From an uncultured Pelagibacteraceae bacterium (lineage in GTDB: Bacteria > Pseudomonadota > Alphaproteobacteria > Pelagibacterales > Pelagibacteraceae), in the NCBI GenBank assembly GCA_902589395.1, contig CACIST010000001.1:186001-250000 (forward strand): a DNA stretch of 64,000 nucleotides, given 5' to 3'. Made by a program: the position numbers and the translations under genes. The notes under the pieces are model-generated. The model worked only from the letters and a program-made list of their open reading frames with translations. It searched no databases and was not told the origin of the DNA. This document shows, piece by piece, positions 1 through 64,000 of this stretch; the first letter of the stretch is position 1; every line of letters begins with the position of its first letter.

Positions 1-1
1 T

Positions 2-1753
2 AACTTTACTCAAATTAAAAGAGACGTGAATCTTCCAGAAGTAATTACAATAAAAGAGTTAGCAAACAGGATGGCTGAGCAGTCAAGCAGTATTATTAAA
101 CATTTGCTTGGTATGGGTGTAACAGTAACTATAAATAATACTATCGATGCAGATACAGCAGAGTATTTAGTAAAAGAATTTGGTCACAATCCTATACGTG
201 AAACAAAGGCTGAAGACATAATCGAAAAAATAAAAGAAGTAAAATCAGAAAATTTGAAAAATAGAGCTCCAATCGTAACAGTAATGGGACACGTTGATCA
301 TGGCAAAACTTCAGTTTTAGACGTGTTAAGAAAAGCAAATGTAGTTTCAGGAGAATTTGGAGGTATAACTCAACACATTGGAGCCTATCAGATTAATTAC
401 CAAAATAATAGAATCACATTCATTGATACTCCTGGACACGCAGCATTTACAGAAATGAGAGCTAGAGGCTCTAAGCTTACAGATATTGTAATTTTAGTTG
501 TAGCAGCAGATGATGGAGTTAAACCTCAAACCATAGAGTCTATAAAACACGCAAAGGCAGCAAAAGTACCGATAGTTGTTGCTATAAATAAATGTGATCT
601 ACCGGAGGCAGACCCACAGAAAATAAAAAACCAACTTTTAGAATATGAATTAATTGCTGAAGACTTATCTGGTGATACTTTAATGGTCGAAATCTCAACA
701 AAAACTAAAAATAATTTAGATAAGTTAGTTGAGTCTGTTTTGTTACAGGCTGAATTACTAGATCTAAAAACTGATTTTGAAACAAATGCTAAGGGTATAG
801 TTCTTGAGTCAAAAATAGATATCGGAAGAGGCCCAGTTGCAAACATAGTTGTAACTGCAGGTACTCTTAAAAAGGGAGATTATTTTGTTAGTGGATTAAA
901 ATGGGGAAAAGTAAGAGCAATAATAAATGACCAAGGAAAAAATATTAATGTCGCTGAACCTGCTACTCCAATTGAGATTATTGGTATTAATGGTGCTGCA
1001 AAATCTGGAGACGATTTTATTGTCTTATCAAGTGAAAAAGAGGCCAAATCCCTTTGTGAAGCAAGAGTAGAAGAGTCAAAAGATGATAAAATACCTCTGA
1101 ATTTCGTTACACAAGACTCAGCTTTTCAGAACTCAGTATCAGAGGAATTAAATATAATTATTAAATCTGATGTTCACGGTTCATCTGAGGCAATCAAAAA
1201 TGCAATAGATCAAATAAAACATGAAGAAGTAAAACCAAAAATACTTCTTTCTGACATAGGAATGGTTACTGAAACAGATGTTACTTTAGCAAAAGCATCT
1301 AATGCAGTAATAATTGCTTTTAATGTTAAACCAAGTAAAGAGGCAAAGAAAAGAGCTGAGCAAGAAAAAATTTCAATTTCCTCTTTTAACATTATATATG
1401 AAGTCCTAGATTTCATAAAAATTAGGATGGCTGGCTTGCTGACCCCAGATGTAGAAGAAAAGATTATTGGAAGTGCTGAGATTCTTGAAATTTTTAAGGT
1501 TTCAAAAGTTGGTAAGGTAGCAGGATCAAAGGTAGTTGAAGGAGAAATAACTCAAAATTCTAATGCAAGAGTTATTAGAGATGGAACTATTGTATTCAGT
1601 GGAAAAATAGGATCTATATTTAGGGAAAAAGATCAAACTAAACAAGTTTCAGCAGGTTTAGAATGTGGAATTACTTTAAAAGATTTCGCTGATTATCAAA
1701 AAAAAGATATTATAGAAGTTTATAATTCAACAGTGACTGAGAGAACAATTTAA
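2..1753 (+). CDS. infB: Translation initiation factor IF-2 (5' end outside window)
   Basis: GTPase that brings initiator fMet-tRNA to the 30S subunit and promotes subunit joining. Counting from the GTG at 26, the GTPase motifs are G1 GHVDHGKT (88-95), G3 DTPGH (134-138) and G4 NKCD (188-191). They are followed by the beta-barrel domains and the C-terminal tRNA-binding domain. The frame is open from base 2 through the GTG at 26 with no stop, and the residues before it (IKRDVNLPE) fit the conserved IF2 N-domain, so that GTG is an internal Val and the true start lies before the window. Its stop directly abuts the rbfA start (TAAATG), as in the usual infB-rbfA operon. Confidence 0.97.
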
Positions 1754-2119
1754 ATGAAACATTTAGGAAAACCTATAACACAAAGACAGTTGAGAGTTGG
1801 AGAAATGATAAAACAAGCCCTGGGGACACTTTTTATAAGGGATGAGGCAAAAATACCAAATTTATCTACAAAGGAAATTACTGTCACAGAAGTTAGAATG
1901 TCACCAGATCTAAAAACAGCCAAAATATTTGTGATGCCACTAGGAGGAAAAAATACCGAGGAAATTATAGAAAAATTAAAAATGTCTTCATTTATGATTA
2001 GAAAAGTTTTGTCTAAGAAAATTATTATGAAGTTTTTGCCAAAGCTTTTTTTTGTAAAAGATGACTCTTTTGATTATGCGGAAAAAATAGAAAATTTAAT
2101 TAAACAAACAAATAAATAA
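1754..2119 (+). CDS. rbfA: 30S ribosome-binding factor A
   Basis: Assembly factor that binds the 30S subunit and helps 16S rRNA 5'-end maturation. The 121-residue product has the family's short KH-like fold pattern, with the RVGEMIKQAL start and the central TEVRMSPDLKTAKIFV strand-turn. It lies between infB and rpsO, which is the standard infB-rbfA-(truB)-rpsO-pnp order; truB is absent here between rbfA and rpsO. The start ATG follows the infB stop with no gap, suggesting coupled translation. Confidence 0.95.
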   Translation: MKHLGKPITQRQLRVGEMIKQALGTLFIRDEAKIPNLSTKEITVTEVRMSPDLKTAKIFVMPLGGKNTEEIIEKLKMSSFMIRKVLSKKIIMKFLPKLFFVKDDSFDYAEKIENLIKQTNK

Positions 2120-2127
2120 GGAAAAAA

Positions 2128-2376
2128 ATGAAAGAAAAAGTAAAGGAACTTCAAATTCATGATAAAGATACTGGATCTTCGGAAGTTCAGATTGCTCAAT
2201 TGACTGGAAAAATTGAGAGTCTATCGAAACACATCAAACAATTTAAAAAGGACAAACATTCTTCTGTGGGCCTTTTGAGAGCAGTAAATAGAAGAAAAAA
2301 ATTATTAGACTATTTAAAGAAAAATAATATGGAGTCTTATAAAGTGGTATTAACAAAATTAAATTTAAGGAAATAA
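2128..2376 (+). CDS. rpsO: 30S ribosomal protein S15
   Basis: Primary 16S rRNA-binding protein of the small-subunit platform. The signature is clear: IHDKDTGSSEVQIAQLT, then the LLRAVNRRKKLLDYL helix. At 82 residues it is about seven shorter than the usual 89; the missing residues are from helix 1. No earlier start is available, because an in-frame TAA lies at 2113-2115 and no ATG, GTG or TTG sits between. An AAGGA ribosome-binding site at 2118-2122 precedes the ATG. It abuts pnp directly, the classic rpsO-pnp pair. Confidence 0.95.
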   Translation: MKEKVKELQIHDKDTGSSEVQIAQLTGKIESLSKHIKQFKKDKHSSVGLLRAVNRRKKLLDYLKKNNMESYKVVLTKLNLRK

Positions 2377-4449
2377 ATGTTTAAAGTAGTAAAAAAAGAA
2401 ATAGAAGTACACGGAAAAAAAATAAGTTTAGAGACAGGAAAAATAGCAAGACAAGCTGATGGAGCAATTATAGCTCAATGTGGAGAAACAGTTGTTTTAG
2501 CAACAGTTGTTGGTGCAAAGAAGGTAAATCCAGACATGGATTATTTTCCATTATCAGTTAATTACCAAGAAAAATATTATGCAGCCGGAAAGATACCAGG
2601 AGGATATTTTAAAAGAGAAGCTAGACCTACAGAAAGCGAAACATTAATTTCAAGATTAATTGATAGACCTATCAGACCACTGTTTCCAGACGAATTTAAA
2701 AATGAGGTACAACTATTACCAACAGTAATATCTTACGATAAAGAGAATGAAGCAGATATTTTATCTATCATCGCCTCTTCTGCTGCCTTAGCAATCTCAG
2801 GAATGCCATTTATGGGCCCAGTGGGAGCTTCCAGAGTTGGCTTTATTGAGGGAAAATATGTTCTCAATCCATCAAAGACTGAATTAGAGAAATCCAAATT
2901 AGATTTAGTTGTAGCAGGAACTAAAGATGCAGTTTTAATGGTTGAGTCAGAAGCAAATTGTTTAACAGAGGAAGAAATGTTGAATGCTGTTAAATTTGGA
3001 CACGAAGGTTTCGTTCCAATAATAGAAATGATTGAAGATCTTGCAAAAGAATGTAGAAAACCAGAGTGGTCAGTTGATAAAAAAGATCTTTCTGAGATAA
3101 AAAAGAAATTAGAAGAAGAATTTACTGAGGACTTAAAAAAAGCTTTCTCTACAAGAGATAAGCAAGATAGATCAAATCAAATTTCTGAAATTACTGAAAA
3201 AGCTAAAAAATTATATGAGGAAAATGAAGCTTACACTGATTTAGATGTAAATTCTCAACTTAAAAATTTAGAAAAATCCATTGTAAGAACTGATATCCTT
3301 AAAAATAAAAATCGTATAGATGGAAGAGGTCTAGCAGATGTAAGGCCAATTATGTGTGAAGTTGGAATTTTACCTAGAGTTCACGGTTCAGCTTTGTTTA
3401 CAAGAGGCGAAACACAAGCCATTGTAACTACTACACTTGGAACTTCAGATGATGAACAAAGAATAGAGAGTTTAGATGGTCTTCAAAAAGAGAGATTTAT
3501 GTTGCACTATAACTTTCCTCCATTCTCAGTTGGTGAAACAGGAAGGATTGGAACAGGTAGAAGAGAGATAGGTCATGGTAAGTTAGCATGGAGAGCAATT
3601 AACTCTTCACTTCCATCAAAGGAAAGTTTTCCCTATACATTCAGGATTGTATCAGAAATCACTGAGTCTAACGGTTCTTCTTCAATGGCAACTGTTTGTG
3701 GAACTTCACTTGCACTTATGGATGCAGGTGTTCCGATTAAAGAGCCAGTTGCTGGAATTGCAATGGGTTTAATTAAAGAAGGTGATGATTTCTCTGTACT
3801 ATCAGACATTCTTGGTGACGAAGACCATCTTGGAGATATGGATTTTAAAGTTGCAGGTACAAAAGATGGCATTACATCTTTACAAATGGATATTAAAATT
3901 ACAGGAATTACTTTTGAAATAATGGAGCAGGCTTTAAATCAGGCAAAAGATGGAAGAATTCATATTTTGGGTGAAATGAATAAAGCATTAGATAAATCTA
4001 GAGACGATGTTGGAAAACATACTCCAAAAATGGAAAAGATTACGGTTGATAAAAAAGATATAGCTGCAGTGATTGGAAAAGGTGGAGCAACAATTAGAGA
4101 GATTGTTGAAAAATCTGGTGCTAAAGTTGATGTAAATGATGAAGGTGTGGTTACAGTTGCTGCTCCAGATGAAGAATCAAGAAACATTGCTATGCAAATG
4201 ATCAAAGATATAACAGCTAAAGCTGAATTAAATAAAATTTATAATGGAAAAGTTATGAAAATTATGGAATTTGGTGCTTTTGTTAATTTCTTAGGAAAAC
4301 AAGACGGACTTGTTCATATTTCTGAGCTTGCAGATAAGAGAGTTGCTAAAGTAACAGATGTTGTCAAAGAAGGTGACGAGGTTAAAGTAAAAGTTATCGG
4401 ATTTGATAGAGGAAAAGTTAAATTATCTATAAAGCAGGCAGCTATATAG
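2377..4449 (+). CDS. pnp: Polyribonucleotide nucleotidyltransferase (PNPase)
   Basis: Phosphorolytic 3'-5' exoribonuclease of mRNA decay. The 690-residue protein has two RNase PH cores; the second carries the catalytic [10 protein letters not shown] segment near residue 487 and the QMDIKI strand. A KH domain follows with a GKGG loop near residue 567, then an S1 domain from about residue 618 to the end. Length and domain order are normal. It directly follows rpsO and probably shares its transcript. In other bacteria PNPase autoregulates through its leader; with a zero-length intercistronic gap no separate leader structure is visible here. Confidence 0.97.
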
Positions 4450-4453
4450 ATGT

Positions 4454-4834
4454 ATGACCAACCCATTTATTTTAATTGCTAGAATACGTGTTAAAGAGGG
4501 TAAAGTTGAAGAGTATCTCAAGATAGCAAAAGAAGCTGATGATGCTGTTAACGCATCAGAGCCAGACATGCTTATTCATACTTTTGACCAGGATCCAACT
4601 GATCCTTTAGAATTTACCTGGAGCGAAGTTTACCGAAATAGTGAAGCCATGCTGCATCATCTAAATAATGCCCCAGTCCAAGCTTATGTTGAAAAGCATA
4701 ACAGAATTGCAGATAGTTTCGAGATAGAGGTCTATGGAAATATTTCAGAAGAAACCATCAAGGCAATTAAAGATACAAATATCCCTTTCAAGCATTTTAA
4801 AACTACTAATGTTGGTTATATTAGAAAAATATAA
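4454..4834 (+). CDS. Antibiotic biosynthesis monooxygenase (ABM) domain protein
   Basis: Small 126-residue protein with the ferredoxin-like ABM fold pattern: an opening strand ILIARIRVKEG, the segment EADDAVNASEPDMLIHTF, then FTWSEVYRNSEAMLHHLN with the conserved aromatic and His pattern. Relatives act as cofactor-free quinol or polyketide monooxygenases, or as heme-degrading enzymes. The substrate cannot be told from sequence. The ATG lies 4 nt after the pnp stop, so it is likely cotranscribed. An ATG at 4450 is in another frame and closes after ten codons. It converges with msrB only 3 bp away. Confidence 0.75.
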   Translation: MTNPFILIARIRVKEGKVEEYLKIAKEADDAVNASEPDMLIHTFDQDPTDPLEFTWSEVYRNSEAMLHHLNNAPVQAYVEKHNRIADSFEIEVYGNISEETIKAIKDTNIPFKHFKTTNVGYIRKI

Positions 4835-4837
4835 TCA

Positions 4838-5329
4838 CTAACTCTCTGGGACAAAAAGCAAGCAAAGACCATTACTACAATATCTTTTTCCACCATCCGG
4901 ACCATCATTGAATACATGACCGTGATGAGCTCCACAATTTGCACAGCTATATTCAGTCCTTTTCATGCCAAAAGAATAATCAGTTTTTGTTACAAATGCG
5001 CCTGGTATTGCCTCGGTGAATGATGGCCAACCAGTTCCACTATCAAATTTTGCAGTGGACTCAAATAGTTTCACACCACAATTTGCACAATGATATGACC
5101 CTTTTCTTTTCTCATAATTTAATTCGCTAGTACCTGCACGCTCAGTACCCTCTTCAAACATTATTATTTTTTGCTCATTTGTCAGGTCAGGATTAATTAT
5201 ATTGTATTCACTCTCATCTTTTTTTAATTTTTTTTTAAAACCCACTATGTTATTTGCTAATGATGTTAACGGGTAAAATATGAAACCTAAAATAGAAGCC
5301 CCAGCAATTTTCAAAAACTTTCTTTTCAC
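4838..5329 (-). CDS. msrB: Peptide-methionine (R)-S-oxide reductase, membrane-targeted
   Basis: Reduces methionine-R-sulfoxide in proteins. Residues 81/84 and 129/132 form two CxxC zinc pairs (both CANC). The catalytic Cys is C151 in the RYCSN motif, and GTGWPSF sits at 98-104. The N-terminus (residues 1-26: MKRKFLKIAG, then a hydrophobic stretch ending SLA) looks like a signal or membrane anchor, so the enzyme probably works in the periplasm. The start codon is GTG. It follows the 51-residue membrane peptide and fabI on the same strand. An extra Cys at 156 could serve as resolving Cys; that is inference. Confidence 0.92.
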   Translation of the reverse strand: MKRKFLKIAGASILGFIFYPLTSLANNIVGFKKKLKKDESEYNIINPDLTNEQKIIMFEEGTERAGTSELNYEKRKGSYHCANCGVKLFESTAKFDSGTGWPSFTEAIPGAFVTKTDYSFGMKRTEYSCANCGAHHGHVFNDGPDGGKRYCSNGLCLLFVPES

Positions 5330-5338
5330 AATAATTAT

Positions 5339-5494
5339 TTATTTGTTATTTGTTTTTTTCCCAAGCTTATTTATTAAAAATAAAGCTATTGCAGTCAATA
5401 GGGCAAAAACTTCTAGTGCATGACCAGAACCCTCTAAAATTAATTGAACAAAAATAAATATTATACAAATTACAAACCAAACTAAAATTAACAT
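5339..5494 (-). CDS. Small two-helix membrane protein, 51 residues, unrecognised
   Basis: Reading the minus strand from the ATG at 5494 gives an open frame to a TAA at 5339-5341. The product begins MLILVWFVIC, has a hydrophobic helix at residues 1-20, a short loop EGSGHALE, a second hydrophobic helix at 28-41 and a basic tail (KLGKKTNNK). That is a two-span membrane peptide with a positive C-terminus. It lies 12 nt after the fabI stop and 9 nt before the msrB start, filling the gap exactly, which supports it being a real gene. No Shine-Dalgarno is clear. No function can be assigned. Confidence 0.6.
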   Translation of the reverse strand: MLILVWFVICIIFIFVQLILEGSGHALEVFALLTAIALFLINKLGKKTNNK

Positions 5495-5506
5495 AATGAT
5501 AAAATT

Positions 5507-6292
5507 TTAAGATATATTTTTTGGATCTGGCATACCTACTTTATTGTAACCAGCATCAACATAGTGAATTTCACCTGTAACTCCGCCTGCCATATCACTT
5601 AGGAGATATAATGCTGAGTTTCCAACATCAATATTATCTACATTTCTTTTTAAAAAAGAATGATCTGCATTCCATTTATATAAGAATTTAGCATCTCCAA
5701 TAGCTGACGCAGCCAATGTTTTTATTGGACCTGCACTTATTGCATTAACTCTTATTCCCTTAGTCCCTAAATCTCTTGCTAAATACTTTACACTAGATTC
5801 TAGTGCTGCCTTACAGACTCCCATAACATTATAATTTGGAATAGCTTTATTAGCCTCATAGCTAAGTGTAATCATACTACCACCCTCTTTCATAACTTTT
5901 GAAGCTTCTTTTGCAACTTCAGTAAATGAAAAACACGAAATTAGCATACTTCTTAAAAAATTTTCTCTTGTAGTATTTAGATATTCTCCTGAAAGTTCAG
6001 ATTTATCAGAAAAAGCAATTGCGTGAACAACAAAATCAATTTCTCCCCATTGGGTTTTAACATCCTCAAATAATTTTATTACATCTTCTTTTTTTTCAAC
6101 ATCGCAGCTAAATGTAACATTAGAATTTAGTTTTTCTGCAAGAGGAACCACTCTTTTTTTAAGAGCATCACCTAAATATGTAAAACCCAATTCAGCACCT
6201 GCCTCTGAAAGTTTCTGAGAAATACCCCATGCAATAGATCTTTCGTTAGCAACACCCATTATCAGTCCTTTTTTACCTTTCATTAAAGACAT
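5507..6292 (-). CDS. fabI: Enoyl-[acyl-carrier-protein] reductase (NADH)
   Basis: Last step of each fatty-acid elongation cycle, reducing trans-2-enoyl-ACP with NADH. The 261-residue SDR-type protein has the atypical FabI nucleotide motif GVANERSIAWGI (residues 13-24) and the catalytic pair Y154-x6-K161, with Y145 also present. It is third in fabA-fabB-fabI, 6 nt after fabB. This FabI is of the triclosan-target class by sequence type. Confidence 0.97.
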   Translation of the reverse strand: MSLMKGKKGLIMGVANERSIAWGISQKLSEAGAELGFTYLGDALKKRVVPLAEKLNSNVTFSCDVEKKEDVIKLFEDVKTQWGEIDFVVHAIAFSDKSELSGEYLNTTRENFLRSMLISCFSFTEVAKEASKVMKEGGSMITLSYEANKAIPNYNVMGVCKAALESSVKYLARDLGTKGIRVNAISAGPIKTLAASAIGDAKFLYKWNADHSFLKRNVDNIDVGNSALYLLSDMAGGVTGEIHYVDAGYNKVGMPDPKNIS

Positions 6293-6298
6293 AATAAG

Positions 6299-7510
6299 TT
6301 AGACTTTCTCAAATACTAGAGTTGCATTTGTTCCACCAAAACCAAAACTATTAGACATGACAGTATTTAATGTTGCTTCTGTTTCTGTTTTAGCGACTAT
6401 TGGAAATTTTTTAGCCTCTTCATCCATTTCGCTTATGTTAGCTGACCCGGTAATGAAGTTATTTTTCATCATAATTAAACAATATATTGCTTCATGTACT
6501 GATGCAGCTCCTAACGGATGACCTGATAAAGATTTAGTTGAGCTAATCTTTGGAATTTCATTTCCAAAAGCTTCTTTAACAGCATTCAATTCAGTAATAT
6601 CTCCAACTGGAGTAGAAGTTCCATGAGTATTTATATAATCTACTTTATTTTTTGAAGTTGCCATTGCCATTTGCATACATCTTACTGCACCTTCACCAGA
6701 AGGCGCTACCATATCATATCCATCTGAAGTTGCTCCATAACCTGTTAATTCTGCGTATATTTTAGCTCCTCGAGCTTTAGCGTGTTCATATTCCTCAAGC
6801 ACTAAAACCCCTGCACCTCCAGCAATTACAAAACCATCTCTAGTTTTGTCGTAAGCTCTTGATGCTTTATCAGGTGTATCATTATATTTTGAAGATAATG
6901 CTGTCATCGCATCAAACATGGCTGTCATTGCCCAGTGTATCTCTTCGCTACCACCTGCAAAAACAACATCTTGTTTTCCCATCTGAATAAGTTCCATAGA
7001 ATTTCCAATACAGTGTCCGCTAGTTGCACAGGCTGAACTCATTGTATAGTTTGTTCCTTTAATTTTGAAAGGAACAGCAAGTGTTGCTGAGGCAGTACTT
7101 GCCATTGTTCTTGGTACAATAAATGGTCCCATTAATTTTGGAGTCTTAGCTCTAGTTTTATCTGCTGCTAAAATAACATTTTCAATTGAAGGTCCACCTG
7201 AACCCATAACAATTCCTGTTTTAAAATTACTTACTTCGCTTTCTTCCAATCCAGAATCTTCAATTGCTTCTTTCATGGCAATATAATTGTAAGCAGATCC
7301 TGAACCCATAAATCTAATTGTTTTTCTATCTATATGATCCTCAAGTTTTATATTAGGCTTTCCATGAATATGACTTTTAAGATTGTGTTCTTTATATTCT
7401 TCAGAAAAAGAAATTCCTGATTTTGTATTTAGTAATGATTGATGAACTTCTTCTTGGTTATTCCCGAGACATGAAACAATTCCCAAACCTGTAATTACTA
7501 CTCTTCGCAT
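6299..7510 (-). CDS. fabB: 3-oxoacyl-[ACP] synthase I (KAS I)
   Basis: Condensing enzyme needed to elongate unsaturated fatty-acid intermediates. The thiolase-fold triad is C161 (SSACATSGH), H296 ([11 protein letters not shown]) and H331 (SGHPLGAA). Length is 403, normal for FabB. The start ATG shares its last base region with the fabA stop (1 bp overlap at 7510). FabA plus FabB together make the anaerobic unsaturated-fatty-acid branch; the KAS I call over KAS II rests on this partnership as well as sequence. Confidence 0.95.
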
Positions 7511-8010
7511 TATTTAAATAATCCTACTTTTAGACTATCTGCAGAGTATATTTTTTTGCCATCAGCAAGAAGAATACCATTTGCTAGTCCAACCGTTGTT
7601 TCACCTTTAATTAATATTCTTTTCATATCAATAATATATGTCGCCATTTTGACGTCTTTTAAAACCTCTCCTGTAAACTTTACCGTGCTTACTCCTAAAG
7701 CTCTTCCCCTTCCAGGGTTTCCAAGCCAACCCAAGTAAAAGCCAACTAGTTGCCACATTGCATCTAAACCTAAGCATCCTGGCATCACTGGATCTTCTTT
7801 AAAGTGACAATCAAAAAACCACAGATCATCTTTTATATCAAGTTCAGCCTTCATCAACCCTTTGTCAAAAGCCCCATTTTTCTCGCTAATTTCTGTAATT
7901 CTATCAAACATTAGCATTGGTGGAGAAGGTAATTTTGCATTTCCAGGGCCAAAAAGCTCCCCATTTGCGCAACTTATTAATTCATCATAATTAAAGGAAC
8001 TTTTTTTCAT
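7510..8010 (-). CDS. fabA: 3-hydroxydecanoyl-[ACP] dehydratase/isomerase
   Basis: Dehydrates beta-hydroxyacyl-ACP and isomerises trans-2- to cis-3-decenoyl-ACP, the branch point to unsaturated fatty acids. The hot-dog fold protein of 166 residues has catalytic H69 ([14 protein letters not shown]) and D83 (GLDAMWQL). It heads the fabA-fabB-fabI cluster and is divergent from irr, a common alphaproteobacterial arrangement. The promoter must lie in the 73 bp shared with irr. Confidence 0.97.
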
Positions 8011-8061
8011 AATTTTTTTAATCTTATTACTTGATTTACAAACATTATAATATAGATATTC

Positions 8062-8078
8062 TTTAGAATAATTATAAT
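8062..8078 (+). promoter_or_regulatory. Candidate Irr box in the fabA-irr intergenic region
   Basis: TTTAGAATAATTATAAT resembles the alphaproteobacterial iron-control element, built on TTTAGAA-N3-TTCTAAA; the left half is perfect and the right half matches five of seven. It ends 5 bp before the irr start, so it could mediate autoregulation. Two similar sites flank the rubrerythrin promoter. The sequence is AT-rich, so chance matches are possible. Confidence 0.45.
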
Positions 8079-8083
8079 TAGTA

Positions 8084-8512
8084 ATGGCTTACGCAGAGCA
8101 ATATATAGATAAATTAAGAAAATCAGGTCTAAGACCAACAAAACAAAGAATTAAAATTTGTGAAGTGTTGTTTGATGCTGAAAAGACGTTTCACTTTACA
8201 ATTAAAGAACTGGTTAAAATCATTGAAAATCAGGCAAATATTAAGGTTTCTTTAGCAACTGTTTACAATACTGTTCACGCGTTTATGAAGAAAGGTTATT
8301 TAAAAGAGATTCCACTAAATGCTTCACAGAGTTATTACGATACAAATGTAACTCATCATCACCATTTCTTTGACGAAGAAGAAAATAAATTGATTGATAT
8401 TCATCAAGATGATGTTGATGAAGTTAATATTAAAAGAACAATCCCAGGAAAAAAAATAAGATCAGTAGAAGTTATCGCTAAAATTGTGAGTGATAATCAA
8501 TCTCAAAAATAA
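8084..8512 (+). CDS. irr: Iron response regulator Irr, Fur superfamily
   Basis: Fur-family DNA-binding regulator that senses iron through heme in alphaproteobacteria. The 142-residue protein has the winged-helix region ([16 protein letters not shown], then [13 protein letters not shown]) and the Irr hallmark HHHH at 91-94 followed by [12 protein letters not shown]. It lacks the CxxC zinc pairs of classical Fur and has only C26. Its position next to fabA is typical of Irr. An Irr-like box sits just upstream. Other Fur members such as Mur or Zur are less likely given the His cluster and context. Confidence 0.9.
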
Positions 8513-8541
8513 TTCTATAATATCAATAGTTTAAATAATAT

Positions 8542-8558
8542 ATTATATTTATTCTAAA
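8542..8558 (-). promoter_or_regulatory. Candidate Irr box upstream of the rubrerythrin -35
   Basis: On the minus strand this reads TTTAGAATAAATATAAT, almost the same as the site before irr (one difference). It ends 3 bp before the TTGACA at 8562. The left half-site TTTAGAA is perfect and the right half is poor. Confidence 0.4.
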
Positions 8559-8561
8559 CTG

Positions 8562-8589
8562 TTGACATATTGTAATTCCTCTATATATA
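8562..8589 (+). promoter_or_regulatory. Sigma-70-type promoter of rubrerythrin
   Basis: A perfect TTGACA at 8562-8567 and TATATA at 8584-8589, spaced 16 bp, lie 38 bp before the rubrerythrin ATG. This is the best -35/-10 pair seen in the window. Irr-like sites lie on both sides. Confidence 0.7.
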
Positions 8590-8595
8590 AACCAC

Positions 8596-8612
8596 TTTAG
8601 AATCATTATTAA
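8596..8612 (+). promoter_or_regulatory. Candidate Irr box at the rubrerythrin transcription start
   Basis: TTTAGAATCATTATTAA has a perfect left half-site and five of seven right-half matches to TTTAGAA-N3-TTCTAAA. It begins 7 bp after the -10, where a bound repressor would block transcription initiation. An AGGAG ribosome-binding site follows at 8617-8621. Confidence 0.45.
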
Positions 8613-8626
8613 TAGTAGGAGTAAAT

Positions 8627-9043
8627 ATGTCATTAAAAGGTAGTAAAACAGAGGAAAATTTAAAAGAAGCATTTGCTGGAGAAAGCCAAGCAAATAGGAG
8701 ATATCTTTATTTTGCTCAAAAAGCGGATGTTGAAGGTTTTAACGATGTAGCAGCAGTATTTAGATCAACTGCAGAAGGTGAAACTGGACATGCTCATGGT
8801 CACTTAGAATATTTAGAAGAAGTAGGTGATCCAGCAACTGGTAAGCCAATCGGTGAAACAAAAGCCAATCTTGAGTCTGCAATTCAAGGTGAAACACATG
8901 AGTACACAGATATGTACCCTGGAATGGCTAAAACAGCAAGAGACGAAGGTTTTGACGAAATAGCTGACTGGTTTGAGACTTTAGCAAAAGCTGAAAAATC
9001 ACACGCTGGTAAATTTCAAAAGACTTTAGAAAGTATCGCGTAA
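8627..9043 (+). CDS. Rubrerythrin-like diiron protein, no rubredoxin domain
   Basis: Ferritin-like four-helix protein that reduces peroxide at a diiron site in relatives. Carboxylate/His ligand motifs are visible: [38 protein letters not shown] and [11 protein letters not shown]. At 138 residues it stops after the diiron domain; the rubredoxin-like FeCys4 domain is missing, so another electron donor is needed. The start is set by AGGAG, 5 nt upstream. It is followed by a terminator, then by an Fe-S protein and a DUF3501 protein often found with it. Irr-like boxes suggest control by iron or heme status. Confidence 0.92.
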
Positions 9044-9049
9044 ACAAAA

Positions 9050-9079
9050 TTTGTGGACGAAACCCCTCTCGTCCACAAA
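9050..9079 (+). terminator. Hairpin terminator after rubrerythrin
   Basis: An 11-bp perfect stem, TTTGTGGACGA with TCGTCCACAAA, encloses the 8-nt loop AACCCCTC. It is one of the few GC-rich hairpins here. The following tract (ATTACATTTAT) is only weakly T-rich, so termination may be partial and allow readthrough into the Fe-S gene. Confidence 0.7.
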
Positions 9080-9099
9080 ATTACATTTATAAAAAATCT

Positions 9100-10425
9100 A
9101 TGAGTAAAGAAGGCGGCACACAAGCACCTATAAGACACCCATTAAAATTTAGGGATCCGGATTTTATCAATCCTGAAAAAATTGATCAGGAAATGAGAAG
9201 AGTATTTGATATCTGTCATGGATGCAGAAGATGTTTTAATTTGTGTGATAGTTTTCCAAAATTATTTGACTATATAGATGAGACTGAAGGTGGCGAGGTA
9301 TCAGATCTTTCAAGTGATAAGTTTAAACCAGTTGTAGATGCCTGTACTTTATGTGACATGTGTTTCATGACCAAGTGCCCTTATGTACCTCCACATGAAT
9401 TTGATTTAGATTTTCCACATCTGATGCTTAGATATCGAACGGCCCAAAGAAAAAATGGCGATATTTCAAAAACTGCTAACCAATTAACTCAAATAGATAG
9501 AAATTCAAAAATAGGAATATTTTTTAGCTTTTTTATAAATTGGATTACCAATGTCAAAAATAAATTTGCTAGAAAAGTTTTAGAATTTTTTACTGGAATA
9601 GATAAAAGAGCTATTTTACCAAAATATAATAAAGAAACATTCGCAAATTATTTTCAAAAATTTAAAAAAAATATTTTACCAAAACATAAAGAAAGAAAAG
9701 TTGTAATATATTCCACGTGTTTTGTTAATTTTAACAAGAAAAAAACTGGAGAGGCAGCATTAAAAGTGCTTCATCATAATAATGTAGAAGTAGAACATTC
9801 TTATGCAGGTTGTTGTGGTATGCCTTATTTAGAACAAGCAGATCTAGATCAAGTAACAAAGCAAGCAGAGTTAGTTTCTAGAGAATTAATTAAATATGTT
9901 GAAAAAGATTATAAAGTAGTAACCTTAACAGCAAGTTGTGGATTAATGTTAAAGTTCGAATGGCCTTTATTGATGCCAAATGATGGAATAATTAAAAAAC
10001 TTTCTCAAAATACTCTCGATATTGATGAGTATGTTATGGATATTGCGAATAAAGAGGGTTTAGTTGATGGTTTGAAAGAAATTGATGGAGGAGTAACAGT
10101 ACATAATGCTTGTCATGCTAGAGCACAAAATATGGGTAATAAGGCAAGAGATATGCTTAAATTAATTCCAAATATTAAATTAGATGTTGTTGAAAGATGT
10201 GCAGGTCATGGAGGGACCTTCGGTATTATGAAAGAAACTCACGATATAGCAAACAAAGTGGGCAAAACTACCGCAAGTACTGTTAAAAGAAAAAATAATA
10301 AATATATGGCCTCTGACTGCCCATTGGCTGGTAAACATATTAAACAGTTAGCTGATGATATAAATATTATTAGTGATGAAGCTGTGCATCCAATCGAGAT
10401 AGTCTCAAAAAGTTATGGATTATAG
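9100..10425 (+). CDS. GlpC-like (Fe-S)-binding/CCG-domain oxidoreductase subunit
   Basis: Electron-transfer protein of the GlpC/heterodisulfide-reductase D-like type, 441 residues. Two 4Fe-4S motifs are C39/C42/C45/C49 and C82/C85/C88/C93. Two cysteine-rich CCG-type domains follow: STCFVNF...GCCGMPY is intact, while the second reads HNACHAR...ERCAGHGG, with the second Cys of the CCG triplet replaced. It sits between rubrerythrin and DUF3501, a recurring trio of unknown joint function. By inference it could pass electrons to the rubrerythrin, which lacks its own rubredoxin. Its 3' end overlaps an alternative DUF3501 start. Confidence 0.85.
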   Translation: MSKEGGTQAPIRHPLKFRDPDFINPEKIDQEMRRVFDICHGCRRCFNLCDSFPKLFDYIDETEGGEVSDLSSDKFKPVVDACTLCDMCFMTKCPYVPPHEFDLDFPHLMLRYRTAQRKNGDISKTANQLTQIDRNSKIGIFFSFFINWITNVKNKFARKVLEFFTGIDKRAILPKYNKETFANYFQKFKKNILPKHKERKVVIYSTCFVNFNKKKTGEAALKVLHHNNVEVEHSYAGCCGMPYLEQADLDQVTKQAELVSRELIKYVEKDYKVVTLTASCGLMLKFEWPLLMPNDGIIKKLSQNTLDIDEYVMDIANKEGLVDGLKEIDGGVTVHNACHARAQNMGNKARDMLKLIPNIKLDVVERCAGHGGTFGIMKETHDIANKVGKTTASTVKRKNNKYMASDCPLAGKHIKQLADDINIISDEAVHPIEIVSKSYGL

Positions 10426-10426
10426 A

Positions 10427-11020
10427 ATGTCAAAAGAACAAAAAATTATTACAAAAGAAGATCTTCTCCCTCTAGATGCATACACAAAGGTTAGAAGACA
10501 AATGAGAAAAGAATTAGTTCAGTTTAAAAAAAATAGAAGAATTCTTTTAGGGCCTTACGCAACATTTTATTTTGAATGTTATGAAACAATGATAGCCCAA
10601 GTTCAAGAAATGCTTTATATTGAAAAGGGTGGAGATGAGCAAGTTGCAGATGAACTTGCAGCTTATAATCCTTTAATACCTAATGGAAAAGAATTAGTTG
10701 CCACTTTAATGTTTGAAATAGACAATCCTATAATTAGAGCAGAGTTTCTAGGAAAGTTGGGTGGAGTGGAAAATAATATATTTATTAAAATTGGAGAAGA
10801 AAAAATTTATGCAGTTCCAGAAATGGATGTAGATAGAACCTCAGAGGATGGAAAAGCATCTTCAGTTCAGTTTATTCATTTTAAATTTTCAGATGATCAG
10901 GTTGATAAATTTAAAGACCAAAAAAATCTAATTGAAGTAGGTATAGATCATAAGGAGTATTCACATACGACTAAATTCTCAGAAGATAATATTAAAGCTC
11001 TTTCAGCAGACTTTAATTAA
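10427..11020 (+). CDS. DUF3501 family protein
   Basis: Protein of 197 residues matching the DUF3501 family by its pattern (DLLPLDAYTKVRRQMRKE; YATFYFECYETMIAQVQEML; LVATLMFEID). No catalytic residues are known for the family. It is encoded right behind the GlpC-like Fe-S protein and rubrerythrin, its usual partners. I prefer the ATG at 10427, one base after the upstream stop; an ATG at 10415 in the same frame would add MDYR and overlap the previous gene by 11 nt. It converges with the SH3 gene, overlapping it by 8 bp. Confidence 0.8.
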   Translation: MSKEQKIITKEDLLPLDAYTKVRRQMRKELVQFKKNRRILLGPYATFYFECYETMIAQVQEMLYIEKGGDEQVADELAAYNPLIPNGKELVATLMFEIDNPIIRAEFLGKLGGVENNIFIKIGEEKIYAVPEMDVDRTSEDGKASSVQFIHFKFSDDQVDKFKDQKNLIEVGIDHKEYSHTTKFSEDNIKALSADFN

Positions 11021-11468
11021 CGATACCCCAAATATTATCATCTTTCACAACCCAACCTGAGTGATCGCCTGTCTTAATATTACACCATTTTTCTTCACAT
11101 TTAATAACTTTTAAAAGACGACCTTCTCCTAACTTAGCTAATGGTTTTGAATATTTCGTAGGTTTTCTAAATAGAATTTTTTCAGACTTGGTGATTATAG
11201 AACGTGAATTCCTCAATTGTGAAATATGGATCCAACCACTATTTTTTTTATGATCAATAACTCTTCTGAAATTTTCTTTTTTATCGATTACTTTCAAAGG
11301 TAATTCAATCTTTCTGTATACATATTTAATTGGATAATCAAAGCTCGGACCGTATCTAACATTTACTTTTTTATTTTTTAACATAAGAAAATAATTATTT
11401 TCTTGTGCAATTAATGAAAATGGTAAAAGAAAAAAAAATGAAACTATTAAATATTTTCGCATATACAT
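11013..11468 (-). CDS. Exported SH3-domain protein
   Basis: A 151-residue protein with a cleavable signal peptide (basic start, hydrophobic core FFFLLPFSLIA, cleavage after about residue 21). Two bacterial SH3-like units follow: the first has KKVNVRYGPSFDYPIKYVY and SGWIHISQL, the second ILFRKPTKYSKPLAKLGEG and SGWVVKDDNIWG. Such domains bind cell-wall peptides or other periplasmic targets. It overlaps the moeB-like gene by 22 nt at its start; a second ATG at 11462 still overlaps. Function beyond a periplasmic SH3 protein is unknown. Confidence 0.75.
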   Translation of the reverse strand: MYMRKYLIVSFFFLLPFSLIAQENNYFLMLKNKKVNVRYGPSFDYPIKYVYRKIELPLKVIDKKENFRRVIDHKKNSGWIHISQLRNSRSIITKSEKILFRKPTKYSKPLAKLGEGRLLKVIKCEEKWCNIKTGDHSGWVVKDDNIWGIVN

Positions 11469-12196
11469 CCTTTTCTTTTTTTAAATAATACTTTTCTAAA
11501 TTTAAGATTTAATAAATCTATTATTAAAATATGGGAATTTAAATTTTTACCAACATTTAAAATTGCCTTCAAAACCTCATTAGCTTGTAGGCTGCCTGTA
11601 ATCACTGCAGTTGATCCCAATATACCATCTGTTTCACAATCCAAAACTCCTTCTGCGGGTTCCCCTTGGTAGAAACATTTTAAACAGGGGCTTCTTTTAA
11701 AATTAAAATCAAATGTAAAAATATGTCCCTCAAATTTACTTATAGATCCAATAATAAGTTTTTTTTTGTATTTTAACGAAAACTTATTTAAAAGAAATTT
11801 TGCTTTAAAATTATCTGTGCCATCAACAATAACATCATAATGTTTCAGAATTTTTCCTAAATTTTTCTCGTCTGCTTTGTTACTATAAATTTTAACTTTT
11901 ACTTTTTTATTAATTTTACTTATTTTTTTCTTTAAAATATTAACTTTATATTTTCCAACATCATCAGTAGTGAACATAATTTGTCGGTGTAAATTTGATA
12001 AACTAACTTTGTCATGATCCATCATACCAATTTTGCCAATACCTGCTCGTGAAAGTAAATCAATTACTGGTGACCCTAAACCACCACATCCAACAACTAG
12101 AACTTTGGAATTTTGAATTTTTTTTTGACCTAAAATCCCAACTTTTTTTAAAATAATCTGTCTTGAATATCGCTCGAGGTCTTTGTTACTAAACAT
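11447..12196 (-). CDS. HesA/MoeB/ThiF family adenylyltransferase
   Basis: Activates the C-terminal Gly-Gly of a ubiquitin-like sulfur carrier (MoaD or ThiS type) by adenylation. The 249-residue protein has the ATP-binding GCGGLGSP (36-43), the DHDKVSLSNLHRQ segment and DGTDNF. A CLKC pair and the terminal KGCIC pair give four Cys for a structural zinc. The partner carrier is not in the window, so MoeB and ThiF cannot be separated. It is 3 nt downstream of dut. Confidence 0.88.
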   Translation of the reverse strand: MFSNKDLERYSRQIILKKVGILGQKKIQNSKVLVVGCGGLGSPVIDLLSRAGIGKIGMMDHDKVSLSNLHRQIMFTTDDVGKYKVNILKKKISKINKKVKVKIYSNKADEKNLGKILKHYDVIVDGTDNFKAKFLLNKFSLKYKKKLIIGSISKFEGHIFTFDFNFKRSPCLKCFYQGEPAEGVLDCETDGILGSTAVITGSLQANEVLKAILNVGKNLNSHILIIDLLNLKFRKVLFKKRKGCICENI

Positions 12197-12199
12197 TTA

Positions 12200-12637
12200 C
12201 TATTTACCAGTAGATCCAAATCCTCCAGACCCTCTGATTGTCTCTGGTAATTCATTTGTTTCTTCAATTTCTACTTTTAAAATAGGCATTAAAACCATTT
12301 GAGCAACTCTATCTTCATGGTTGACAGTAAATTGATCTTTACCATGGTTAAACAAAATAATTTTTAGCTCTCCTCTATAATCACTATCAATTGTACCCGG
12401 TGTATTTAGTACACTAATACTTGATTTTGCGGCAAGACCAGATCTTGGTCTAATCTGAAACTCTGTATCTTCAGGAATTGCAATTGCAATACCAGTTGGT
12501 ATCAATTTTGACTCATTTGGTTTGATTTTTATAGGTTCATCTACACATGCCATCAGATCCATACCTGAAGATCCACTAGTTTTATAACTAGGAAGTTTTG
12601 CTTTTTGGTTAAGTCTCTTAAATAAAACCTTTACCAT
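12200..12637 (-). CDS. dut: Deoxyuridine 5'-triphosphate nucleotidohydrolase (dUTPase)
   Basis: Hydrolyses dUTP to dUMP and pyrophosphate, keeping uracil out of DNA. All five trimeric dUTPase motifs are present in 145 residues: SGSSGMDLMA, RPRSGLA, NTPGTIDSDYRGE, RVAQMV and the C-terminal RGSGGFGSTGK. It follows coaBC by 3 nt; the coaBC-dut pair is widespread. Confidence 0.97.
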   Translation of the reverse strand: MVKVLFKRLNQKAKLPSYKTSGSSGMDLMACVDEPIKIKPNESKLIPTGIAIAIPEDTEFQIRPRSGLAAKSSISVLNTPGTIDSDYRGELKIILFNHGKDQFTVNHEDRVAQMVLMPILKVEIEETNELPETIRGSGGFGSTGK

Positions 12638-12640
12638 TAC

Positions 12641-13831
12641 TTAATTAAGCTCAGAGATAACTCTATCTACTATCTCAGATGCTATTAAAGATTTGTTTTT
12701 CTTTAATAACTTTTCACTTTTTTTATTTTTATAAAATATAGAAACTTCATTATCATCTGAGTCAAAACCTATTGTTTTATCAGAAATATCATTTGCAATA
12801 ATCCAATCACAATTTTTTTGGTCTAATTTTCTCCTTGAATTTATTTCAAGATTTTGTGATTCTGCTGCAAATCCAATTGTAATTTTTGGTCTAAGAGAAT
12901 TATGGTTCGATATGTTTGATAAAATGTCAATATTTTTTTCTAACTTAAGATCTAAATGTTCACTTTTTTTAATTTTTTCACTATTGATCTCTTTAACTTT
13001 AAAATCAGCTACTGCTGCATTAAAAATAGCAACATCAGTTGGTAGATTGCTGAGAGTTTCCCTAAACATTTCTTCTGCAGTTTTAACTGAAATAAATTTA
13101 ACACCCTCAACTGGGTCTAAATTTGTTTCCCCAGAAATAAGTGTTGTCTCAAAACCATTATCTCTTAATGATTTAGCTATTTCATAACCTTGTTTTCCGC
13201 TTGATTTATTAGTTATAAATCTTACTGGATCTATAAATTCTTTAGTAGGTCCAGCTGTAACTAATGCCTTATATTTTTTATTTTTTCCAATATTCTTAAA
13301 ATAATTTTCTATAGTCTCTAATATATATGAAGGTTCTGACATTTTGCCTTTTCCATACTCTCCACAAGCCATATCCCCAATTTCTGGGCCAATTATCCTA
13401 TAACCATAACTTTTTAATTTTGATAAATTATCTTTAGTTGATTTGTGCTCCCACATTCTGACATTCATAGCTGGGACCAAAAACACTTGTTTATCAGATG
13501 CTAAAACGACAGTGCTAGCTAGGTCGTCAGTTAAACCATAACTTAATTTTGAGATTGTATTTGCTGTTGCAGGCACAATTAAAATTAAATCTGCCCATCT
13601 AGAAAGTGAAATATGATCCATTTCAGCCTCATTTTCTGTACTGAATATGTCTTCATATACTTTTTCTTGCGAAAGAGATGAAATAGATAGAGGTGTAACA
13701 AAGTTTTTACCACTATTTGTAAGTATTGTTTTAATACTTACATCTCTTTTTTTTAAACCTCTTATCACTTCTAAGCTTTTGTAAGCAGATATTCCACCAC
13801 ATATGATTAGAAGTATTTTTTTATTTTTCAT
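12641..13831 (-). CDS. coaBC: Bifunctional phosphopantothenoylcysteine decarboxylase/synthase
   Basis: Makes 4'-phosphopantetheine in CoA synthesis. The N-terminal flavoprotein half (CoaC) has GGISAYKS (12-19), H73, PAMN (120-123) and the active-site Cys C156 in MACGEYGKG. The C-terminal half (CoaB, from about 185) has TAGPTKEFIDPVRFITNKSSGKQG and the nucleotide-binding AAVADF. Length 396 is normal. It lies between ubiB and dut, as in other alphaproteobacteria. Confidence 0.96.
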   Translation of the reverse strand: MKNKKILLIICGGISAYKSLEVIRGLKKRDVSIKTILTNSGKNFVTPLSISSLSQEKVYEDIFSTENEAEMDHISLSRWADLILIVPATANTISKLSYGLTDDLASTVVLASDKQVFLVPAMNVRMWEHKSTKDNLSKLKSYGYRIIGPEIGDMACGEYGKGKMSEPSYILETIENYFKNIGKNKKYKALVTAGPTKEFIDPVRFITNKSSGKQGYEIAKSLRDNGFETTLISGETNLDPVEGVKFISVKTAEEMFRETLSNLPTDVAIFNAAVADFKVKEINSEKIKKSEHLDLKLEKNIDILSNISNHNSLRPKITIGFAAESQNLEINSRRKLDQKNCDWIIANDISDKTIGFDSDDNEVSIFYKNKKSEKLLKKNKSLIASEIVDRVISELN

Positions 13832-13839
13832 GAGGAGAA

Positions 13840-15408
13840 TTAAAATACCAATAGAGTTAAAATTACAAGAGATAATAAGCCAATAATAGATTGGTTTCTA
13901 AATGACTTCATTTCTTCTTTTTTAGTATTTAATTCATTATAAGAATTCGAATTTTGTGGTATTTGACCACTTGCAAGGTAATTAAGGGCTTGATTTGCTT
14001 TATCCATTACCTCAGGTAAATTTGGAAGACGTTTTAATACTTCCACAGAGTCTTTTAATGTTTCACTAATTGAATTTATAGGATCTTTAGTTTCTTTTAG
14101 CCATTTTTCTAGAACAGGTTTGGATGTTTCCCATATGTTTGTCTCAGGGTTTAATCTTCTTGCAACTCCTTCAACTACTACCATTGTTTTTTGTAACATA
14201 AGTAACTGAGGTTGGGTTTGCATATTAAATTTTTCAGTAACATCAAAAAGTTGTTTTAGTAGCTTACCACCAGAAATATTTTTTATAGAGTGACCAAAAA
14301 TCGGTTCCCCAATTGATCTTAATGCTTGAGCAAGATCATTGACAGGTACATTATTTGGGACAAGTCCTGCTGCAAGATGTACCTCTGCAACTTTTTTATA
14401 ATCTCTTTGTATAAAACCAAATAAAATTTCGGCTAAAAATCTTTTACTGACATTATCTAGTCTTCCCATAATTCCAAAATCTATAGGAACAATTTGACCA
14501 CTTTCATTCACAAAAATATTTCCTTGGTGCATATCAGCGTGAAAAAAACCATCTCTTACAGCATGTCTTAAGAAATGTTGAATTATGTCAGTGGCAATTT
14601 TTTTTGTATCAATTGATCTTTTCTCTAGCTCTTCTGTCTCTCTGATTGATACACCGTCAATCCAATCAAGTGTCATTATATTTTCACTTGTATAATCCCA
14701 ATAGATTTTTGGAACTTCAAAACCCACATCATTTTTGGTATTTTCTGCATACTCGTTAGCTGCAGCCGCTTCAAATCTTAAATCCATCTCAAGACTGGTA
14801 ATTTCTTTCAATAAAAATACCACTTCAACTAGCTTTAATCGTTTAGTTTTTTTGATTAATGACTCAATGATATAGGCAAAAAGCATCAAAGCATCTACTT
14901 CCTCGTTAAAAATTTTTTTTATATCTGGTCTTAATATTTTTATTGCTACGTTTTTAATTACTCCATTATCGTTAATTTGAGCTTTATGTACTTGAGCAAT
15001 TGAGGCAGCTGCAACTGGTTCACTTATATTAATAATTGAATTATATAGTTCATCACCTAAATCTTTTTTAATCATTTCTTTTGCTTTTGATTGTGAAAAA
15101 GGTGGAAGTTTATCTTGTAAATTTTCTAACTCCTTTGATAATTTATCTCCTATTATGTCAGGTCTTGTTGCTAAAAATTGGCCAAGTTTAATAAAAGTTG
15201 TACCCATAGATGCTAATGAATTAGATAATTTTTCGCCCTCACTTAAATTATCAAATGACAGATCTTTTTTAGTAAAAGAAAAGGAAAGTAATTTAAATAT
15301 TATATTTATGAGTAAAGGTGGTTTATTAAATTTTGATACAATAGCTAAAACATCTGATTTGGCGAGTTTTCTACCAAGTTTAAATAATGTAATTAATCTT
15401 TTGAACAT
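13840..15408 (-). CDS. ubiB: Ubiquinone biosynthesis protein UbiB (ADCK-like)
   Basis: Atypical kinase-like ATPase that supports ubiquinone synthesis at the membrane. The family KxGQ motif (IKLGQF) lies near residue 74 and the catalytic-loop equivalent HADMHQGN near residue 290. A C-terminal hydrophobic helix (SIIGLLSLVILTLLVF) anchors it. I choose the ATG at 15408, which overlaps the ubiE stop as TAATG and gives 522 residues; a TTG at 15420 would add four residues but lies inside ubiE. Two features fit: order ubiE-ubiB and shared pathway. Confidence 0.94.
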   Translation of the reverse strand: MFKRLITLFKLGRKLAKSDVLAIVSKFNKPPLLINIIFKLLSFSFTKKDLSFDNLSEGEKLSNSLASMGTTFIKLGQFLATRPDIIGDKLSKELENLQDKLPPFSQSKAKEMIKKDLGDELYNSIINISEPVAAASIAQVHKAQINDNGVIKNVAIKILRPDIKKIFNEEVDALMLFAYIIESLIKKTKRLKLVEVVFLLKEITSLEMDLRFEAAAANEYAENTKNDVGFEVPKIYWDYTSENIMTLDWIDGVSIRETEELEKRSIDTKKIATDIIQHFLRHAVRDGFFHADMHQGNIFVNESGQIVPIDFGIMGRLDNVSKRFLAEILFGFIQRDYKKVAEVHLAAGLVPNNVPVNDLAQALRSIGEPIFGHSIKNISGGKLLKQLFDVTEKFNMQTQPQLLMLQKTMVVVEGVARRLNPETNIWETSKPVLEKWLKETKDPINSISETLKDSVEVLKRLPNLPEVMDKANQALNYLASGQIPQNSNSYNELNTKKEEMKSFRNQSIIGLLSLVILTLLVF

Positions 15409-16112
15409 TATATTTTCCAACCAGAATGAATAGCGACTATTCCACCAGATAAATTTCTATATGAACACTTTTTAAAATTATTTTCTTTCATTAAATCTAT
15501 CAATTCTTCCTGATTAACAAATTCTTCTATACTTTTGGTTAAATATTCATAAGGGTCTTTATCGCCAACAACTACTTTTCCTATGTGAGGAATTATTTTT
15601 GAGTAATTTTTATATAAAAAATCTAAATTAGAATTTTGAATCTTTGAAAATTCTAAACACATATATCTTCCACCTGGTTTAAGAACTCTGTAGGCTTCTG
15701 ATAAAGATTTATCTAAACTTTTTGTATTTCGTAAACCAAAACTTATTGTATAAAAATCATAAGAGTGATCTTTGAATGGCAACTTTTCTGCTTCTGCAAC
15801 AACCCATTTTATATTTTTATACTTCCTTAGTCTTTTTTTACCTTTTTCAATCATTTTGTCGTTCGAATCTGAAGAGGTAATTTCCCCATTCTCATCTGTA
15901 TAATCTAAAAATAATTTCCCTAAATCACCAGTTCCACAAGCGACATCTAAGTACTTTTTGTCTTTAGTTGGATTCATCCAATTCATAAGGTTTTTTTTCC
16001 AAAGTCTATGAATTCCAAATGACATAAAATCGTTCATCAAATCATATTTATCGTAGACTTTATTAAATACTCCCTCGACGAGTCCTGCTTTATTTTGAAG
16101 ATTTTGTTGCAT
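15408..16112 (-). CDS. ubiE: Ubiquinone/menaquinone C-methyltransferase
   Basis: SAM-dependent methyltransferase of ubiquinone synthesis. Motif I DVACGTGD lies at 56-63, and the UbiE signatures YDLMNDFMSFGIHRLWK and SFGLRN are visible. Length 234. It is the first gene of ubiE-ubiB-coaBC-dut-moeB-like, transcribed away from mutM with a 33-bp divergent gap. Confidence 0.96.
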   Translation of the reverse strand: MQQNLQNKAGLVEGVFNKVYDKYDLMNDFMSFGIHRLWKKNLMNWMNPTKDKKYLDVACGTGDLGKLFLDYTDENGEITSSDSNDKMIEKGKKRLRKYKNIKWVVAEAEKLPFKDHSYDFYTISFGLRNTKSLDKSLSEAYRVLKPGGRYMCLEFSKIQNSNLDFLYKNYSKIIPHIGKVVVGDKDPYEYLTKSIEEFVNQEELIDLMKENNFKKCSYRNLSGGIVAIHSGWKI

Positions 16113-16145
16113 ATTAATTATATTAAAACACTAATATAGTATGAA

Positions 16146-17012
16146 ATGCCTGAATTACCAGAAGTAGAAATTGTCAAACAATCTTTGAATAAGAGTATTA
16201 CAGGAAAGACTATTAGAGACATATTAATAAAAAATAGAAATTTAAGGTTTAAGATCCCAAAAAATTTTGAAAAAAATATAGTAAAAAAAAAAATTATTAA
16301 AGTAGATAGGTTTTCAAAACATTTAATACTCAAATTTGAGGATAGTTCTAATTTAATGATACATCTTGGAATGTCAGGAACTATTCATTTAATTAATAAA
16401 TCTAGAAAAAAAAATTCCATAACAAACACCAGTTTCTATCATTCTCCATTGTTACCTAAAAATCACAATCATGTAGAAATCAAAATTGATGACTTCAAAT
16501 TAATCTATAATGATCCAAGAAGATTTGGCTATTTTTCTTATTTTAAAAATGAGGAACAGATAAATAATAACTTTAAAAAATATGGACCAGAACCTTTTGA
16601 TCCTTTATTTGATAAAAACTATATTTTTAATTATTTTAAAAATAAAAAAAAAAATATTAAGAATTATTTAATTGATCAAAATTTTGTTTCAGGAATTGGC
16701 AACATTTATGCAAGTGAAATATTGTTTTTATGTAAGATTTTACCATCTAGGGAGGTAAGCTCACTTAGTTTAAGTGAGTGTCAAAAAATCTCTCATTTTT
16801 CAAAAGTAGTTTTAAGAAAAGCAATTGAGAAAGGTGGATCAAGTATCAGAGATTTTATTAATACAAGTGGAGACCAAGGTTCTTTTCAAAAAAATTTTAA
16901 TGTTTATCAAAGAGAAAATAAAAAATGTTTAAAATATAGTTGTAAAGGAACAGTACATAAAAAATTTATTTCAAATAGATCTAGTTTTTTTTGCAATTTA
17001 TGTCAAAAATAA
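16146..17012 (+). CDS. mutM: Formamidopyrimidine-DNA glycosylase
   Basis: Base-excision repair enzyme that removes 8-oxoguanine and nicks the site. The N-terminus PELPEVE provides the catalytic Pro and Glu after Met removal. The H2TH region has SGIGNIYASE near residue 183, and a C-terminal zinc finger reads CLKYSC...FFCNLC. The first zinc pair is Cx4C, as I recall for other alphaproteobacterial MutM proteins. Length 288. An ATG at 16141 is in another frame. Confidence 0.96.
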   Translation: MPELPEVEIVKQSLNKSITGKTIRDILIKNRNLRFKIPKNFEKNIVKKKIIKVDRFSKHLILKFEDSSNLMIHLGMSGTIHLINKSRKKNSITNTSFYHSPLLPKNHNHVEIKIDDFKLIYNDPRRFGYFSYFKNEEQINNNFKKYGPEPFDPLFDKNYIFNYFKNKKKNIKNYLIDQNFVSGIGNIYASEILFLCKILPSREVSSLSLSECQKISHFSKVVLRKAIEKGGSSIRDFINTSGDQGSFQKNFNVYQRENKKCLKYSCKGTVHKKFISNRSSFFCNLCQK

Positions 17013-17024
17013 ACAATTATTGTA

Positions 17025-17053
17025 TTGACCCAATCATTATCTGAAGATATACA
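17025..17053 (+). promoter_or_regulatory. Probable promoter of rpsT
   Basis: TTGACC at 17025-17030 and TATACA at 17048-17053 are spaced 17 bp and end 9 bp before the rpsT ATG. If used, the transcript would start at or within a few bases of the start codon, giving a nearly leaderless mRNA. Confidence 0.5.
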
Positions 17054-17062
17054 CTCACGCTT

Positions 17063-17323
17063 ATGGCGAATACAAAATCGGCAATTAAACGTACTAGAAA
17101 AATTAAAAGGCAAACAGCTGTTAATAGATCTAGAAAAAGTCGTTATAAAAGCGCATTGAAAAAAATGAACTCTATAATAGAAAAAAAAGATAAAAAAGAA
17201 GCTTTAGCATTTCTACCCAAGCTAAATTCTGAATTGATGTCAATTGCAAAAACAGGAGTCATTAAAAGACAAAACGCCTCAAGGAATGTATCGAGAATTA
17301 CAAAAAAAATTAATTCTTTGTAA
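17063..17323 (+). CDS. rpsT: 30S ribosomal protein S20
   Basis: Small basic 16S rRNA-binding protein, 86 residues, recognised by MANTKSAIKRTRKIKRQ, RSRKSRYKSALKK and the C-terminal TGVIKRQNASRNVSRITKK. It lies upstream of dnaA in the order common to alphaproteobacteria. No clear Shine-Dalgarno is seen. Confidence 0.96.
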   Translation: MANTKSAIKRTRKIKRQTAVNRSRKSRYKSALKKMNSIIEKKDKKEALAFLPKLNSELMSIAKTGVIKRQNASRNVSRITKKINSL

Positions 17324-17470
17324 CAACCTCCAATAAGTAAAGATTTTTCTTATACAACCTAAGCGTACAATTAATTTATAAATTACTACATCTAAAAGTT
17401 TTATTTTAAAAATTACTAGATATAGATTTAGCAAAATTTAAAATTAAAATCTCGTACTCGAATAGGTTGC
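17323..17470. repeat. Repeated ACAACCT heptamers upstream of dnaA
   Basis: ACAACCT occurs at 17323-17329 (overlapping the rpsT stop) and 17354-17360, with an inverted near-copy AGGTTGC at 17464-17470. The rest of the 265-bp gap before dnaA is A/T runs. No match to the standard DnaA box TTATCCACA was seen by eye. It may be regulatory for dnaA or chance. Confidence 0.25.
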
Positions 17471-17588
17471 AAAAAAAAATTTCTAAAATTCAATCCTGGA
17501 TTTATTCAATCATAAATTTTATTTATTTTTGTTTTTATAAATAAATTTATTGCAATATTTTTTTATAAGTCTTAAGTGGAATTCCCTC

Positions 17589-19004
17589 ATGAAAAATAAT
17601 TTACAAGACAATAAAGCACTCGAAAAGAAAATTGATTGGCAGAGTATTAAAAAAGAATTACGTGAAAAACTTGGAAATGATATTTTTGAGAGTTGGATAA
17701 AAAAAATTGAATTAGTCGAAGAATTTAATAATTATATATTATTTTCGGTCTCCACAAGATTTATAAGAGATTGGATAGTATCAAGATATTTAGACCAAAT
17801 ATTGCAGACAATTAAAGAATACAAGAAAGACTTAGTGAGGATTGAATTCACAATAAAAAATAGTAAAGAAATTGAAATTAGTGAGACAAATACTTCATCT
17901 CAAAATTCTTTTGAAACTAATAATGATAATGTGTCATTTATAAAAGATTCTTATCTTCAATATAATAGAATAGATCCAAATAAAAACTTTGAAAATTTTA
18001 TAACTGGAGGAAGTAACAAATTAGCATTTGAAGCATCAAAAAAAGTTTCTAATGATATAGCTCATTATAATCCTTTATATTTATATGGTGGGGTAGGAAT
18101 GGGAAAAACACACTTACTAAACGCTATTGGTCTAGAATTGAAAGAAAAGAATAAAGTTATGTTTATATCAGCAGAAAGATTTATGTATCAATTTGTAAAG
18201 TCTATAAAATCAAATGAAATGGTAAAGTTTAAAGAGTACTTTAGAAATACTGATATTTTATTAATCGATGATATTCAGTTCATGAATGGTAAAGAAGCTA
18301 TGCAAGAAGAATTTTTTCATACCTTCAATGCATTATTAGATAAAAATTCACAAATAATAATTTCAGCAGATAGACCACCAAATAAACTAACCAGGATTCA
18401 AGAGAGAATAAAATCTAGATTTTCAGGAGGTTTAGTTGTGGATATTCAAAACCCTGATTATGAACTAAGATATAAAATTATTAAATCTAAAACTGATGAA
18501 TTAAAATTATCTTATTCAAATCAAGTAGTTATTTCTGAGGAAATTCAAAAATTTTTAAGCACAGAAATCAAAACTAGTATTAGAGAATTAGTTGGGGCAC
18601 TAAATAGGATTGTTTCATTCACAAGGATTTATAATAAAGTTCCAAACATGTCGGAGGTTAAAATAGTTTTAAAAGATTTGCTAAATCTTACCGAAAATAA
18701 AGTGGATATTGATACAATACAGACAATAGTCTGTAAATTTTATAAAATTAGCAAAAATGAAATGCTTTCACCAAGAAGATCAAGGTACCTCGTAAGACCA
18801 AGGCAAACTGCAATTTATCTTGCAAAAATGCTAACATCTAAATCATTACCAGAGATAGGTAGATCTTTTTCAAATAGAGATCATACAACTGTAATCCACT
18901 CAGTCAAAACTATAGATAGATTGAGAAAAGAGGATAGTGAATTAAATATTAATATTGATAGTTTAAAAAATAAGATTTTGTATAATAAAGAAAATGAAGT
19001 TTAG
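17589..19004 (+). CDS. dnaA: Chromosomal replication initiator protein DnaA
   Basis: AAA+ ATPase that opens the replication origin. From the ATG at 17589 (471 residues): N-terminal domain I with WQSIKKELREKLG and FESWI, a low-complexity linker, Walker A GGVGMGKT at 167-174, Walker B with DD at 227-228 in LLIDDIQF, and the domain IV DNA-binding signature GRSFSNRDHTTVIHSV. A TTG at 17550 would add 13 residues with no family support. It overlaps dnaN by 11 nt. Confidence 0.96.
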   Translation: MKNNLQDNKALEKKIDWQSIKKELREKLGNDIFESWIKKIELVEEFNNYILFSVSTRFIRDWIVSRYLDQILQTIKEYKKDLVRIEFTIKNSKEIEISETNTSSQNSFETNNDNVSFIKDSYLQYNRIDPNKNFENFITGGSNKLAFEASKKVSNDIAHYNPLYLYGGVGMGKTHLLNAIGLELKEKNKVMFISAERFMYQFVKSIKSNEMVKFKEYFRNTDILLIDDIQFMNGKEAMQEEFFHTFNALLDKNSQIIISADRPPNKLTRIQERIKSRFSGGLVVDIQNPDYELRYKIIKSKTDELKLSYSNQVVISEEIQKFLSTEIKTSIRELVGALNRIVSFTRIYNKVPNMSEVKIVLKDLLNLTENKVDIDTIQTIVCKFYKISKNEMLSPRRSRYLVRPRQTAIYLAKMLTSKSLPEIGRSFSNRDHTTVIHSVKTIDRLRKEDSELNINIDSLKNKILYNKENEV

Positions 19005-20106
19005 TTTAAATCAACAAGACCTTCAAAAATCTTTAAATTATTGTCAGGGTGTAATTGAAAAAAGAAGTACGTTGCCGATACTTTCAAATGTATTATTGGA
19101 TGTAAGTAATGGAAAACTAACAATTACAGCTACTGACCTCGATTTAATTTTTATTCACCAAATCACAAATGTCGAAATATTAGAAGAGGGTAAAACTACT
19201 TCATCTTCATCTATAATGTATGATATCATTAGAAAGTTTTCATCTGGAAGTAAAATTAACTTATCTAATCCTAGCGAAAATAAATTACACTTAGAGTCTG
19301 AAAAATCTGTTTTCAACTTAAATTGTATTAATGCTTCTGAATTTCCGTTAACGGATGAAAATTTCAATGAAAATGAGTTTTCGATTAAATCAAAAGAGCT
19401 ACTAAAACTGTTAAATAAATGTAAATTTTCAGTATCTAACGATGAAACAAGACATTATTTAAGTGGAATTTTTTTACATCAGACAGAAGTTGAAGATAAA
19501 AATTTTTTAACAGCTGCTGCTACTGATAGTCATAGAATGTCTATTTCTAAGATTAGATTACAAAATAAAGTTCAATTTGATCAGATAATTTTACCAAAAA
19601 AGACTATTTTTCAACTTTGCTCATTACTAGAGGACTATGAAGGTGAAGTTAAAATATCAAATATAAAATCAAAAATTAAATTTGAAATTAACAATAGTAT
19701 ATTGATATCCAAGCTTATTGATGGAAAATTTCCAAATTACATACAGGTAATACCTAAAGAAAACCAAAAAAAATTAGAAGTTGATCTAAAATCATTTTTA
19801 AATTCGGTAGATAGAGTTGCTTCAGTCTCTTTAGATAAAAAAGATGGTGTAAAATTTAATCTTTCAAAAAATAATCTTGATCTTTCAGTTAATAATACAA
19901 ATAGTGGTGATGGCAAAGAAAGTTTAAGTGTTAAGTTTGATCACGAGCTAGATATAAGTTTTAATTCTAGATATTTAATTGATGTTGCTTCTCAACTTGA
20001 TGGAGATAACATTGAGATTTATTTAAAAGATACAGGTTCACCAGCCTTAATTAGAGACCCAGCTGATTATGACAGTATATATGTTGTAATGCCAATGAAG
20101 GGCTAG
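18994..20106 (+). CDS. dnaN: DNA polymerase III beta sliding clamp
   Basis: Ring-shaped processivity clamp of the replicase. The 370-residue protein shows the three clamp repeats, with the N-terminal QQDLQKSLNYCQGVIEKRSTLPILSNVLL and the C-terminal YVVMPM tail typical of the family. It starts inside the dnaA 3' end, so translation is coupled. Its stop TAG overlaps the plsC stop on the other strand in the palindrome CTAG. Confidence 0.97.
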   Translation: MKFSLNQQDLQKSLNYCQGVIEKRSTLPILSNVLLDVSNGKLTITATDLDLIFIHQITNVEILEEGKTTSSSSIMYDIIRKFSSGSKINLSNPSENKLHLESEKSVFNLNCINASEFPLTDENFNENEFSIKSKELLKLLNKCKFSVSNDETRHYLSGIFLHQTEVEDKNFLTAAATDSHRMSISKIRLQNKVQFDQIILPKKTIFQLCSLLEDYEGEVKISNIKSKIKFEINNSILISKLIDGKFPNYIQVIPKENQKKLEVDLKSFLNSVDRVASVSLDKKDGVKFNLSKNNLDLSVNNTNSGDGKESLSVKFDHELDISFNSRYLIDVASQLDGDNIEIYLKDTGSPALIRDPADYDSIYVVMPMKG

Positions 20107-20804
20107 TTCATTTGATCTAATTCATTATATATTTTACTTTCAATATAATTTGTAAAATCCGATGACTTCATTCCAGGTTTTACTGCAGGGAGAATTGAAA
20201 TTATTATTGTTTTTTTTGAGGTAATTTTTCCATTTTTTGGCCAAACATTTCCAGAATTTATAGCTACAGGTTGGCAATTTATTTCTAATTCTTCATAAAT
20301 TCTACCAACTCCCTTTTTAAAGGGAACTGTTTCATTTGGTAAAACTCTAGTTCCTTGCGGGAATATAATTAATGGCCTTTCTGAATTTCTTACAGCATTT
20401 TTTATTTTATCAATTAAACCTAAATTATCTTTACTAATTTTATTTCTATTTATTGAAATTGATCCTATCTTTTTTAAATACCAACCAAATATAGGAATTT
20501 TGATTAATTCATATTTTAAAATAAATATTGGTGAATTAAAAATTGTTTGTAAGTAAAAAGTTTCAAACATAGATTGATGAGAACAGGCAATAAAAAACTT
20601 TTCACTTTTAATAATATTTTCTTTACCCTTAAGAATAATTTTTGTTTGTAAAAAAATCTGAAGACAAAATGCTGCCCATCTTCCCATCATTTTTCCACCA
20701 AATAAAACTATTTTAGTTGGCATTATTAATGATGGAAGGAATATTATTGAAATTATAGATATGCCCAGAAAGAAAAAAAATAAAAATAGAAGTTTTCTTA
20801 TCAT
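20103..20804 (-). CDS. plsC: 1-acyl-sn-glycerol-3-phosphate acyltransferase
   Basis: Acylates lysophosphatidic acid to phosphatidic acid at the inner membrane. It has an N-terminal membrane helix (LLFLFFFFLGISIISIIF), the HQSMFE motif, which is the Hx4E variant of the usual Hx4D and occurs in related enzymes, FPQGTR and FKKGVG. I prefer the ATG at 20804 (233 residues); a TTG at 20813 gives three more. Exact acyl preference is unknown. Confidence 0.88.
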   Translation of the reverse strand: MIRKLLFLFFFFLGISIISIIFLPSLIMPTKIVLFGGKMMGRWAAFCLQIFLQTKIILKGKENIIKSEKFFIACSHQSMFETFYLQTIFNSPIFILKYELIKIPIFGWYLKKIGSISINRNKISKDNLGLIDKIKNAVRNSERPLIIFPQGTRVLPNETVPFKKGVGRIYEELEINCQPVAINSGNVWPKNGKITSKKTIIISILPAVKPGMKSSDFTNYIESKIYNELDQMN

Positions 20805-20816
20805 TTTTGTCAAAAA

Positions 20817-22031
20817 CTAAATTATATCTTTTAGTTTTTGTCTTTTTTTAATTATATTTATTTTTGAGCCTTTAATTAATATTTCAGCAGGTTTAGGTCT
20901 AATGTTATAATTTGAAGATAACGATGAACCATATGCTCCTACGTCACAAATAATAATATAATCTTTCTCATTTAACCTTTGAAATTTATTTGTAGTTAAG
21001 AATTTATCTGTCGTTTCGCAAATCGGACCTACAAAATCATAACTTTTATTAGTCATTTTGTTGGTTTTTTTTAATGGAATTATTTTATGCTTAGCCCCAT
21101 ATAACGCAGGTCTCATAAAATCATTCATAGCCGCATCTACGATAATAAAATCTTTTTTAGAATTTGCTTTTATATAAATAACTTTTGAAATTAAAATTGC
21201 AGTATCGCCTATAATTGATCTACCTGGTTCAAAAATAATTTTTGATTTATGCTTGTTTAAAAATTTTTTAATAATTTGGTTATATTTTTTGTAATTAAAT
21301 TTTTTACTGACCTTGCTATAGTCAATACCCATACCACCACCGAGATCTATAAACTCAAAATTAAAGTTAATTTTTTTTATTAACTTATCTAGAACATTGA
21401 GCATTTTTTGATAAGGTTTATAATCTAGGATTTGACTACCAATATGTACACTTAAACACTTTAAATTTAAAAATTTTGAATTTTTTATATATTTAGAAAT
21501 TTCAATAAATGTCTTTTCATTAACGCCAAATTTATTTTCTTTTTTACCGGTTGAAATTTGTTTAATTGTTTTTGCATCTGTATTTGGATTTAATCTAATT
21601 CCAATATCTACCTTTCTATTTTTAGATTTTGCTATACTTTCTATTTCTAATATTTCACTTTTTGACTCACAATTAATTAATAAAATATTTTTATCTATTG
21701 CATAAATCAATTCTGACCTAGTTTTACCCACTCCGGAAAAAACAATCTTTTTGGAGGTTATTCCTGCTTTAAGTGCAATCATTAATTCACCTTTTGAGAC
21801 AACATCGGCTCCTAATCCATTTCGTTTAATTAGTTTAAGTATCTCTAGATTACAGTTTGACTTTGTTGAAAAACATATGATTGGAGAAAATGATTTAAAA
21901 CTTTTTTTAAATTTACTTATATTTTCATTAATTTTTTTCTCAGAATAGCAAAAAATTGGTGTTCCAAATTTTTTAACTACTTTAGTGAGTCTTGTTTTTT
22001 CAATTGTAAAAATATTATTGATATATTTCAT
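20817..22031 (-). CDS. lysA: Diaminopimelate decarboxylase
   Basis: Final step of lysine synthesis: PLP-dependent decarboxylation of meso-diaminopimelate. The fold III enzyme has the PLP Lys K57 in CFSTKSN, the phosphate-binding GGGMGIDY, the PGRSIIGD segment and the active-site CETTDKF. Length 404. Its ATG lies inside the 3' end of the small lipoprotein gene, in the argH-lipoprotein-lysA series. Confidence 0.95.
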   Translation of the reverse strand: MKYINNIFTIEKTRLTKVVKKFGTPIFCYSEKKINENISKFKKSFKSFSPIICFSTKSNCNLEILKLIKRNGLGADVVSKGELMIALKAGITSKKIVFSGVGKTRSELIYAIDKNILLINCESKSEILEIESIAKSKNRKVDIGIRLNPNTDAKTIKQISTGKKENKFGVNEKTFIEISKYIKNSKFLNLKCLSVHIGSQILDYKPYQKMLNVLDKLIKKINFNFEFIDLGGGMGIDYSKVSKKFNYKKYNQIIKKFLNKHKSKIIFEPGRSIIGDTAILISKVIYIKANSKKDFIIVDAAMNDFMRPALYGAKHKIIPLKKTNKMTNKSYDFVGPICETTDKFLTTNKFQRLNEKDYIIICDVGAYGSSLSSNYNIRPKPAEILIKGSKINIIKKRQKLKDII

Positions 22032-22176
22032 CTTTTTTTGGCATTTTAAATACGTTATTAAAATTATCGAATTTCATAACATTATTTAATGATGCCTCAT
22101 ATTTTGGCTCATTTTTTCTTCCACATGAAGTTAATAAAATTACGCATATAGTAATTAAAGTTATTTTTTTAATCAT
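22015..22176 (-). CDS. lptM: LptM-like small lipoprotein, 53 residues
   Basis: Reading from the ATG at 22176 to TAA at 22015-22017 gives a 53-residue product: MIKKITLITICVILL, then the lipobox LTSC with Cys at 18 and CGRKNEPKYE after it. It overlaps the argH stop by 8 nt and the lysA start by 17 nt, filling the gap. Many proteobacteria carry a tiny lipoprotein between argH and lysA or next to lysA/dapF; the E. coli member LptM (YifL) helps assemble the LPS translocon LptD-LptE. The lipoprotein call is firm; the LptM role rests on position and size and is inference. Confidence 0.7.
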   Translation of the reverse strand: MIKKITLITICVILLTSCGRKNEPKYEASLNNVMKFDNFNNVFKMPKKDEIYQ

Positions 22177-23566
22177 ATTTATTTCTTTTGTAACTTAATA
22201 TCATTTTCTTAATGTTGTCGAAAGAAGTTCCACCGTAAGAAACTTTAGAATTAACAGATTTTTTTAATTCAAATACTTTTAGAACATCAGCGGTTAAACC
22301 TTTTTCAATTTTATTGATCTCCTTTAATGTGAGTTCTGAGAGTTTTTTTTTATTCTTTTCAGCAAAATTTATGATTTTCGCTGTTTGCAAATAGGCTTTT
22401 CTAAATGGATAATTTAGTTCTCTAACCATATAATCTGCTAAATCAGTTGCTGTAATGTAGCCACTTTCTGCAAGTTCAATCATTCTTTTTTTATCTGGTG
22501 AAAAATTTTTAAGAACATCATTTAATATAATTAAAGAATTTTTTAATTGATCAAATGATTTAAAAACAATTTCTTTATCATCTTGCAAATCCTTAAAATA
22601 TGAAAGGGGTAACCCTTTTAATGTTGTAAGCATAGAAAATAAATTTCCAAACATGAAACCAGTTTTACCTCTCAAGTATTCTAGGGGATCAGGATTTTTT
22701 TTTTGAGGCATAATAGATGATCCAGTTACAATTTTATCATTCAAATTAATAAGTTTAAAAGCGTCTGAATTCCAGATTATAAACTCCTCTGCAATCCTAG
22801 AGATATGAACAGCACATGCAGAGCAAGAATAAAGAAAATCAATTACAAAATCTCTATCAGAAACAGTGTCAATTGAGTTTTTAGTTGGTCTGTGGAAACC
22901 TAGTTTTTTTGAAGTGTAAAATCTGTCTATTTTAAAAGAAGTACCTGTGAGAGCAGCCGCACCAAGTGGATTTTCATTAAGACTCTCTAAATTGTTATTA
23001 AATCTTTTTTTATCCCTGTTAAACATTTCTAAGTAAGCCATTAAGTAATGAGCAAAAGAAACTGGTTGTGCATTTTTTAGGTGTGTGAAACCTGGCATGA
23101 TTGTCTCGACATTTTTTTCTGCTTTTTTCAAAATATTTTTAATTGTAAAATCGATATTTTTAACAATTTCTTTATTGGCTTTTCTTAACCACATTTTAAA
23201 ATCTGTGACAACCTGATCATTTCTTGACCTTGCAGTGTGAATATAACCCGCTTCTTCTCCAATTAGCTCAAAAAGTCTGTTTTCTATATTCATATGAATA
23301 TCCTCAAGTTTTTCATCAAAAATAAATTTTTTTTTTATAATTTCGTTCTTAATTCTGTTCAAACCCCATACTATTTTATTTTTAATTTTAAAATTTATAA
23401 TTTTTTGTCTAAACAGCATCTCAACATGTACAATTGAAGCTTCAATATCTTCTCTGAATAATCTTTTATCGATTTCTATTGATCCACCAACCTTTTTAAA
23501 AAGGTTTTTTGTTTCCTTTTTAATTCTAGTATTCCAAATTGGTTGATTGTTTTTATTTTTACCCAT
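22169..23566 (-). CDS. argH: Argininosuccinate lyase
   Basis: Last step of arginine synthesis, splitting argininosuccinate into arginine and fumarate. The fumarase-superfamily signature GSSIMPQKKNPD lies near residue 277; the N-terminus IHTARSRNDQV and the PVSFAHYL segment also fit. Length 465. It is divergent from the tlpA-like gene with 23 bp between the starts and heads argH-lipoprotein-lysA. Confidence 0.97.
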   Translation of the reverse strand: MGKNKNNQPIWNTRIKKETKNLFKKVGGSIEIDKRLFREDIEASIVHVEMLFRQKIINFKIKNKIVWGLNRIKNEIIKKKFIFDEKLEDIHMNIENRLFELIGEEAGYIHTARSRNDQVVTDFKMWLRKANKEIVKNIDFTIKNILKKAEKNVETIMPGFTHLKNAQPVSFAHYLMAYLEMFNRDKKRFNNNLESLNENPLGAAALTGTSFKIDRFYTSKKLGFHRPTKNSIDTVSDRDFVIDFLYSCSACAVHISRIAEEFIIWNSDAFKLINLNDKIVTGSSIMPQKKNPDPLEYLRGKTGFMFGNLFSMLTTLKGLPLSYFKDLQDDKEIVFKSFDQLKNSLIILNDVLKNFSPDKKRMIELAESGYITATDLADYMVRELNYPFRKAYLQTAKIINFAEKNKKKLSELTLKEINKIEKGLTADVLKVFELKKSVNSKVSYGGTSFDNIKKMILSYKRNKYD

Positions 23567-23589
23567 GATATTTAATTGTTCTAAATTTT

Positions 23590-24120
23590 ATGAAAATCAT
23601 TTTTTTTAATTATCTTATAATAATATTTTACTTAATATCATCTAGCGTCTCATATTCAATAGAGCGTCCAGAAATTAAGAATCTTATAGTACATAAAGAC
23701 AAGAAAAAAATTGAAAATATAGAATTTATTAAATCTGATGGCCAAAAAGTAAGTTTAAATGATTATAAATCATACCCATTAATAATAAATTTTTGGGCCA
23801 CTTGGTGTGCTCCTTGTAAAAAAGAGATGCCATCTTTGGATAAACTTAAAACTTTAAATGAATTTAAAAATATTAATATTATTCCAATTAATATCGGTGG
23901 CGAAAGCTATAAGAAATCAAAAGAATTTTTTGATGAAATCAAAATTAAAAATTTAGATATATTTACAGGACCAGGACTAGAGTTTTCACAGTTGTTTAAA
24001 CTAAGAGGTTTACCGACAACAATTTTAATAGACCGAAACGGTTTTGAAATTGGGAGAATTGTTGGGTACATTGACTTTAATGATAAATCTTTACTTGATT
24101 GGTTACCAAAAATTTTATGA
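23590..24120 (+). CDS. TlpA-like periplasmic thiol-disulfide oxidoreductase
   Basis: Thioredoxin-fold protein of 176 residues, anchored or exported by an N-terminal hydrophobic segment (residues 5-20). The active site WATWCAPCKK has C73 and C76, and a cis-Pro lies in RGLPTT. Relatives keep cytochrome-c or copper-site thiols reduced in the periplasm. Divergent placement next to argH matches other alphaproteobacteria. Its stop overlaps the next gene's start as ATGA. Confidence 0.9.
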   Translation: MKIIFFNYLIIIFYLISSSVSYSIERPEIKNLIVHKDKKKIENIEFIKSDGQKVSLNDYKSYPLIINFWATWCAPCKKEMPSLDKLKTLNEFKNINIIPINIGGESYKKSKEFFDEIKIKNLDIFTGPGLEFSQLFKLRGLPTTILIDRNGFEIGRIVGYIDFNDKSLLDWLPKIL

Positions 24121-24773
24121 AATTTTCTTTAAATACAACAATAATAAAACCAGAAAATAATGAGAAAGTTAAAAGTGCAGTAATTTTACTTCATGGATAC
24201 GGAGGTGATGGGAAAGATATAAGTATGCTTACCTTAAATTGGAAAAGATTTTTAAAAAATACAGTTTTTTTATGTCCTGATGCACATGAAGTGTGCAGCA
24301 TAAATCCAACTGGTTTTCAATGGTTTGATTTAAATAATGAAGATCCAGAATATACTCTTCAAGAGTCAAAAAAGGCAGAAAATGTTTTAAACGGTTATAT
24401 TTCAGAAGTAAGTAATTATTTTAACTTAGAATATTCACAAATTTGTGTTTCTGGTTTCAGTCAAGGATGCATGATGTCATTAAATGTTGGTCTAACATTA
24501 GAAAAAGAATTTAATTGTATTGTAGGGTTTTCTGGAAGAATTATAAATATGAAAGACCTTTCTCAAAGAATTAAAAATAAAACTAATATTTTAATGATAC
24601 ATGGTGAAAATGATCCAATCGTCCCCCCAAGCAATTTACTTGAAGCTGAAGATTTTTTTATCAGAAATAAAATTAAAATTGAAACTTTAATGATTAAGAA
24701 CTGTGATCACCATATTCCTATGGAAGCATCAAGTGCGGCATTAAACTTTATTAAAAAAAATATAATTAATTAA
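24117..24773 (+). CDS. Phospholipase/carboxylesterase family hydrolase
   Basis: Cytosolic alpha/beta hydrolase of the acyl-protein thioesterase/carboxylesterase type, 218 residues. It has the oxyanion segment LLHGYGGDGKD, the nucleophile elbow GFSQGCM, the acid in HGENDPIVP and the His in CDHHIP. The ATG at 24117 overlaps the preceding stop (ATGA); a TTG at 24099 would overlap more and is unlikely. Natural substrate is unknown. Confidence 0.85.
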   Translation: MKFSLNTTIIKPENNEKVKSAVILLHGYGGDGKDISMLTLNWKRFLKNTVFLCPDAHEVCSINPTGFQWFDLNNEDPEYTLQESKKAENVLNGYISEVSNYFNLEYSQICVSGFSQGCMMSLNVGLTLEKEFNCIVGFSGRIINMKDLSQRIKNKTNILMIHGENDPIVPPSNLLEAEDFFIRNKIKIETLMIKNCDHHIPMEASSAALNFIKKNIIN

Positions 24774-24819
24774 TAAATCCTTAATATACAATTAGTAAAG
24801 TTGATTAAAAGTATATTTA

Positions 24820-25404
24820 ATGTATGTTTTAATTATGATTGAGCTTTCAGATCAAAGTATTTCGCTAGAAAAATGTCCTGCGTTAGTTTTAAACGCAGAT
24901 TATAGACCTTTAAGTTATTATCCACTTTCATTGTGGAGTTGGCAAGATTCAATTAAATCTGTTTTCTTAGATAGAGTTTCTATTGTTAGTTATTATGACA
25001 GACAAATCAGAAGTCCTTCGTTTAGTATGAAACTTCCAAGTGTAATTGCTCTAAAATCATACATTAGACCTCAATCAAATCCTAACTTTACAAGGTTTAA
25101 CGTATTTTTAAGAGATAAGTTTAGCTGCCAATATTGTGGAAGTAAAAATGAATTAACCTTTGATCACTTACTACCAAGATCAAAAGGTGGAAAAACCAAT
25201 TGGGATAATGTTGTAACAGCTTGTTCGTCCTGTAATGTTAAAAAGGGAGGAAGACTAATAAAGAACTCAGGCATGACATTAAACCAATGGCCTTTTCAAC
25301 CTACTACAGAGGATCTTCATAAAAATGGTAAGAATTTTCCACCAAACTTTTTACATAAAAGTTGGATGGACTATTTGTATTGGGATGTTGAACTTGAACC
25401 GTAA
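24820..25404 (+). CDS. HNH endonuclease-domain protein
   Basis: A 194-residue protein of an alphaproteobacterial HNH family. The N-terminal half carries LVLNADYRPLSYYPLSLWSWQD, which is strongly conserved in the family. The HNH site has D115-H116 (FDHLLPRSKGG) and N130, and zinc Cys pairs at 103/106 and 135/138. Its target is unknown; no methylase or mobile element lies nearby, so it is more likely a housekeeping nuclease. A second ATG at 24835 would remove five residues. It ends directly against coq7 on the other strand. Confidence 0.85.
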   Translation: MYVLIMIELSDQSISLEKCPALVLNADYRPLSYYPLSLWSWQDSIKSVFLDRVSIVSYYDRQIRSPSFSMKLPSVIALKSYIRPQSNPNFTRFNVFLRDKFSCQYCGSKNELTFDHLLPRSKGGKTNWDNVVTACSSCNVKKGGRLIKNSGMTLNQWPFQPTTEDLHKNGKNFPPNFLHKSWMDYLYWDVELEP

Positions 25405-25938
25405 CTAAATTTTTTCAGAGATTTTTATAGCAACCTTAGAACCAGTTTTAATTACTTTATCCATAATTGAATAAAGACCTTTTTTTGTAGCACCCTTCTC
25501 GTACGCTATATCTTTATGATGCAATTCGTCTTGTCTAAATTTTATTATTTTTTCCTTTAAATCCTTTTCATCCACTTCTATTTGATCAATTTGGCTTTGA
25601 TAATGCTCATCAATTACTTCTTCAACAGATGCTGTACATAACATCGCTGCTTTTTTTCCGAGTATTGTTGAGCTAAATCCAAGACCGAGTCCAAGCAAAT
25701 CCCATAATGGTAGTAATTTTGTTGGTTTTATATTTCTTTTTTCTATTTCATCCTCAAAAAAATTTGAGTGTTCCTCCTCATGCTTTTTCATTTCACCAAT
25801 AATTTGTTTTAAATCATCATTTTTTACAATAGTATTTAAAGCAAGCAGTTGACCCTCATAAATTTTAATTGCGCCCCTTTCTCCAGCATGATCTACCCTT
25901 ATAAATTCTTCTAATTTTTTTTTATTAGTTTTTCTCAT
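25405..25938 (-). CDS. coq7: COQ7-type demethoxyubiquinone hydroxylase
   Basis: Diiron monooxygenase of ubiquinone synthesis (C6 hydroxylation of demethoxyubiquinone). The carboxylate-bridged ligands are visible as RVDHAGERGA, the ExxH in EEEHSNFF, SVEEVIDEHY and DELHHKDIA. Length 177 matches the bacterial COQ7 type, not the flavin UbiF. It overlaps dsbB by 14 nt. Confidence 0.92.
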   Translation of the reverse strand: MRKTNKKKLEEFIRVDHAGERGAIKIYEGQLLALNTIVKNDDLKQIIGEMKKHEEEHSNFFEDEIEKRNIKPTKLLPLWDLLGLGLGFSSTILGKKAAMLCTASVEEVIDEHYQSQIDQIEVDEKDLKEKIIKFRQDELHHKDIAYEKGATKKGLYSIMDKVIKTGSKVAIKISEKI

Positions 25939-26404
25939 AAGTTAATGTTCTAATAGAAAAAATAACAATTAAAAATGATAAAATTGTATTAATTGCCGCT
26001 AGCGAAACTCCAAAAATTTTAAAAGTTACATCTTTACAGTTAGTAGGCATAGTTTTGTTAAGAGAATCTAGTAATTTCAATTTATTTAAAATATCTGATG
26101 ATCCATTTGCACAGACTGAAAGCTCATCAAATATACTATTCTCAATTCCAAAATGATAACCAGATAGTATAGTGCTCAAAATAAATATGATAATTGCAAC
26201 TATTAAAATTTGATCATTATTTGAATAATTAAATCCAATAAAGCTTATAAATATTGCAGCTAAATATGGTAATCTTTGATAAATACATAGCTTACATGGC
26301 TCATACTGAAGTATATATTCAATATACAAAGCTGAAATTATTGAAATTAATGAAATAAAAAAAATAATTAAATAAAAATTTTTTCTATTTGGAAATAGGA
26401 TCAT
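25925..26404 (-). CDS. dsbB: DsbB family disulfide bond formation protein
   Basis: Inner-membrane quinone reductase that reoxidises DsbA. Four hydrophobic segments are visible. The first Cys pair is CKLC followed by IYQRLPY, and a second pair comes from SVCANG and PTNCKD in the second periplasmic loop. Length 159. It lies between a YqaA-like protein and coq7. Confidence 0.88.
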   Translation of the reverse strand: MILFPNRKNFYLIIFFISLISIISALYIEYILQYEPCKLCIYQRLPYLAAIFISFIGFNYSNNDQILIVAIIIFILSTILSGYHFGIENSIFDELSVCANGSSDILNKLKLLDSLNKTMPTNCKDVTFKIFGVSLAAINTILSFLIVIFSIRTLTYEKN

Positions 26405-26406
26405 AT

Positions 26407-27015
26407 TTAATTAATAAAATTATTTAAAAATTGATATATAAAATACGCAAATATAATTAGAATGAGTGATATTAAAATAGAGAATTTTAAAAGTTTTTTT
26501 TCAATAATTTTTCTCATAGTAGTTCCAAAGTTTCCAACTAAAAATGCTATTAAAAAAAAACGTGAACCTCTTGTTAAAAGGGAAATGATAACAAAATATA
26601 AAATATTAAAGTTTATAAAACCACTTGTGATTGTAAGTAACTTAAATGGTACTGGTGAAAAGCCAGCAATTGCCAAGAGAGTTATCCAGGCTATGACACC
26701 GCCTTCTGAGGACACTTTATCTTTTAAAAATGAAGCATCATCTACACCATAAATCTCAAAAATTTTAAGGCCAATTTCGTTAAAAAAAACATATCCAATA
26801 AGATAACCAAGGCAAGCTCCCAAAACAGATCCTATGGTTGCAATTAATGCAATTCTAACCCATTCATGTTTTCGAGCTATTGTCATAGGAATTATCAAAA
26901 CATCTGGTGGTATTGGGAATATAAAACTTTCAATAAAAGATATAAATCCTAAAAAAGATTTGGATCTTTTATGACCTGCTAGTTTAATAGTTTTATTGTA
27001 CAGTTCTTTAAACAT
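26407..27015 (-). CDS. YqaA family (DedA/VTT-type) membrane protein
   Basis: Polytopic membrane protein of about 202 residues with the VTT-like pattern FIESFIFPIPPDVLIIP, the GSVLGACLGYLIGY helix and GFSPVPFKLLTI. Family members act in membrane lipid flipping or homeostasis, but YqaA itself is uncharacterised. I prefer the ATG at 27015; a TTG at 27066 would add 17 residues toward the tRNA gene. It is 2 nt upstream of dsbB. Confidence 0.8.
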   Translation of the reverse strand: MFKELYNKTIKLAGHKRSKSFLGFISFIESFIFPIPPDVLIIPMTIARKHEWVRIALIATIGSVLGACLGYLIGYVFFNEIGLKIFEIYGVDDASFLKDKVSSEGGVIAWITLLAIAGFSPVPFKLLTITSGFINFNILYFVIISLLTRGSRFFLIAFLVGNFGTTMRKIIEKKLLKFSILISLILIIFAYFIYQFLNNFIN

Positions 27016-27072
27016 ATTTTCTTTTAATATAATAAATGATTTAATACTATTAGTTAAAATATACAAAGTTTT

Positions 27073-27159
27073 GGGCGAATGGCGGAACTGGTAGACGCGT
27101 TGGACTCAAAATCCAATAGTAGCAATACTGTGAGAGTTCGATTCTCTCTTTGCCCACCA
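27073..27159 (+). tRNA. tRNA-Leu (anticodon CAA)
   Basis: An 87-nt class II tRNA with a long variable arm. The acceptor stem is GGGCGAA with TTTGCCC, the anticodon stem TTGGA/TCCAA surrounds loop CTCAAAA, giving anticodon CAA for UUG. The T arm contains GTTCGATTC. The 3' CCA is encoded. The next start codon is only 7 nt downstream. Confidence 0.95.
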
Positions 27160-27166
27160 AGAATTT

Positions 27167-28867
27167 ATGAGTACACAAAATATTAATAATTTAGTCGAAC
27201 TGTTTTTTATTAACTATAAAAAACAAAAAAAAGACAATATTCTTTTAACATCCTTAAAAGACACTAGAAATTATTTTACATGGGAAAAAACATTTCATTC
27301 AATTAAAAAACTTTCTTCAGAAATTAAAAAATATGTAAATAAAGGTGATAGATGTTTATTAATTTCTGAAAATAGACCTGAGTGGTTTATAACAGATCTC
27401 TCTGTAATGTTATCAGGAGCTATTACTGTACCCGCTTATACAACTTATGCAGAGAAAGATTATGAATATATAATTGAAAATTGTAATCCAAAATTAATAT
27501 TTGTTTCAAATCAAGAACAATTCAACAAAGTAAAAGATATTATTAAAAAAAAGAGTTTTATTACTAAAATTTTTTCTTTTGAAGAATTAGATATAAGTGA
27601 GGATGACTATTTAAACATTAATAAATTATTCTCTAATTTAGATTATCAAGATTTAAACGTGCCAGACTTATCAATTAAAAGAAATGATCCAGCTTGTATT
27701 ATTTATACTTCAGGAACACAAGGTAACCCAAAAGGTGTAATCTTAAGTCATGGTGGAATTTTAAATAATTGTGATGGTGCACTAGATATATTGAAACCTT
27801 TGCTAACAGACCAGACTAGATTTTTAACCTGGTTGCCTCTCTCTCACTCTTATGAACACACTGTTCAATTTGTTCAAATAAGTATTGGAGCAAAAATATT
27901 CTATGCAGAAAGTATTGAAAAATTAATAAAAAATATGAACGATTGTAAACCTCAACTAATGACCGCAGTTCCTAGGTTTTATCAAAATTTATTTCAAAAG
28001 ATTAATGTAAGTTTTAACAAAGTAACAGGTTTAAAGAAAAAACTAATATTAAAAATGTTAGAACTAGGAACCAAAAAAATAAATAAAAAATCTTTAACAA
28101 TTTTAGAAAAATTAATTGATAATATATTGGAAAAAATAGTAAGAAAAAAAATCAAAAGTCAATTTGGAGGTGAGCTTAAAACTTTCGTTTCTGGCGGTGG
28201 AGCCCTTGATAAAGAAGTTGGTATTTTCTTAAATGCTATAGGACTTCCTACTCTACAAGGTTATGGCTTAACCGAAACCTCTCCAGTTGTAAGTTGTAAT
28301 CCAATTGATGATATTAGGGTTGAGACTGTAGGACCCCCATTTAAAGGGAATGAGGTAAAAATAGCTTCAGATGGAGAAATTTTAGTAAAAGGTGAAAATG
28401 TTATGTTAGGTTATTGGAATAATGAGGAAGAAACTAACAAAGTTTTAAAAGATGGATGGTTACATACAGGAGATATTGGAATTTTTGAGAATGGTTACTT
28501 AAAAATTACTGATAGAAAAAAAGATATTTTGATCACTCCTGGTGGAGATAATATTTCTCCAGTCAAAATAGAAAATGAATTGTCAAATTCAAAATTTATT
28601 GATCAATCAATCGTTTATGGAGATAATAAACCGTATTTAGTCGCTTTATTAGTTTTATCTGATGACAATATAAAAGCAACACAAGACCAAATTAAAAAAG
28701 AATTAGAAATTATAAATAAAAATCTTTCTAGAATAGAAAATATAAAAAAATTTTTTATAATTAATGAAAAATTTTCAATTGAGAATGGAATGTTAACTCC
28801 AACTTTAAAACTAAAAAGATATAAAATAATTCAAAAATATAAAAATGATTTTGAAAAACTTTATTAA
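27167..28867 (+). CDS. Long-chain acyl-CoA synthetase-like AMP-forming ligase
   Basis: Activates a fatty acid to acyl-CoA with ATP. The 566-residue ANL enzyme has the P-loop IYTSGTQGNPKG (usual SGTTG is SGTQG here), WLPLSHSYEH, QGYGLTETSPV, and GWLHTGDIG with TDRKKD at the hinge. The FAA1-type (COG1022) pattern fits best. Chain-length preference is unknown. Its ATG is 7 nt after the tRNA-Leu CCA with no ribosome-binding site, so it is probably read from a tRNA-mRNA cotranscript. Confidence 0.87.
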   Translation: MSTQNINNLVELFFINYKKQKKDNILLTSLKDTRNYFTWEKTFHSIKKLSSEIKKYVNKGDRCLLISENRPEWFITDLSVMLSGAITVPAYTTYAEKDYEYIIENCNPKLIFVSNQEQFNKVKDIIKKKSFITKIFSFEELDISEDDYLNINKLFSNLDYQDLNVPDLSIKRNDPACIIYTSGTQGNPKGVILSHGGILNNCDGALDILKPLLTDQTRFLTWLPLSHSYEHTVQFVQISIGAKIFYAESIEKLIKNMNDCKPQLMTAVPRFYQNLFQKINVSFNKVTGLKKKLILKMLELGTKKINKKSLTILEKLIDNILEKIVRKKIKSQFGGELKTFVSGGGALDKEVGIFLNAIGLPTLQGYGLTETSPVVSCNPIDDIRVETVGPPFKGNEVKIASDGEILVKGENVMLGYWNNEEETNKVLKDGWLHTGDIGIFENGYLKITDRKKDILITPGGDNISPVKIENELSNSKFIDQSIVYGDNKPYLVALLVLSDDNIKATQDQIKKELEIINKNLSRIENIKKFFIINEKFSIENGMLTPTLKLKRYKIIQKYKNDFEKLY

Positions 28868-28977
28868 AAATTTTTAAAAAACACTTTATAAATAGCGATT
28901 TATTTAACTTTTTTTTTAATTAATTAAAAAAAATTAAAAATTAATTTTTTTAAAATTTTTTATAAAAAATTATATGT

Positions 28978-29006
28978 TTGACATAACTATCCAAAAAAAA
29001 TAAAAA
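28978..29006 (+). promoter_or_regulatory. Probable promoter of the Lys-rich peptide gene
   Basis: TTGACA at 28978-28983 with TAAAAA at 29001-29006, spaced 17 bp, 51 bp before the ATG at 29058. The 110 bp before it are almost pure A/T with only a weak AT hairpin (ATAAAT/ATTTAT at 28888-28903) after the acyl-CoA ligase. Confidence 0.5.
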
Positions 29007-29015
29007 TTAGTTATT

Positions 29016-29036
29016 AACGAATCATAAAGATTCGTT
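29016..29036 (+). other. 5' leader hairpin before the Lys-rich peptide
   Basis: Perfect 8-bp inverted repeat AACGAATC / GATTCGTT around the 5-nt loop ATAAA, 21 nt before the start codon. It is not followed by a T tract, so it is not a terminator; it may stabilise or regulate the leader. Confidence 0.55.
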
Positions 29037-29057
29037 TATAAAAAAAGGGAGCTAAAG

Positions 29058-29141
29058 ATGGCTAAAAGAAAAAAGAAAGCTGCTAAAAAGAAAACTAAGA
29101 AAAAAGCTAAGAAAAAAGCTAAGAAGAAAAAAAGAAGATAG
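29058..29141 (+). CDS. 27-residue Lys/Arg-rich peptide
   Basis: ATG at 29058 to TAG at 29139-29141 encodes 27 residues: 17 Lys, 3 Arg, 5 Ala, 1 Thr and the Met, with AKKK-type repeats. A GGGAG ribosome-binding site lies at 29047-29051, a promoter-like pair upstream and a strong terminator downstream, so this is an independent transcription unit and very likely a real gene. The composition resembles histone H1 tails and suggests binding of DNA or RNA; that is inference. A structural RNA gene is the main alternative. It faces carD, which has a similar Lys-rich tail. Confidence 0.72.
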   Translation: MAKRKKKAAKKKTKKKAKKKAKKKKRR

Positions 29142-29163
29142 TTTAGTATTCTTTTTAACTGAT

Positions 29164-29203
29164 AACGCTTCTCATGGCGCTTGCGTGGGGAGCGTTTTTT
29201 TTT
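29164..29203 (+). terminator. Rho-independent terminator
   Basis: 13-bp stem AACGCTTCTCATG / CGTGGGGAGCGTT with three G-T wobbles and loop GCGCTTG, followed by nine Ts in total (29195-29203). It ends the Lys-rich peptide transcript. On the other strand it lies at the 3' end of carD but has no T run there. Confidence 0.9.
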
Positions 29204-30029
29204 ACTCTGTTAGTTCTTGATTTATTGCCTCTTCAGATACAGGTTTTTCATCAGCTTTTTGAATTTGTTTTTCTAAATTTCTTTTTAAAGCTTTATCAAG
29301 TTTTTTCTGCGCATCTTCTAAACTTGAACCCATCACTATTTGAAATTCAGTTAAAAGTCTTTCATAAGCTTTTTCAAACAATTGTCTTTCGCTGTAAGAT
29401 TGATCAATCATTATATCATCACCTTTATTAAGATCTCTCACAACTTCTGCCAAATCATAAATTTTACCTGATGAAATTTTAGCTTCATACTCCTGAGCTC
29501 TTCTACTCCACATTGAACGTTTAATCTTTGGCTTACTTTTTAAAATACTCACACATTTATTTATTTGGTTTATTGTTGCAAGTGGCCTCAAATGTGACTG
29601 CTTATTTACTGGCACCATTCCATTTGCCTTATCCTTCTCAAATTTTAATATATAAGTTTCTACATCAATACCACCTATATTGACTTTTTTAGTCTCAGTA
29701 ATTTGGCCTACTCCATGCTTAGGATAGACAACATAATCCTTAACTTTAAATAATCTTTTTTCTGTATCTTGTTTTTTTACCTTTTTAATTTCAGGTTTTT
29801 GCTCATTATTCTTTGGTATTCTTAATGGATCACTTTTGACTTCAACTTTATCTTTTTTATTTGGCTGTTTTATTATTTTTTTTTTTTTTAATTCTTTTGT
29901 TATTTTTTTAACTTTTCCTATTTTAGAAACTTTTTTTGTCTTAACAACTTTTTTAATAGTTTTAGTTTTTTTCTTAACCGTTTTTTTAGTTTTTTTTTTA
30001 TTTAAGATTTTCTTTAAAATATTTTTCAT
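29202..30029 (-). CDS. carD: CarD/CdnL-type RNA polymerase-binding regulator with Lys-rich N-terminal tail
   Basis: Transcription factor that binds the RNA polymerase beta lobe and stabilises promoter open complexes. The CarD domain starts near residue 93 ([18 protein letters not shown]) and runs through [13 protein letters not shown] and [14 protein letters not shown] to about 250. Before it is an extension of about 90 residues in which 25 of the first 50 are Lys (KKTKK and TKTIKK-type repeats). Usual bacterial CarD proteins of about 160-170 residues lack this. The ATG at 30029 lies 32 nt inside fdxA; a later start would shorten the tail. Order helicase-fdxA-carD is alphaproteobacterial. Confidence 0.9.
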
Positions 30030-30327
30030 ACTTGTCTTTTACATCTTTAAATTTTTCATGATCCACTGGAGGATCTTTTTTTTCACTAATGTTTGGCCAT
30101 AAGTCAGCATATTTTTTGTTCACTTCCATCCACTTTCCACCATTATCTTCATTATCAGATATTATAGCATCCACTGGACATTCTGGCTCACAAACGCCAC
30201 AATCTATACACTCATCAGGTTTAATTACAAGCATATTTTTACCTTCGTAAAAACAATCCACTGGACATACTTCAACACAATCCATCAATTTACATTTGAT
30301 GCATTTATCATTTACTAAATATGTCAT
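29998..30327 (-). CDS. fdxA: Seven-iron ferredoxin FdxA
   Basis: Electron carrier with one 3Fe-4S and one 4Fe-4S cluster. Cys residues lie at 9, 12, 17, 21, 25 ([17 protein letters not shown]) and 40, 43, 46, 50 ([11 protein letters not shown]). The 109-residue length and C-terminal helix fit the Azotobacter FdI type. It is encoded between the TerB-like gene and carD; its 3' end overlaps the carD start. Confidence 0.95.
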
Positions 30328-30749
30328 ATTTTTTTTTGGCGAACTTTCTCTTTAATATCGCCTACGGTTTTTGTATCTAGATAAAGTAATCCAGATAATC
30401 TTCTCATTAGGTTTGTTTCATACATATCAGCATCTTCATCCGAATATATAATATCCCATAATGCTTCTATAATTATTTTTTTGTCCTCTTCGTTAATATT
30501 TTTAATTTCTCTTGTAAAATCAAGAATTTGATTTGAGTCTTTTTCTTTTTCTTCAGCATCTTGTATCACTTTATCAATATTTTCAGTTTCGGCTCCCATT
30601 TCTATAATTGCATCTTTAATAATTTTTTTTTCTTTATCTGTATAATTCTCATCAATTCTTGCTGAATGAATGAGTAAACAAGCTACTGCAGTTATTGATG
30701 GATGATTATTTTGTTTCTCAGTTTCTTTTTTTTTAAAAATATTAAACAT
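30324..30749 (-). CDS. TerB-like domain protein
   Basis: A 141-residue, largely helical and acidic protein with the TerB-like pattern: [20 protein letters not shown] early, [24 protein letters not shown] later, then a helix ending in [12 protein letters not shown]. TerB domains bind metal and occur in tellurite and stress systems, but also as lone proteins of unknown role. It overlaps fdxA by 4 nt and the helicase stop by 1 nt, so it is cotranscribed with both. Confidence 0.72.
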
Positions 30750-33232
30750 TATTTTAAGTCAAGTTGCGAAAGTACATTAAATGGATTATCATTAATATTC
30801 TTCTTTATATTTTTTTTAATTACTTTTTTAGATGGAATGTATTTAAAGTGAAGATTTTTATCTTTCTCATAAGTTTTGTAATTCATTTTTTTTATTAATT
30901 TCACAAAATTTTCTTTATTACAACCTAACAAATTCAGCATTTCAGGAATTAACTTGATCTCTTTAATTTTATCATCTGATTTAGTATTAAAAATCATTAA
31001 GAATAACCTTTCTAAAATATCTATCCTTACATATAAATTTTCAAATTTTTCAAAACCACATAGGAGCATTAGATTTTTATTTAATATTTTCTTTTCTTCT
31101 AAAAAGTTCAATCCAAAAGTTGGTGGTAAGAAATCTAAATTTTTCTCATTAAAGTTTTTCCATAATAGAATTCTTAATGATACAGAACTTGGTTTGAATA
31201 ATTTAAATAAAAAAATATGATATCTTCCAAATTTTACACCTAAGTTTCTCAATTTTTTTCTTTCATCTTGGCTAAGTTTATTTAAATAATTTAAAACTCC
31301 ATCTCTTTTAACAACTCCATTATTTTCATAAAGATGATATGCTAATGCTCTTAATTCTGTATTTTTATCTTTAACATTTTTCAAATCTATTAGACTTTTT
31401 AACTCTGTTTCAATTTTGTCATTTATCCAGTTCTGCAAATAATCATTAAGTCTTGATTTCTCATTATTCTCAATCATCTCATCAATGGTTAACTGAATTT
31501 GTGGATTTAAATAGTCTGAACCTGGAATTAATTTTGCAATTTGGTTACTGTTCCAATAAATTTTAAAATCATCTTTTAGTTCAATTAATCCAGTATCAAT
31601 GATTTGTGTTATTCTTTTTATAATTTCAGGAACTACGTTTTGTCTTGCAGCTTTTTTTAAAGATTTTACATCAGCATCTAATGTATCAACCTTTAGATCT
31701 AATTCTAATCTTAGACCTTTTAAACGACCAATATACTGTTCATTAATCATTACTTCTTCGTCATTAACAATCTCTGTTTCAAATAATATATCTTGTTTTA
31801 AACCTTTAGCTAATACACTTGCCCTCTTATCAATAAAAGTTTTTGTTAATTCTTCATGAAGTCTATCTGAAAGTTTATCTTCAAGGTTTTTAGTTCTCTC
31901 TATCCAATAGTCCTGATTTTCAACCCAATTAGATTTATTTGAAACATAAGCCCATGTTCTAACGTTAGCAATTCTGTTTGATAAAGAGTCGACATTTCCA
32001 TCTAATTTATCAAGTAAGGATAGCTGTTCCTTCATATAGTGGTTAGGAACCTTTTTATTTCCATTTGTTAAAAAATTAAAAATTTTACTCACAACATCAA
32101 AATGATGACCATAAGTCTTCTTTACAAAGTCAGGTATTTGACAACATTCCCAAAGTATTTGTAAAATTTGAGTATTATCTTCAATTTTTATATTTGGAGC
32201 CTCTTTCAGAAAATATTTTAATACTTTTTCATCTTGACATTCATTTATTCTTCTAAGCCAGTCTTTTTGCGGTCTCTCTTCTAAAGATTTTAACAACGAA
32301 ACTTTATTAGAAAAATTTAATTTTGAGTTTCTCCAAAAGATTGTTTGTATATCTGGAAAACTGTGTCCTTCTAATGCCTCAATTTCCTCAGGTCCTATTT
32401 CTTTACATTCACCTGTAGTACCAAATGTACCATCGTTTAAATATCTTCCTGCTCTTCCAGCAATCTGTCCAATTTCGGAAATATTTAAATTTCGCAACTT
32501 TTTACCATCGAATTTTTTTAAATTTGAAAAATATATATTATCTAGATCCATATTTATTCCCATACCAATTGCATCAGTTGCAACTAGATAATCAACATCC
32601 CCAGATTGATATAAACTTACCTGTGCGTTTCTTGTTTTAGGGCTAAGTGAGCCCATAACAATTGCAGCCCCACCTTTTTGACGTCTTATCAATTCTGCAA
32701 TCGCATATACTTCTTCAGTAGAAAAAGCAATTACAGCACTTTTCCTCTCTATTCTTGAAATTTTTTTGTGACCACCAAAAGATAATTTAGATAGCCTTTC
32801 TCTATTTTTAAATTCAATATCTTCATCAAGTTTTTCGATAATTTTTTTAATAGAGTTAGAACCCATTAGCATGGTAAGCTTTTCTCCTCTAATATGTATC
32901 AATCTATCTGTAAAAATATGACCTCTCTCGTGGTCATTACACATTTGTATTTCATCTATTCCAACAAACTCCAAACTTTTATCCAATGGCATGGACTCAA
33001 CAGTGCAAAGAAAATATTTTGCATTTATCGGTATAATTTTTTCTTCACCAGTAATCAAAGCGACTTTTGATGGATCTACTTTTTTTATAATTTTGTCATA
33101 AACTTCTCTTGCTAAAAGTCTTAAAGGGAAGCCGATCATTCCCGAGTCAAACGACAGCATAGTCTCTATTGCCAAGAAGGTTTTTCCTGTATTTGTAGGT
33201 CCTAGAACTGCTGTGATTTTATTTTTTGTCAT
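30749..33232 (-). CDS. SUV3-like superfamily 2 RNA helicase
   Basis: ATP-dependent helicase related to the mitochondrial SUV3 of the RNA degradosome. From the preferred ATG at 33232 (827 residues), Walker A GPTNTGKTF is at about 11-19, the DEIQ box is in FVGIDEIQMC, and motif VI is IGQIAGRAGR. The long C-terminal part has the SUV3-type helical region. A TTG at 33262 adds ten residues and is less likely. Members in alphaproteobacteria are usually encoded with fdxA and carD, as here. Confidence 0.87.
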   Translation of the reverse strand: MTKNKITAVLGPTNTGKTFLAIETMLSFDSGMIGFPLRLLAREVYDKIIKKVDPSKVALITGEEKIIPINAKYFLCTVESMPLDKSLEFVGIDEIQMCNDHERGHIFTDRLIHIRGEKLTMLMGSNSIKKIIEKLDEDIEFKNRERLSKLSFGGHKKISRIERKSAVIAFSTEEVYAIAELIRRQKGGAAIVMGSLSPKTRNAQVSLYQSGDVDYLVATDAIGMGINMDLDNIYFSNLKKFDGKKLRNLNISEIGQIAGRAGRYLNDGTFGTTGECKEIGPEEIEALEGHSFPDIQTIFWRNSKLNFSNKVSLLKSLEERPQKDWLRRINECQDEKVLKYFLKEAPNIKIEDNTQILQILWECCQIPDFVKKTYGHHFDVVSKIFNFLTNGNKKVPNHYMKEQLSLLDKLDGNVDSLSNRIANVRTWAYVSNKSNWVENQDYWIERTKNLEDKLSDRLHEELTKTFIDKRASVLAKGLKQDILFETEIVNDEEVMINEQYIGRLKGLRLELDLKVDTLDADVKSLKKAARQNVVPEIIKRITQIIDTGLIELKDDFKIYWNSNQIAKLIPGSDYLNPQIQLTIDEMIENNEKSRLNDYLQNWINDKIETELKSLIDLKNVKDKNTELRALAYHLYENNGVVKRDGVLNYLNKLSQDERKKLRNLGVKFGRYHIFLFKLFKPSSVSLRILLWKNFNEKNLDFLPPTFGLNFLEEKKILNKNLMLLCGFEKFENLYVRIDILERLFLMIFNTKSDDKIKEIKLIPEMLNLLGCNKENFVKLIKKMNYKTYEKDKNLHFKYIPSKKVIKKNIKKNINDNPFNVLSQLDLK

Positions 33233-33394
33233 TTCTAGCTTTGGTGTGTTTTTTTTTACCAATACTATATATTGTTACCTCTAAAGAACAAAAATAGGAT
33301 AAAACTAGTCCGAATCATTTAGGAAAAAGTTCTCATTTTTATTATTTAATGCTTTAAGGTTATCATAATTTCAAAAAATTAAATATATTTTTTT

Positions 33395-35353
33395 ATGCCT
33401 CAGAAATTGTGGGAAGCTAATTCTCAAACAAAATCAAAATCAAATTTATTTAAATTTGAAAAGTATTTAGCAAAAAAATTTAATTACACACCTAAGAGAA
33501 ATTACAAAAAATTATATAATTGGACAATTGAAAATCCAAAGCTTTTTTGGACATCAGTTTGGGAATTTTCAAATATAAAAGGTATTAAAAATGATAAATT
33601 TTATTTTCCTAAAGAGATTATCAAAAGTAAATTTTTGTTAAAATCTAAGTTAAATTATGCAGAAAACTTGTTATCAAAAAATGATAATTCAAAAGCTGTT
33701 ACTTTCATTAGTGAAAATGGATATCGAGAAGAAAAATCTTGGAAGGAATTAAATAAAAATACTTTAAAATTAATTAATTTTTTTAAAGAAAATAATTTAA
33801 AAAAAAAAGATAGAATTGCAGCATATACTGCAAATCAAATTGAGACAGTTGAAGGTTTTTTAGCAACAAGTGCAATAGGTGCTATATGGTCCTCTTGCTC
33901 CCCTGATTTTGGTACGCAAGGAGTTGTTGAAAGATTCTCTCAAATTAAACCAAAATTATTAATTATTACTGATAGGTATTATTATAATGGTAAAGAAATA
34001 AATGTTCTTGAAAGGCTACCAGCTATTCTTAAAAAAATTAAATCTATTAAAAGTGTTTTAATTACTAATTATCCAGGCAAAAAAAATTTAAAACAAAAAA
34101 AAATTAAAGGAATAAAAATTTTTTATTTCAATAAATTAAAATGCAAATTAAAAAGCAAAATTTCATTTAAAAAATTTGATTTTGATAAAGAACTAGCTAT
34201 TTTATATTCAAGTGGAACAACAGGGAAACCAAAATGTATATGCCATAGAGCTGGCGGTGTTTTATTGCAACATTTAAAAGAGCACAAACTTCACTGTAAT
34301 GTTAAGCCAGGAGACAATATATTTTATTTTACTACCTGTGGATGGATGATGTGGAATTGGTTAATGACTTTCTTGGCATCAAAAGCTTCTATTGTTTTAT
34401 TTGATGGATTTCCAATGCATAAAAGAAATGATTTACTATTTAAAATAGCTGAGAAAGAAAAAATCTCTTTGTTTGGTATAAGCGCAAAGTATATTGACCA
34501 ATTAAAAAAGCTCAACGTAAATATTAAAAAAAAATTTAAACTAAAGTCTATCAAAACTATTTGTTCTACTGGATCACCCTTATCATCTGAGGGTTTTGAT
34601 TATGTTTATAAAAATATAAAAAAAAATGTTCATTTAGCATCTATTGCAGGTGGAACAGACTTAGTATCATGCTTTGTATTAGGAAATATATATTCTCCAG
34701 TTTATAGGGGACAGATTCAAAATAATGGATTAGGAATGAATACAGATGTTTTTTCTGAAAAAGGAAAGTCTTTAATAAACCAAAAAGGGGAATTAGTCTG
34801 TAAATCACCATTCCCTTCTATGCCAAAATTATTTTGGAATGATAAGAATAATGAAAAATATAAAAATGCATATTTCAAAAAATTTAAAAATGTTTGGCAC
34901 CATGGAGATTTTGCTGAAAGAAAATCTAACGGAGGATATGTAATTTATGGAAGATCAGATGCCACACTAAATCCTGGTGGAGCAAGGTTAGGTACTGCTG
35001 AGATTTATTCTGTAGTCGATAAATTTAAAGAAGTTAAAGAATCAATAGTTATAGGTCAGAAATGGGATAACGATGTGAGAATTGTGTTATTTGTTGTCCT
35101 TAAGAAACCTAAGTCGTTAAATGAAGATTTATTATTAAATTTAAAAAAGGCTATACGTTTAGATGCATCTCCACGGCATGTGCCCAAAAAAATAATTGAG
35201 GTCTCAGATATACCGAGAACAAAAAATGGAAAAATAGTTGAGATCGCTGTTAGAGATACTATTGAGGGAAATAAAATAAAAAATATTCAAGCTCTAATAA
35301 ATCCAAATATTTTAAATGAATTTAAAAATTTGGATGAACTTAAGAGACCATAA
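33395..35353 (+). CDS. aacS: Acetoacetyl-CoA synthetase
   Basis: AMP-forming ligase that converts acetoacetate to acetoacetyl-CoA. The 652-residue ANL protein starts with LWEANSQTKSKSNLFKFEKYL as in the family, has the P-loop YSSGTTGKPKCICH, YGRSDATLNPGGARLGTAEIY near residue 525 and the C-terminal catalytic Lys in TKNGKIVE. Acetyl-CoA synthetase is less likely given the N-terminus and the GGARLGTAEIY hinge region. The 132 bp before it hold no further recognisable feature. Confidence 0.92.
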   Translation: MPQKLWEANSQTKSKSNLFKFEKYLAKKFNYTPKRNYKKLYNWTIENPKLFWTSVWEFSNIKGIKNDKFYFPKEIIKSKFLLKSKLNYAENLLSKNDNSKAVTFISENGYREEKSWKELNKNTLKLINFFKENNLKKKDRIAAYTANQIETVEGFLATSAIGAIWSSCSPDFGTQGVVERFSQIKPKLLIITDRYYYNGKEINVLERLPAILKKIKSIKSVLITNYPGKKNLKQKKIKGIKIFYFNKLKCKLKSKISFKKFDFDKELAILYSSGTTGKPKCICHRAGGVLLQHLKEHKLHCNVKPGDNIFYFTTCGWMMWNWLMTFLASKASIVLFDGFPMHKRNDLLFKIAEKEKISLFGISAKYIDQLKKLNVNIKKKFKLKSIKTICSTGSPLSSEGFDYVYKNIKKNVHLASIAGGTDLVSCFVLGNIYSPVYRGQIQNNGLGMNTDVFSEKGKSLINQKGELVCKSPFPSMPKLFWNDKNNEKYKNAYFKKFKNVWHHGDFAERKSNGGYVIYGRSDATLNPGGARLGTAEIYSVVDKFKEVKESIVIGQKWDNDVRIVLFVVLKKPKSLNEDLLLNLKKAIRLDASPRHVPKKIIEVSDIPRTKNGKIVEIAVRDTIEGNKIKNIQALINPNILNEFKNLDELKRP

Positions 35354-35429
35354 TTACTACTAAATTTATATAGACAATAATAATTGATTAATATTAAATA
35401 GTAACAATAATTAATAAATTGGAGAGAAA

Positions 35430-36437
35430 ATGATTAAAAACTTATTTAAAAGTTCTCTAATGATATTACTTCTGACACTTGGTTTGTCAGGTAAATCGTT
35501 TGCTCAAGAACTAAAATTTTTTACAATTGGTACAGGAGGAACAGCTTATACTTATTATCCAGTTGGTGGAATGATTGCTAATGCAATTTCTAAACCGCCA
35601 GGATCAAGAGAATGTGGTAAAGGTGGAAGTTGTGGAGTTCCTAACTTAATTGCGTCAGCTGTTTCATCAAGAGGATCAGTAGATAATGTAAATGCTATAA
35701 TTTCAGGTTTAAGAAATTCAGGATTTGCACAGTCTGATGTTGCTTATTGGGCTTACACTGGCACTGGTACTATGGAAGGAAAAGAACCAGCAAAAGACTT
35801 AAGAACTATTGCAGCACTATTTCAAGAACACATACATTTAGTTGCTCTTAAAAAAAGCAATATAAATTCTGTTAAAGATCTAAAAGGTAAAAGAGTGTCA
35901 CTCGATGAACCTGGATCTGGTACGTATGTTGATGCTAAATTAATTTTAGAATCTAATGGTCTAAGCACTAGTGATGTAAAAGCTGAAGCTCTAAAAGGTA
36001 AAGCAGCTACAGATGCATTAAGAAATGGCAAAGTCGATGCAATTTTTGTTGTAGCAGGTTTTCCAACAGGAGCAATTGTTGAGTTAGCATCTGCAGTTGA
36101 TGTAAAATTAGTTCCTATAGATGGTGCAGGAGCTAAAGCATTAACTTCAAAATATGGATTTTTCTCACAAAGCCCAATTCCTTCAGGAACTTACGAAGGT
36201 GTTGATGAAGTAAATACTGTAGCAGTCGGTGCTCAATGGTTTACCTCTGCAAAAGAAGATAATGAGCTAATATATCAAATAACTAAAGCTTTATGGAATA
36301 AAGAATCTAGAAAGCTTATGGATGTTGGTCATGCTAAAGGTAAAACAATAACGCCTGATACAGCTCTTTCTGGAGTAGGAGTACCATTACATCCTGGTGC
36401 AGAAAAGTTCTATAAAGAAGCAGGACTTATAAATTAA
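35430..36437 (+). CDS. TAXI family TRAP transporter solute-binding protein
   Basis: Periplasmic binding protein of a TRAP transporter, 335 residues. It has a signal peptide (hydrophobic core at 9-20, cleavage near SFA at 23-25), then KFFTIGTGGTAYTYYPVGG, the segment that gives TAXI proteins their signature, and GKRVSLDEPGSGTY. The start follows GGAGAG at 35420-35425. TAXI ligands include glutamate and similar acids in characterised cases; the ligand here is unknown. A hairpin separates it from the permease gene, probably giving more binding protein than permease. Confidence 0.95.
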   Translation: MIKNLFKSSLMILLLTLGLSGKSFAQELKFFTIGTGGTAYTYYPVGGMIANAISKPPGSRECGKGGSCGVPNLIASAVSSRGSVDNVNAIISGLRNSGFAQSDVAYWAYTGTGTMEGKEPAKDLRTIAALFQEHIHLVALKKSNINSVKDLKGKRVSLDEPGSGTYVDAKLILESNGLSTSDVKAEALKGKAATDALRNGKVDAIFVVAGFPTGAIVELASAVDVKLVPIDGAGAKALTSKYGFFSQSPIPSGTYEGVDEVNTVAVGAQWFTSAKEDNELIYQITKALWNKESRKLMDVGHAKGKTITPDTALSGVGVPLHPGAEKFYKEAGLIN

Positions 36438-36462
36438 ATTTATAAGTATTCTTAAATATATT

Positions 36463-36490
36463 GTGCTCTAGGTCATTAGACCTAGGGCAT
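36463..36490 (+). other. Intercistronic hairpin between TRAP binding protein and permease
   Basis: Stem GCTCTAGGTC (36465-36474) / GACCTAGGGC (36479-36488) with one T-G wobble, loop ATTA, extended by T-A and G-T pairs. It ends about 4 nt before the permease ATG, and its 3' arm contains the only Shine-Dalgarno-like AGGG (36484-36487). It could both protect the upstream mRNA and hide the permease ribosome-binding site. Confidence 0.75.
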
Positions 36491-36494
36491 TATT

Positions 36495-38480
36495 ATGTCT
36501 CAATTTAATATTTATCCTGATGAAGTTTCAAAACTTGAAGAAAAGTTTGAAATAAAAAGTAACGAAAGAAAATTAAAAAATTTTCTTAAATTATTGACGT
36601 TTATTGCATTAGTTACAATGTCAATTTACCATTTTTATGCTTCAGGATTTGGAACAATTAGAGATATACTTCATAGAGGTATTCATATTTCTTTTGTAGT
36701 TGGCTTAGTATTTCTATTTTATAATTGGAAAAATTTCCCTGATGACAAATTAAAAGGAAAAGTTCCAACAATAGATATAATTTTTTCAATTTTAGTTGTA
36801 ATAACTGCACTTTATTTACCTTTATTGCCTCCTGAAATATTAGCTAGCAGAGTAGGAAATCCATCAAGTACTGAAGTTATAATGGGGTCAATCCTTATAA
36901 TTTTGACCCTTGAAGCTGCAAGAAGATCTATTGGATACACACTACCATTGATATGCGTAATATTTATGATTTTTGCTCTATATGGTCCTATTTTCCCTGG
37001 AGCTTTAAAGCACGGTGGCAGCAGTTGGGCAGGGTTTGTAAATCACATTTATATAACTAACCAAGGAATTTATGGAATCGCTGTTGGCGTTATGGCTCAA
37101 TATGTTTTTTTATTTATTTTATTTGGTGTACTCGCGACACGAATAGGACTAGGACAATTATTTATTGATTTAGCAATGGTAATAGCTGGACGATATTCTG
37201 GAGGACCAGCAAAGGTAGCAATTTTTTCTTCAGCGTTTCTTGGGACTATATCTGGGTCTTCAATTGCAAATACAGTAACAACTGGATCTTTAACAATACC
37301 TGCAATGAAAAAAGTTGGATATCCTCCACATTTTTCTGGCGCCGTGGAAGCCACAGCGTCTACTGGTGGGCAAATAACTCCACCTATTTTAGGGGCTGCT
37401 GCATTTATTATGGTGGAATATTTAGAATTGCCTTTAAGGGATATTTTAGCGGCTGCATTAATTCCAGCACTGCTTCACTATTTTGGAATTTTCGTAATGG
37501 TTCATTTAGAGGCAAAAAAATTAGGACTTAGAGGCTTAAACGAAAGTGAGGTTCCTAAATTTATACAAATTATACAAGACAATTGGCTTGCAATAGTTCC
37601 ATTGTTTATCTTGGTATATTTAATTTTAATTGGTCGTACTCCAGATTATGCTGCAGTAAATGGAATAATTGCATGCATCGTTATTGGATTTATTAGAAAA
37701 AAAAATAGACTTACTTTTAACGACTTATTTGAGTGTCTTGCAAGAGGTGCAAAAAATACTTTAGCAGTTGGAGCCGCTGCAACGTCAATTGGGATTATAG
37801 TTGGTGTAGTTACACTAACAGGTGTTGGTTTTAGATTAGGTTATGTAGTAATTCAAACAGCTGGTGATATTGGAGGTTTCTTCTTAAACTTTTTACCTTT
37901 TAATTATTTTTCTTTAGCCGATCTAACATTATTTTTCTCACTAATATTAATTGCAATATCATGCATATTTATGGGTACAGGAGTACCAACTACTGCAACA
38001 TACATAATATTAGTTGCTGTTGCTGCGCCTGCTCTTGCTCAATTACAAATTGAGCCTATTGTCTCTCACTTTTTTGTGTTTTATTATGGTGTCTTAGCTG
38101 ACATAACACCGCCAGTTGCTCTTGCAGCATATGCTGCTGCTGGGATTGCAGGATCAAATCCATTTACCACGGGTAATACTGCATTTAGATTAGGAATTGC
38201 AAAAGCTCTTGTACCTTTTGTATTTGTTTATTCACCATCTCTACTACTGGTTGCCCAAGGATTTAATTTTTATGATTTTTTTGTAACTTTAATATCTGCA
38301 ATGATTGGAATTGGTTTGATTGGTATTGGATTTACAGGCTATCTATTTAAAAAAGTTTCTACATTTCAAAGATGGTATTTGGGAATTATTTCACTATTAT
38401 TTATTGCACCTGGCTTAAGTTCATCAATTATTGGTTTAGTTTTAGTGTTGCCAATATTTATTTTTCAATTAAGAAAATAA
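36495..38480 (+). CDS. TRAP transporter fused DctQ-DctM permease
   Basis: Membrane part of a TAXI-TRAP secondary transporter. The 661-residue protein starts with a cytoplasmic stretch and small-subunit-like helices (about 1-150), then the large DctM domain with motifs GSSIANTVTTGSLTIPAMKK, GGQITPPILGAAAF and GTGVPTTATYIILV, and DITPPVALAAYAAAGIAG. Such fused QM permeases are typical partners of TAXI binding proteins, encoded just upstream. Transport is driven by an ion gradient in the family. Confidence 0.95.
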   Translation: MSQFNIYPDEVSKLEEKFEIKSNERKLKNFLKLLTFIALVTMSIYHFYASGFGTIRDILHRGIHISFVVGLVFLFYNWKNFPDDKLKGKVPTIDIIFSILVVITALYLPLLPPEILASRVGNPSSTEVIMGSILIILTLEAARRSIGYTLPLICVIFMIFALYGPIFPGALKHGGSSWAGFVNHIYITNQGIYGIAVGVMAQYVFLFILFGVLATRIGLGQLFIDLAMVIAGRYSGGPAKVAIFSSAFLGTISGSSIANTVTTGSLTIPAMKKVGYPPHFSGAVEATASTGGQITPPILGAAAFIMVEYLELPLRDILAAALIPALLHYFGIFVMVHLEAKKLGLRGLNESEVPKFIQIIQDNWLAIVPLFILVYLILIGRTPDYAAVNGIIACIVIGFIRKKNRLTFNDLFECLARGAKNTLAVGAAATSIGIIVGVVTLTGVGFRLGYVVIQTAGDIGGFFLNFLPFNYFSLADLTLFFSLILIAISCIFMGTGVPTTATYIILVAVAAPALAQLQIEPIVSHFFVFYYGVLADITPPVALAAYAAAGIAGSNPFTTGNTAFRLGIAKALVPFVFVYSPSLLLVAQGFNFYDFFVTLISAMIGIGLIGIGFTGYLFKKVSTFQRWYLGIISLLFIAPGLSSSIIGLVLVLPIFIFQLRK

Positions 38481-38483
38481 AAC

Positions 38484-38909
38484 TTATCCACCTAGTCCAG
38501 CATTTGGAAGAGGTCTTCTTAAAATTTTCCAAATCCCAACCGCACTTGCAATTAATTTATTTTTACACTTGAGTTTGCAATTCATAAATACCATTGACTT
38601 TGTAACTTTTTGGATTTCTACTGTTCCCAATAATTCGTCTCCAATGTTCGAGGGAGCTATAAATTTTATATCTAATGAAATAGTTACACATGGTTTATTT
38701 TCACTTGCTCTATGACAAGCAGTACCTGCACCAGCATCAATGATTGTACAAATATAACCACCATGGGTTATCCCAGCTTTATTTAAATGTGTTTTTTTAA
38801 TCTTAGTTTTAAACTCAAATTTTTTCTTGTTAATAGATCTAAATAATAAACCACCATTATGCTTCATGTAGCTTGGTTTATTGCTTAATTGTTCAAATTT
38901 TTTTTTCAT
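38484..38909 (-). CDS. PaaI/hot-dog fold thioesterase
   Basis: Acyl-CoA thioesterase-like protein, 141 residues from the ATG at 38909. The hot-dog pattern is LNKAGITHGGYICTIIDAGAG, with the catalytic-type HGG and D, then PCVTISLDIKFIAPS. The ATG overlaps the stop of the 27-residue membrane peptide as TAATG; a TTG at 38954 in the same frame would add 15 residues inside that peptide gene. Substrate unknown. Confidence 0.82.
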   Translation of the reverse strand: MKKKFEQLSNKPSYMKHNGGLLFRSINKKKFEFKTKIKKTHLNKAGITHGGYICTIIDAGAGTACHRASENKPCVTISLDIKFIAPSNIGDELLGTVEIQKVTKSMVFMNCKLKCKNKLIASAVGIWKILRRPLPNAGLGG

Positions 38910-38992
38910 TAAAGGATTATTGTCATAATTAGTATAAATAATAAAACTAAACAAAAGAAATAAATTACAGATTTTTCAAGTGATATTTTCAT
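38909..38992 (-). CDS. 27-residue single-span membrane peptide
   Basis: ATG at 38992 to TAA at 38909-38911 gives 27 residues: MKISLEKS followed by a hydrophobic helix (VIYFFCLVLLFILIMTIIL). AAGGA lies 5 nt before the ATG at 38992. An in-frame ATG at 39004 would start 2 nt after the tRNA-Arg CCA and add MKGQ. Its stop is translationally coupled to the thioesterase start (TAATG). The Shine-Dalgarno, coupling and membrane pattern support it; function is unknown, and it could simply be a leader peptide controlling the thioesterase. Confidence 0.55.
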   Translation of the reverse strand: MKISLEKSVIYFFCLVLLFILIMTIIL

Positions 38993-39006
38993 TTGTCCTT
39001 TCATTT

Positions 39007-39083
39007 TGGTGCGCCTGCTAGGAGTTGAACCCAGAACCTCCTGGTCCGTAGCCAAGCGCTCTATCCAATTGAGCTACAGGCGC
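39007..39083 (-). tRNA. tRNA-Arg (anticodon ACG)
   Basis: A 77-nt cloverleaf on the minus strand: acceptor GCGCCTG with CAGGCGC, D arm GCTCAATTGGATAGAGC, anticodon loop CTACGGA with ACG, T arm containing GTTCAACTC, and encoded CCA. It reads CGN codons. It is followed on its own strand within a few bases by a small coding sequence. Confidence 0.96.
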
Positions 39084-39160
39084 AATTTGTACAGTTTTTA
39101 TACATAATTAATAATGTAAATTATTTTTTTAGCAAATATTGATATATATATATTACAAAA

Positions 39161-42100
39161 ATGAATCTAGACTTATTAGTTCCTGATATAGGAGACTTTG
39201 AAAACGTTGAAATAATCGAAGTACTCGTAAAAAAAGGGGACAAAATCAATAAAAATGACCCTGTTGTAACTTTAGAAAGTGATAAATCAAGTGTTGAAGT
39301 ACCGTCCAATTATGAAGGCACAATTGAAAATATAAATGTGAAAATTGGTGATAAAGTTTCTAAAGGTGATTTAATATTAACTCTATCTTCAGAAAATAAA
39401 GATGAACATGAGAAAATTAGTAAAACTTTAGACGAAAAAATTCCACCTTCAACAGAGAAATTGATAGAGGAAGCAGAAACTGCTTCAAAATCTGACACAA
39501 AAGTTGAAACAGAAGTTATAGAGCCAACACAAATCAAGCAAACAAGATTGATTAATGAAGTTAAAATGGTTAGAAGTAACGACGATATTGATCCTGTTGA
39601 AACTAAAGAGTGGTTAGACTCCTTAAGTGCAGTTTTGCAAAATGATGGTTCTGAAAGAGCTCATTTTTTAATTAAGCAATTAATTGATCAATCTTATAAA
39701 GCTGGATCTAAAATTCCTCATACTCAAACTACTCCTTACGTTAATACGATACCACCTGAAGAAGAAAAAAGATCACCTGGAGACCAAAACATAGAACGTA
39801 AGTTAAGATCATTAATTAGATGGAATGCTGCTGCAATGGTAGTAAGAGCAAATAAAAAATATCCCGAACTTGGTGGCCACATAGGGACATTTGCATCAGC
39901 TGCAACATTATATGATGTTGGGATGAATCATTTTTGGAGAGCAAAAAATAACAAATTTGGAGGTGATCTAGTATATTTTCAAGGTCATAGTGCACCAGGA
40001 ATGTACGCAAGAGCTTTTCTTGAGGGAAGATTAAATGAAAAGCAGTTAGATAGATTTAGACAAGAAGTACAAACTGGTGGACTTTCATCTTATCCTCATC
40101 CTTGGCTAATGCCAAATTTTTGGCAGTTTCCAACAGTTTCAATGGGTATTGGTCCAATGTTAGCAATATATCAAGCAAGATTTATGAAATACCTAATTAA
40201 TAGAGGGTTAATTAAAGATGAAGGAAGAAAAGTTTGGGCTTTTCTTGGAGATGGAGAAATGGATGAACCTGAGTCACTTGGGGCAATTGGTTTAGCGGCG
40301 CGTGAAAATTTAGATAATTTAATATTTGTTGTAAACTGCAACTTACAAAGATTAGACGGTCCAGTAAGAGGAAATGGAAAAATAATACAAGAATTAGAGG
40401 GTATTTTTAGAGGAGGTGGCTGGAACGTTTTAAAAGTTATTTGGGGATCTTATTGGGACTCACTTTTAGCAAATGATAAGACGGGACATTTAGTAAAAAT
40501 TATGAATGAGACCGTAGACGGTGAATATCAAGCATTTAAAGCAAGAAATGGACTGTATGTAAGAGAAAAGTTTTTTGGCAAATATCCTGAAACTACAGAA
40601 TTAGTCTCATCAATGTCAGATACTGATATTTGGAGGCTTAATAGAGGTGGACATGATCCTCATAAAGTTTATGCTGCATACGATAAAGCGGTCAATCATA
40701 AAGGAAGCCCCACAGTCATAATAGCCAAAACTATAAAAGGCTATGGTATGGGTAAAAGTGGTGAAAGTGTAAACACTACTCACCAACAAAAGAAATTGGA
40801 TGTTGACGATTTAATGTATTACAGGGATAGGTTTGATGTTCCTTTAACAGACTCACAAGTTAAAAATATTGAATATTTCAAGCCAGATGAAAATTCTGAA
40901 GAAATTAAATACCTAAAAAAAAGAAGATTGGAACTTGGTGGATTTATACCAGAGAGAACATCATATTCAAAACCGATTAAAGCACCAGTTAAAGATATTT
41001 TTGATTTTATGAAAAATTCTACTGGCGAAAAAGAAATGTCTACAACAATGGCACTGGTAAGAATGTTAACTAATCTTTTGAGAGACAAAAATGTTGCACC
41101 AAAATTGGTTCCAATTATTCCCGATGAAGCTAGAACATTTGGAATGGAGGGTTTCTTTCAAAAAATAGGTATTTATGCTCATGAAGGTCAAAAATATGAG
41201 CCAGAGGACTCAGCACAACTTTCATCTTATAGAGAAGAAAAAAGTGGTCAGGTATTAGAAGAAGGTATTACAGAAGCTGGTTCAATGTCTTCTTGGATAG
41301 CAGCTGGAACAGCATATACAAATCATGATATTGAAATGATACCAATTTATCTTTTCTATTCTATGTTTGGCTTTCAAAGAATTGGAGATTTTGCTTGGGC
41401 TGCAGGAGATAGTCAAGCGAGAGGCTTTTTAATTGGTGCGACTGCAGGAAGAACAACACTTGCAGGAGAAGGTCTTCAGCACCAAGATGGTCATAGTCAT
41501 TTGTTAGCATCAACAATTCCAAACTGCATTTCTTATGATCCAACATTCCATTATGAATTAGCTGTGATTTTTAGAGAAGGTTTAAGAAGGATGCATGAAA
41601 AAAATGAAAATATTTTTTATTATATTACAACAATGAACGAAAATTACTCTCACCCTGCAATGCCAGATGATTGTGAGGATGGAATTCTGAAGGGAATGTA
41701 TAAAATTAAAGAAACATCGGGCTCTAAAGAAGCAAAAATTCAATTATTAGGCTCTGGAACAATACTAAGAGAAATGATGGCAGCATCAGAAATCCTTAAA
41801 AAAGAATATCAGGTCGATAGTGAAGTTTGGAGTGTTACTAGTTTTAATGAGTTAAGAAAAAATGGAATGGAAGTTGAAAGATTTAACCTTCTAAATCCGG
41901 CAGAAACAAATAAAAAATCATATGTAGAGGAATGTTTAGGAAAACAACAAGGTCCTATCCTTACAGCCACTGACTATATGAGAATAAATGCTGATCAAAT
42001 AAGACCTTTTACAAAAAAGAGTTTTTATTCATTAGGTACTGATGGATATGGAAGAAGTGATACAAGAAAAAACTTAAGAAATTTTTTTGAAGTAGATAAA

Positions 42101-42226
42101 GAACACATAGTTGCTTATAGCCTTAGCGTCTTAGCCAATGAACAGCTTGTTGCATCAAAGTATGCTGAAGATGCATTCAAAAAGTATAAAATTGATAAAA
42201 ACAAACCCATGCCAACAAAAATGTAA
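39161..42226 (+). CDS. aceE: Pyruvate dehydrogenase E1 (homodimeric AceE type) with N-terminal lipoyl domain
   Basis: Thiamine-diphosphate-dependent decarboxylase of the pyruvate dehydrogenase complex, 1021 residues. Residues 1-80 are a lipoyl domain (VPDIGDFENVEIIEVLVKKG; lipoyl Lys K42 in ESDKSSVEVPS). A charged linker rich in E, K, S and T covers about 80-135. The AceE core starts near 139 (DDIDPVETKEWLDSL) and has the ThDP motif FLGDGEMDEPES...VVNCNLQ near 362. E. coli AceE has about 887 residues and no lipoyl domain; 1021 equals that core plus the extension. The E2 gene behind it has lost its lipoyl domain. Confidence 0.95.
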   Translation: MNLDLLVPDIGDFENVEIIEVLVKKGDKINKNDPVVTLESDKSSVEVPSNYEGTIENINVKIGDKVSKGDLILTLSSENKDEHEKISKTLDEKIPPSTEKLIEEAETASKSDTKVETEVIEPTQIKQTRLINEVKMVRSNDDIDPVETKEWLDSLSAVLQNDGSERAHFLIKQLIDQSYKAGSKIPHTQTTPYVNTIPPEEEKRSPGDQNIERKLRSLIRWNAAAMVVRANKKYPELGGHIGTFASAATLYDVGMNHFWRAKNNKFGGDLVYFQGHSAPGMYARAFLEGRLNEKQLDRFRQEVQTGGLSSYPHPWLMPNFWQFPTVSMGIGPMLAIYQARFMKYLINRGLIKDEGRKVWAFLGDGEMDEPESLGAIGLAARENLDNLIFVVNCNLQRLDGPVRGNGKIIQELEGIFRGGGWNVLKVIWGSYWDSLLANDKTGHLVKIMNETVDGEYQAFKARNGLYVREKFFGKYPETTELVSSMSDTDIWRLNRGGHDPHKVYAAYDKAVNHKGSPTVIIAKTIKGYGMGKSGESVNTTHQQKKLDVDDLMYYRDRFDVPLTDSQVKNIEYFKPDENSEEIKYLKKRRLELGGFIPERTSYSKPIKAPVKDIFDFMKNSTGEKEMSTTMALVRMLTNLLRDKNVAPKLVPIIPDEARTFGMEGFFQKIGIYAHEGQKYEPEDSAQLSSYREEKSGQVLEEGITEAGSMSSWIAAGTAYTNHDIEMIPIYLFYSMFGFQRIGDFAWAAGDSQARGFLIGATAGRTTLAGEGLQHQDGHSHLLASTIPNCISYDPTFHYELAVIFREGLRRMHEKNENIFYYITTMNENYSHPAMPDDCEDGILKGMYKIKETSGSKEAKIQLLGSGTILREMMAASEILKKEYQVDSEVWSVTSFNELRKNGMEVERFNLLNPAETNKKSYVEECLGKQQGPILTATDYMRINADQIRPFTKKSFYSLGTDGYGRSDTRKNLRNFFEVDKEHIVAYSLSVLANEQLVASKYAEDAFKKYKIDKNKPMPTKM

Positions 42227-43153
42227 ATGTCTGATCAATCAAATAAAATATCTGCAAGTCCAAAAGTTAGAAAATTTGCAAGAGAACTTGGAGTAGATAT
42301 AAATAATGTTAAGGGAACAGAGAGATCAGGTAGGGTTGTTGAAAAAGATTTAAAAGACTTTGTCTCATCTAGAATCAATAATCCCCAGAATAATAGTGAA
42401 AGACAAAAAGAAAAAATTATTAAAAGCGAATATCAACATTCAGATTTTGGGGAAGTTGAAATTAAAGATATTCCTAGGGTAAAAAAAATAGCAGCTCCAC
42501 ATCTTGTAAATTCGTGGACAAACATTCCACATGTAACTAACCATGATGAGGCTGATATTACAGAAATGGAAGAATTTAGAAGCTCAATAAAAGATAATTA
42601 TACAGGAGAAAGAATTAAAATTACTCCTCTTGCATTTATTATAAAAGCATTGGTACTTTCACTAAAAAAATTTCCATCATTTAATTCATCAATTGATGAT
42701 ATTGAAAATGGAAAGATTACTTTTAAAAAGTATTTTCATGTTGGTATCGCAGTTGATACTCAACATGGACTTATGGTTCCTAAAATTAGAGATGCTAATC
42801 AAAAAGATATTAATCAGTTAAGTGAGGAATTAAAAAAAGTAAGTGATGATTGTAGAAATTTAAAAATTGATAAAAAAGAATTCTTTGGAGGATCAATGAC
42901 TATCACAAGCTTAGGTGGCATAGGTGGTTCGTTTTTTACACCAATAATTAACTTTCCAGAAGTTGCTATACTTGGTGTTGGTAGAAGTTATAAAAAACAG
43001 GTATTTATTGATGGTAAATTTGTTCCAAGAACCATGCTTCCACTATCTCTATCATATGATCACAGAATTATAGATGGTGCTGAGGCTGCGAAGTTTAATA
43101 ACGAATTAAAAGATAATCTTGGGTCTAATTTTGCATATAACTTGAGTAAATGA
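42227..43153 (+). CDS. aceF: Dihydrolipoamide acetyltransferase E2 lacking a lipoyl domain
   Basis: Acetyl-transfer core of the pyruvate dehydrogenase complex, 308 residues. It begins directly with the peripheral-subunit-binding domain (ASPKVRKFARELGVDINNVKG, about 9-45), then a linker and the CAT-like acyltransferase domain (about 75-308) with H279 and D283 in DHRIIDGAEA. A normal E2 has one to three lipoyl domains in front; none is encoded here, and the ATG follows the aceE stop with no gap, so none is hidden. It overlaps the dioxygenase gene by 4 nt. Confidence 0.93.
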   Translation: MSDQSNKISASPKVRKFARELGVDINNVKGTERSGRVVEKDLKDFVSSRINNPQNNSERQKEKIIKSEYQHSDFGEVEIKDIPRVKKIAAPHLVNSWTNIPHVTNHDEADITEMEEFRSSIKDNYTGERIKITPLAFIIKALVLSLKKFPSFNSSIDDIENGKITFKKYFHVGIAVDTQHGLMVPKIRDANQKDINQLSEELKKVSDDCRNLKIDKKEFFGGSMTITSLGGIGGSFFTPIINFPEVAILGVGRSYKKQVFIDGKFVPRTMLPLSLSYDHRIIDGAEAAKFNNELKDNLGSNFAYNLSK

Positions 43154-44250
43154 TTACTAAAATTGAAATACTAGCAGATGATGTGCACGTACACTTTAAT
43201 GGAGAAAATTCTGAAATTTTTCCTAATATTTGGCTAAGAGATCATGCAAAAGATGAGCAAAATTGGGATAAAAGGTCTAGCCAAAGGAAAACATTTACAG
43301 CAGCATTAGATATAAATTTAAAAGTTAAAAAGGCAGAAATAATTGAAAATGGAAAATATTTGAGTGTCTCATGGCCTGATTTAGAAAAACCAGTTAAATA
43401 TTCATCTGAATTTCTAACTAATAATAAAATAAAAAAGAAAAAAGAAGTAAAATCTAATTTAAAAATTTGGAAAGCTAATGAAATAAAAGATGAAATTTTT
43501 TTAGATTATAATTCAATTTACTCAAATGAGGGATTTAGAAATTTTTTGAAAAATCTTCATGACTATGGATTTTCAGTAATTAAAAACTGTGAAACCAATT
43601 TAAAGTCTGTTGAAACAATTGCAAATAAAATTGGTTATGTAAGAAACTCTATATTTGGAGGATTATGGAATTTTGAGTCAGATGAAAATAAAGCTGACAG
43701 CGCATACACTCAAGAAGAACTCAGACCTCATACAGATTCAACATATAGTAATGACGCTCCAGGATTACAATTATTACTATGTTGCGAATATAATGCTAGA
43801 GGTGGTGAATCGATTATGGTGGATGGATTAAAAATAGCAGAAACAATAAAAAAAGAAAACCAGCCGATGTATGAATTAATGACAAAAATAAATGTTAAGG
43901 GAAATTATATCGGTGATGGTGTTTATCTTGAGGCTGAAAGACCAATATTTAAGTTAAATGAAAATAATGAAATAGTCCAAGTTAGTTTTAATAATTATGA
44001 TCGAGCACCATTTAGATTTGAAAAAGATTTGACATTAAAGTTTTATGAAGCGATAAAAAAATTTGATCTTATAGCTAACAATAAAGATTATCAGTGGCGA
44101 CATATACTTAAACCTGGGGAACTTCTAATATTTAATAATTGGCGAATACTTCATGGTAGAGGATCGTTTAATGGAGTTAGAAAAATGTCTGGATGTTATA
44201 TTAACAAAGAGGATTTTGACAGCTCTTGTAAGTTAAACGGAATAAATTAA
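43150..44250 (+). CDS. Gamma-butyrobetaine/trimethyllysine hydroxylase-like Fe(II)/2-oxoglutarate dioxygenase
   Basis: A 366-residue TauD-like oxygenase. The N-terminal domain (1-100; IFPNIWLRDHAKDEQ) matches the small domain of gamma-butyrobetaine hydroxylases, but the zinc-binding Cys cluster normally after WLRD is absent. The catalytic domain has the iron triad H194, D196 (RPHTDSTYS) and H335 (WRILHGRGSF). It is translationally coupled to aceF (ATGA). Carnitine synthesis is the known role of the family; given the operon, the substrate here may differ. Confidence 0.85.
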   Translation: MITKIEILADDVHVHFNGENSEIFPNIWLRDHAKDEQNWDKRSSQRKTFTAALDINLKVKKAEIIENGKYLSVSWPDLEKPVKYSSEFLTNNKIKKKKEVKSNLKIWKANEIKDEIFLDYNSIYSNEGFRNFLKNLHDYGFSVIKNCETNLKSVETIANKIGYVRNSIFGGLWNFESDENKADSAYTQEELRPHTDSTYSNDAPGLQLLLCCEYNARGGESIMVDGLKIAETIKKENQPMYELMTKINVKGNYIGDGVYLEAERPIFKLNENNEIVQVSFNNYDRAPFRFEKDLTLKFYEAIKKFDLIANNKDYQWRHILKPGELLIFNNWRILHGRGSFNGVRKMSGCYINKEDFDSSCKLNGIN

Positions 44251-44276
44251 TTAATAAAATTATCTAATTAAATATA

Positions 44277-45161
44277 ATGACAAAATCCCTTTCAATGGTC
44301 TGCGCACTAGTCACAACTTTTATTTGGGGAACAGCTTTCATCGCCCAAGACACTGGTATGGATAATATTGGTCCATTAACTTTTAATTCAGCAAGATTTA
44401 TTGTTGGCTTTTTTACAATATTACCACTTGCCTTATTATTTGAGAGGAAGAAAATTAAATTAGAAATACTTTCAAAATCAAAACTTTTTATAAAATATTT
44501 AGTTTTCATGGGAGTATCCCTGTTTTTGGGTACTTTTTTACAACAAGCTGCTCTCCAATTTACAAATATTGCAAATGCAGCTTTTTTTACAGTGTTTTAT
44601 GTACCAATAGTTCCAATTTTGTTATTTTTCATCTTCTCCAAAAAAGTTCATTGGAGTATATGGCCAGCAATTGGTCTTTGTGTTGTTGGAATATACCTTC
44701 TAAGTGATTTTTCTAACTCAGAAATTATGTTAGGTGATGGTCTAGTTATATTGTGCTCAGTATTTTGGGCTTTGCATATAATTTTTGCAGGTAAGTTCAT
44801 GGAAGAATTTAATATTCCAATGTTTTATGCTGCACTTCAAGCATTATTTGTTGCAACACTTTCATTAATCTTTTCTTATATTTTTGAAGAAATAAATATT
44901 TCAAAAATATTGATGGAAAGTAGTTCTATTCTTTACGCAGGAGCATTATCAGGTGGTATAGCCTTTACATTACAAATGTATGCACAAAAAAACATAGATG
45001 AGGCACCAGCAGCAATTATTTATTCTCTCGAAGGGGTATTTGCAGCTGTAGCAGGATGGATTATTCTCAATCAATTTTTAAGTACAAATAATATGATTGG
45101 TTGTTTATTAATATTGATTGCAGTAATTTCTTCTCAAATTTCACCTAGTACTAAAAATTAG
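44277..45161 (+). CDS. EamA/DMT family transporter
   Basis: Ten-helix drug/metabolite transporter of 294 residues with two EamA repeats. The first has FIWGTAFIAQDTGMDNIGPLTFNSARF, the second GALSGGIAFTLQMYAQK and SLEGVFAAVAGWIILNQ. The substrate is unknown; family members export amino acids or other metabolites. Its stop TAG overlaps the uppP stop on the other strand by 3 bp. Confidence 0.9.
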   Translation: MTKSLSMVCALVTTFIWGTAFIAQDTGMDNIGPLTFNSARFIVGFFTILPLALLFERKKIKLEILSKSKLFIKYLVFMGVSLFLGTFLQQAALQFTNIANAAFFTVFYVPIVPILLFFIFSKKVHWSIWPAIGLCVVGIYLLSDFSNSEIMLGDGLVILCSVFWALHIIFAGKFMEEFNIPMFYAALQALFVATLSLIFSYIFEEINISKILMESSSILYAGALSGGIAFTLQMYAQKNIDEAPAAIIYSLEGVFAAVAGWIILNQFLSTNNMIGCLLILIAVISSQISPSTKN

Positions 45162-45925
45162 CTATAAGCAATTACAAAAAGAATTAAAGCAAGAAAAGTT
45201 CTGTAATAAACAAAAATATTTAAATTAAAATTTTTAACATAAATTAAAAAATATTTTATTGTTAAATAAGAAACTATAAATGAAAATATTATTGAATATA
45301 AAAATAATATGTTCAAATCAATGTTTGCATTTACCATATCTTTTAAACTAAGTATACTTGCTCCCGCTAATGCAGGTATTGATAAGTAAAAAGATATTTT
45401 TGAAGAATCTACTCTATCAAAATTTAAAAACCTTGAAGCTGTAATTATTATACCTGATCTGCTTACACCAGGTATAACAGCTAAAATTTGAAAAATACCA
45501 ATGATTAAAATATTTTTTAAACTTAAATTGGTATCAATTTTATTTTTAATACTAAATCGGTCTGCAATAAATAATAAAATACCAAATATTAAAGTTGTCC
45601 ATGCTATAATTTTTAAACTTCTTAAATTTTCAATCAGTCCTGAGGTATAAATAAAATAACCAACAACAAATAATGGAAAAGACCCTAAAATTATAAGTAA
45701 TAATAAAGACTTATTTCTTAAAATATTTACTAAATCCTTTCTAAAATAAAAAATAATTGCCAAAAGGGAACCTAAGTGAAGACTGATATCAAGTTGAAGC
45801 GAACTAATACTAAAGTTCGATATTTTTGATATTATTATAAGGTGGGCAGAGGAACTTACCGGTATAAATTCTGAAAAACCTTGTACAAATGCTAAAATTG
45901 ATGCTTCTATATATTTTGAAATCAT
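45158..45925 (-). CDS. uppP: Undecaprenyl-diphosphatase (BacA/UppP)
   Basis: Integral membrane phosphatase that recycles undecaprenyl pyrophosphate for cell-wall and polysaccharide synthesis. It has EFIPVSSSAHLI near residues 18-29 and PGVSRSGIIITASRFL in the second half, both catalytic signatures of the family, with about eight hydrophobic segments. Length 255. It is divergent from gltD over 151 bp. Confidence 0.95.
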   Translation of the reverse strand: MISKYIEASILAFVQGFSEFIPVSSSAHLIIISKISNFSISSLQLDISLHLGSLLAIIFYFRKDLVNILRNKSLLLLIILGSFPLFVVGYFIYTSGLIENLRSLKIIAWTTLIFGILLFIADRFSIKNKIDTNLSLKNILIIGIFQILAVIPGVSRSGIIITASRFLNFDRVDSSKISFYLSIPALAGASILSLKDMVNANIDLNILFLYSIIFSFIVSYLTIKYFLIYVKNFNLNIFVYYRTFLALILFVIAYS

Positions 45926-45978
45926 TAAGGACTCTCAATAGATAGTTAAAAGATTCCTTAAATAAGGCAATCATTTAA

Positions 45979-45997
45979 ATGCATATCAAATATGCAT
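45979..45997. promoter_or_regulatory. Palindrome upstream of gltD, candidate operator
   Basis: A perfect inverted repeat with 8-bp arms ATGCATAT and ATATGCAT around CAA, 80 bp upstream of gltD and 54 bp upstream of uppP. The size and symmetry fit a dimeric regulator site. It is AT-rich but a perfect 8-bp arm is uncommon by chance. Confidence 0.4.
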
Positions 45998-46076
45998 AAA
46001 ATATAAAATATAGCAAAATCAATGTTTTTCGAAAATATATGTCAGTATATATTACCTAGTAATACTTTAAGGATTT

Positions 46077-47537
46077 ATGCTTCTGTTGTATAACCCGATT
46101 CAAATGACAAATAAAATGCTTAAGTTTGTAGATATAGGTCAACAAAATCCACCTAAAAGAGATAAATCCCAGAGAAAAGAGGATTTTGGAGAGATTTATC
46201 AGGAGTTTATTCATGAAAAAGCTAAAGAACAATCGAGCAGGTGTTCACAATGTGGTGTTCCTTTTTGTCAGGTTCACTGTCCATTAAGTAACAATATACC
46301 TGATTGGTTAAAGTTAACCGCAGAGGGAAGGTATGAGGAAGCTTATCATCTATCCCAAAGTACCAATAATATGCCGGAAGTTTGTGGAAGAATATGCCCA
46401 CAAGATAGGTTATGTGAAGGTAACTGTGTAATTGAGCAATCAGGACATGGAACAGTAACAATTGGTTCAGTTGAAAAATATTTAACAGATAAAGCGTGGG
46501 AAAATGGCTGGGTAAAACCAATAAATGTAAAAATTGAAAATGAACAAAGTGTTGGAATTATTGGAGCAGGCCCCGCAGGATTAGCTTGTGGTGAAGAATT
46601 ACGTAAAAAGGGATATCAAATAACAATATATGATCGGTATGACAGAGCAGGTGGATTGTTAATATATGGAATACCAAATTTTAAATTAGAAAAACATGTG
46701 GTTGAGAGAAGAATTAAACTTTTAAAAGAAGGTGGAATAAAATTTGTTCATAATTTTGAGGTTGGTAAAGACTCTACATTGAAAGAATTACAATCAAAAC
46801 ATGATGCCTTATTAATTTCAACAGGTGTTTACAAAGCAAGAGAGGTTAACTTACCAGGAAATGATCTAAGTAATATTTTTCCTGCAATGGAATTCTTAAC
46901 AGCTTCAAACAAAAAAGGCTTAGGCGATAAAGTCGAAATGTTTGATAACGGAACATTAAATGCCGAAGGTAAAGATGTAGTAGTAATTGGTGGCGGAGAC
47001 ACGGCAATGGACTGTGTAAGAACATCAGTAAGACAAAAAGCCAAATCCGTAAAATGCCTTTACAGAAGGGATAGAGAAAACATGCCTGGATCAGCGAGAG
47101 AAGTAGGAAATGCTGAGGAGGAAGGTGTAGAATTTATTTGGTTAAGTAATCCAAAAGAGTTTAGAGGAACTAATAAAGTAAATAGTATTATTGTAGATAA
47201 AATGAAATTAACAGATCCAGATGAAAGTGGTAGAAGAAGACCTGTTGCAGAAGAAAACTCAGAATTTGAAATTAATGCTGATTTGGTAATTAAATCCTTA
47301 GGTTTTGATCCAGAAGATTTACCAGTTCTATTTCAGGAACCTAGATTACAAGTTTCACAGTGGGGAACAATAAAAGCTGACTTTGATACCTTGGAGACTA
47401 GTATACCAGGTATATTTGCTGCTGGAGACATAGTAAGAGGAGCCTCATTAGTTGTATGGGCTATTAAAGACGGTAGAGATGCTGCGACTTCAATCGAAAG
47501 CTATCTTCAATCAAAACAAAAAATGAAGGTTGCATAA
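46077..47537 (+). CDS. gltD: Glutamate synthase small subunit
   Basis: NADPH-dependent flavoprotein that feeds electrons to GltB in ammonia assimilation. N-terminal Fe-S Cys motifs are CSQCGVPFCQVHCP and CGRICPQDRLCEGNC; FAD and NADPH folds are at GIIGAGPAGLACGEEL and VVIGGGDTAMDCVR. The ATG at 46077 gives 486 residues and has AAGGA 3 nt away; the ATGs at 46104 or 46116 fit the family N-terminus better, so the start is uncertain. It joins gltB through TAATG. Confidence 0.95.
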   Translation: MLLLYNPIQMTNKMLKFVDIGQQNPPKRDKSQRKEDFGEIYQEFIHEKAKEQSSRCSQCGVPFCQVHCPLSNNIPDWLKLTAEGRYEEAYHLSQSTNNMPEVCGRICPQDRLCEGNCVIEQSGHGTVTIGSVEKYLTDKAWENGWVKPINVKIENEQSVGIIGAGPAGLACGEELRKKGYQITIYDRYDRAGGLLIYGIPNFKLEKHVVERRIKLLKEGGIKFVHNFEVGKDSTLKELQSKHDALLISTGVYKAREVNLPGNDLSNIFPAMEFLTASNKKGLGDKVEMFDNGTLNAEGKDVVVIGGGDTAMDCVRTSVRQKAKSVKCLYRRDRENMPGSAREVGNAEEEGVEFIWLSNPKEFRGTNKVNSIIVDKMKLTDPDESGRRRPVAEENSEFEINADLVIKSLGFDPEDLPVLFQEPRLQVSQWGTIKADFDTLETSIPGIFAAGDIVRGASLVVWAIKDGRDAATSIESYLQSKQKMKVA

Positions 47538-50500
47538 TGGATATTCAAAACAAAAATCGTAAACTTTTAAAAAAAAATCATGTTTATCATGAAACTATGG
47601 AACATGATGCATGTGGTGTAGGTCTTGTTGCATCAACTGAGGGACTAAAATCAAGAAAAGTAGTCGAATACGGTATCGAGGCTTTAAAAGCTGTATGGCA
47701 TAGAGGTGCAATTGATGCAGACGGTAAAACTGGAGACGGAGCAGGTATTCATATTGAAATACCAAATGATTTCTTTGCAGAAAAAATTGAAATAACAGGT
47801 CATGAGCACGATAACTCAGATTTATGTGTGGGAATGATTTTCTTGCCAAGAAATGACTTTGGGGGACAAGAGCAATGCAGATCAATTGTAGAAAGTGAAT
47901 TAACAAAAAAGAATTTTAATATTTACGGATGGAGACAAGTACCTGTGGATCCTTCTGTTTTAGGAGAAAAGGCAGAACAAACTAGACCTGAGATTGCACA
48001 AGTTCTTTTTACTCATAACGATAAATCAATTCATGGTAAAGATTTAGAAAGAGCTCTTTATGAAACTCGAAGAAAAATTGAAAAAGAAGCTTTAAGAAAT
48101 CAATTAAACAATTTTTATATTTGTTCATTCAGCTCGAAATCAATAATTTATAAAGGAATGTTTTTAGCAGAATCTTTATCTGATTTTTATCCTGATTTAA
48201 AAGATGAGCGTTTCATTTCACGTTATGCAATTTTTCATCAAAGATTTTCTACTAACACTGCTCCAAGTTGGGATTTAGCCCAACCTTTTAGATCAATTGC
48301 TCATAATGGGGAGATAAACACTTTAAAAGGAAATATTAATTGGATGAGAATTCATGAAGAGGAAATGTTTAGTCCTTTGTTTGATGATATGGAAAATTTA
48401 AAACCAGTTATCCCTGCTGGTAATTCTGATTCTGCATCATTAGATAATGTGTTTGAATTATTAAATATTTCTGGACATTCAGCACCTTTAGCGAAACTTA
48501 TGCTAATACCAGATGCTTGGTCAAAAAAAAGTAAAATCCTTCCAAAAGACCATCAACAACTTTTCAACTTTTTAAATAGCACAATGGAACCATGGGATGG
48601 ACCCGCTGCTATAGCTGCAACTGACAATGAGTGGGTTATTGTAGGTAGTGACAGAAATGGACTAAGACCTCTCAGATATACCATCACAAGAGATAAACTT
48701 TTGTTTGCAGGTTCTGAGACAGGAATGATCGACCTTAATGAAAAGAAAATTGTTTCAAAGGGAAGATTGGGACCAGGTGAAATATTAGGAGTAAGAATTG
48801 AAAAAGGAAAAGTTTATACAAACAATCAAATAAAGAATTATTTGTCTAAAGAATACAAACACTTTAATAATCAAATAATTGAATTAGATAAATCATTAAC
48901 TATAGAAAATGAGAAAAGTGAGTTTTCAGGTTCTGATTTAAAAAAGGTTCAACATTGTTTTGGTTATAGTCTAGAAGACCTAGAGTTAATTTTGCACCCT
49001 ATGGCTGAAGATGCTAAAGAAGCAACTGGGTCTATGGGAGATGACACTCCGCTTGCAGTTTTATCTGATAAATATAGGCCTCTATATCATTATTTTAGAC
49101 AGAATTTTAGTCAGGTAACCAATCCCCCAATCGACTCTCTTAGAGAAAATAAGGTGATGAGCTTAAAGACTAGATTTGGAAATTTGGGAAATATACTAGA
49201 TTTTTCTAATTTAACTGAGGAAAATATTTATGTTTTAGATAGTCCAATTTTATCAAACACACAGTTTGAAAAATTTATAAAGTATTTTGGAGATAATTAT
49301 AAAATTTTAGATTGTACATTCAATACTGATCAATGTTTAGAGGATTCTATTGAATTATTAAAAAATAACGCTGAAAAAGCAGTTAGAGAAGGCAATACTC
49401 AACTTATTTTGTCTGATAAAAATATATCTGAAACAAAATTACCAATGCCGATGCTGCTATGCATTGGTGCAATAAATACTCATTTAATAAAATTAGGCTT
49501 GAGAGGCTATGCATCAATTAATGTACAAACAGGAGATGCCTTAGACACCCATTCATTTGCAACATTAATAGGCGTTGGAGCAACAACGGTCAATCCCTAC
49601 TTAGCATTTGACAGTTTACATCAGAGATATTCAAAAAAGCTTTTTGGGAATTTCTCATTTGATGAGTGCGTGGGTAGATATATAAAGTCAGTAAACCTTG
49701 GACTATTAAAAATAATGTCAAAGATGGGTATATCAGTTTTAAGTTCATATAGAGGTGGATGTAATTTTGAAACTGTTGGATTGAGTAGAACAATTGTAAA
49801 AGATTATTTTCCAGGAGTACTATCTAAAATTTCTGGAATAGGTTTAACTGGTATTGAAAAAAAAATAAGATCTATACATAAAGATGCATTTGATATTCAT
49901 TCTAATATTCTTCCTATTGGTGGAATTTACAGATATAGAAAAAATGGTGAAACACACCAATATCAAGGAAAATTAATTCATCTTTTGCAAGCAGCCGTAG
50001 GCTCAAATTCATACGAAACTTATAAAAAATATACTAAGGGTATTTATGGTTTAAAACCAATTAGTCTAAGAGATTTAATTGATTTTAAAAATCAAGAGGC
50101 AATTGATATTGATCAGGTTGAACCAATAACTGAAATCATGAAAAGATTTGGAAGTGGGAGTATGTCTCATGGTGCTCTATCAAAAGAGGCACATGAAACA
50201 CTTGCCATGGGAATGAATAGAATTAAAGGAGCTTCATGTAGTGGAGAAGGTGGAGAAGATGAGGAAAGATTTAAAGTACTAGATAACGGTGATAGTGCAA
50301 ATTCTAGAGTAAAACAAATTGCGTCAGCGAGATTTGGAGTAACTATTAACTATTTAAACAATTGTAATGAGATTGAAATTAAAATTGCTCAAGGTGCAAA
50401 ACCTGGTGAAGGTGGACAATTACCTGGATTTAAAGTAACGGAGGAAATTGCAAGATTAAGACATTCTACGCCTGGTGTAACTTTGATCTCGCCACCACCG

Positions 50501-52033
50501 CACCATGATATTTATTCAATTGAAGATTTAGCTCAGCTTATTTATGACCTTAAACAAATTAATCCTAAGGCAAGAGTTGGTGTTAAATTAGTTGCCTCTT
50601 CTGGTATAGGAACTATAGCAGCAGGTGTTGCTAAAGCTAAAGCTGACATAATTTTAATTTCAGGTCACAATGGTGGAACAGGTGCTACTCCACAAACGAG
50701 TGTTAAATATGTTGGTATTCCCTGGGAAATGGGCCTAACAGAGGCAAATCAAGTATTAACTTTAAATAAATTAAGACACCTTGTTACATTAAGAACTGAT
50801 GGAGGAATTAAAACAGGAAGAGATGTGGTGATTGCAGCAATGATGGGAGCTGAAGAATTTGGTGTAGCAACAACAGCGTTAGTTGCGATGGGCTGTATTA
50901 TGGTAAGGCAATGCCATTCTAATACATGTCCAGTTGGAGTTTGTACACAAGACGATGAATTAAGAAAAAAATTTATCGGTACACCAGATAAAATAGTAAA
51001 TCTATTTTCTTTTATTGCTCAAGAAGTTAGAGAAATTTTATCAAGTTTAGGATTTAAAAATTTAAACGAAGTAATTGGAAGAACAGATTTACTAAGACAA
51101 GTCAGTAAAGGATCACCAAATTTAGATGACTTAGATTTAAATCCTTTATTTGTTCAAGCTGATCCAGGTACAAACAAAAGATATTGTGAAACTCCTATAA
51201 TAAATGAAGTTCCAGATACTTTGGACCAAAAAATTTGGCCTGAGATAGAAAGTTTAATAAACAGAAAACTACCATTAGAAAATGTTTATGCAATCGAAAA
51301 TACAGATAGAGCAGTTGGAACAAGAATTTCATATAATCTTTATAAAAAATTTGGAAATAATAAATTAGAGGAAAATACATTTGCTATAAATTTCAAAGGT
51401 TCTGCTGGCCAATCTTTTGGTGCGTTTGGTGTGAAAGGACTCAAATTGATATTAAAAGGTGATGCTAATGATTATGTTGCAAAGGGTCTATCAGGTGCAT
51501 CTATTATAATTAAACTTCAAGATGAGAGTAATTTAATTTCAAATGAGAATACTATTATAGGGAATACAGTACTTTATGGAGCAACATCAGGATATCTTTT
51601 TGCAGCAGGACAAGCTGGCGAAAGGTTTGCAGTTAGAAACTCAGGTGCTACAGCAGTTATAGAAGGTTGTGACTCAAATGGATGTGAGTACATGACGGGA
51701 GGTTCTATAGTCATATTGGGCGAGGTAGGCGATAACTTTGGAGCTGGTATGACTGGTGGTATGGCATTTATATATGATCCAAAAAGCCAGTTTACAAAAA
51801 AAGCTAATCCTGAAACAATAGTTTGGCAAACGCCTGAGACAGAATACTGGAAAAACTATTTAAAAGATTTAATTTTAAAACACAATGAGGAAACTAATTC
51901 TAATTTATCAGCACAGATTATTAAAAATTTTGACGATGAAATTAAAAATTTCTTACAAGTTTGTCCTAAAGAAATGTTAAATAAATTAGAAAACCCCATT
52001 ACAAATAAAAGTTTAGTTGGAAAAGCTAGTTAA
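47537..52033 (+). CDS. gltB: Glutamate synthase large subunit
   Basis: Makes two glutamates from glutamine and 2-oxoglutarate; 1498 residues. A short propeptide precedes the Ntn nucleophile C26 in MEHDACGVGLVAS. Glutaminase, central, FMN-binding (GGEDEERF; SGHNGGTGATP near residue 1050) and the Fe-S motif CHSNTCPVGVCTQ, then the C-terminal beta-helix with GGSIVILGEVGDNFGAGMTGG, occur in normal order. With gltD it is the cell's route from ammonia through glutamine to glutamate. Its end overlaps the hydrolase end by 8 bp. Confidence 0.97.
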   Translation: MDIQNKNRKLLKKNHVYHETMEHDACGVGLVASTEGLKSRKVVEYGIEALKAVWHRGAIDADGKTGDGAGIHIEIPNDFFAEKIEITGHEHDNSDLCVGMIFLPRNDFGGQEQCRSIVESELTKKNFNIYGWRQVPVDPSVLGEKAEQTRPEIAQVLFTHNDKSIHGKDLERALYETRRKIEKEALRNQLNNFYICSFSSKSIIYKGMFLAESLSDFYPDLKDERFISRYAIFHQRFSTNTAPSWDLAQPFRSIAHNGEINTLKGNINWMRIHEEEMFSPLFDDMENLKPVIPAGNSDSASLDNVFELLNISGHSAPLAKLMLIPDAWSKKSKILPKDHQQLFNFLNSTMEPWDGPAAIAATDNEWVIVGSDRNGLRPLRYTITRDKLLFAGSETGMIDLNEKKIVSKGRLGPGEILGVRIEKGKVYTNNQIKNYLSKEYKHFNNQIIELDKSLTIENEKSEFSGSDLKKVQHCFGYSLEDLELILHPMAEDAKEATGSMGDDTPLAVLSDKYRPLYHYFRQNFSQVTNPPIDSLRENKVMSLKTRFGNLGNILDFSNLTEENIYVLDSPILSNTQFEKFIKYFGDNYKILDCTFNTDQCLEDSIELLKNNAEKAVREGNTQLILSDKNISETKLPMPMLLCIGAINTHLIKLGLRGYASINVQTGDALDTHSFATLIGVGATTVNPYLAFDSLHQRYSKKLFGNFSFDECVGRYIKSVNLGLLKIMSKMGISVLSSYRGGCNFETVGLSRTIVKDYFPGVLSKISGIGLTGIEKKIRSIHKDAFDIHSNILPIGGIYRYRKNGETHQYQGKLIHLLQAAVGSNSYETYKKYTKGIYGLKPISLRDLIDFKNQEAIDIDQVEPITEIMKRFGSGSMSHGALSKEAHETLAMGMNRIKGASCSGEGGEDEERFKVLDNGDSANSRVKQIASARFGVTINYLNNCNEIEIKIAQGAKPGEGGQLPGFKVTEEIARLRHSTPGVTLISPPPHHDIYSIEDLAQLIYDLKQINPKARVGVKLVASSGIGTIAAGVAKAKADIILISGHNGGTGATPQTSVKYVGIPWEMGLTEANQVLTLNKLRHLVTLRTDGGIKTGRDVVIAAMMGAEEFGVATTALVAMGCIMVRQCHSNTCPVGVCTQDDELRKKFIGTPDKIVNLFSFIAQEVREILSSLGFKNLNEVIGRTDLLRQVSKGSPNLDDLDLNPLFVQADPGTNKRYCETPIINEVPDTLDQKIWPEIESLINRKLPLENVYAIENTDRAVGTRISYNLYKKFGNNKLEENTFAINFKGSAGQSFGAFGVKGLKLILKGDANDYVAKGLSGASIIIKLQDESNLISNENTIIGNTVLYGATSGYLFAAGQAGERFAVRNSGATAVIEGCDSNGCEYMTGGSIVILGEVGDNFGAGMTGGMAFIYDPKSQFTKKANPETIVWQTPETEYWKNYLKDLILKHNEETNSNLSAQIIKNFDDEIKNFLQVCPKEMLNKLENPITNKSLVGKAS

Positions 52034-52787
52034 CTTTTTTGATTATAGATTTTAACTCTTTACAAATAATATTTAAATTTTTTTTTGAAGAAAGGCTATG
52101 ATCTCCATTTTTTATTACTAGTAGTTTTTTTTCTGCATTAGGAAAAATTTTTAAAACTTTTCTTGAATACATTACTGGAACCACCTCATCCTTCTGCCCA
52201 TGAACCATAGTTACAGGATTTTTATTATATAATTCTCTGTTAAGAACTTTATTGCTCGTTTTTTTACCGTCTAAAATTAGCTGTTTTGTTATTAAATATT
52301 CATAATCACCATTTTTAATTTTTGAGATACCTTTTTTTAAAATTTCACTTTTTGTTTTTTTTGGAAATTTTTTCCACATAATTCTTGTAAGAAATTCAGG
52401 AGCAGATCCAATTCCTAAAAAACCTTTGATTTGCGAACTAAAATATTTATGCATTAATAAAGAAATCCACCCTCCCATGCTAGATCCAATTAGTATAAAG
52501 TCATTCTTTTTAACTATTTTACTTATTGTAATTCTCGCATCATTGGACCATTTAGTGATGTTACCTCTTGTAAATTCTCCTGATGATCTTCCATGACCAA
52601 AGTATTCCAGAGCTAAAAATCCAAGTTTATTTTGAATAGCAAATTTTAAAAATTTCTTTGGCTTATCGCCATCAATATCAGATGCAAAACCAGGTAAAAA
52701 AACTACGTAAAGATTTTTTTTATAATTATTTGCTATATATCTTAGTTTTTTATATTTAGAAATTCTTAGAAATTTATATTTTTTCAT
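52026..52787 (-). CDS. Alpha/beta hydrolase
   Basis: Protein of 253 residues with alpha/beta hydrolase features: strand VVFLPGFASDIDGDK, the nucleophile elbow IGSSMGGWISLL near residue 98, the acid in HGQKDEVVP and His in NGDHSLSS near the C-terminus. The pattern resembles ABHD10-like or prolyl-oligopeptidase-like esterases. Substrate unknown. It is convergent with gltB and divergent from a glycosyltransferase. Confidence 0.85.
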   Translation of the reverse strand: MKKYKFLRISKYKKLRYIANNYKKNLYVVFLPGFASDIDGDKPKKFLKFAIQNKLGFLALEYFGHGRSSGEFTRGNITKWSNDARITISKIVKKNDFILIGSSMGGWISLLMHKYFSSQIKGFLGIGSAPEFLTRIMWKKFPKKTKSEILKKGISKIKNGDYEYLITKQLILDGKKTSNKVLNRELYNKNPVTMVHGQKDEVVPVMYSRKVLKIFPNAEKKLLVIKNGDHSLSSKKNLNIICKELKSIIKKVN

Positions 52788-52829
52788 ATAAAGTAATTAT
52801 GTTGATCAAGTTTATAATATTATTAACAT

Positions 52830-53984
52830 ATGCAGCCTAAATTAAAAGTCCTACAAGTAATTCCTAAACTAGGTTACGGTGGAGCTGAAACCGGTTGTTA
52901 TGATATTGCCCATTATTTACCAGAAAATAATGTTGGATCTTATTTGATAACAAGTGGTGGCGAATTATTAAAATTTGTTGATAAAAAAAAAGTCAAAGTT
53001 ATTAGACTTCCAGTTCAATCTAAAAATCCAATACTTATTCTTCTAAACTCTATAATTATTTCAATAATTATTTTATTAAATGGTATTAATATTGTTCATG
53101 CCAGAAGCAGAGCCCCAGCTTGGTCATGTTTAATTGCAACAAAAATCACGAGAACAAAATTTGTTACCACTTTCCATGGAACATATAATTTCAAAAGTAA
53201 TATAAAAAAAATTTATAACTCAGTTATGGTTAGATCAGATTTAATTATTGCAGGTTCAAATTTTATATTTTCACATATTAAAGAAAACTACTCAGAATAT
53301 TTATCTGATAAAAAAAAATTACTATCAATATTTAGAGGCATTAATACAGATTACTATGATGCTACCACTACTCTTGAAACAGATGAAGATAAATTGTTTA
53401 AATCTTGGGAATTGATTGTTGGTAAAAAAATAATTTTATTACCTGGAAGACTTACTGCTTGGAAGGGCCAAGAAATGTTTTTAGAAGCTTTAAATAAAGT
53501 AAATATTCAATTAGGCAACGATGCTTTCATTGGTGTTATACTTGGTAATGAGCAGGGGCGAGATCTTTATAAAAAAAAACTGATTAGATTGGTTGAGCAA
53601 TACAGACTTACAAAACAAATAAGATTTATAGACCATTGCAAAAATATGCCACTAGCCTATAAAATTTCAAATATAGTAATTTCTGCATCAAAAGAACCTG
53701 AAGCATTTGGTAGAGTATCAGTTGAAGCACAATCTATGCAAAAAATGATTATTGCAAGCAACTTAGGAGGATCAAATGAAACTGTGATTGACGGTAAAAC
53801 TGGTATTTTATTCGAAGCAGGTAACTCAGAAGATTTATCTGAAAAAATTATTAAAGTCATGAATATGGATCCAAATGAAATGAATAAAATGGTTAGTTTA
53901 GGAAGAGAAAACGCAGTAAAAAAATTTAATGTTGAAAAAATGTGTTTTTCTACTTATTCAGAATACAAAAAACTATTTAATTAA
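52830..53984 (+). CDS. Glycosyltransferase family 4 protein
   Basis: GT-B fold sugar transferase of 384 residues. N-terminal KLGYGGAETGCYDIA binds acceptor or membrane in the family; the C-terminal donor domain shows LLPGRLTAWKGQEMFLEAL, and the E-x7-E type motif in SKEPEAFGRVSVEAQSM. The product sugar and acceptor are unknown. It joins thrS through a TAATG overlap, which is unusual company for a glycosyltransferase. Confidence 0.88.
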   Translation: MQPKLKVLQVIPKLGYGGAETGCYDIAHYLPENNVGSYLITSGGELLKFVDKKKVKVIRLPVQSKNPILILLNSIIISIIILLNGINIVHARSRAPAWSCLIATKITRTKFVTTFHGTYNFKSNIKKIYNSVMVRSDLIIAGSNFIFSHIKENYSEYLSDKKKLLSIFRGINTDYYDATTTLETDEDKLFKSWELIVGKKIILLPGRLTAWKGQEMFLEALNKVNIQLGNDAFIGVILGNEQGRDLYKKKLIRLVEQYRLTKQIRFIDHCKNMPLAYKISNIVISASKEPEAFGRVSVEAQSMQKMIIASNLGGSNETVIDGKTGILFEAGNSEDLSEKIIKVMNMDPNEMNKMVSLGRENAVKKFNVEKMCFSTYSEYKKLFN

Positions 53985-55900
53985 TGCCAAACATAATACT
54001 ACCTGACGGAAAAAAAATTAACTTCGAAAAAAGTATATCAGGTTTTGAGGTTGCAAAAAAAATTAGTAAATCTCTTTCAAAGCAAGCTTTGTTAATGAGC
54101 GTTGATGGAGAATTAAAAGATTTAAATCATAACATTTCTAAAGACTCCTCAATAAAGATATTTACATCAAAAGATAAAGAAGGTTTAGAGACTATAAGAC
54201 ATGACACTGCACATATTCTTGCTATGGCAGTTCAAGAATTATTTCCAGGGACACAAGTTACAATAGGACCAGTTATTGAGGATGGTTTTTATTATGATTT
54301 TGCAAGAAAAGAACCTTTTACGACAGAAGATTTAGAAAAAATTGAAAATAAAATGAAACAAATAGTAGATCGAGATGAAAAAACTTACAGAGAGGTCTGG
54401 AAAAGAAATGATGCAATTGAGCATTTTAAAAAAAAGGGAGAAATATACAAAGCTGAAATAATTGAAAGTATTCCAGAAGGAGAAGATGTGTCTTTATATT
54501 TCCATGGAGATTGGCATGATTTATGTAGAGGCCCTCACTTAAGTTCAACTGGTAAAATTGGAAAATATTTTAAATTAACAAAAGTCTCAGGTGCTTACTG
54601 GAGAGGTGACTCTAATAATGAAATGTTGCAAAGAGTTTATGGAACAAGTTGGTCTACTCAAAAAGAATTAGACGATTATTTAAATAGAATAGAAGAGGCT
54701 GAAAAAAGAGATCATAGAAAAATAGGAAAAGAAATGGATTTATTTCATTTTAGAGAAGAGAGTCCTGGATCTGTATTTTGGCATCAAAAAGGATGGAGCT
54801 TATTCCAAAAACTTATTTCATATATGAGAATGAAACAAGAAACAGCAGGGTATCAGGAAATAAATACTCCAGAAATATTAGATCGTTCACTGTGGGAGAA
54901 ATCTGGTCATTGGGAAAAATTCGGCGCCAATATGTATACTTCTACTACACCTGATGAAAAAGTATTTGCAATAAAACCTATGAATTGTCCAGGTTGCGTT
55001 CAAGTTTTTAATCAAGGTTTAAAAAGTTATCGAGATTTACCACTTAAAATGTCAGAATTTGGAAAGGTTCATAGATATGAACCATCAGGGGCGCTTCACG
55101 GATTATTGCGTGTTAGAGCTTTCACTCAAGATGATGCACATATTTTTTGCACCGAGGAACAAATTACTGAAGAATGTTTAAGTGTAACTAATTTAATTTT
55201 GGAAATTTATAAGGATTTAGGATTTGAAGACGTAATTTTAAAATATTCTGATAGACCAGAATTAAGAGTTGGTGACGATCAAGTTTGGGATAAATCAGAG
55301 GCTGCTTTACTAGAAGCAATTAAAGCAACAAAATTAGAATATTCTATTAACAAGGGCGAAGGAGCTTTTTATGGTCCAAAAATAGAATTTGTTTTAAGAG
55401 ATGCGATTGGAAGGGATTGGCAATGTGGAACTTTGCAAGTAGATTTAAACTTACCAGGTAGATTAGGTGCCTCATTTGTTGATAGCGATGGAAATAAAAA
55501 AGTTCCTGTAATGCTTCACCGAGCTTTATTTGGGTCATTAGAAAGGTTTATCGGAATTTTAATTGAAAATTATTCAGGGAAATTACCTTTTTGGCTATGC
55601 CCCATTCAAACAATAGTGATCCCTATCTCGAGTGATTTCGATGATTATGCAAAAGAAGTAAACAGTCAGTTAAAAAAAGTTGGGCTTTCTTCTGAAGTAG
55701 ATTTAAAAAATCATAATTTAAATTATAAAATTAGAGAACATTCATTAACTAAAGTGCCATTGTTGCTAATATGTGGAAAAAAAGAAGTTGACAGTAACAC
55801 AGTAACTATTAGACAATTGGATTCTAAAAAACAAGAAACTATGGACTTAAAAAAATTCTTACAAAAATACTCTGCTCTTAACAAAGCACCTTCAATTTAG
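53984..55900 (+). CDS. thrS: Threonyl-tRNA synthetase
   Basis: Class II aminoacyl-tRNA synthetase, 638 residues. N-terminal TGS domain (1-60), editing domain with HDTAHILAM near residue 72 and HGDWHDLCRGPH, then the catalytic core with zinc Cys in MNCPGC and motif 2/3 elements (RYEPSGALHGLLRVR; MLHRALFGSLERFIGI), and the anticodon-binding domain. It heads thrS-infC-rpmI-rplT-pheS-pheT, the standard cluster. Its start overlaps the preceding gene. Confidence 0.98.
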   Translation: MPNIILPDGKKINFEKSISGFEVAKKISKSLSKQALLMSVDGELKDLNHNISKDSSIKIFTSKDKEGLETIRHDTAHILAMAVQELFPGTQVTIGPVIEDGFYYDFARKEPFTTEDLEKIENKMKQIVDRDEKTYREVWKRNDAIEHFKKKGEIYKAEIIESIPEGEDVSLYFHGDWHDLCRGPHLSSTGKIGKYFKLTKVSGAYWRGDSNNEMLQRVYGTSWSTQKELDDYLNRIEEAEKRDHRKIGKEMDLFHFREESPGSVFWHQKGWSLFQKLISYMRMKQETAGYQEINTPEILDRSLWEKSGHWEKFGANMYTSTTPDEKVFAIKPMNCPGCVQVFNQGLKSYRDLPLKMSEFGKVHRYEPSGALHGLLRVRAFTQDDAHIFCTEEQITEECLSVTNLILEIYKDLGFEDVILKYSDRPELRVGDDQVWDKSEAALLEAIKATKLEYSINKGEGAFYGPKIEFVLRDAIGRDWQCGTLQVDLNLPGRLGASFVDSDGNKKVPVMLHRALFGSLERFIGILIENYSGKLPFWLCPIQTIVIPISSDFDDYAKEVNSQLKKVGLSSEVDLKNHNLNYKIREHSLTKVPLLLICGKKEVDSNTVTIRQLDSKKQETMDLKKFLQKYSALNKAPSI

Positions 55901-56445
55901 TGGCAGATTTTAAACAAAACTACTTTCAGAGAAGAACAAAATCTAGAGGCCCTAGAACAAATCAAAGAATAACTTCACAAGATGTTCAAGTTATCGCAAG
56001 CGATGGTGATAATTTAGGAATTCTAAATTTACAAGATGCTATTAGTAGAGCCAAGGAAGAAGGTTTAGATTTAATCGAAATAGCTCCGAATGCAAAACCT
56101 CCTGTGTGTAAAATTATGGATATGGGAAAATATAAATATGATGCACAAAAAAAAGCTAATAAAGCAAAGAAAAAGCAAAAAAAGATTGAGTTAAAAGAAA
56201 TTAAATTAAGACCAGTTACAGAAGTACATGATTATACTTTTAAAATAAAAAATGCCCAAAAATTTATTGCTAAAGGAGATAAAGTAAAATTTACAATAAG
56301 GTTTAAAGGAAGAGAATTACAGCACTCAAGCTTAGGTAATGAATTGATGGATAAGATCAAACAGGATATGGAGACCGTAGGGAGAGTTGAGCTTCAGCCT
56401 AAGTTTGATGGCAAACAAATGATTATGGTTATCCAGCCTTTATAA
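55900..56445 (+). CDS. infC: Translation initiation factor IF-3
   Basis: Prevents premature subunit joining and checks the start codon; 181 residues. N-domain with INxQ-like QRITSQDVQVIASDGDNLGILNL, linker of Lys-rich residues, C-domain with LRPVTEVHDYTFKIKNAQKF. The start is GTG at 55900, overlapping the thrS TAG by one base. E. coli infC uses the rare AUU for autoregulation; here a common alternative codon plus direct coupling to thrS replaces it. Confidence 0.97.
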   Translation: MADFKQNYFQRRTKSRGPRTNQRITSQDVQVIASDGDNLGILNLQDAISRAKEEGLDLIEIAPNAKPPVCKIMDMGKYKYDAQKKANKAKKKQKKIELKEIKLRPVTEVHDYTFKIKNAQKFIAKGDKVKFTIRFKGRELQHSSLGNELMDKIKQDMETVGRVELQPKFDGKQMIMVIQPL

Positions 56446-56500
56446 GCCTTATTTCTGGTTGTAAATTAATATTAATATTTGTATAACCCCCACAAAAATT

Positions 56501-56707
56501 ATGCCTAAATTAAAAACAAAAAGTTCAGCCAAAAAGAGATTCAAAATTTCAGCTAAAGGAAAAGTAATAACTGCTCAAGCTGGTAAAAGACATGGTATGA
56601 TTAAACGAACAAACTCACAAATTAGAAAGCAAAGAGGTACTACGGTAATGTCAAAACAAGATGGAAAGATTGTTAAATCTTATATGCCGTACAACCTAAG
56701 AGGATAA
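56501..56707 (+). CDS. rpmI: 50S ribosomal protein L35
   Basis: 68-residue basic protein: [37 protein letters not shown], ending YMPYNLRG. It is directly upstream of rplT in the usual order. Confidence 0.97.
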
Positions 56708-56708
56708 T

Positions 56709-57065
56709 ATGGCTAGAGTAAAAAGAGGTGTAACAAGCAGAGCTAAACACAAAAAAGTATTAAAAGCTGTTAAGGGTCAATGGGGAAGAAGAAAGAATAC
56801 TATAAGAGTGGCTAGGCAGGCCATGGAAAAAGCTATGCAGTATGCTTATAGAGATAGAAGAAATAAAAAAAGAGACTTCAAATCACTTTGGATACAAAGA
56901 ATTAATGCTGGGGTTAGATCAGAGGGTTTAACATATTCTAAATTTATAAATGGCCTAAGTAAAACAGGTATTAAAATAGATAGAAAAATACTCGCTGAAA
57001 TAGCTTACGATAACCCAGAAGCATTTAAAACTATAGTTAAAAAAGCTCAAGCAGCGTTAAATTAA
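56709..57065 (+). CDS. rplT: 50S ribosomal protein L20
   Basis: 118-residue 23S rRNA-binding assembly protein: [41 protein letters not shown] and [13 protein letters not shown]. It follows rpmI by 1 nt. In E. coli L20 represses this operon at a leader site; no such leader is obvious in the 55-bp infC-rpmI gap. Confidence 0.97.
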
Positions 57066-57108
57066 TTTTCATTGTTGTTTTTCTAGAGTTAACAAATATT
57101 CTACGAAT

Positions 57109-58176
57109 ATGTCCGATATAAAAAAAATTAAAGACGTATATTTAAATAAATTAGACAGTGATTTAAATATTGAAAATTTAAATCAAATTAAAACAGAATT
57201 ATTTGGTAAAAATGGACAGATTTCTAATTCTTTTAAATCATTAGGATCATTACCAACTGATGACAGAAAAAAATTTGCATCAGAATTAAATTCAATAAAA
57301 GATGAACTACAAGATAAAATAAATTTTAAACTTCAAGAAATTGAAACAAAAGAAATTAATTCTAAGCTTGAAAATGAAAAAGTAGATGTAACTTTACCTG
57401 AAAGAGAAATTAATCAAGGAAAGATACATCCTGTTTCGCAAGTAATAGATGAAATATCTTCAATATTTTCTGAAATTGGCTTTAGTGTTGAAGAGGGTCC
57501 AGATATTGAGAACGAGCATTATAATTTTACGGCATTAAATACCCCAGATAATCATCCAGCAAGAGATATGCATGACACTTTTTATTTAGACGATAATAAA
57601 GAATTATTACTAAGGACTCATACTTCTCCAGTACAAATTAGAACAATGTTAAATGGAAAACCGCCATTTAAAATTATAGCTCCAGGCAGAACATACAGAT
57701 CAGATAGCGATCAAACTCATTCTCCAATGTTCCATCAAGTTGAAGGACTTCACATTGATAAAGATACTAATATGGGCCATCTAAAAGGATGCTTAAACTA
57801 TTTTATAAAATCATTTTTTGAAGTGGATAAAATAAAAATGAGATTTAGACCAAGCCACTTTCCTTTTACTGAGCCATCTGCAGAAGTTGACATTGGCTAT
57901 GAGTTGAAAGATGGGAAAATAGTAATTGGCGAAGGAGATAAATGGTTAGAAATTCTAGGTTGTGGGATGGTACACCCAAATGTTCTTAAAAATGTAAAAG
58001 TAAATCCAGATAAATATCAAGGTTATGCTTTTGGGATTGGAATAGATAGATTAGGAATGCTTAAGTATGGAATAAACGATTTAAGAGCTTTTTTTGAGAC
58101 TGACTATAGGTGGCTTAACCATTTTGGTTTTGATCCATTAGATGTACCATCAAATTATAGAGGCCTTAGCAGATGA
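57109..58176 (+). CDS. pheS: Phenylalanyl-tRNA synthetase alpha subunit
   Basis: Catalytic subunit of the alpha2beta2 enzyme, 355 residues. N-terminal coiled-coil region binds tRNA; class II motifs include [28 protein letters not shown] and the terminal [18 protein letters not shown]. It overlaps pheT by 4 nt (ATGA). Confidence 0.97.
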
Positions 58177-60581
58177 AATTTACAATAGGCTGGTTAAAAG
58201 AGCATCTCGATACTAAAAAAAAAGATAGTGAATTAATTGAAAAATTAACAGATGTTGGGCTTGAAGTTGAAAGTTTTGAAAATTTAAATTCTGATTTAGA
58301 CAATTTTAAAGTAGCAAAAATAATTAATGCTGAACAGCACCCTAATGCAGACAGACTTAGAATATGTGATGTTGATATTGGCCAAGAAAATACTGTTAAA
58401 GTAGTATGCGGAGCACCAAATGCTAAAAAAGATCTTTTAACTGTATACGCAGGTCCAGGATCAATAATTCCAAAAAATAATATTAAACTTACAATCAGTA
58501 AGATTAGAGGGGTTACTTCCCATGGGATGTTATGCTCTGAATCTGAATTGAATTTATCAGATGAAAGTGAGGGAATAACAGAACTAAAAACAAATAAATA
58601 TTTTGATAAAATAGGAGAAAATTTTTTCAAAAATAAAAATGAGAAAGTTGTAGATTTATCAATCACACCTAATCGTCCTGATTGCCTGGGGGTAAGAGGT
58701 ATAGCGAGAGATCTTGCAGCTGCTGGAGCTGGCAAATTAAAGAATATTTCCAACAAAAATATAAAAAAAAATGGATCTCAAACAATCAAAGTTTCAATTT
58801 CAAAACAGAAAAATCAAGGTTGTACTGTTTTTGGTAGTTGCTTAATCACAGGTGTTACAAATAAAGAAAGTCCAAAATGGCTGAAAGAAAAAATTATTTC
58901 ACTTGGTCAAAAACCAATTTCAGCAATTGTTGACATTACAAATTATGTAATGTTAGACTTAAATAGACCACTTCATGCATATGATGCAGATAAAATTGAC
59001 AAAGAAATTGTAGTAAGAAATTCAAAAAAGGGTGAAACTTTTGAAGCCCTTGATAACAAAGAGTATAAGTTAGGTGATGATATGTGTGTTATTTCTGATA
59101 AGTCTGGAGTTTTAGGTTTGGGAGGAGTTATTGGTGGAACACGTTCTGGAACTGAAATAAATACTAAAAATATTTTATTAGAGTCAGCGTATTTTATTCC
59201 CAGATCAATTAGAAAAACTTCAAAAATATTAAATATTGATACTGATGCAAAATTCAGGTTTGAAAGGGGAATTGATCCTCAATCTATCGAATTAGGTTTG
59301 TCAAAAGCTGCTGAATTAATATCTGAGATTTGTGGTGGCAAAATAAGTAATTTTGATATTCAAAAAACTGATAAGTATGAAAAAAACAAAATAAAATTCA
59401 AACTCTCTTTATTTGAAAAAATCACTGGTTTTAAAGTAAATGATAATGAGATTGTAAAAATTTTAATTGATCTAGGATTTGAGGTTTCTAGTGAGAAATT
59501 AGAATTAGATTTAAAAATACCCACCTGGAGACCTGATATAACTCAGCCAATTGATATAGTTGAAGAAATAGTAAGAATAAAAGGATATAATAACATAGAA
59601 ACTTTAGAACCTGAAAAAACTAAATTAAAAGATACATTAAATAAACAACAAAAACTTTTTCACTTTCTACAAAGATCTGTAGCGTCAAAAGGTTATTTTG
59701 AGTCTGTAACTTGGTCATTTACAGACTCAAAAATAAATAATCTTTTTAAGGAAAATCTAAAAGAAATAAAAATAGTAAATCCAATAAGTTCAGACTTAGA
59801 TGTTTTACGAAATTCGATTTTCGCAAATTTAACTTTTTATTTAAAGAAAAATTTAGACAGAGGATTTAAGGATATTTCGTTGTTTGAAATTGGACCAATT
59901 TTTAAGAGTAGCAAGCCAGGCGATCAGCTGACAGTAATAGGAGCAATTAAATCAGGAAAAGTATCAAGGTTAAATTGGAACGAAAAAGAAAGGCCATTAG
60001 ATGTCTTTGATGTAAAAAAGGATGCTATCCAGACACTAGTCGAGGCTGGATATGACAGAAAGAGTTTCTTTATAAGAGATAAATCTCCTTCATATTATCA
60101 TCCAGGCAAATCTGGCTCGGTCTATATTGATAAGGATGATATTGAACCTGTTGCTTATTTCGGTGACATACATCCAAATATTGTTAAAAAACTTGATATA
60201 AAAACTGAAGGTCTAGTAGGTTTTGAGATTTATTTAGATCATTTAAAAGAAAATAAAATTAAACTCAAAGATCAAAAACCTAATTTTGAGTACTCTGACT
60301 ATCAAAAATCAGAAAGAGACTTTGCCTTTATAGTTGATAAAAATTTTAAAGCACAGGATTTGATTGAAATTATATCATCAATTGATCAAAATTTAATAAA
60401 GTCAATTAAAATCTTTGATATTTATGAAGGTGAAAATATTCCGGACAATAAAAAATCAATAGCTATCAACGTTATTATTCAATCATCTGAAAAAACACTT
60501 GAAGAGAGTGATCTTGAAAAAATTAATAAATTAATTATTTCAACTGTCGAAACTAAGTCTGGGGCAAAAATTAGATCCTAA
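58173..60581 (+). CDS. pheT: Phenylalanyl-tRNA synthetase beta subunit
   Basis: Second PheRS subunit, 802 residues. An EMAP-like tRNA-binding OB domain (about 40-150), the B3/B4 editing region with [23 protein letters not shown]-type sequence, the B5 domain and the class II-like core, and a C-terminal anticodon-binding FDX-ACB domain (about 710-802) are present in order. It is followed without gap by lepA. Confidence 0.97.
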
Positions 60582-62393
60582 ATGTCTTCAGAAATAGATA
60601 ATATAAGAAATTTTGCAATTATTGCTCACATCGATCATGGTAAGTCAACTATTGCTGATAGAATTATACATAGATGCGGTGGATTGACAGACAGAGAAAT
60701 GAAGTCACAGGTTTTAGACTCCATGGATATTGAAAGAGAAAGAGGAATAACAATAAAAGCTCAAACAGTAAAATTAAATTATAAATCAAAAGATGGAAAA
60801 AATTATATTCTTAACATTATAGATACCCCAGGCCACGTTGATTTTAGTTATGAAGTTAGTAGGTCTTTATATGCTTGTGAGGGTTCGATATTAATTGTAG
60901 ATAGTACTCAAGGTGTAGAGGCTCAAACTTTAGCGAATGTTTATCAAGCTCTCGACATAAATCATGAAATAATTCCAGTTTTAAATAAAATTGATTTACC
61001 AGCGTCTGATATAGATAGAACAAATAAACAAATTGAAGATGTAATAGGAATTGATACATCTAATGCAGTCCCATGCTCTGGAAAAACAGGCCAAGGTATT
61101 GAAGAAATTTTAGAACAAATTGTACAAACTTTACCAGGACCAAAAGGTAAAAAAGATGAGAAACTAAAGTGTTTATTAGTAGATAGTTGGTATGACACTT
61201 ATCTGGGTGTAGTTATCTTAGTTAGAGTAATTGATGGGAAAATAAAAAATAATATGAAAATTAAAATGATGTCCACAAATCAGGAGTATTTTGTAGAAAA
61301 GGTTGGAGTGTTTACACCCAAGCCAAAGGATATTGATGAACTTAATTCAGGAGAGATTGGCTTCATAACAACAGGAATAAAAGTTTTATCAGAAACGAAG
61401 GTTGGAGATACAATTTGTGACGCTTCTAAACCATTACCAGAATCACTGCCTGGTTTTAAGCCAAGTAAACCAGTTGTTTTTTGTGGATTATTTCCTGTTG
61501 ATAGCTCTGAGTATCAAAAATTAAAAGATGGATTGGCTAAACTTAAATTAAATGATTCTAGTTTTTCTTTTGAGCCCGAGTCTTCTTCAGCTTTGGGATT
61601 AGGTTTTAGATGTGGTTTTTTAGGTTTGTTACATTTAGAAATTGTTACTGAAAGACTAGAAAGAGAATTTGATATTAATCTATTAACTACAACTCCAGGT
61701 GTTGTATATAAAATTCATATGAACAATGGAGAGGTAAAAGATCTTCAAAACCCGTCAAGTTTGCCAGATCCAACTTTGATAAAATTTATTGAAGAACCAT
61801 GGATCAAAGCAACAATTATTACACCAGATCAATACTTAGGACCTATAATAAAAATATGTCAGGATAAAAGAGGGGTTCAAATAAACTTAAGTTACTCAGG
61901 AAATAGAGCTGTTGTAAATTACGAATTACCTTTAAACGAAGTTGTGTTTGATTTTAACGATAGATTAAAATCAATGACAAGTGGATATGCAAGTTTTGAT
62001 TATGAAATAATCGGTCATAGAGAGGGAGATCTTGTTAAGATGGGTATTCTTGTTAATACTGAACCAGTGGACGCTTTAGCTATGATGATTCATAAAGATT
62101 TTGCTCAAAAAACTGGACGTGAGGTCTGTGAAAAATTAAAAGATTTGATACCAAGACATAATTTTATGATACCAGTTCAAGCGGCAATTGGTGGAAAGAT
62201 TATTGCAAGAGAAACAATTAAGGGTTTTAAAAAAGATGTTTTAACAAAAATTCACGGTGGTGGAGCTACAGACAGAAAAAGAAAGTTACTTGAAAAACAA
62301 AAAAAAGGGAAAGCAAGAGCTAAACAATTTGGAAAAGTTGAAATACCCCAGGAAGCATTTATTGGTGTTCTTAAAATTTCTAAAGAAAAATAA
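60582..62393 (+). CDS. lepA: Elongation factor 4
   Basis: Ribosome-bound GTPase that affects back-translocation or late assembly, 603 residues. G1 is AHIDHGKST (15-23), G3 DTPGHVDF, G4 NKIDLP. The C-terminal LepA-specific domain includes [21 protein letters not shown]. Its ATG directly follows the pheT stop. Confidence 0.97.
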
Positions 62394-62412
62394 TCTTTTT
62401 AAAAATAAATAA

Positions 62413-63249
62413 ATGGAAACAAAGGATGTAACATTTGTAATTGTAACTTTTAATAGCGAAAAAGTTATATTTGAATGTATTGATTTATTACCTAAAGAGT
62501 CAAAGAAAATAATAATAGAAAATTCTAATAATTTAAATTTAAAAAATTCACTTGAAAAAAAATACGAAAATTTATCGTGTTTATTAATGAACGAAAATTT
62601 AGGATATGGAAAAGGAAATAATATCGGTATTAAGCTTTCTGAAACTGAAAATGTTTTTATTTTGAATCCTGACGTAAGATTTAAAATCTCTAATTTAAAA
62701 AAATTTCTAAATATAATTAAAAATGAAAATTTTGTTATTGCAGCTCCAATTTCAAATGAGGACTCAAATATTTTTAAAAATAACCAAATTATTAAAGAAG
62801 TAAATTTTGTTAAGGGTTTTGCTATGCTATTGAATAAAAAATATTTGAGAAAGAACTATTTTGATGAAAATATTTTTTTGTACCTTGAGGAAATAGATTT
62901 GTGTAAAAGAGTAAAAAATGATGGAGGGAGAATACTTAAAGTAAATTTACCAATAGTCCATTTTGGCGGACTCTCTCATGGAGATAGAGGTAGCGAGGAA
63001 ATGGAAAAATCAAGAAATTGGCATTGGATGTGGTCAAAATTTTACTATCAGAAAAAACATTATGGATATTTAATAGGCTTGTGGTCTACTTTACCTAATT
63101 TTCTAAGCTCTTTATTAAAATATTTATTTTATAGCTTCACTAAAAATAGTAATAAAAAAAATATTTATGAGATGCGATTTTTTGGTCTTTTAAATTCATA
63201 TTTGTTAAAGAAATCTTTTTATCGTCCTAATTTGAATAAAATTAAATAG
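62413..63249 (+). CDS. Glycosyltransferase family 2, rhamnosyltransferase-like
   Basis: GT-A transferase of 278 residues: VTFVIVTFNSEKVIFECI at the nucleotide-binding strand, LNPDVRF in place of the usual DxD, and FLYLEEIDLCKRVKNDGGRI, a WbbL-like acceptor-side signature. WbbL members add rhamnose to glycan precursors; the sugar here is unknown. It ends 8 bp inside the epimerase gene on the other strand. Confidence 0.85.
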   Translation: METKDVTFVIVTFNSEKVIFECIDLLPKESKKIIIENSNNLNLKNSLEKKYENLSCLLMNENLGYGKGNNIGIKLSETENVFILNPDVRFKISNLKKFLNIIKNENFVIAAPISNEDSNIFKNNQIIKEVNFVKGFAMLLNKKYLRKNYFDENIFLYLEEIDLCKRVKNDGGRILKVNLPIVHFGGLSHGDRGSEEMEKSRNWHWMWSKFYYQKKHYGYLIGLWSTLPNFLSSLLKYLFYSFTKNSNKKNIYEMRFFGLLNSYLLKKSFYRPNLNKIK

Positions 63250-64000
63250 TTTCTTTTATCCATGTTTCAGGAGTAATTTCTGATTTAATTTCTACAGGTA
63301 AATTATAAATAAATTCTTTTGTCCCTTTATTTTTAATATAGTTCGTTGTAAGTTTTATAGAGTTTATTAATGATGTTTTAGTTTTGTAACCAAGTAATTT
63401 TCTTGCTTTTTCGGATGAGCAAGATGCTTCTTTTACTTCAAGGGGCCTTCCCTGCACATGAATAGGATCACCGTTGAACCCTGTTTCATTTGCAACTAAT
63501 TTAGCTAGGTCATTTATAGTTATTGTTTCCTCATCTGGTCCTATATTTATAATTTCTTTAGAAATATTTTTGTCTAATGCTAATTTTTCTAGGCAGAAAA
63601 TGACATCATCAATATAAGAAAAACATCTTGTTTGATTACCATCGCCATAAATTATTGAGGGTTTATTTTGAAGATTCCGATTAATGAAAATAGACATAAC
63701 ATTTCTAAATGGATCGTCATATTTCTGATTTGGCCCAACTATATTATGAGGTACAGCGATATTATAATCCATAGAATGTGTTTCGCACAATAATTTTAAA
63801 CTTTCCTCTACAGCCACTTTTGCAATTCCATATGGATCTTCTGGTTTGGGAATCATAGTTTCGTCAAATGGAGAAATTTGACTTCCATATCTCGCCATTG
63901 AAGAGCAAAAAACAAATCTTTTAACTTTATTGACTATACTAGCTGTAATTACTGATATACTCGCTTGATAGATATTCTTTGTAATAAAGTTTGGTGAAAA
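63242..64000 (-). CDS. NAD-dependent sugar-nucleotide epimerase/dehydratase (5' end outside window)
   Basis: Extended SDR protein. The frame is open from the window edge through FCSSMARYG, which holds the catalytic Ser/Thr region, to YGIAK, the YxxxK active site, and a C-terminal substrate domain (FRNVMSIFINRNLQ; GDGNQTRCFSYIDDVI). The Met at 63898 is internal; the Rossmann N-terminus lies beyond base 64000. UDP-glucose 4-epimerase and related enzymes match; the exact sugar cannot be told. With the neighbouring glycosyltransferase it points to a surface-polysaccharide region. Confidence 0.9.
   Translation of the reverse strand, partial: FSPNFITKNIYQASISVITASIVNKVKRFVFCSSMARYGSQISPFDETMIPKPEDPYGIAKVAVEESLKLLCETHSMDYNIAVPHNIVGPNQKYDDPFRNVMSIFINRNLQNKPSIIYGDGNQTRCFSYIDDVIFCLEKLALDKNISKEIINIGPDEETITINDLAKLVANETGFNGDPIHVQGRPLEVKEASCSSEKARKLLGYKTKTSLINSIKLTTNYIKNKGTKEFIYNLPVEIKSEITPETWIKETI

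Follow-up and report, generated by a model that had tools for sequence, protein, structure and literature searches.

A lipoyl domain on the E1 subunit and none on E2 in the pyruvate dehydrogenase operon of an uncultured Pelagibacteraceae bacterium

Architecture of the E1–E2 locus

The window, a stretch of 64,000 nucleotides from an uncultured Pelagibacteraceae (SAR11) bacterium, carries two adjoining genes of the pyruvate dehydrogenase (PDH) complex, and all features described here lie on the + strand. The first gene, aceE (39161–42226), encodes 1021 aa including the stop; the open reading frame, Pfam, NCBIfam and the predicted structure together define a lipoyl domain, a linker and a homodimeric pyruvate dehydrogenase E1. 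The NCBIfam model for aceE (TIGR00759) gives a full-length match over residues 140–1019 with 1435.1 bits (cut-off 859.9). The lipoyl domain occupies residues 2–79 (39164–39397) and is of the PDH (AceF) type, as delimited by PF00364 Biotin_lipoyl (residues 6–75, E 2.3e-19, 69.4 bits against a cut-off of 22.1), the AceF model TIGR01348 (residues 5–114, 93.5 bits), a lipoyl profile (residues 2–79) and the strands of the model. Among solved structures, its closest matches are PDH lipoyl domains, headed by that of E. coli AceF. Lys42 (codon 39284–39286), the predicted lipoylation site within the motif ESDKSS, sits in the hairpin turn between strands 34–39 and 44–48 of the predicted structure; the complete lipoyl domain that the first-pass annotation had placed on AceE is borne out. 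The same lysine motif is found in 106 of the 106 Pelagibacteraceae E1 proteins with a profile-detected lipoyl domain. Furthermore, dN/dS in the clade of the window is 0.027 for the lipoyl domain versus 0.029 for the catalytic part of E1; the lipoyl domain is under strong purifying selection, level with the catalytic part. A value of 0.68 for the catalytic part in the L015 clade was discarded as an artefact of an ungapped comparison.

The lipoyl domain is fused to the N-terminus of E1 through a linker of about 60 residues (residues 80–138; 39398–39574), in which pLDDT is below 50 at residues 81–134 and a helix is predicted at residues 97–108. A helix-forming linker motif is common to many lineages of the family, not to all. 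The linker leads into the N-terminal segment of E1 (residues 139–182; 39575–39706), which matches the 49-residue E1 peptide of 9h1n chain C (phmmer E 1.4e-7). In E. coli, this segment docks on the subunit-binding domain of E2, as described in PMC6270654 in the part drawn on here. Judged by this homology, the window E1 retains the E2-docking segment.

The second gene (42227–43153) encodes an aceF-type E2 of 308 aa including the stop, assigned from the open reading frame, Pfam and NCBIfam. A peripheral subunit-binding domain is situated almost at the N-terminus (residues 9–42; 42251–42352; PF02817, E3_binding, E 6.6e-12), followed by the acetyltransferase catalytic domain (residues 78–298; 42458–43120; PF00198, 2-oxoacid_dh, E 1.5e-75), which contains SYDHRIIDGA with His279. 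This histidine is invariant across 34 aligned E2 sequences, and the catalytic domain has the same fold as 4n72, the E2p core of E. coli. Neither Pfam nor the lipoyl profile matches a lipoyl domain anywhere in the 308-aa frame, in agreement with the earlier reading that E2 begins directly at its subunit-binding domain. TIGR01348 scores 332.9 bits on this E2, below its cut-off of 552.1; the predicted product corresponds to the core of an AceF-type protein rather than to a canonical AceF. The TAA stop of E1 directly abuts the ATG of E2, so that no space exists between the genes for a missed lipoyl domain. E1 and E2 are separate open reading frames divided by this TAA, with no OdhA-type E2 catalytic domain on E1. 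A read-through fusion of the two proteins is not favoured: among the 44 family loci with a lipoyl-less E2, the E1 stop and E2 share a frame in 24 and differ in 20, and the stop is TAA in 43.

Other lipoyl carriers and lipoylation genes

The genome to which the window belongs is 80% complete in 46 contigs, and absences there rest on its relatives. Its lipoyl-type matches are AceE, SucB and two biotin-carrier-like proteins. Two E2s, SucB and the lipoyl-less one, are present in this genome and in each of seven near-complete relatives with a lipoyl-less E2; neither a third E2 nor a stand-alone lipoyl protein was found in the 80% complete genome or in the relatives. The complete, lipoyl-bearing AceF that the first-pass annotation had named as a finding that would overturn its reading was not found in either. 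In eight relatives with a lipoyl-less E2 (G051, which is 99% complete, G083, G093, G105, G127, G152, G001 and G248), the matches comprise AceE, SucB and one carrier of about 120–150 aa. Beyond these, the eight yielded only a marginal lipoyl match of 22 bits, in G127, and no other PDH lipoyl carrier.

A single full-length Lpd of 471 aa, with TIGR01350 filling residues 1–460, adjoins SucB in the window's own genome. No lipoyl hit exists in this Lpd, and a lipoyl domain on E3 of the Mycoplasma type was rejected for this genome. An alternative PDH of the PdhA/PdhB type was likewise set aside for the lipoyl-less genomes, in seven of eight of which a short E1-alpha is absent; G127 has an E1-alpha-like frame of 322 aa, yet no third E2. 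A search of the own genome with PF00676 for a short E1-alpha returned only a SucA-type frame (853 aa) and a weak match in a 639-aa frame. Among the 11 genomes examined, LipA is present in 10, including the own genome (G127 is without a match), and LipB in nine, with no match in the own genome or G152.

Distribution within and outside the family

A survey of aceE homologues, which the first-pass annotation had proposed, covered 113 Pelagibacteraceae loci, and 111 were scored after the removal of L020, whose E2 is cut by the contig end, and L203, whose slice contains no E2. In 106 of the 111 operons, E1 carries a lipoyl domain; the remaining five are contig edges or frame breaks, and the domain is family-wide in Pelagibacteraceae. 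The E2 lipoyl domain is present in 67 of the scored loci, and 64 loci are seen to carry a domain on both E1 and E2. E2 is without a lipoyl domain in the other 44, of which 42 have the E1 domain in frame. In two lipoyl-less loci (L147 and L148), the frame is broken between the E1 lipoyl domain and E1, which may be an assembly error or a genuine split. Some genomes contain two lipoyl domains on E1. The layout of the window recurs in four separately assembled genomes (L007–L010) with E1 98–99% identical; together with the absence of the E2 domain from 44 of 111 loci, this shows that it is no assembly oddity.

Outside Pelagibacteraceae, no AceE with a lipoyl domain was seen in a class sample of 385 genomes, and none occurs outside the family among the AceE matches listed for a phylum sample of 398 genomes. 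Most of these listed matches start at model position 84 or later, and a few start at 54–72, the majority of the latter reading through stop codons. Fifteen extra-family loci with early starts or long frames, and one further locus, gave no lipoyl match in a check in which two family controls did; G264, a family member picked in the same check, is cut at a contig end. The AceE frame of 1601 aa in G1033 holds no extra domain and is probably a chance open frame.

Evolution of the two lipoyl domains and of the linker

Each of three trees requires eight state changes for the E2 lipoyl domain; 40 of the 47 non-SAR11 loci were omitted from the tree, and the third tree comprises 60 of 118 rows. No clear case of a lost E1 lipoyl domain was seen among the scored Pelagibacteraceae loci. 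The E2 copy seems to have been lost about eight times with the E1 copy kept. The arm shift from E2 to E1 claimed by the first-pass annotation therefore stands as regards the window, with an arm on E1 and none on E2, but not as one relocation, since the E1 domain is family-wide, 67 of 111 loci keep the E2 domain and the E2 copy went missing repeatedly.

The tree of lipoyl domains, built from 84 rows and 78 columns, has poor resolution. It contains one SAR11 clade of E1 and E2 domains with a support of 98, and leaves the order of the E1 and E2 copies unsupported. The lipoyl domain of SucB lies on a very long branch away from that of E1. The E1 domain probably arose when a lipoyl domain already in the complex was duplicated. 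In the tree, a few E2 domains group, weakly supported, with those of E1, and an E2 copy may have been regained. It is proposed that the duplication onto E1 took place no later than the base of Pelagibacteraceae, that the E1 copy would have rendered the E2 copy dispensable, and that repeated loss, about eight times, would have followed.

In addition, a phylogenetic regression (n = 99), run without three two-lipoyl E1 proteins, associates the absence of the E2 lipoyl domain with an extra 9.4 residues (SE 1.4) in the E1 linker. The linker count omits L012, L014, L157 and L173, which lack an anchor, as well as five rows in which the E1 motif could not be read. The linker is longer than that of the lipoyl-bearing sister in six of the eight loss clades and not in two (98.9 versus 101 and 104 versus 105). 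Linker length and E2 loss, set against each other in an independent-pairs test, showed no significant association at any of seven thresholds (seven pairs, lowest median p 0.125). Because the regression p rests on only about eight events, the result is graded as suggestive; a longer linker where E2 has no domain would fit an arm working from E1.

Discussion

In textbook models of the 2-oxoacid dehydrogenases, the swinging arm belongs to the E2 core, and active-site coupling, stoichiometry and the competition of E1 and E3 for the core are framed accordingly. Compared with the gammaproteobacterial AceE/AceF complexes of E. coli and Azotobacter, the window has the same homodimeric E1, with 54–57% identity to E. 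coli E1p structures in a fold search, and a homologous E1 docking segment, subunit-binding domain and E2 core. The differences lie in the arm. Three lipoyl domains are present on the E. coli E2 chain 7b9k and none on the window E2; the E. coli E1 chain, of 886 residues, aligns with the window AceE over residues 140–1018 only and so has no lipoyl domain.

Carrier domains outside E2, or shuffled between subunits, exist in other systems. The E2 of Zymomonas mobilis keeps a lipoyl domain as well as the one on E1. The latter is placed on E1-beta by the title of a 1999 paper cited in PMC7873978, while the text of PMC7873978 says PdhA. This is likewise a lipoyl domain on an E1 subunit, but the Zymomonas E1 is heterotetrameric (PdhA/PdhB) and of another family than the window E1 (TIGR00759). 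In Mycoplasma hyopneumoniae, according to the relevant part of PMC7873978, the PDH lipoyl domain is carried by PdhD (E3), thus also outside E2, whereas that of the SAR11 genome is on E1. Actinobacterial OdhA/KGD, as outlined in parts of PMC10415282, PMC8146983 and PMC7568260, has the E2 catalytic domain fused to E1 and receives lipoyl groups in trans from AceF; the domain shuffling between E1 and E2 is shared, as is an E2 catalytic domain dependent on the lipoyl domain of another chain, but the window E1 carries the lipoyl domain itself and E2 stays separate. The open-licence literature searched yielded no report of a lipoyl domain on AceE or in SAR11. The locus is a known machine, the PDH complex, in a new variant with the lipoyl arm on AceE, placements on E1-beta and E3 being already known.

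From the sequences, the locus most probably encodes a working PDH complex whose sole swinging lipoyl arm is on E1 (probability roughly 0.85). LipA and LipB would lipoylate Lys42 of AceE, and E1 would reductively acetylate a lipoyl group carried by the same dimer or by a neighbour. E1 would remain docked on the subunit-binding domain of E2, the arm swinging to the E2 catalytic site to generate acetyl-CoA and then being reoxidized at E3 (Lpd), which would sit on a different subunit-binding domain. E1 occupancy, not the count of E2 chains, would then determine how many arms there are, and the complex may differ in architecture and stoichiometry, as the first-pass annotation proposed. The purifying selection, the kept docking segment and the longer linker all fit an E1-based arm. 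It is also likely that the full design, in which all arms are on E1, E2 is scaffold and acetyltransferase only and E1 occupancy sets the arm number, originated in SAR11 about eight times in parallel from an intermediate with both arms and was tuned by lengthening of the E1 linker.

It is quite unlikely that the E1 domain works mainly otherwise, as a supply of extra arms, in docking or as a regulatory or redox sensor, and becomes the arm by default where E2 has no domain, perhaps in a slow complex. Such a role would agree with the 67 of 111 loci that retain the E2 domain (64 with both), with the doubled E1 domain of some genomes and with the uneven occurrence of the linker helix motif, but about eight E2 losses with the E1 copy kept suggest that under oceanic selection this copy is enough by itself. 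Very unlikely, too, is an E1 domain that is not a working arm, in which case PDH would draw in trans on SucB for its lipoyl domain, much as the OdhA of actinobacteria draws on AceF. No lipoyl-bearing E2 other than SucB was found, the full-length Lpd is next to SucB, and in-trans supply is documented for actinobacteria in the portions of PMC10415282 and PMC8146983 relied on here; against it, the E1 domain evolves under constraint like that of the catalytic part (0.027 versus 0.029), keeps its lysine motif in 106 of 106 cases and is PDH-type in sequence, far from SucB on its long branch, and residues around the lipoyl-lysine turn are reported, in a section of PMC6270654, to help specify the interaction with E1p. 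An artefact, whether a missed E2 start, an assembly deletion or a lipoyl-bearing AceF in the missing fifth of an indeed incomplete genome (80%, 46 contigs), is extremely improbable, since the E1 stop abuts the E2 start, the E2 domain is absent in 44 of 111 loci and near-complete genomes of the same layout have only two E2s.

With the sole arm on E1 as the preferred reading, the arm appears to have moved to E1 in lineages of a group that is abundant in the sea; intermediates (domains on both subunits, or two on E1) are still alive today beside several independent end points. The SAR11 variants allow the need for a tether between arm and E2 core to be tested directly, along with the flux limits set by linker length and arm number.

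Lipoyl domain on E1 and the lipoyl-less E2

The aceE gene (39161-42226, + strand) encodes an E1 of 1021 residues, of which residues 6-75 match the Biotin_lipoyl profile with 69.4 bits against a cut-off of 22.1. The homodimeric aceE equivalog covers residues 140-1019 (1435 bits, cut-off 859.9), and the body of the protein resembles E. coli E1p. Residues 5-114 are also matched by the AceF model TIGR01348 (93.5 bits); therefore, the lipoyl domain is of the pyruvate dehydrogenase (PDH) type. Its nearest solved relatives are PDH lipoyl domains, with E. coli AceF (7b9k) at the top. Structure prediction gives a domain of strands (pLDDT 77-88 in blocks of ten residues), with Lys42 at the turn between the strands 34-39 and 44-48. 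Together, the profile match and the predicted hairpin bear out the first-pass annotation, which had placed a complete lipoyl domain at the N-terminus of AceE. For residues 81-134, the pLDDT falls below 50, and the model shows a helix there at residues 97-108 (39449-39484, PPSTEKLIEEAE). Variants of this helix motif, e.g., PKDTEKII-DAE, are common to many lineages, including deep ones, and are absent from others.

The E1 stop codon TAA directly abuts the ATG of the E2 gene (42227-43153). In this E2, only a subunit-binding domain (residues 9-42) and a catalytic domain (residues 78-298) were found, in agreement with the earlier claim that it lacks a lipoyl domain. The E2 shares the fold of the E. 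coli E2p core and retains the His279 motif.

Search for another lipoyl carrier

The genome assembly that includes the window, 80% complete, contains four biotin/lipoyl matches: AceE and three that from their ORFs we read as SucB, a small carrier, and an AccB-like carrier of 140 residues adjoining a biotin carboxylase. Its E2 proteins number two, SucB and the lipoyl-less E2, and there is one full-length lipoamide dehydrogenase (471 residues, beside SucB), on which no lipoyl domain was found. Because this assembly is incomplete, near-complete relatives were examined. A lipoyl-less AceF-type E2 occurs in eight of 46 genomes, including that of the window, each with exactly two E2s, and the locus sequences from the seven relatives confirmed that the domain is missing. 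A PF00364 search of eight lipoyl-less relatives (G051, G083, G093, G105, G127, G152, G001, and G248; 92-99% complete) gave three proteins in each, namely AceE, SucB, and a carrier of ~120-150 residues; G127 additionally gave a marginal 22-bit match. Hence, no other lipoyl-bearing PDH E2, the check set by the first-pass annotation, was found in the 80% complete assembly or in these eight relatives. A short E1-alpha (PF00676) was found in none of seven of the eight; G127, which belongs to the window's clade, has an extra E1-alpha-like frame of 322 residues (C2:24474-25364) and no third E2. Among 11 genomes tested, LipA was found in ten (not in G127) and LipB in nine (not in the window's assembly or G152).

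Six genus mates, 90-97% complete (G097, G154, G178, G260, G278, and G310), have a SucB-type E2, and no AceF-type E2 was found in them; G097 has an E1-alpha-like frame of 352 residues and no AceE match.

E1 and E2 states across the family

We scored 111 of 113 Pelagibacteraceae aceE-aceF loci, leaving out L020 and L203, in which E2 is cut off; the choice is skewed to high-scoring, near-complete genomes, includes near-copies, and is no census. The lipoyl profile found the E1 domain in 106/111 loci, all 106 with ESDKSS. Among the other five, the E1 start is missing at a contig edge in L028, L034, and L146, and the lipoyl domain lies upstream of E1 in another frame in L147 and L148. In these last two (genomes G177 and G314), a frame break in the linker, which may reflect misassembly or a genuinely split gene, separates the domain from E1, and E2 is also lipoyl-less. 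The E2 lipoyl domain is present in 67 loci, with one ESDKSSV each, and absent in 44, of which 42 carry the E1 domain in frame.

Two tandem lipoyl domains, with the motifs ESDKSSV and ESDKSSM, exist on AceE proteins of ~1110-1125 residues in genus g9 and one g12 genome (L149:1563-4889; L150:1503-4832; L151:1612-4986), where E2 keeps one domain. In genus g5, E2 possesses a second lipoyl-like domain (L159:3541-5079; L160:276-1835; L204:344-1876), in which ESDKSS is replaced by the lysine-free EDEENA, EDDENS, or EDEESA; these are degenerate lipoyl domains that have been retained.

The E2 state requires eight changes on the E1 tree (at least seven forced by well-supported branches), eight on the E2-catalytic tree (at least five forced), and eight on an IQ-TREE tree of 60 of 118 rows (at least six forced). 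Since the E2 domain is present in all seven outgroup rows and on the deepest branch of the family, the simple reading is about eight losses within the family; some lineages may have regained it. In a short alignment, the family's lipoyl domains from E1 and E2 group in a single clade (support 98), separate from those of other bacteria, which would fit an origin of the E1 domain by duplication within the complex. The proposal that the domain moved from E2 to E1 is partly supported: E2 lacks it in 44/111 loci and keeps it in 67/111, and the eight changes of state do not fit a single relocation.

Distribution of lipoyl-bearing AceE

The aceE model exceeded its cut-off in 328/397 Pelagibacteraceae genomes. 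Samples at the order, class, and phylum levels were searched with a profile of the lipoyl domain, linker, and E1 start (15 rows). In the order sample, 136/197 genomes matched, and all matches listed belong to the family. The class sample gave 12/385 matching genomes at E 1e-20; in five of them, all Pelagibacteraceae, the lipoyl part is joined to AceE, and in the rest the AceE rows start at model position 104 or later. The phylum sample gave 162/398 matched genomes; among the matches listed, the AceE match starts at model positions 1-5 only in the two Pelagibacteraceae genomes, and a few rows start at 54-72. Sixteen loci outside the family, chosen for early starts or long frames, gave no lipoyl match, and both family controls were positive. 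Likewise, the best 80 of 590 aceE loci comprised 33 Pelagibacteraceae and 47 others, and the search of AceE in those 47 gave no lipoyl domain.

In f238, a sister family in the same order, the 12 listed genomes (G1136-G1147) gave no AceE-profile match; in the three searched with PF00676 (G1136-G1138), the hits were a frame the size of SucA and, in G1138, one additional weak match, and no short E1-alpha was found. Some genomes contain a second, distant AceE-like frame of ~885-900 residues, in which the profile match begins after the lipoyl part (G009:C1:12976-13551; G040:C1:231062-231643; G304:C1:187957-188535; and others).

Lipoyl domains outside E2 are already known: one is on E1-beta in Zymomonas (a title cited in PMC7873978), and the accessible text of PMC7873978 places others on E3 in Neisseria and Alcaligenes and in PdhD of Mycoplasma hyopneumoniae. 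The OdhA of actinobacteria uses lipoyl groups supplied in trans (accessible text of PMC10415282, PMC8146983, and PMC7568260). A lipoyl domain on AceE or in SAR11 appears to be without a report in our literature search, mostly of papers outside subscription; the SAR11 paper PMC10030771 names aceEF and extra aceE copies, with no lipoyl domain mentioned in its accessible text.

Linker, docking, and proposed mechanism

Several signs point to a functional lipoyl domain on E1. Its dN/dS in the window's clade is 0.027, from 91 pairs, compared with 0.029 for the last 600 codons. Two other lipoyl-less clades gave 0.032 and 0.062 for this domain, and two clades keeping the E2 domain gave 0.092 and 0.048, all rough values at high dS. 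The lipoyl lysine lies on average 97.9 residues from the E1 start in 42 loci without the E2 domain versus 87.7 in 60 with it, and phylogenetic regression over 99 loci gives +9.4 residues without the E2 domain (SE 1.4, p 2.6e-9, lambda 1). The distance exceeds that of the lipoyl-bearing sister in only 6/8 loss clades, and an independent-pairs test of linker length against E2 domain loss was not significant. The longer linker hints at an arm with a greater distance to cover.

Both partners in entry 9h1n have counterparts here: its E1 peptide matches residues 139-182 of E1 (E 1.4e-7), and its E2 chain matches residues 7-52 of E2. NMR work places E2 docking in the N-terminal region of E1 (accessible text of the review PMC6270654). 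From these matches and this docking region, the E2-docking anchor of E1 is apparently retained, with the lipoyl arm added in front of it. Lys42, once lipoylated, would be acetylated by E1, and the linker would carry the acetylated arm to the E2 core, with E1 meanwhile docked on the subunit-binding domain, before the arm goes on to E3. E1 and E3 would share the E2 subunit-binding domains, and the number of arms would follow E1 occupancy.
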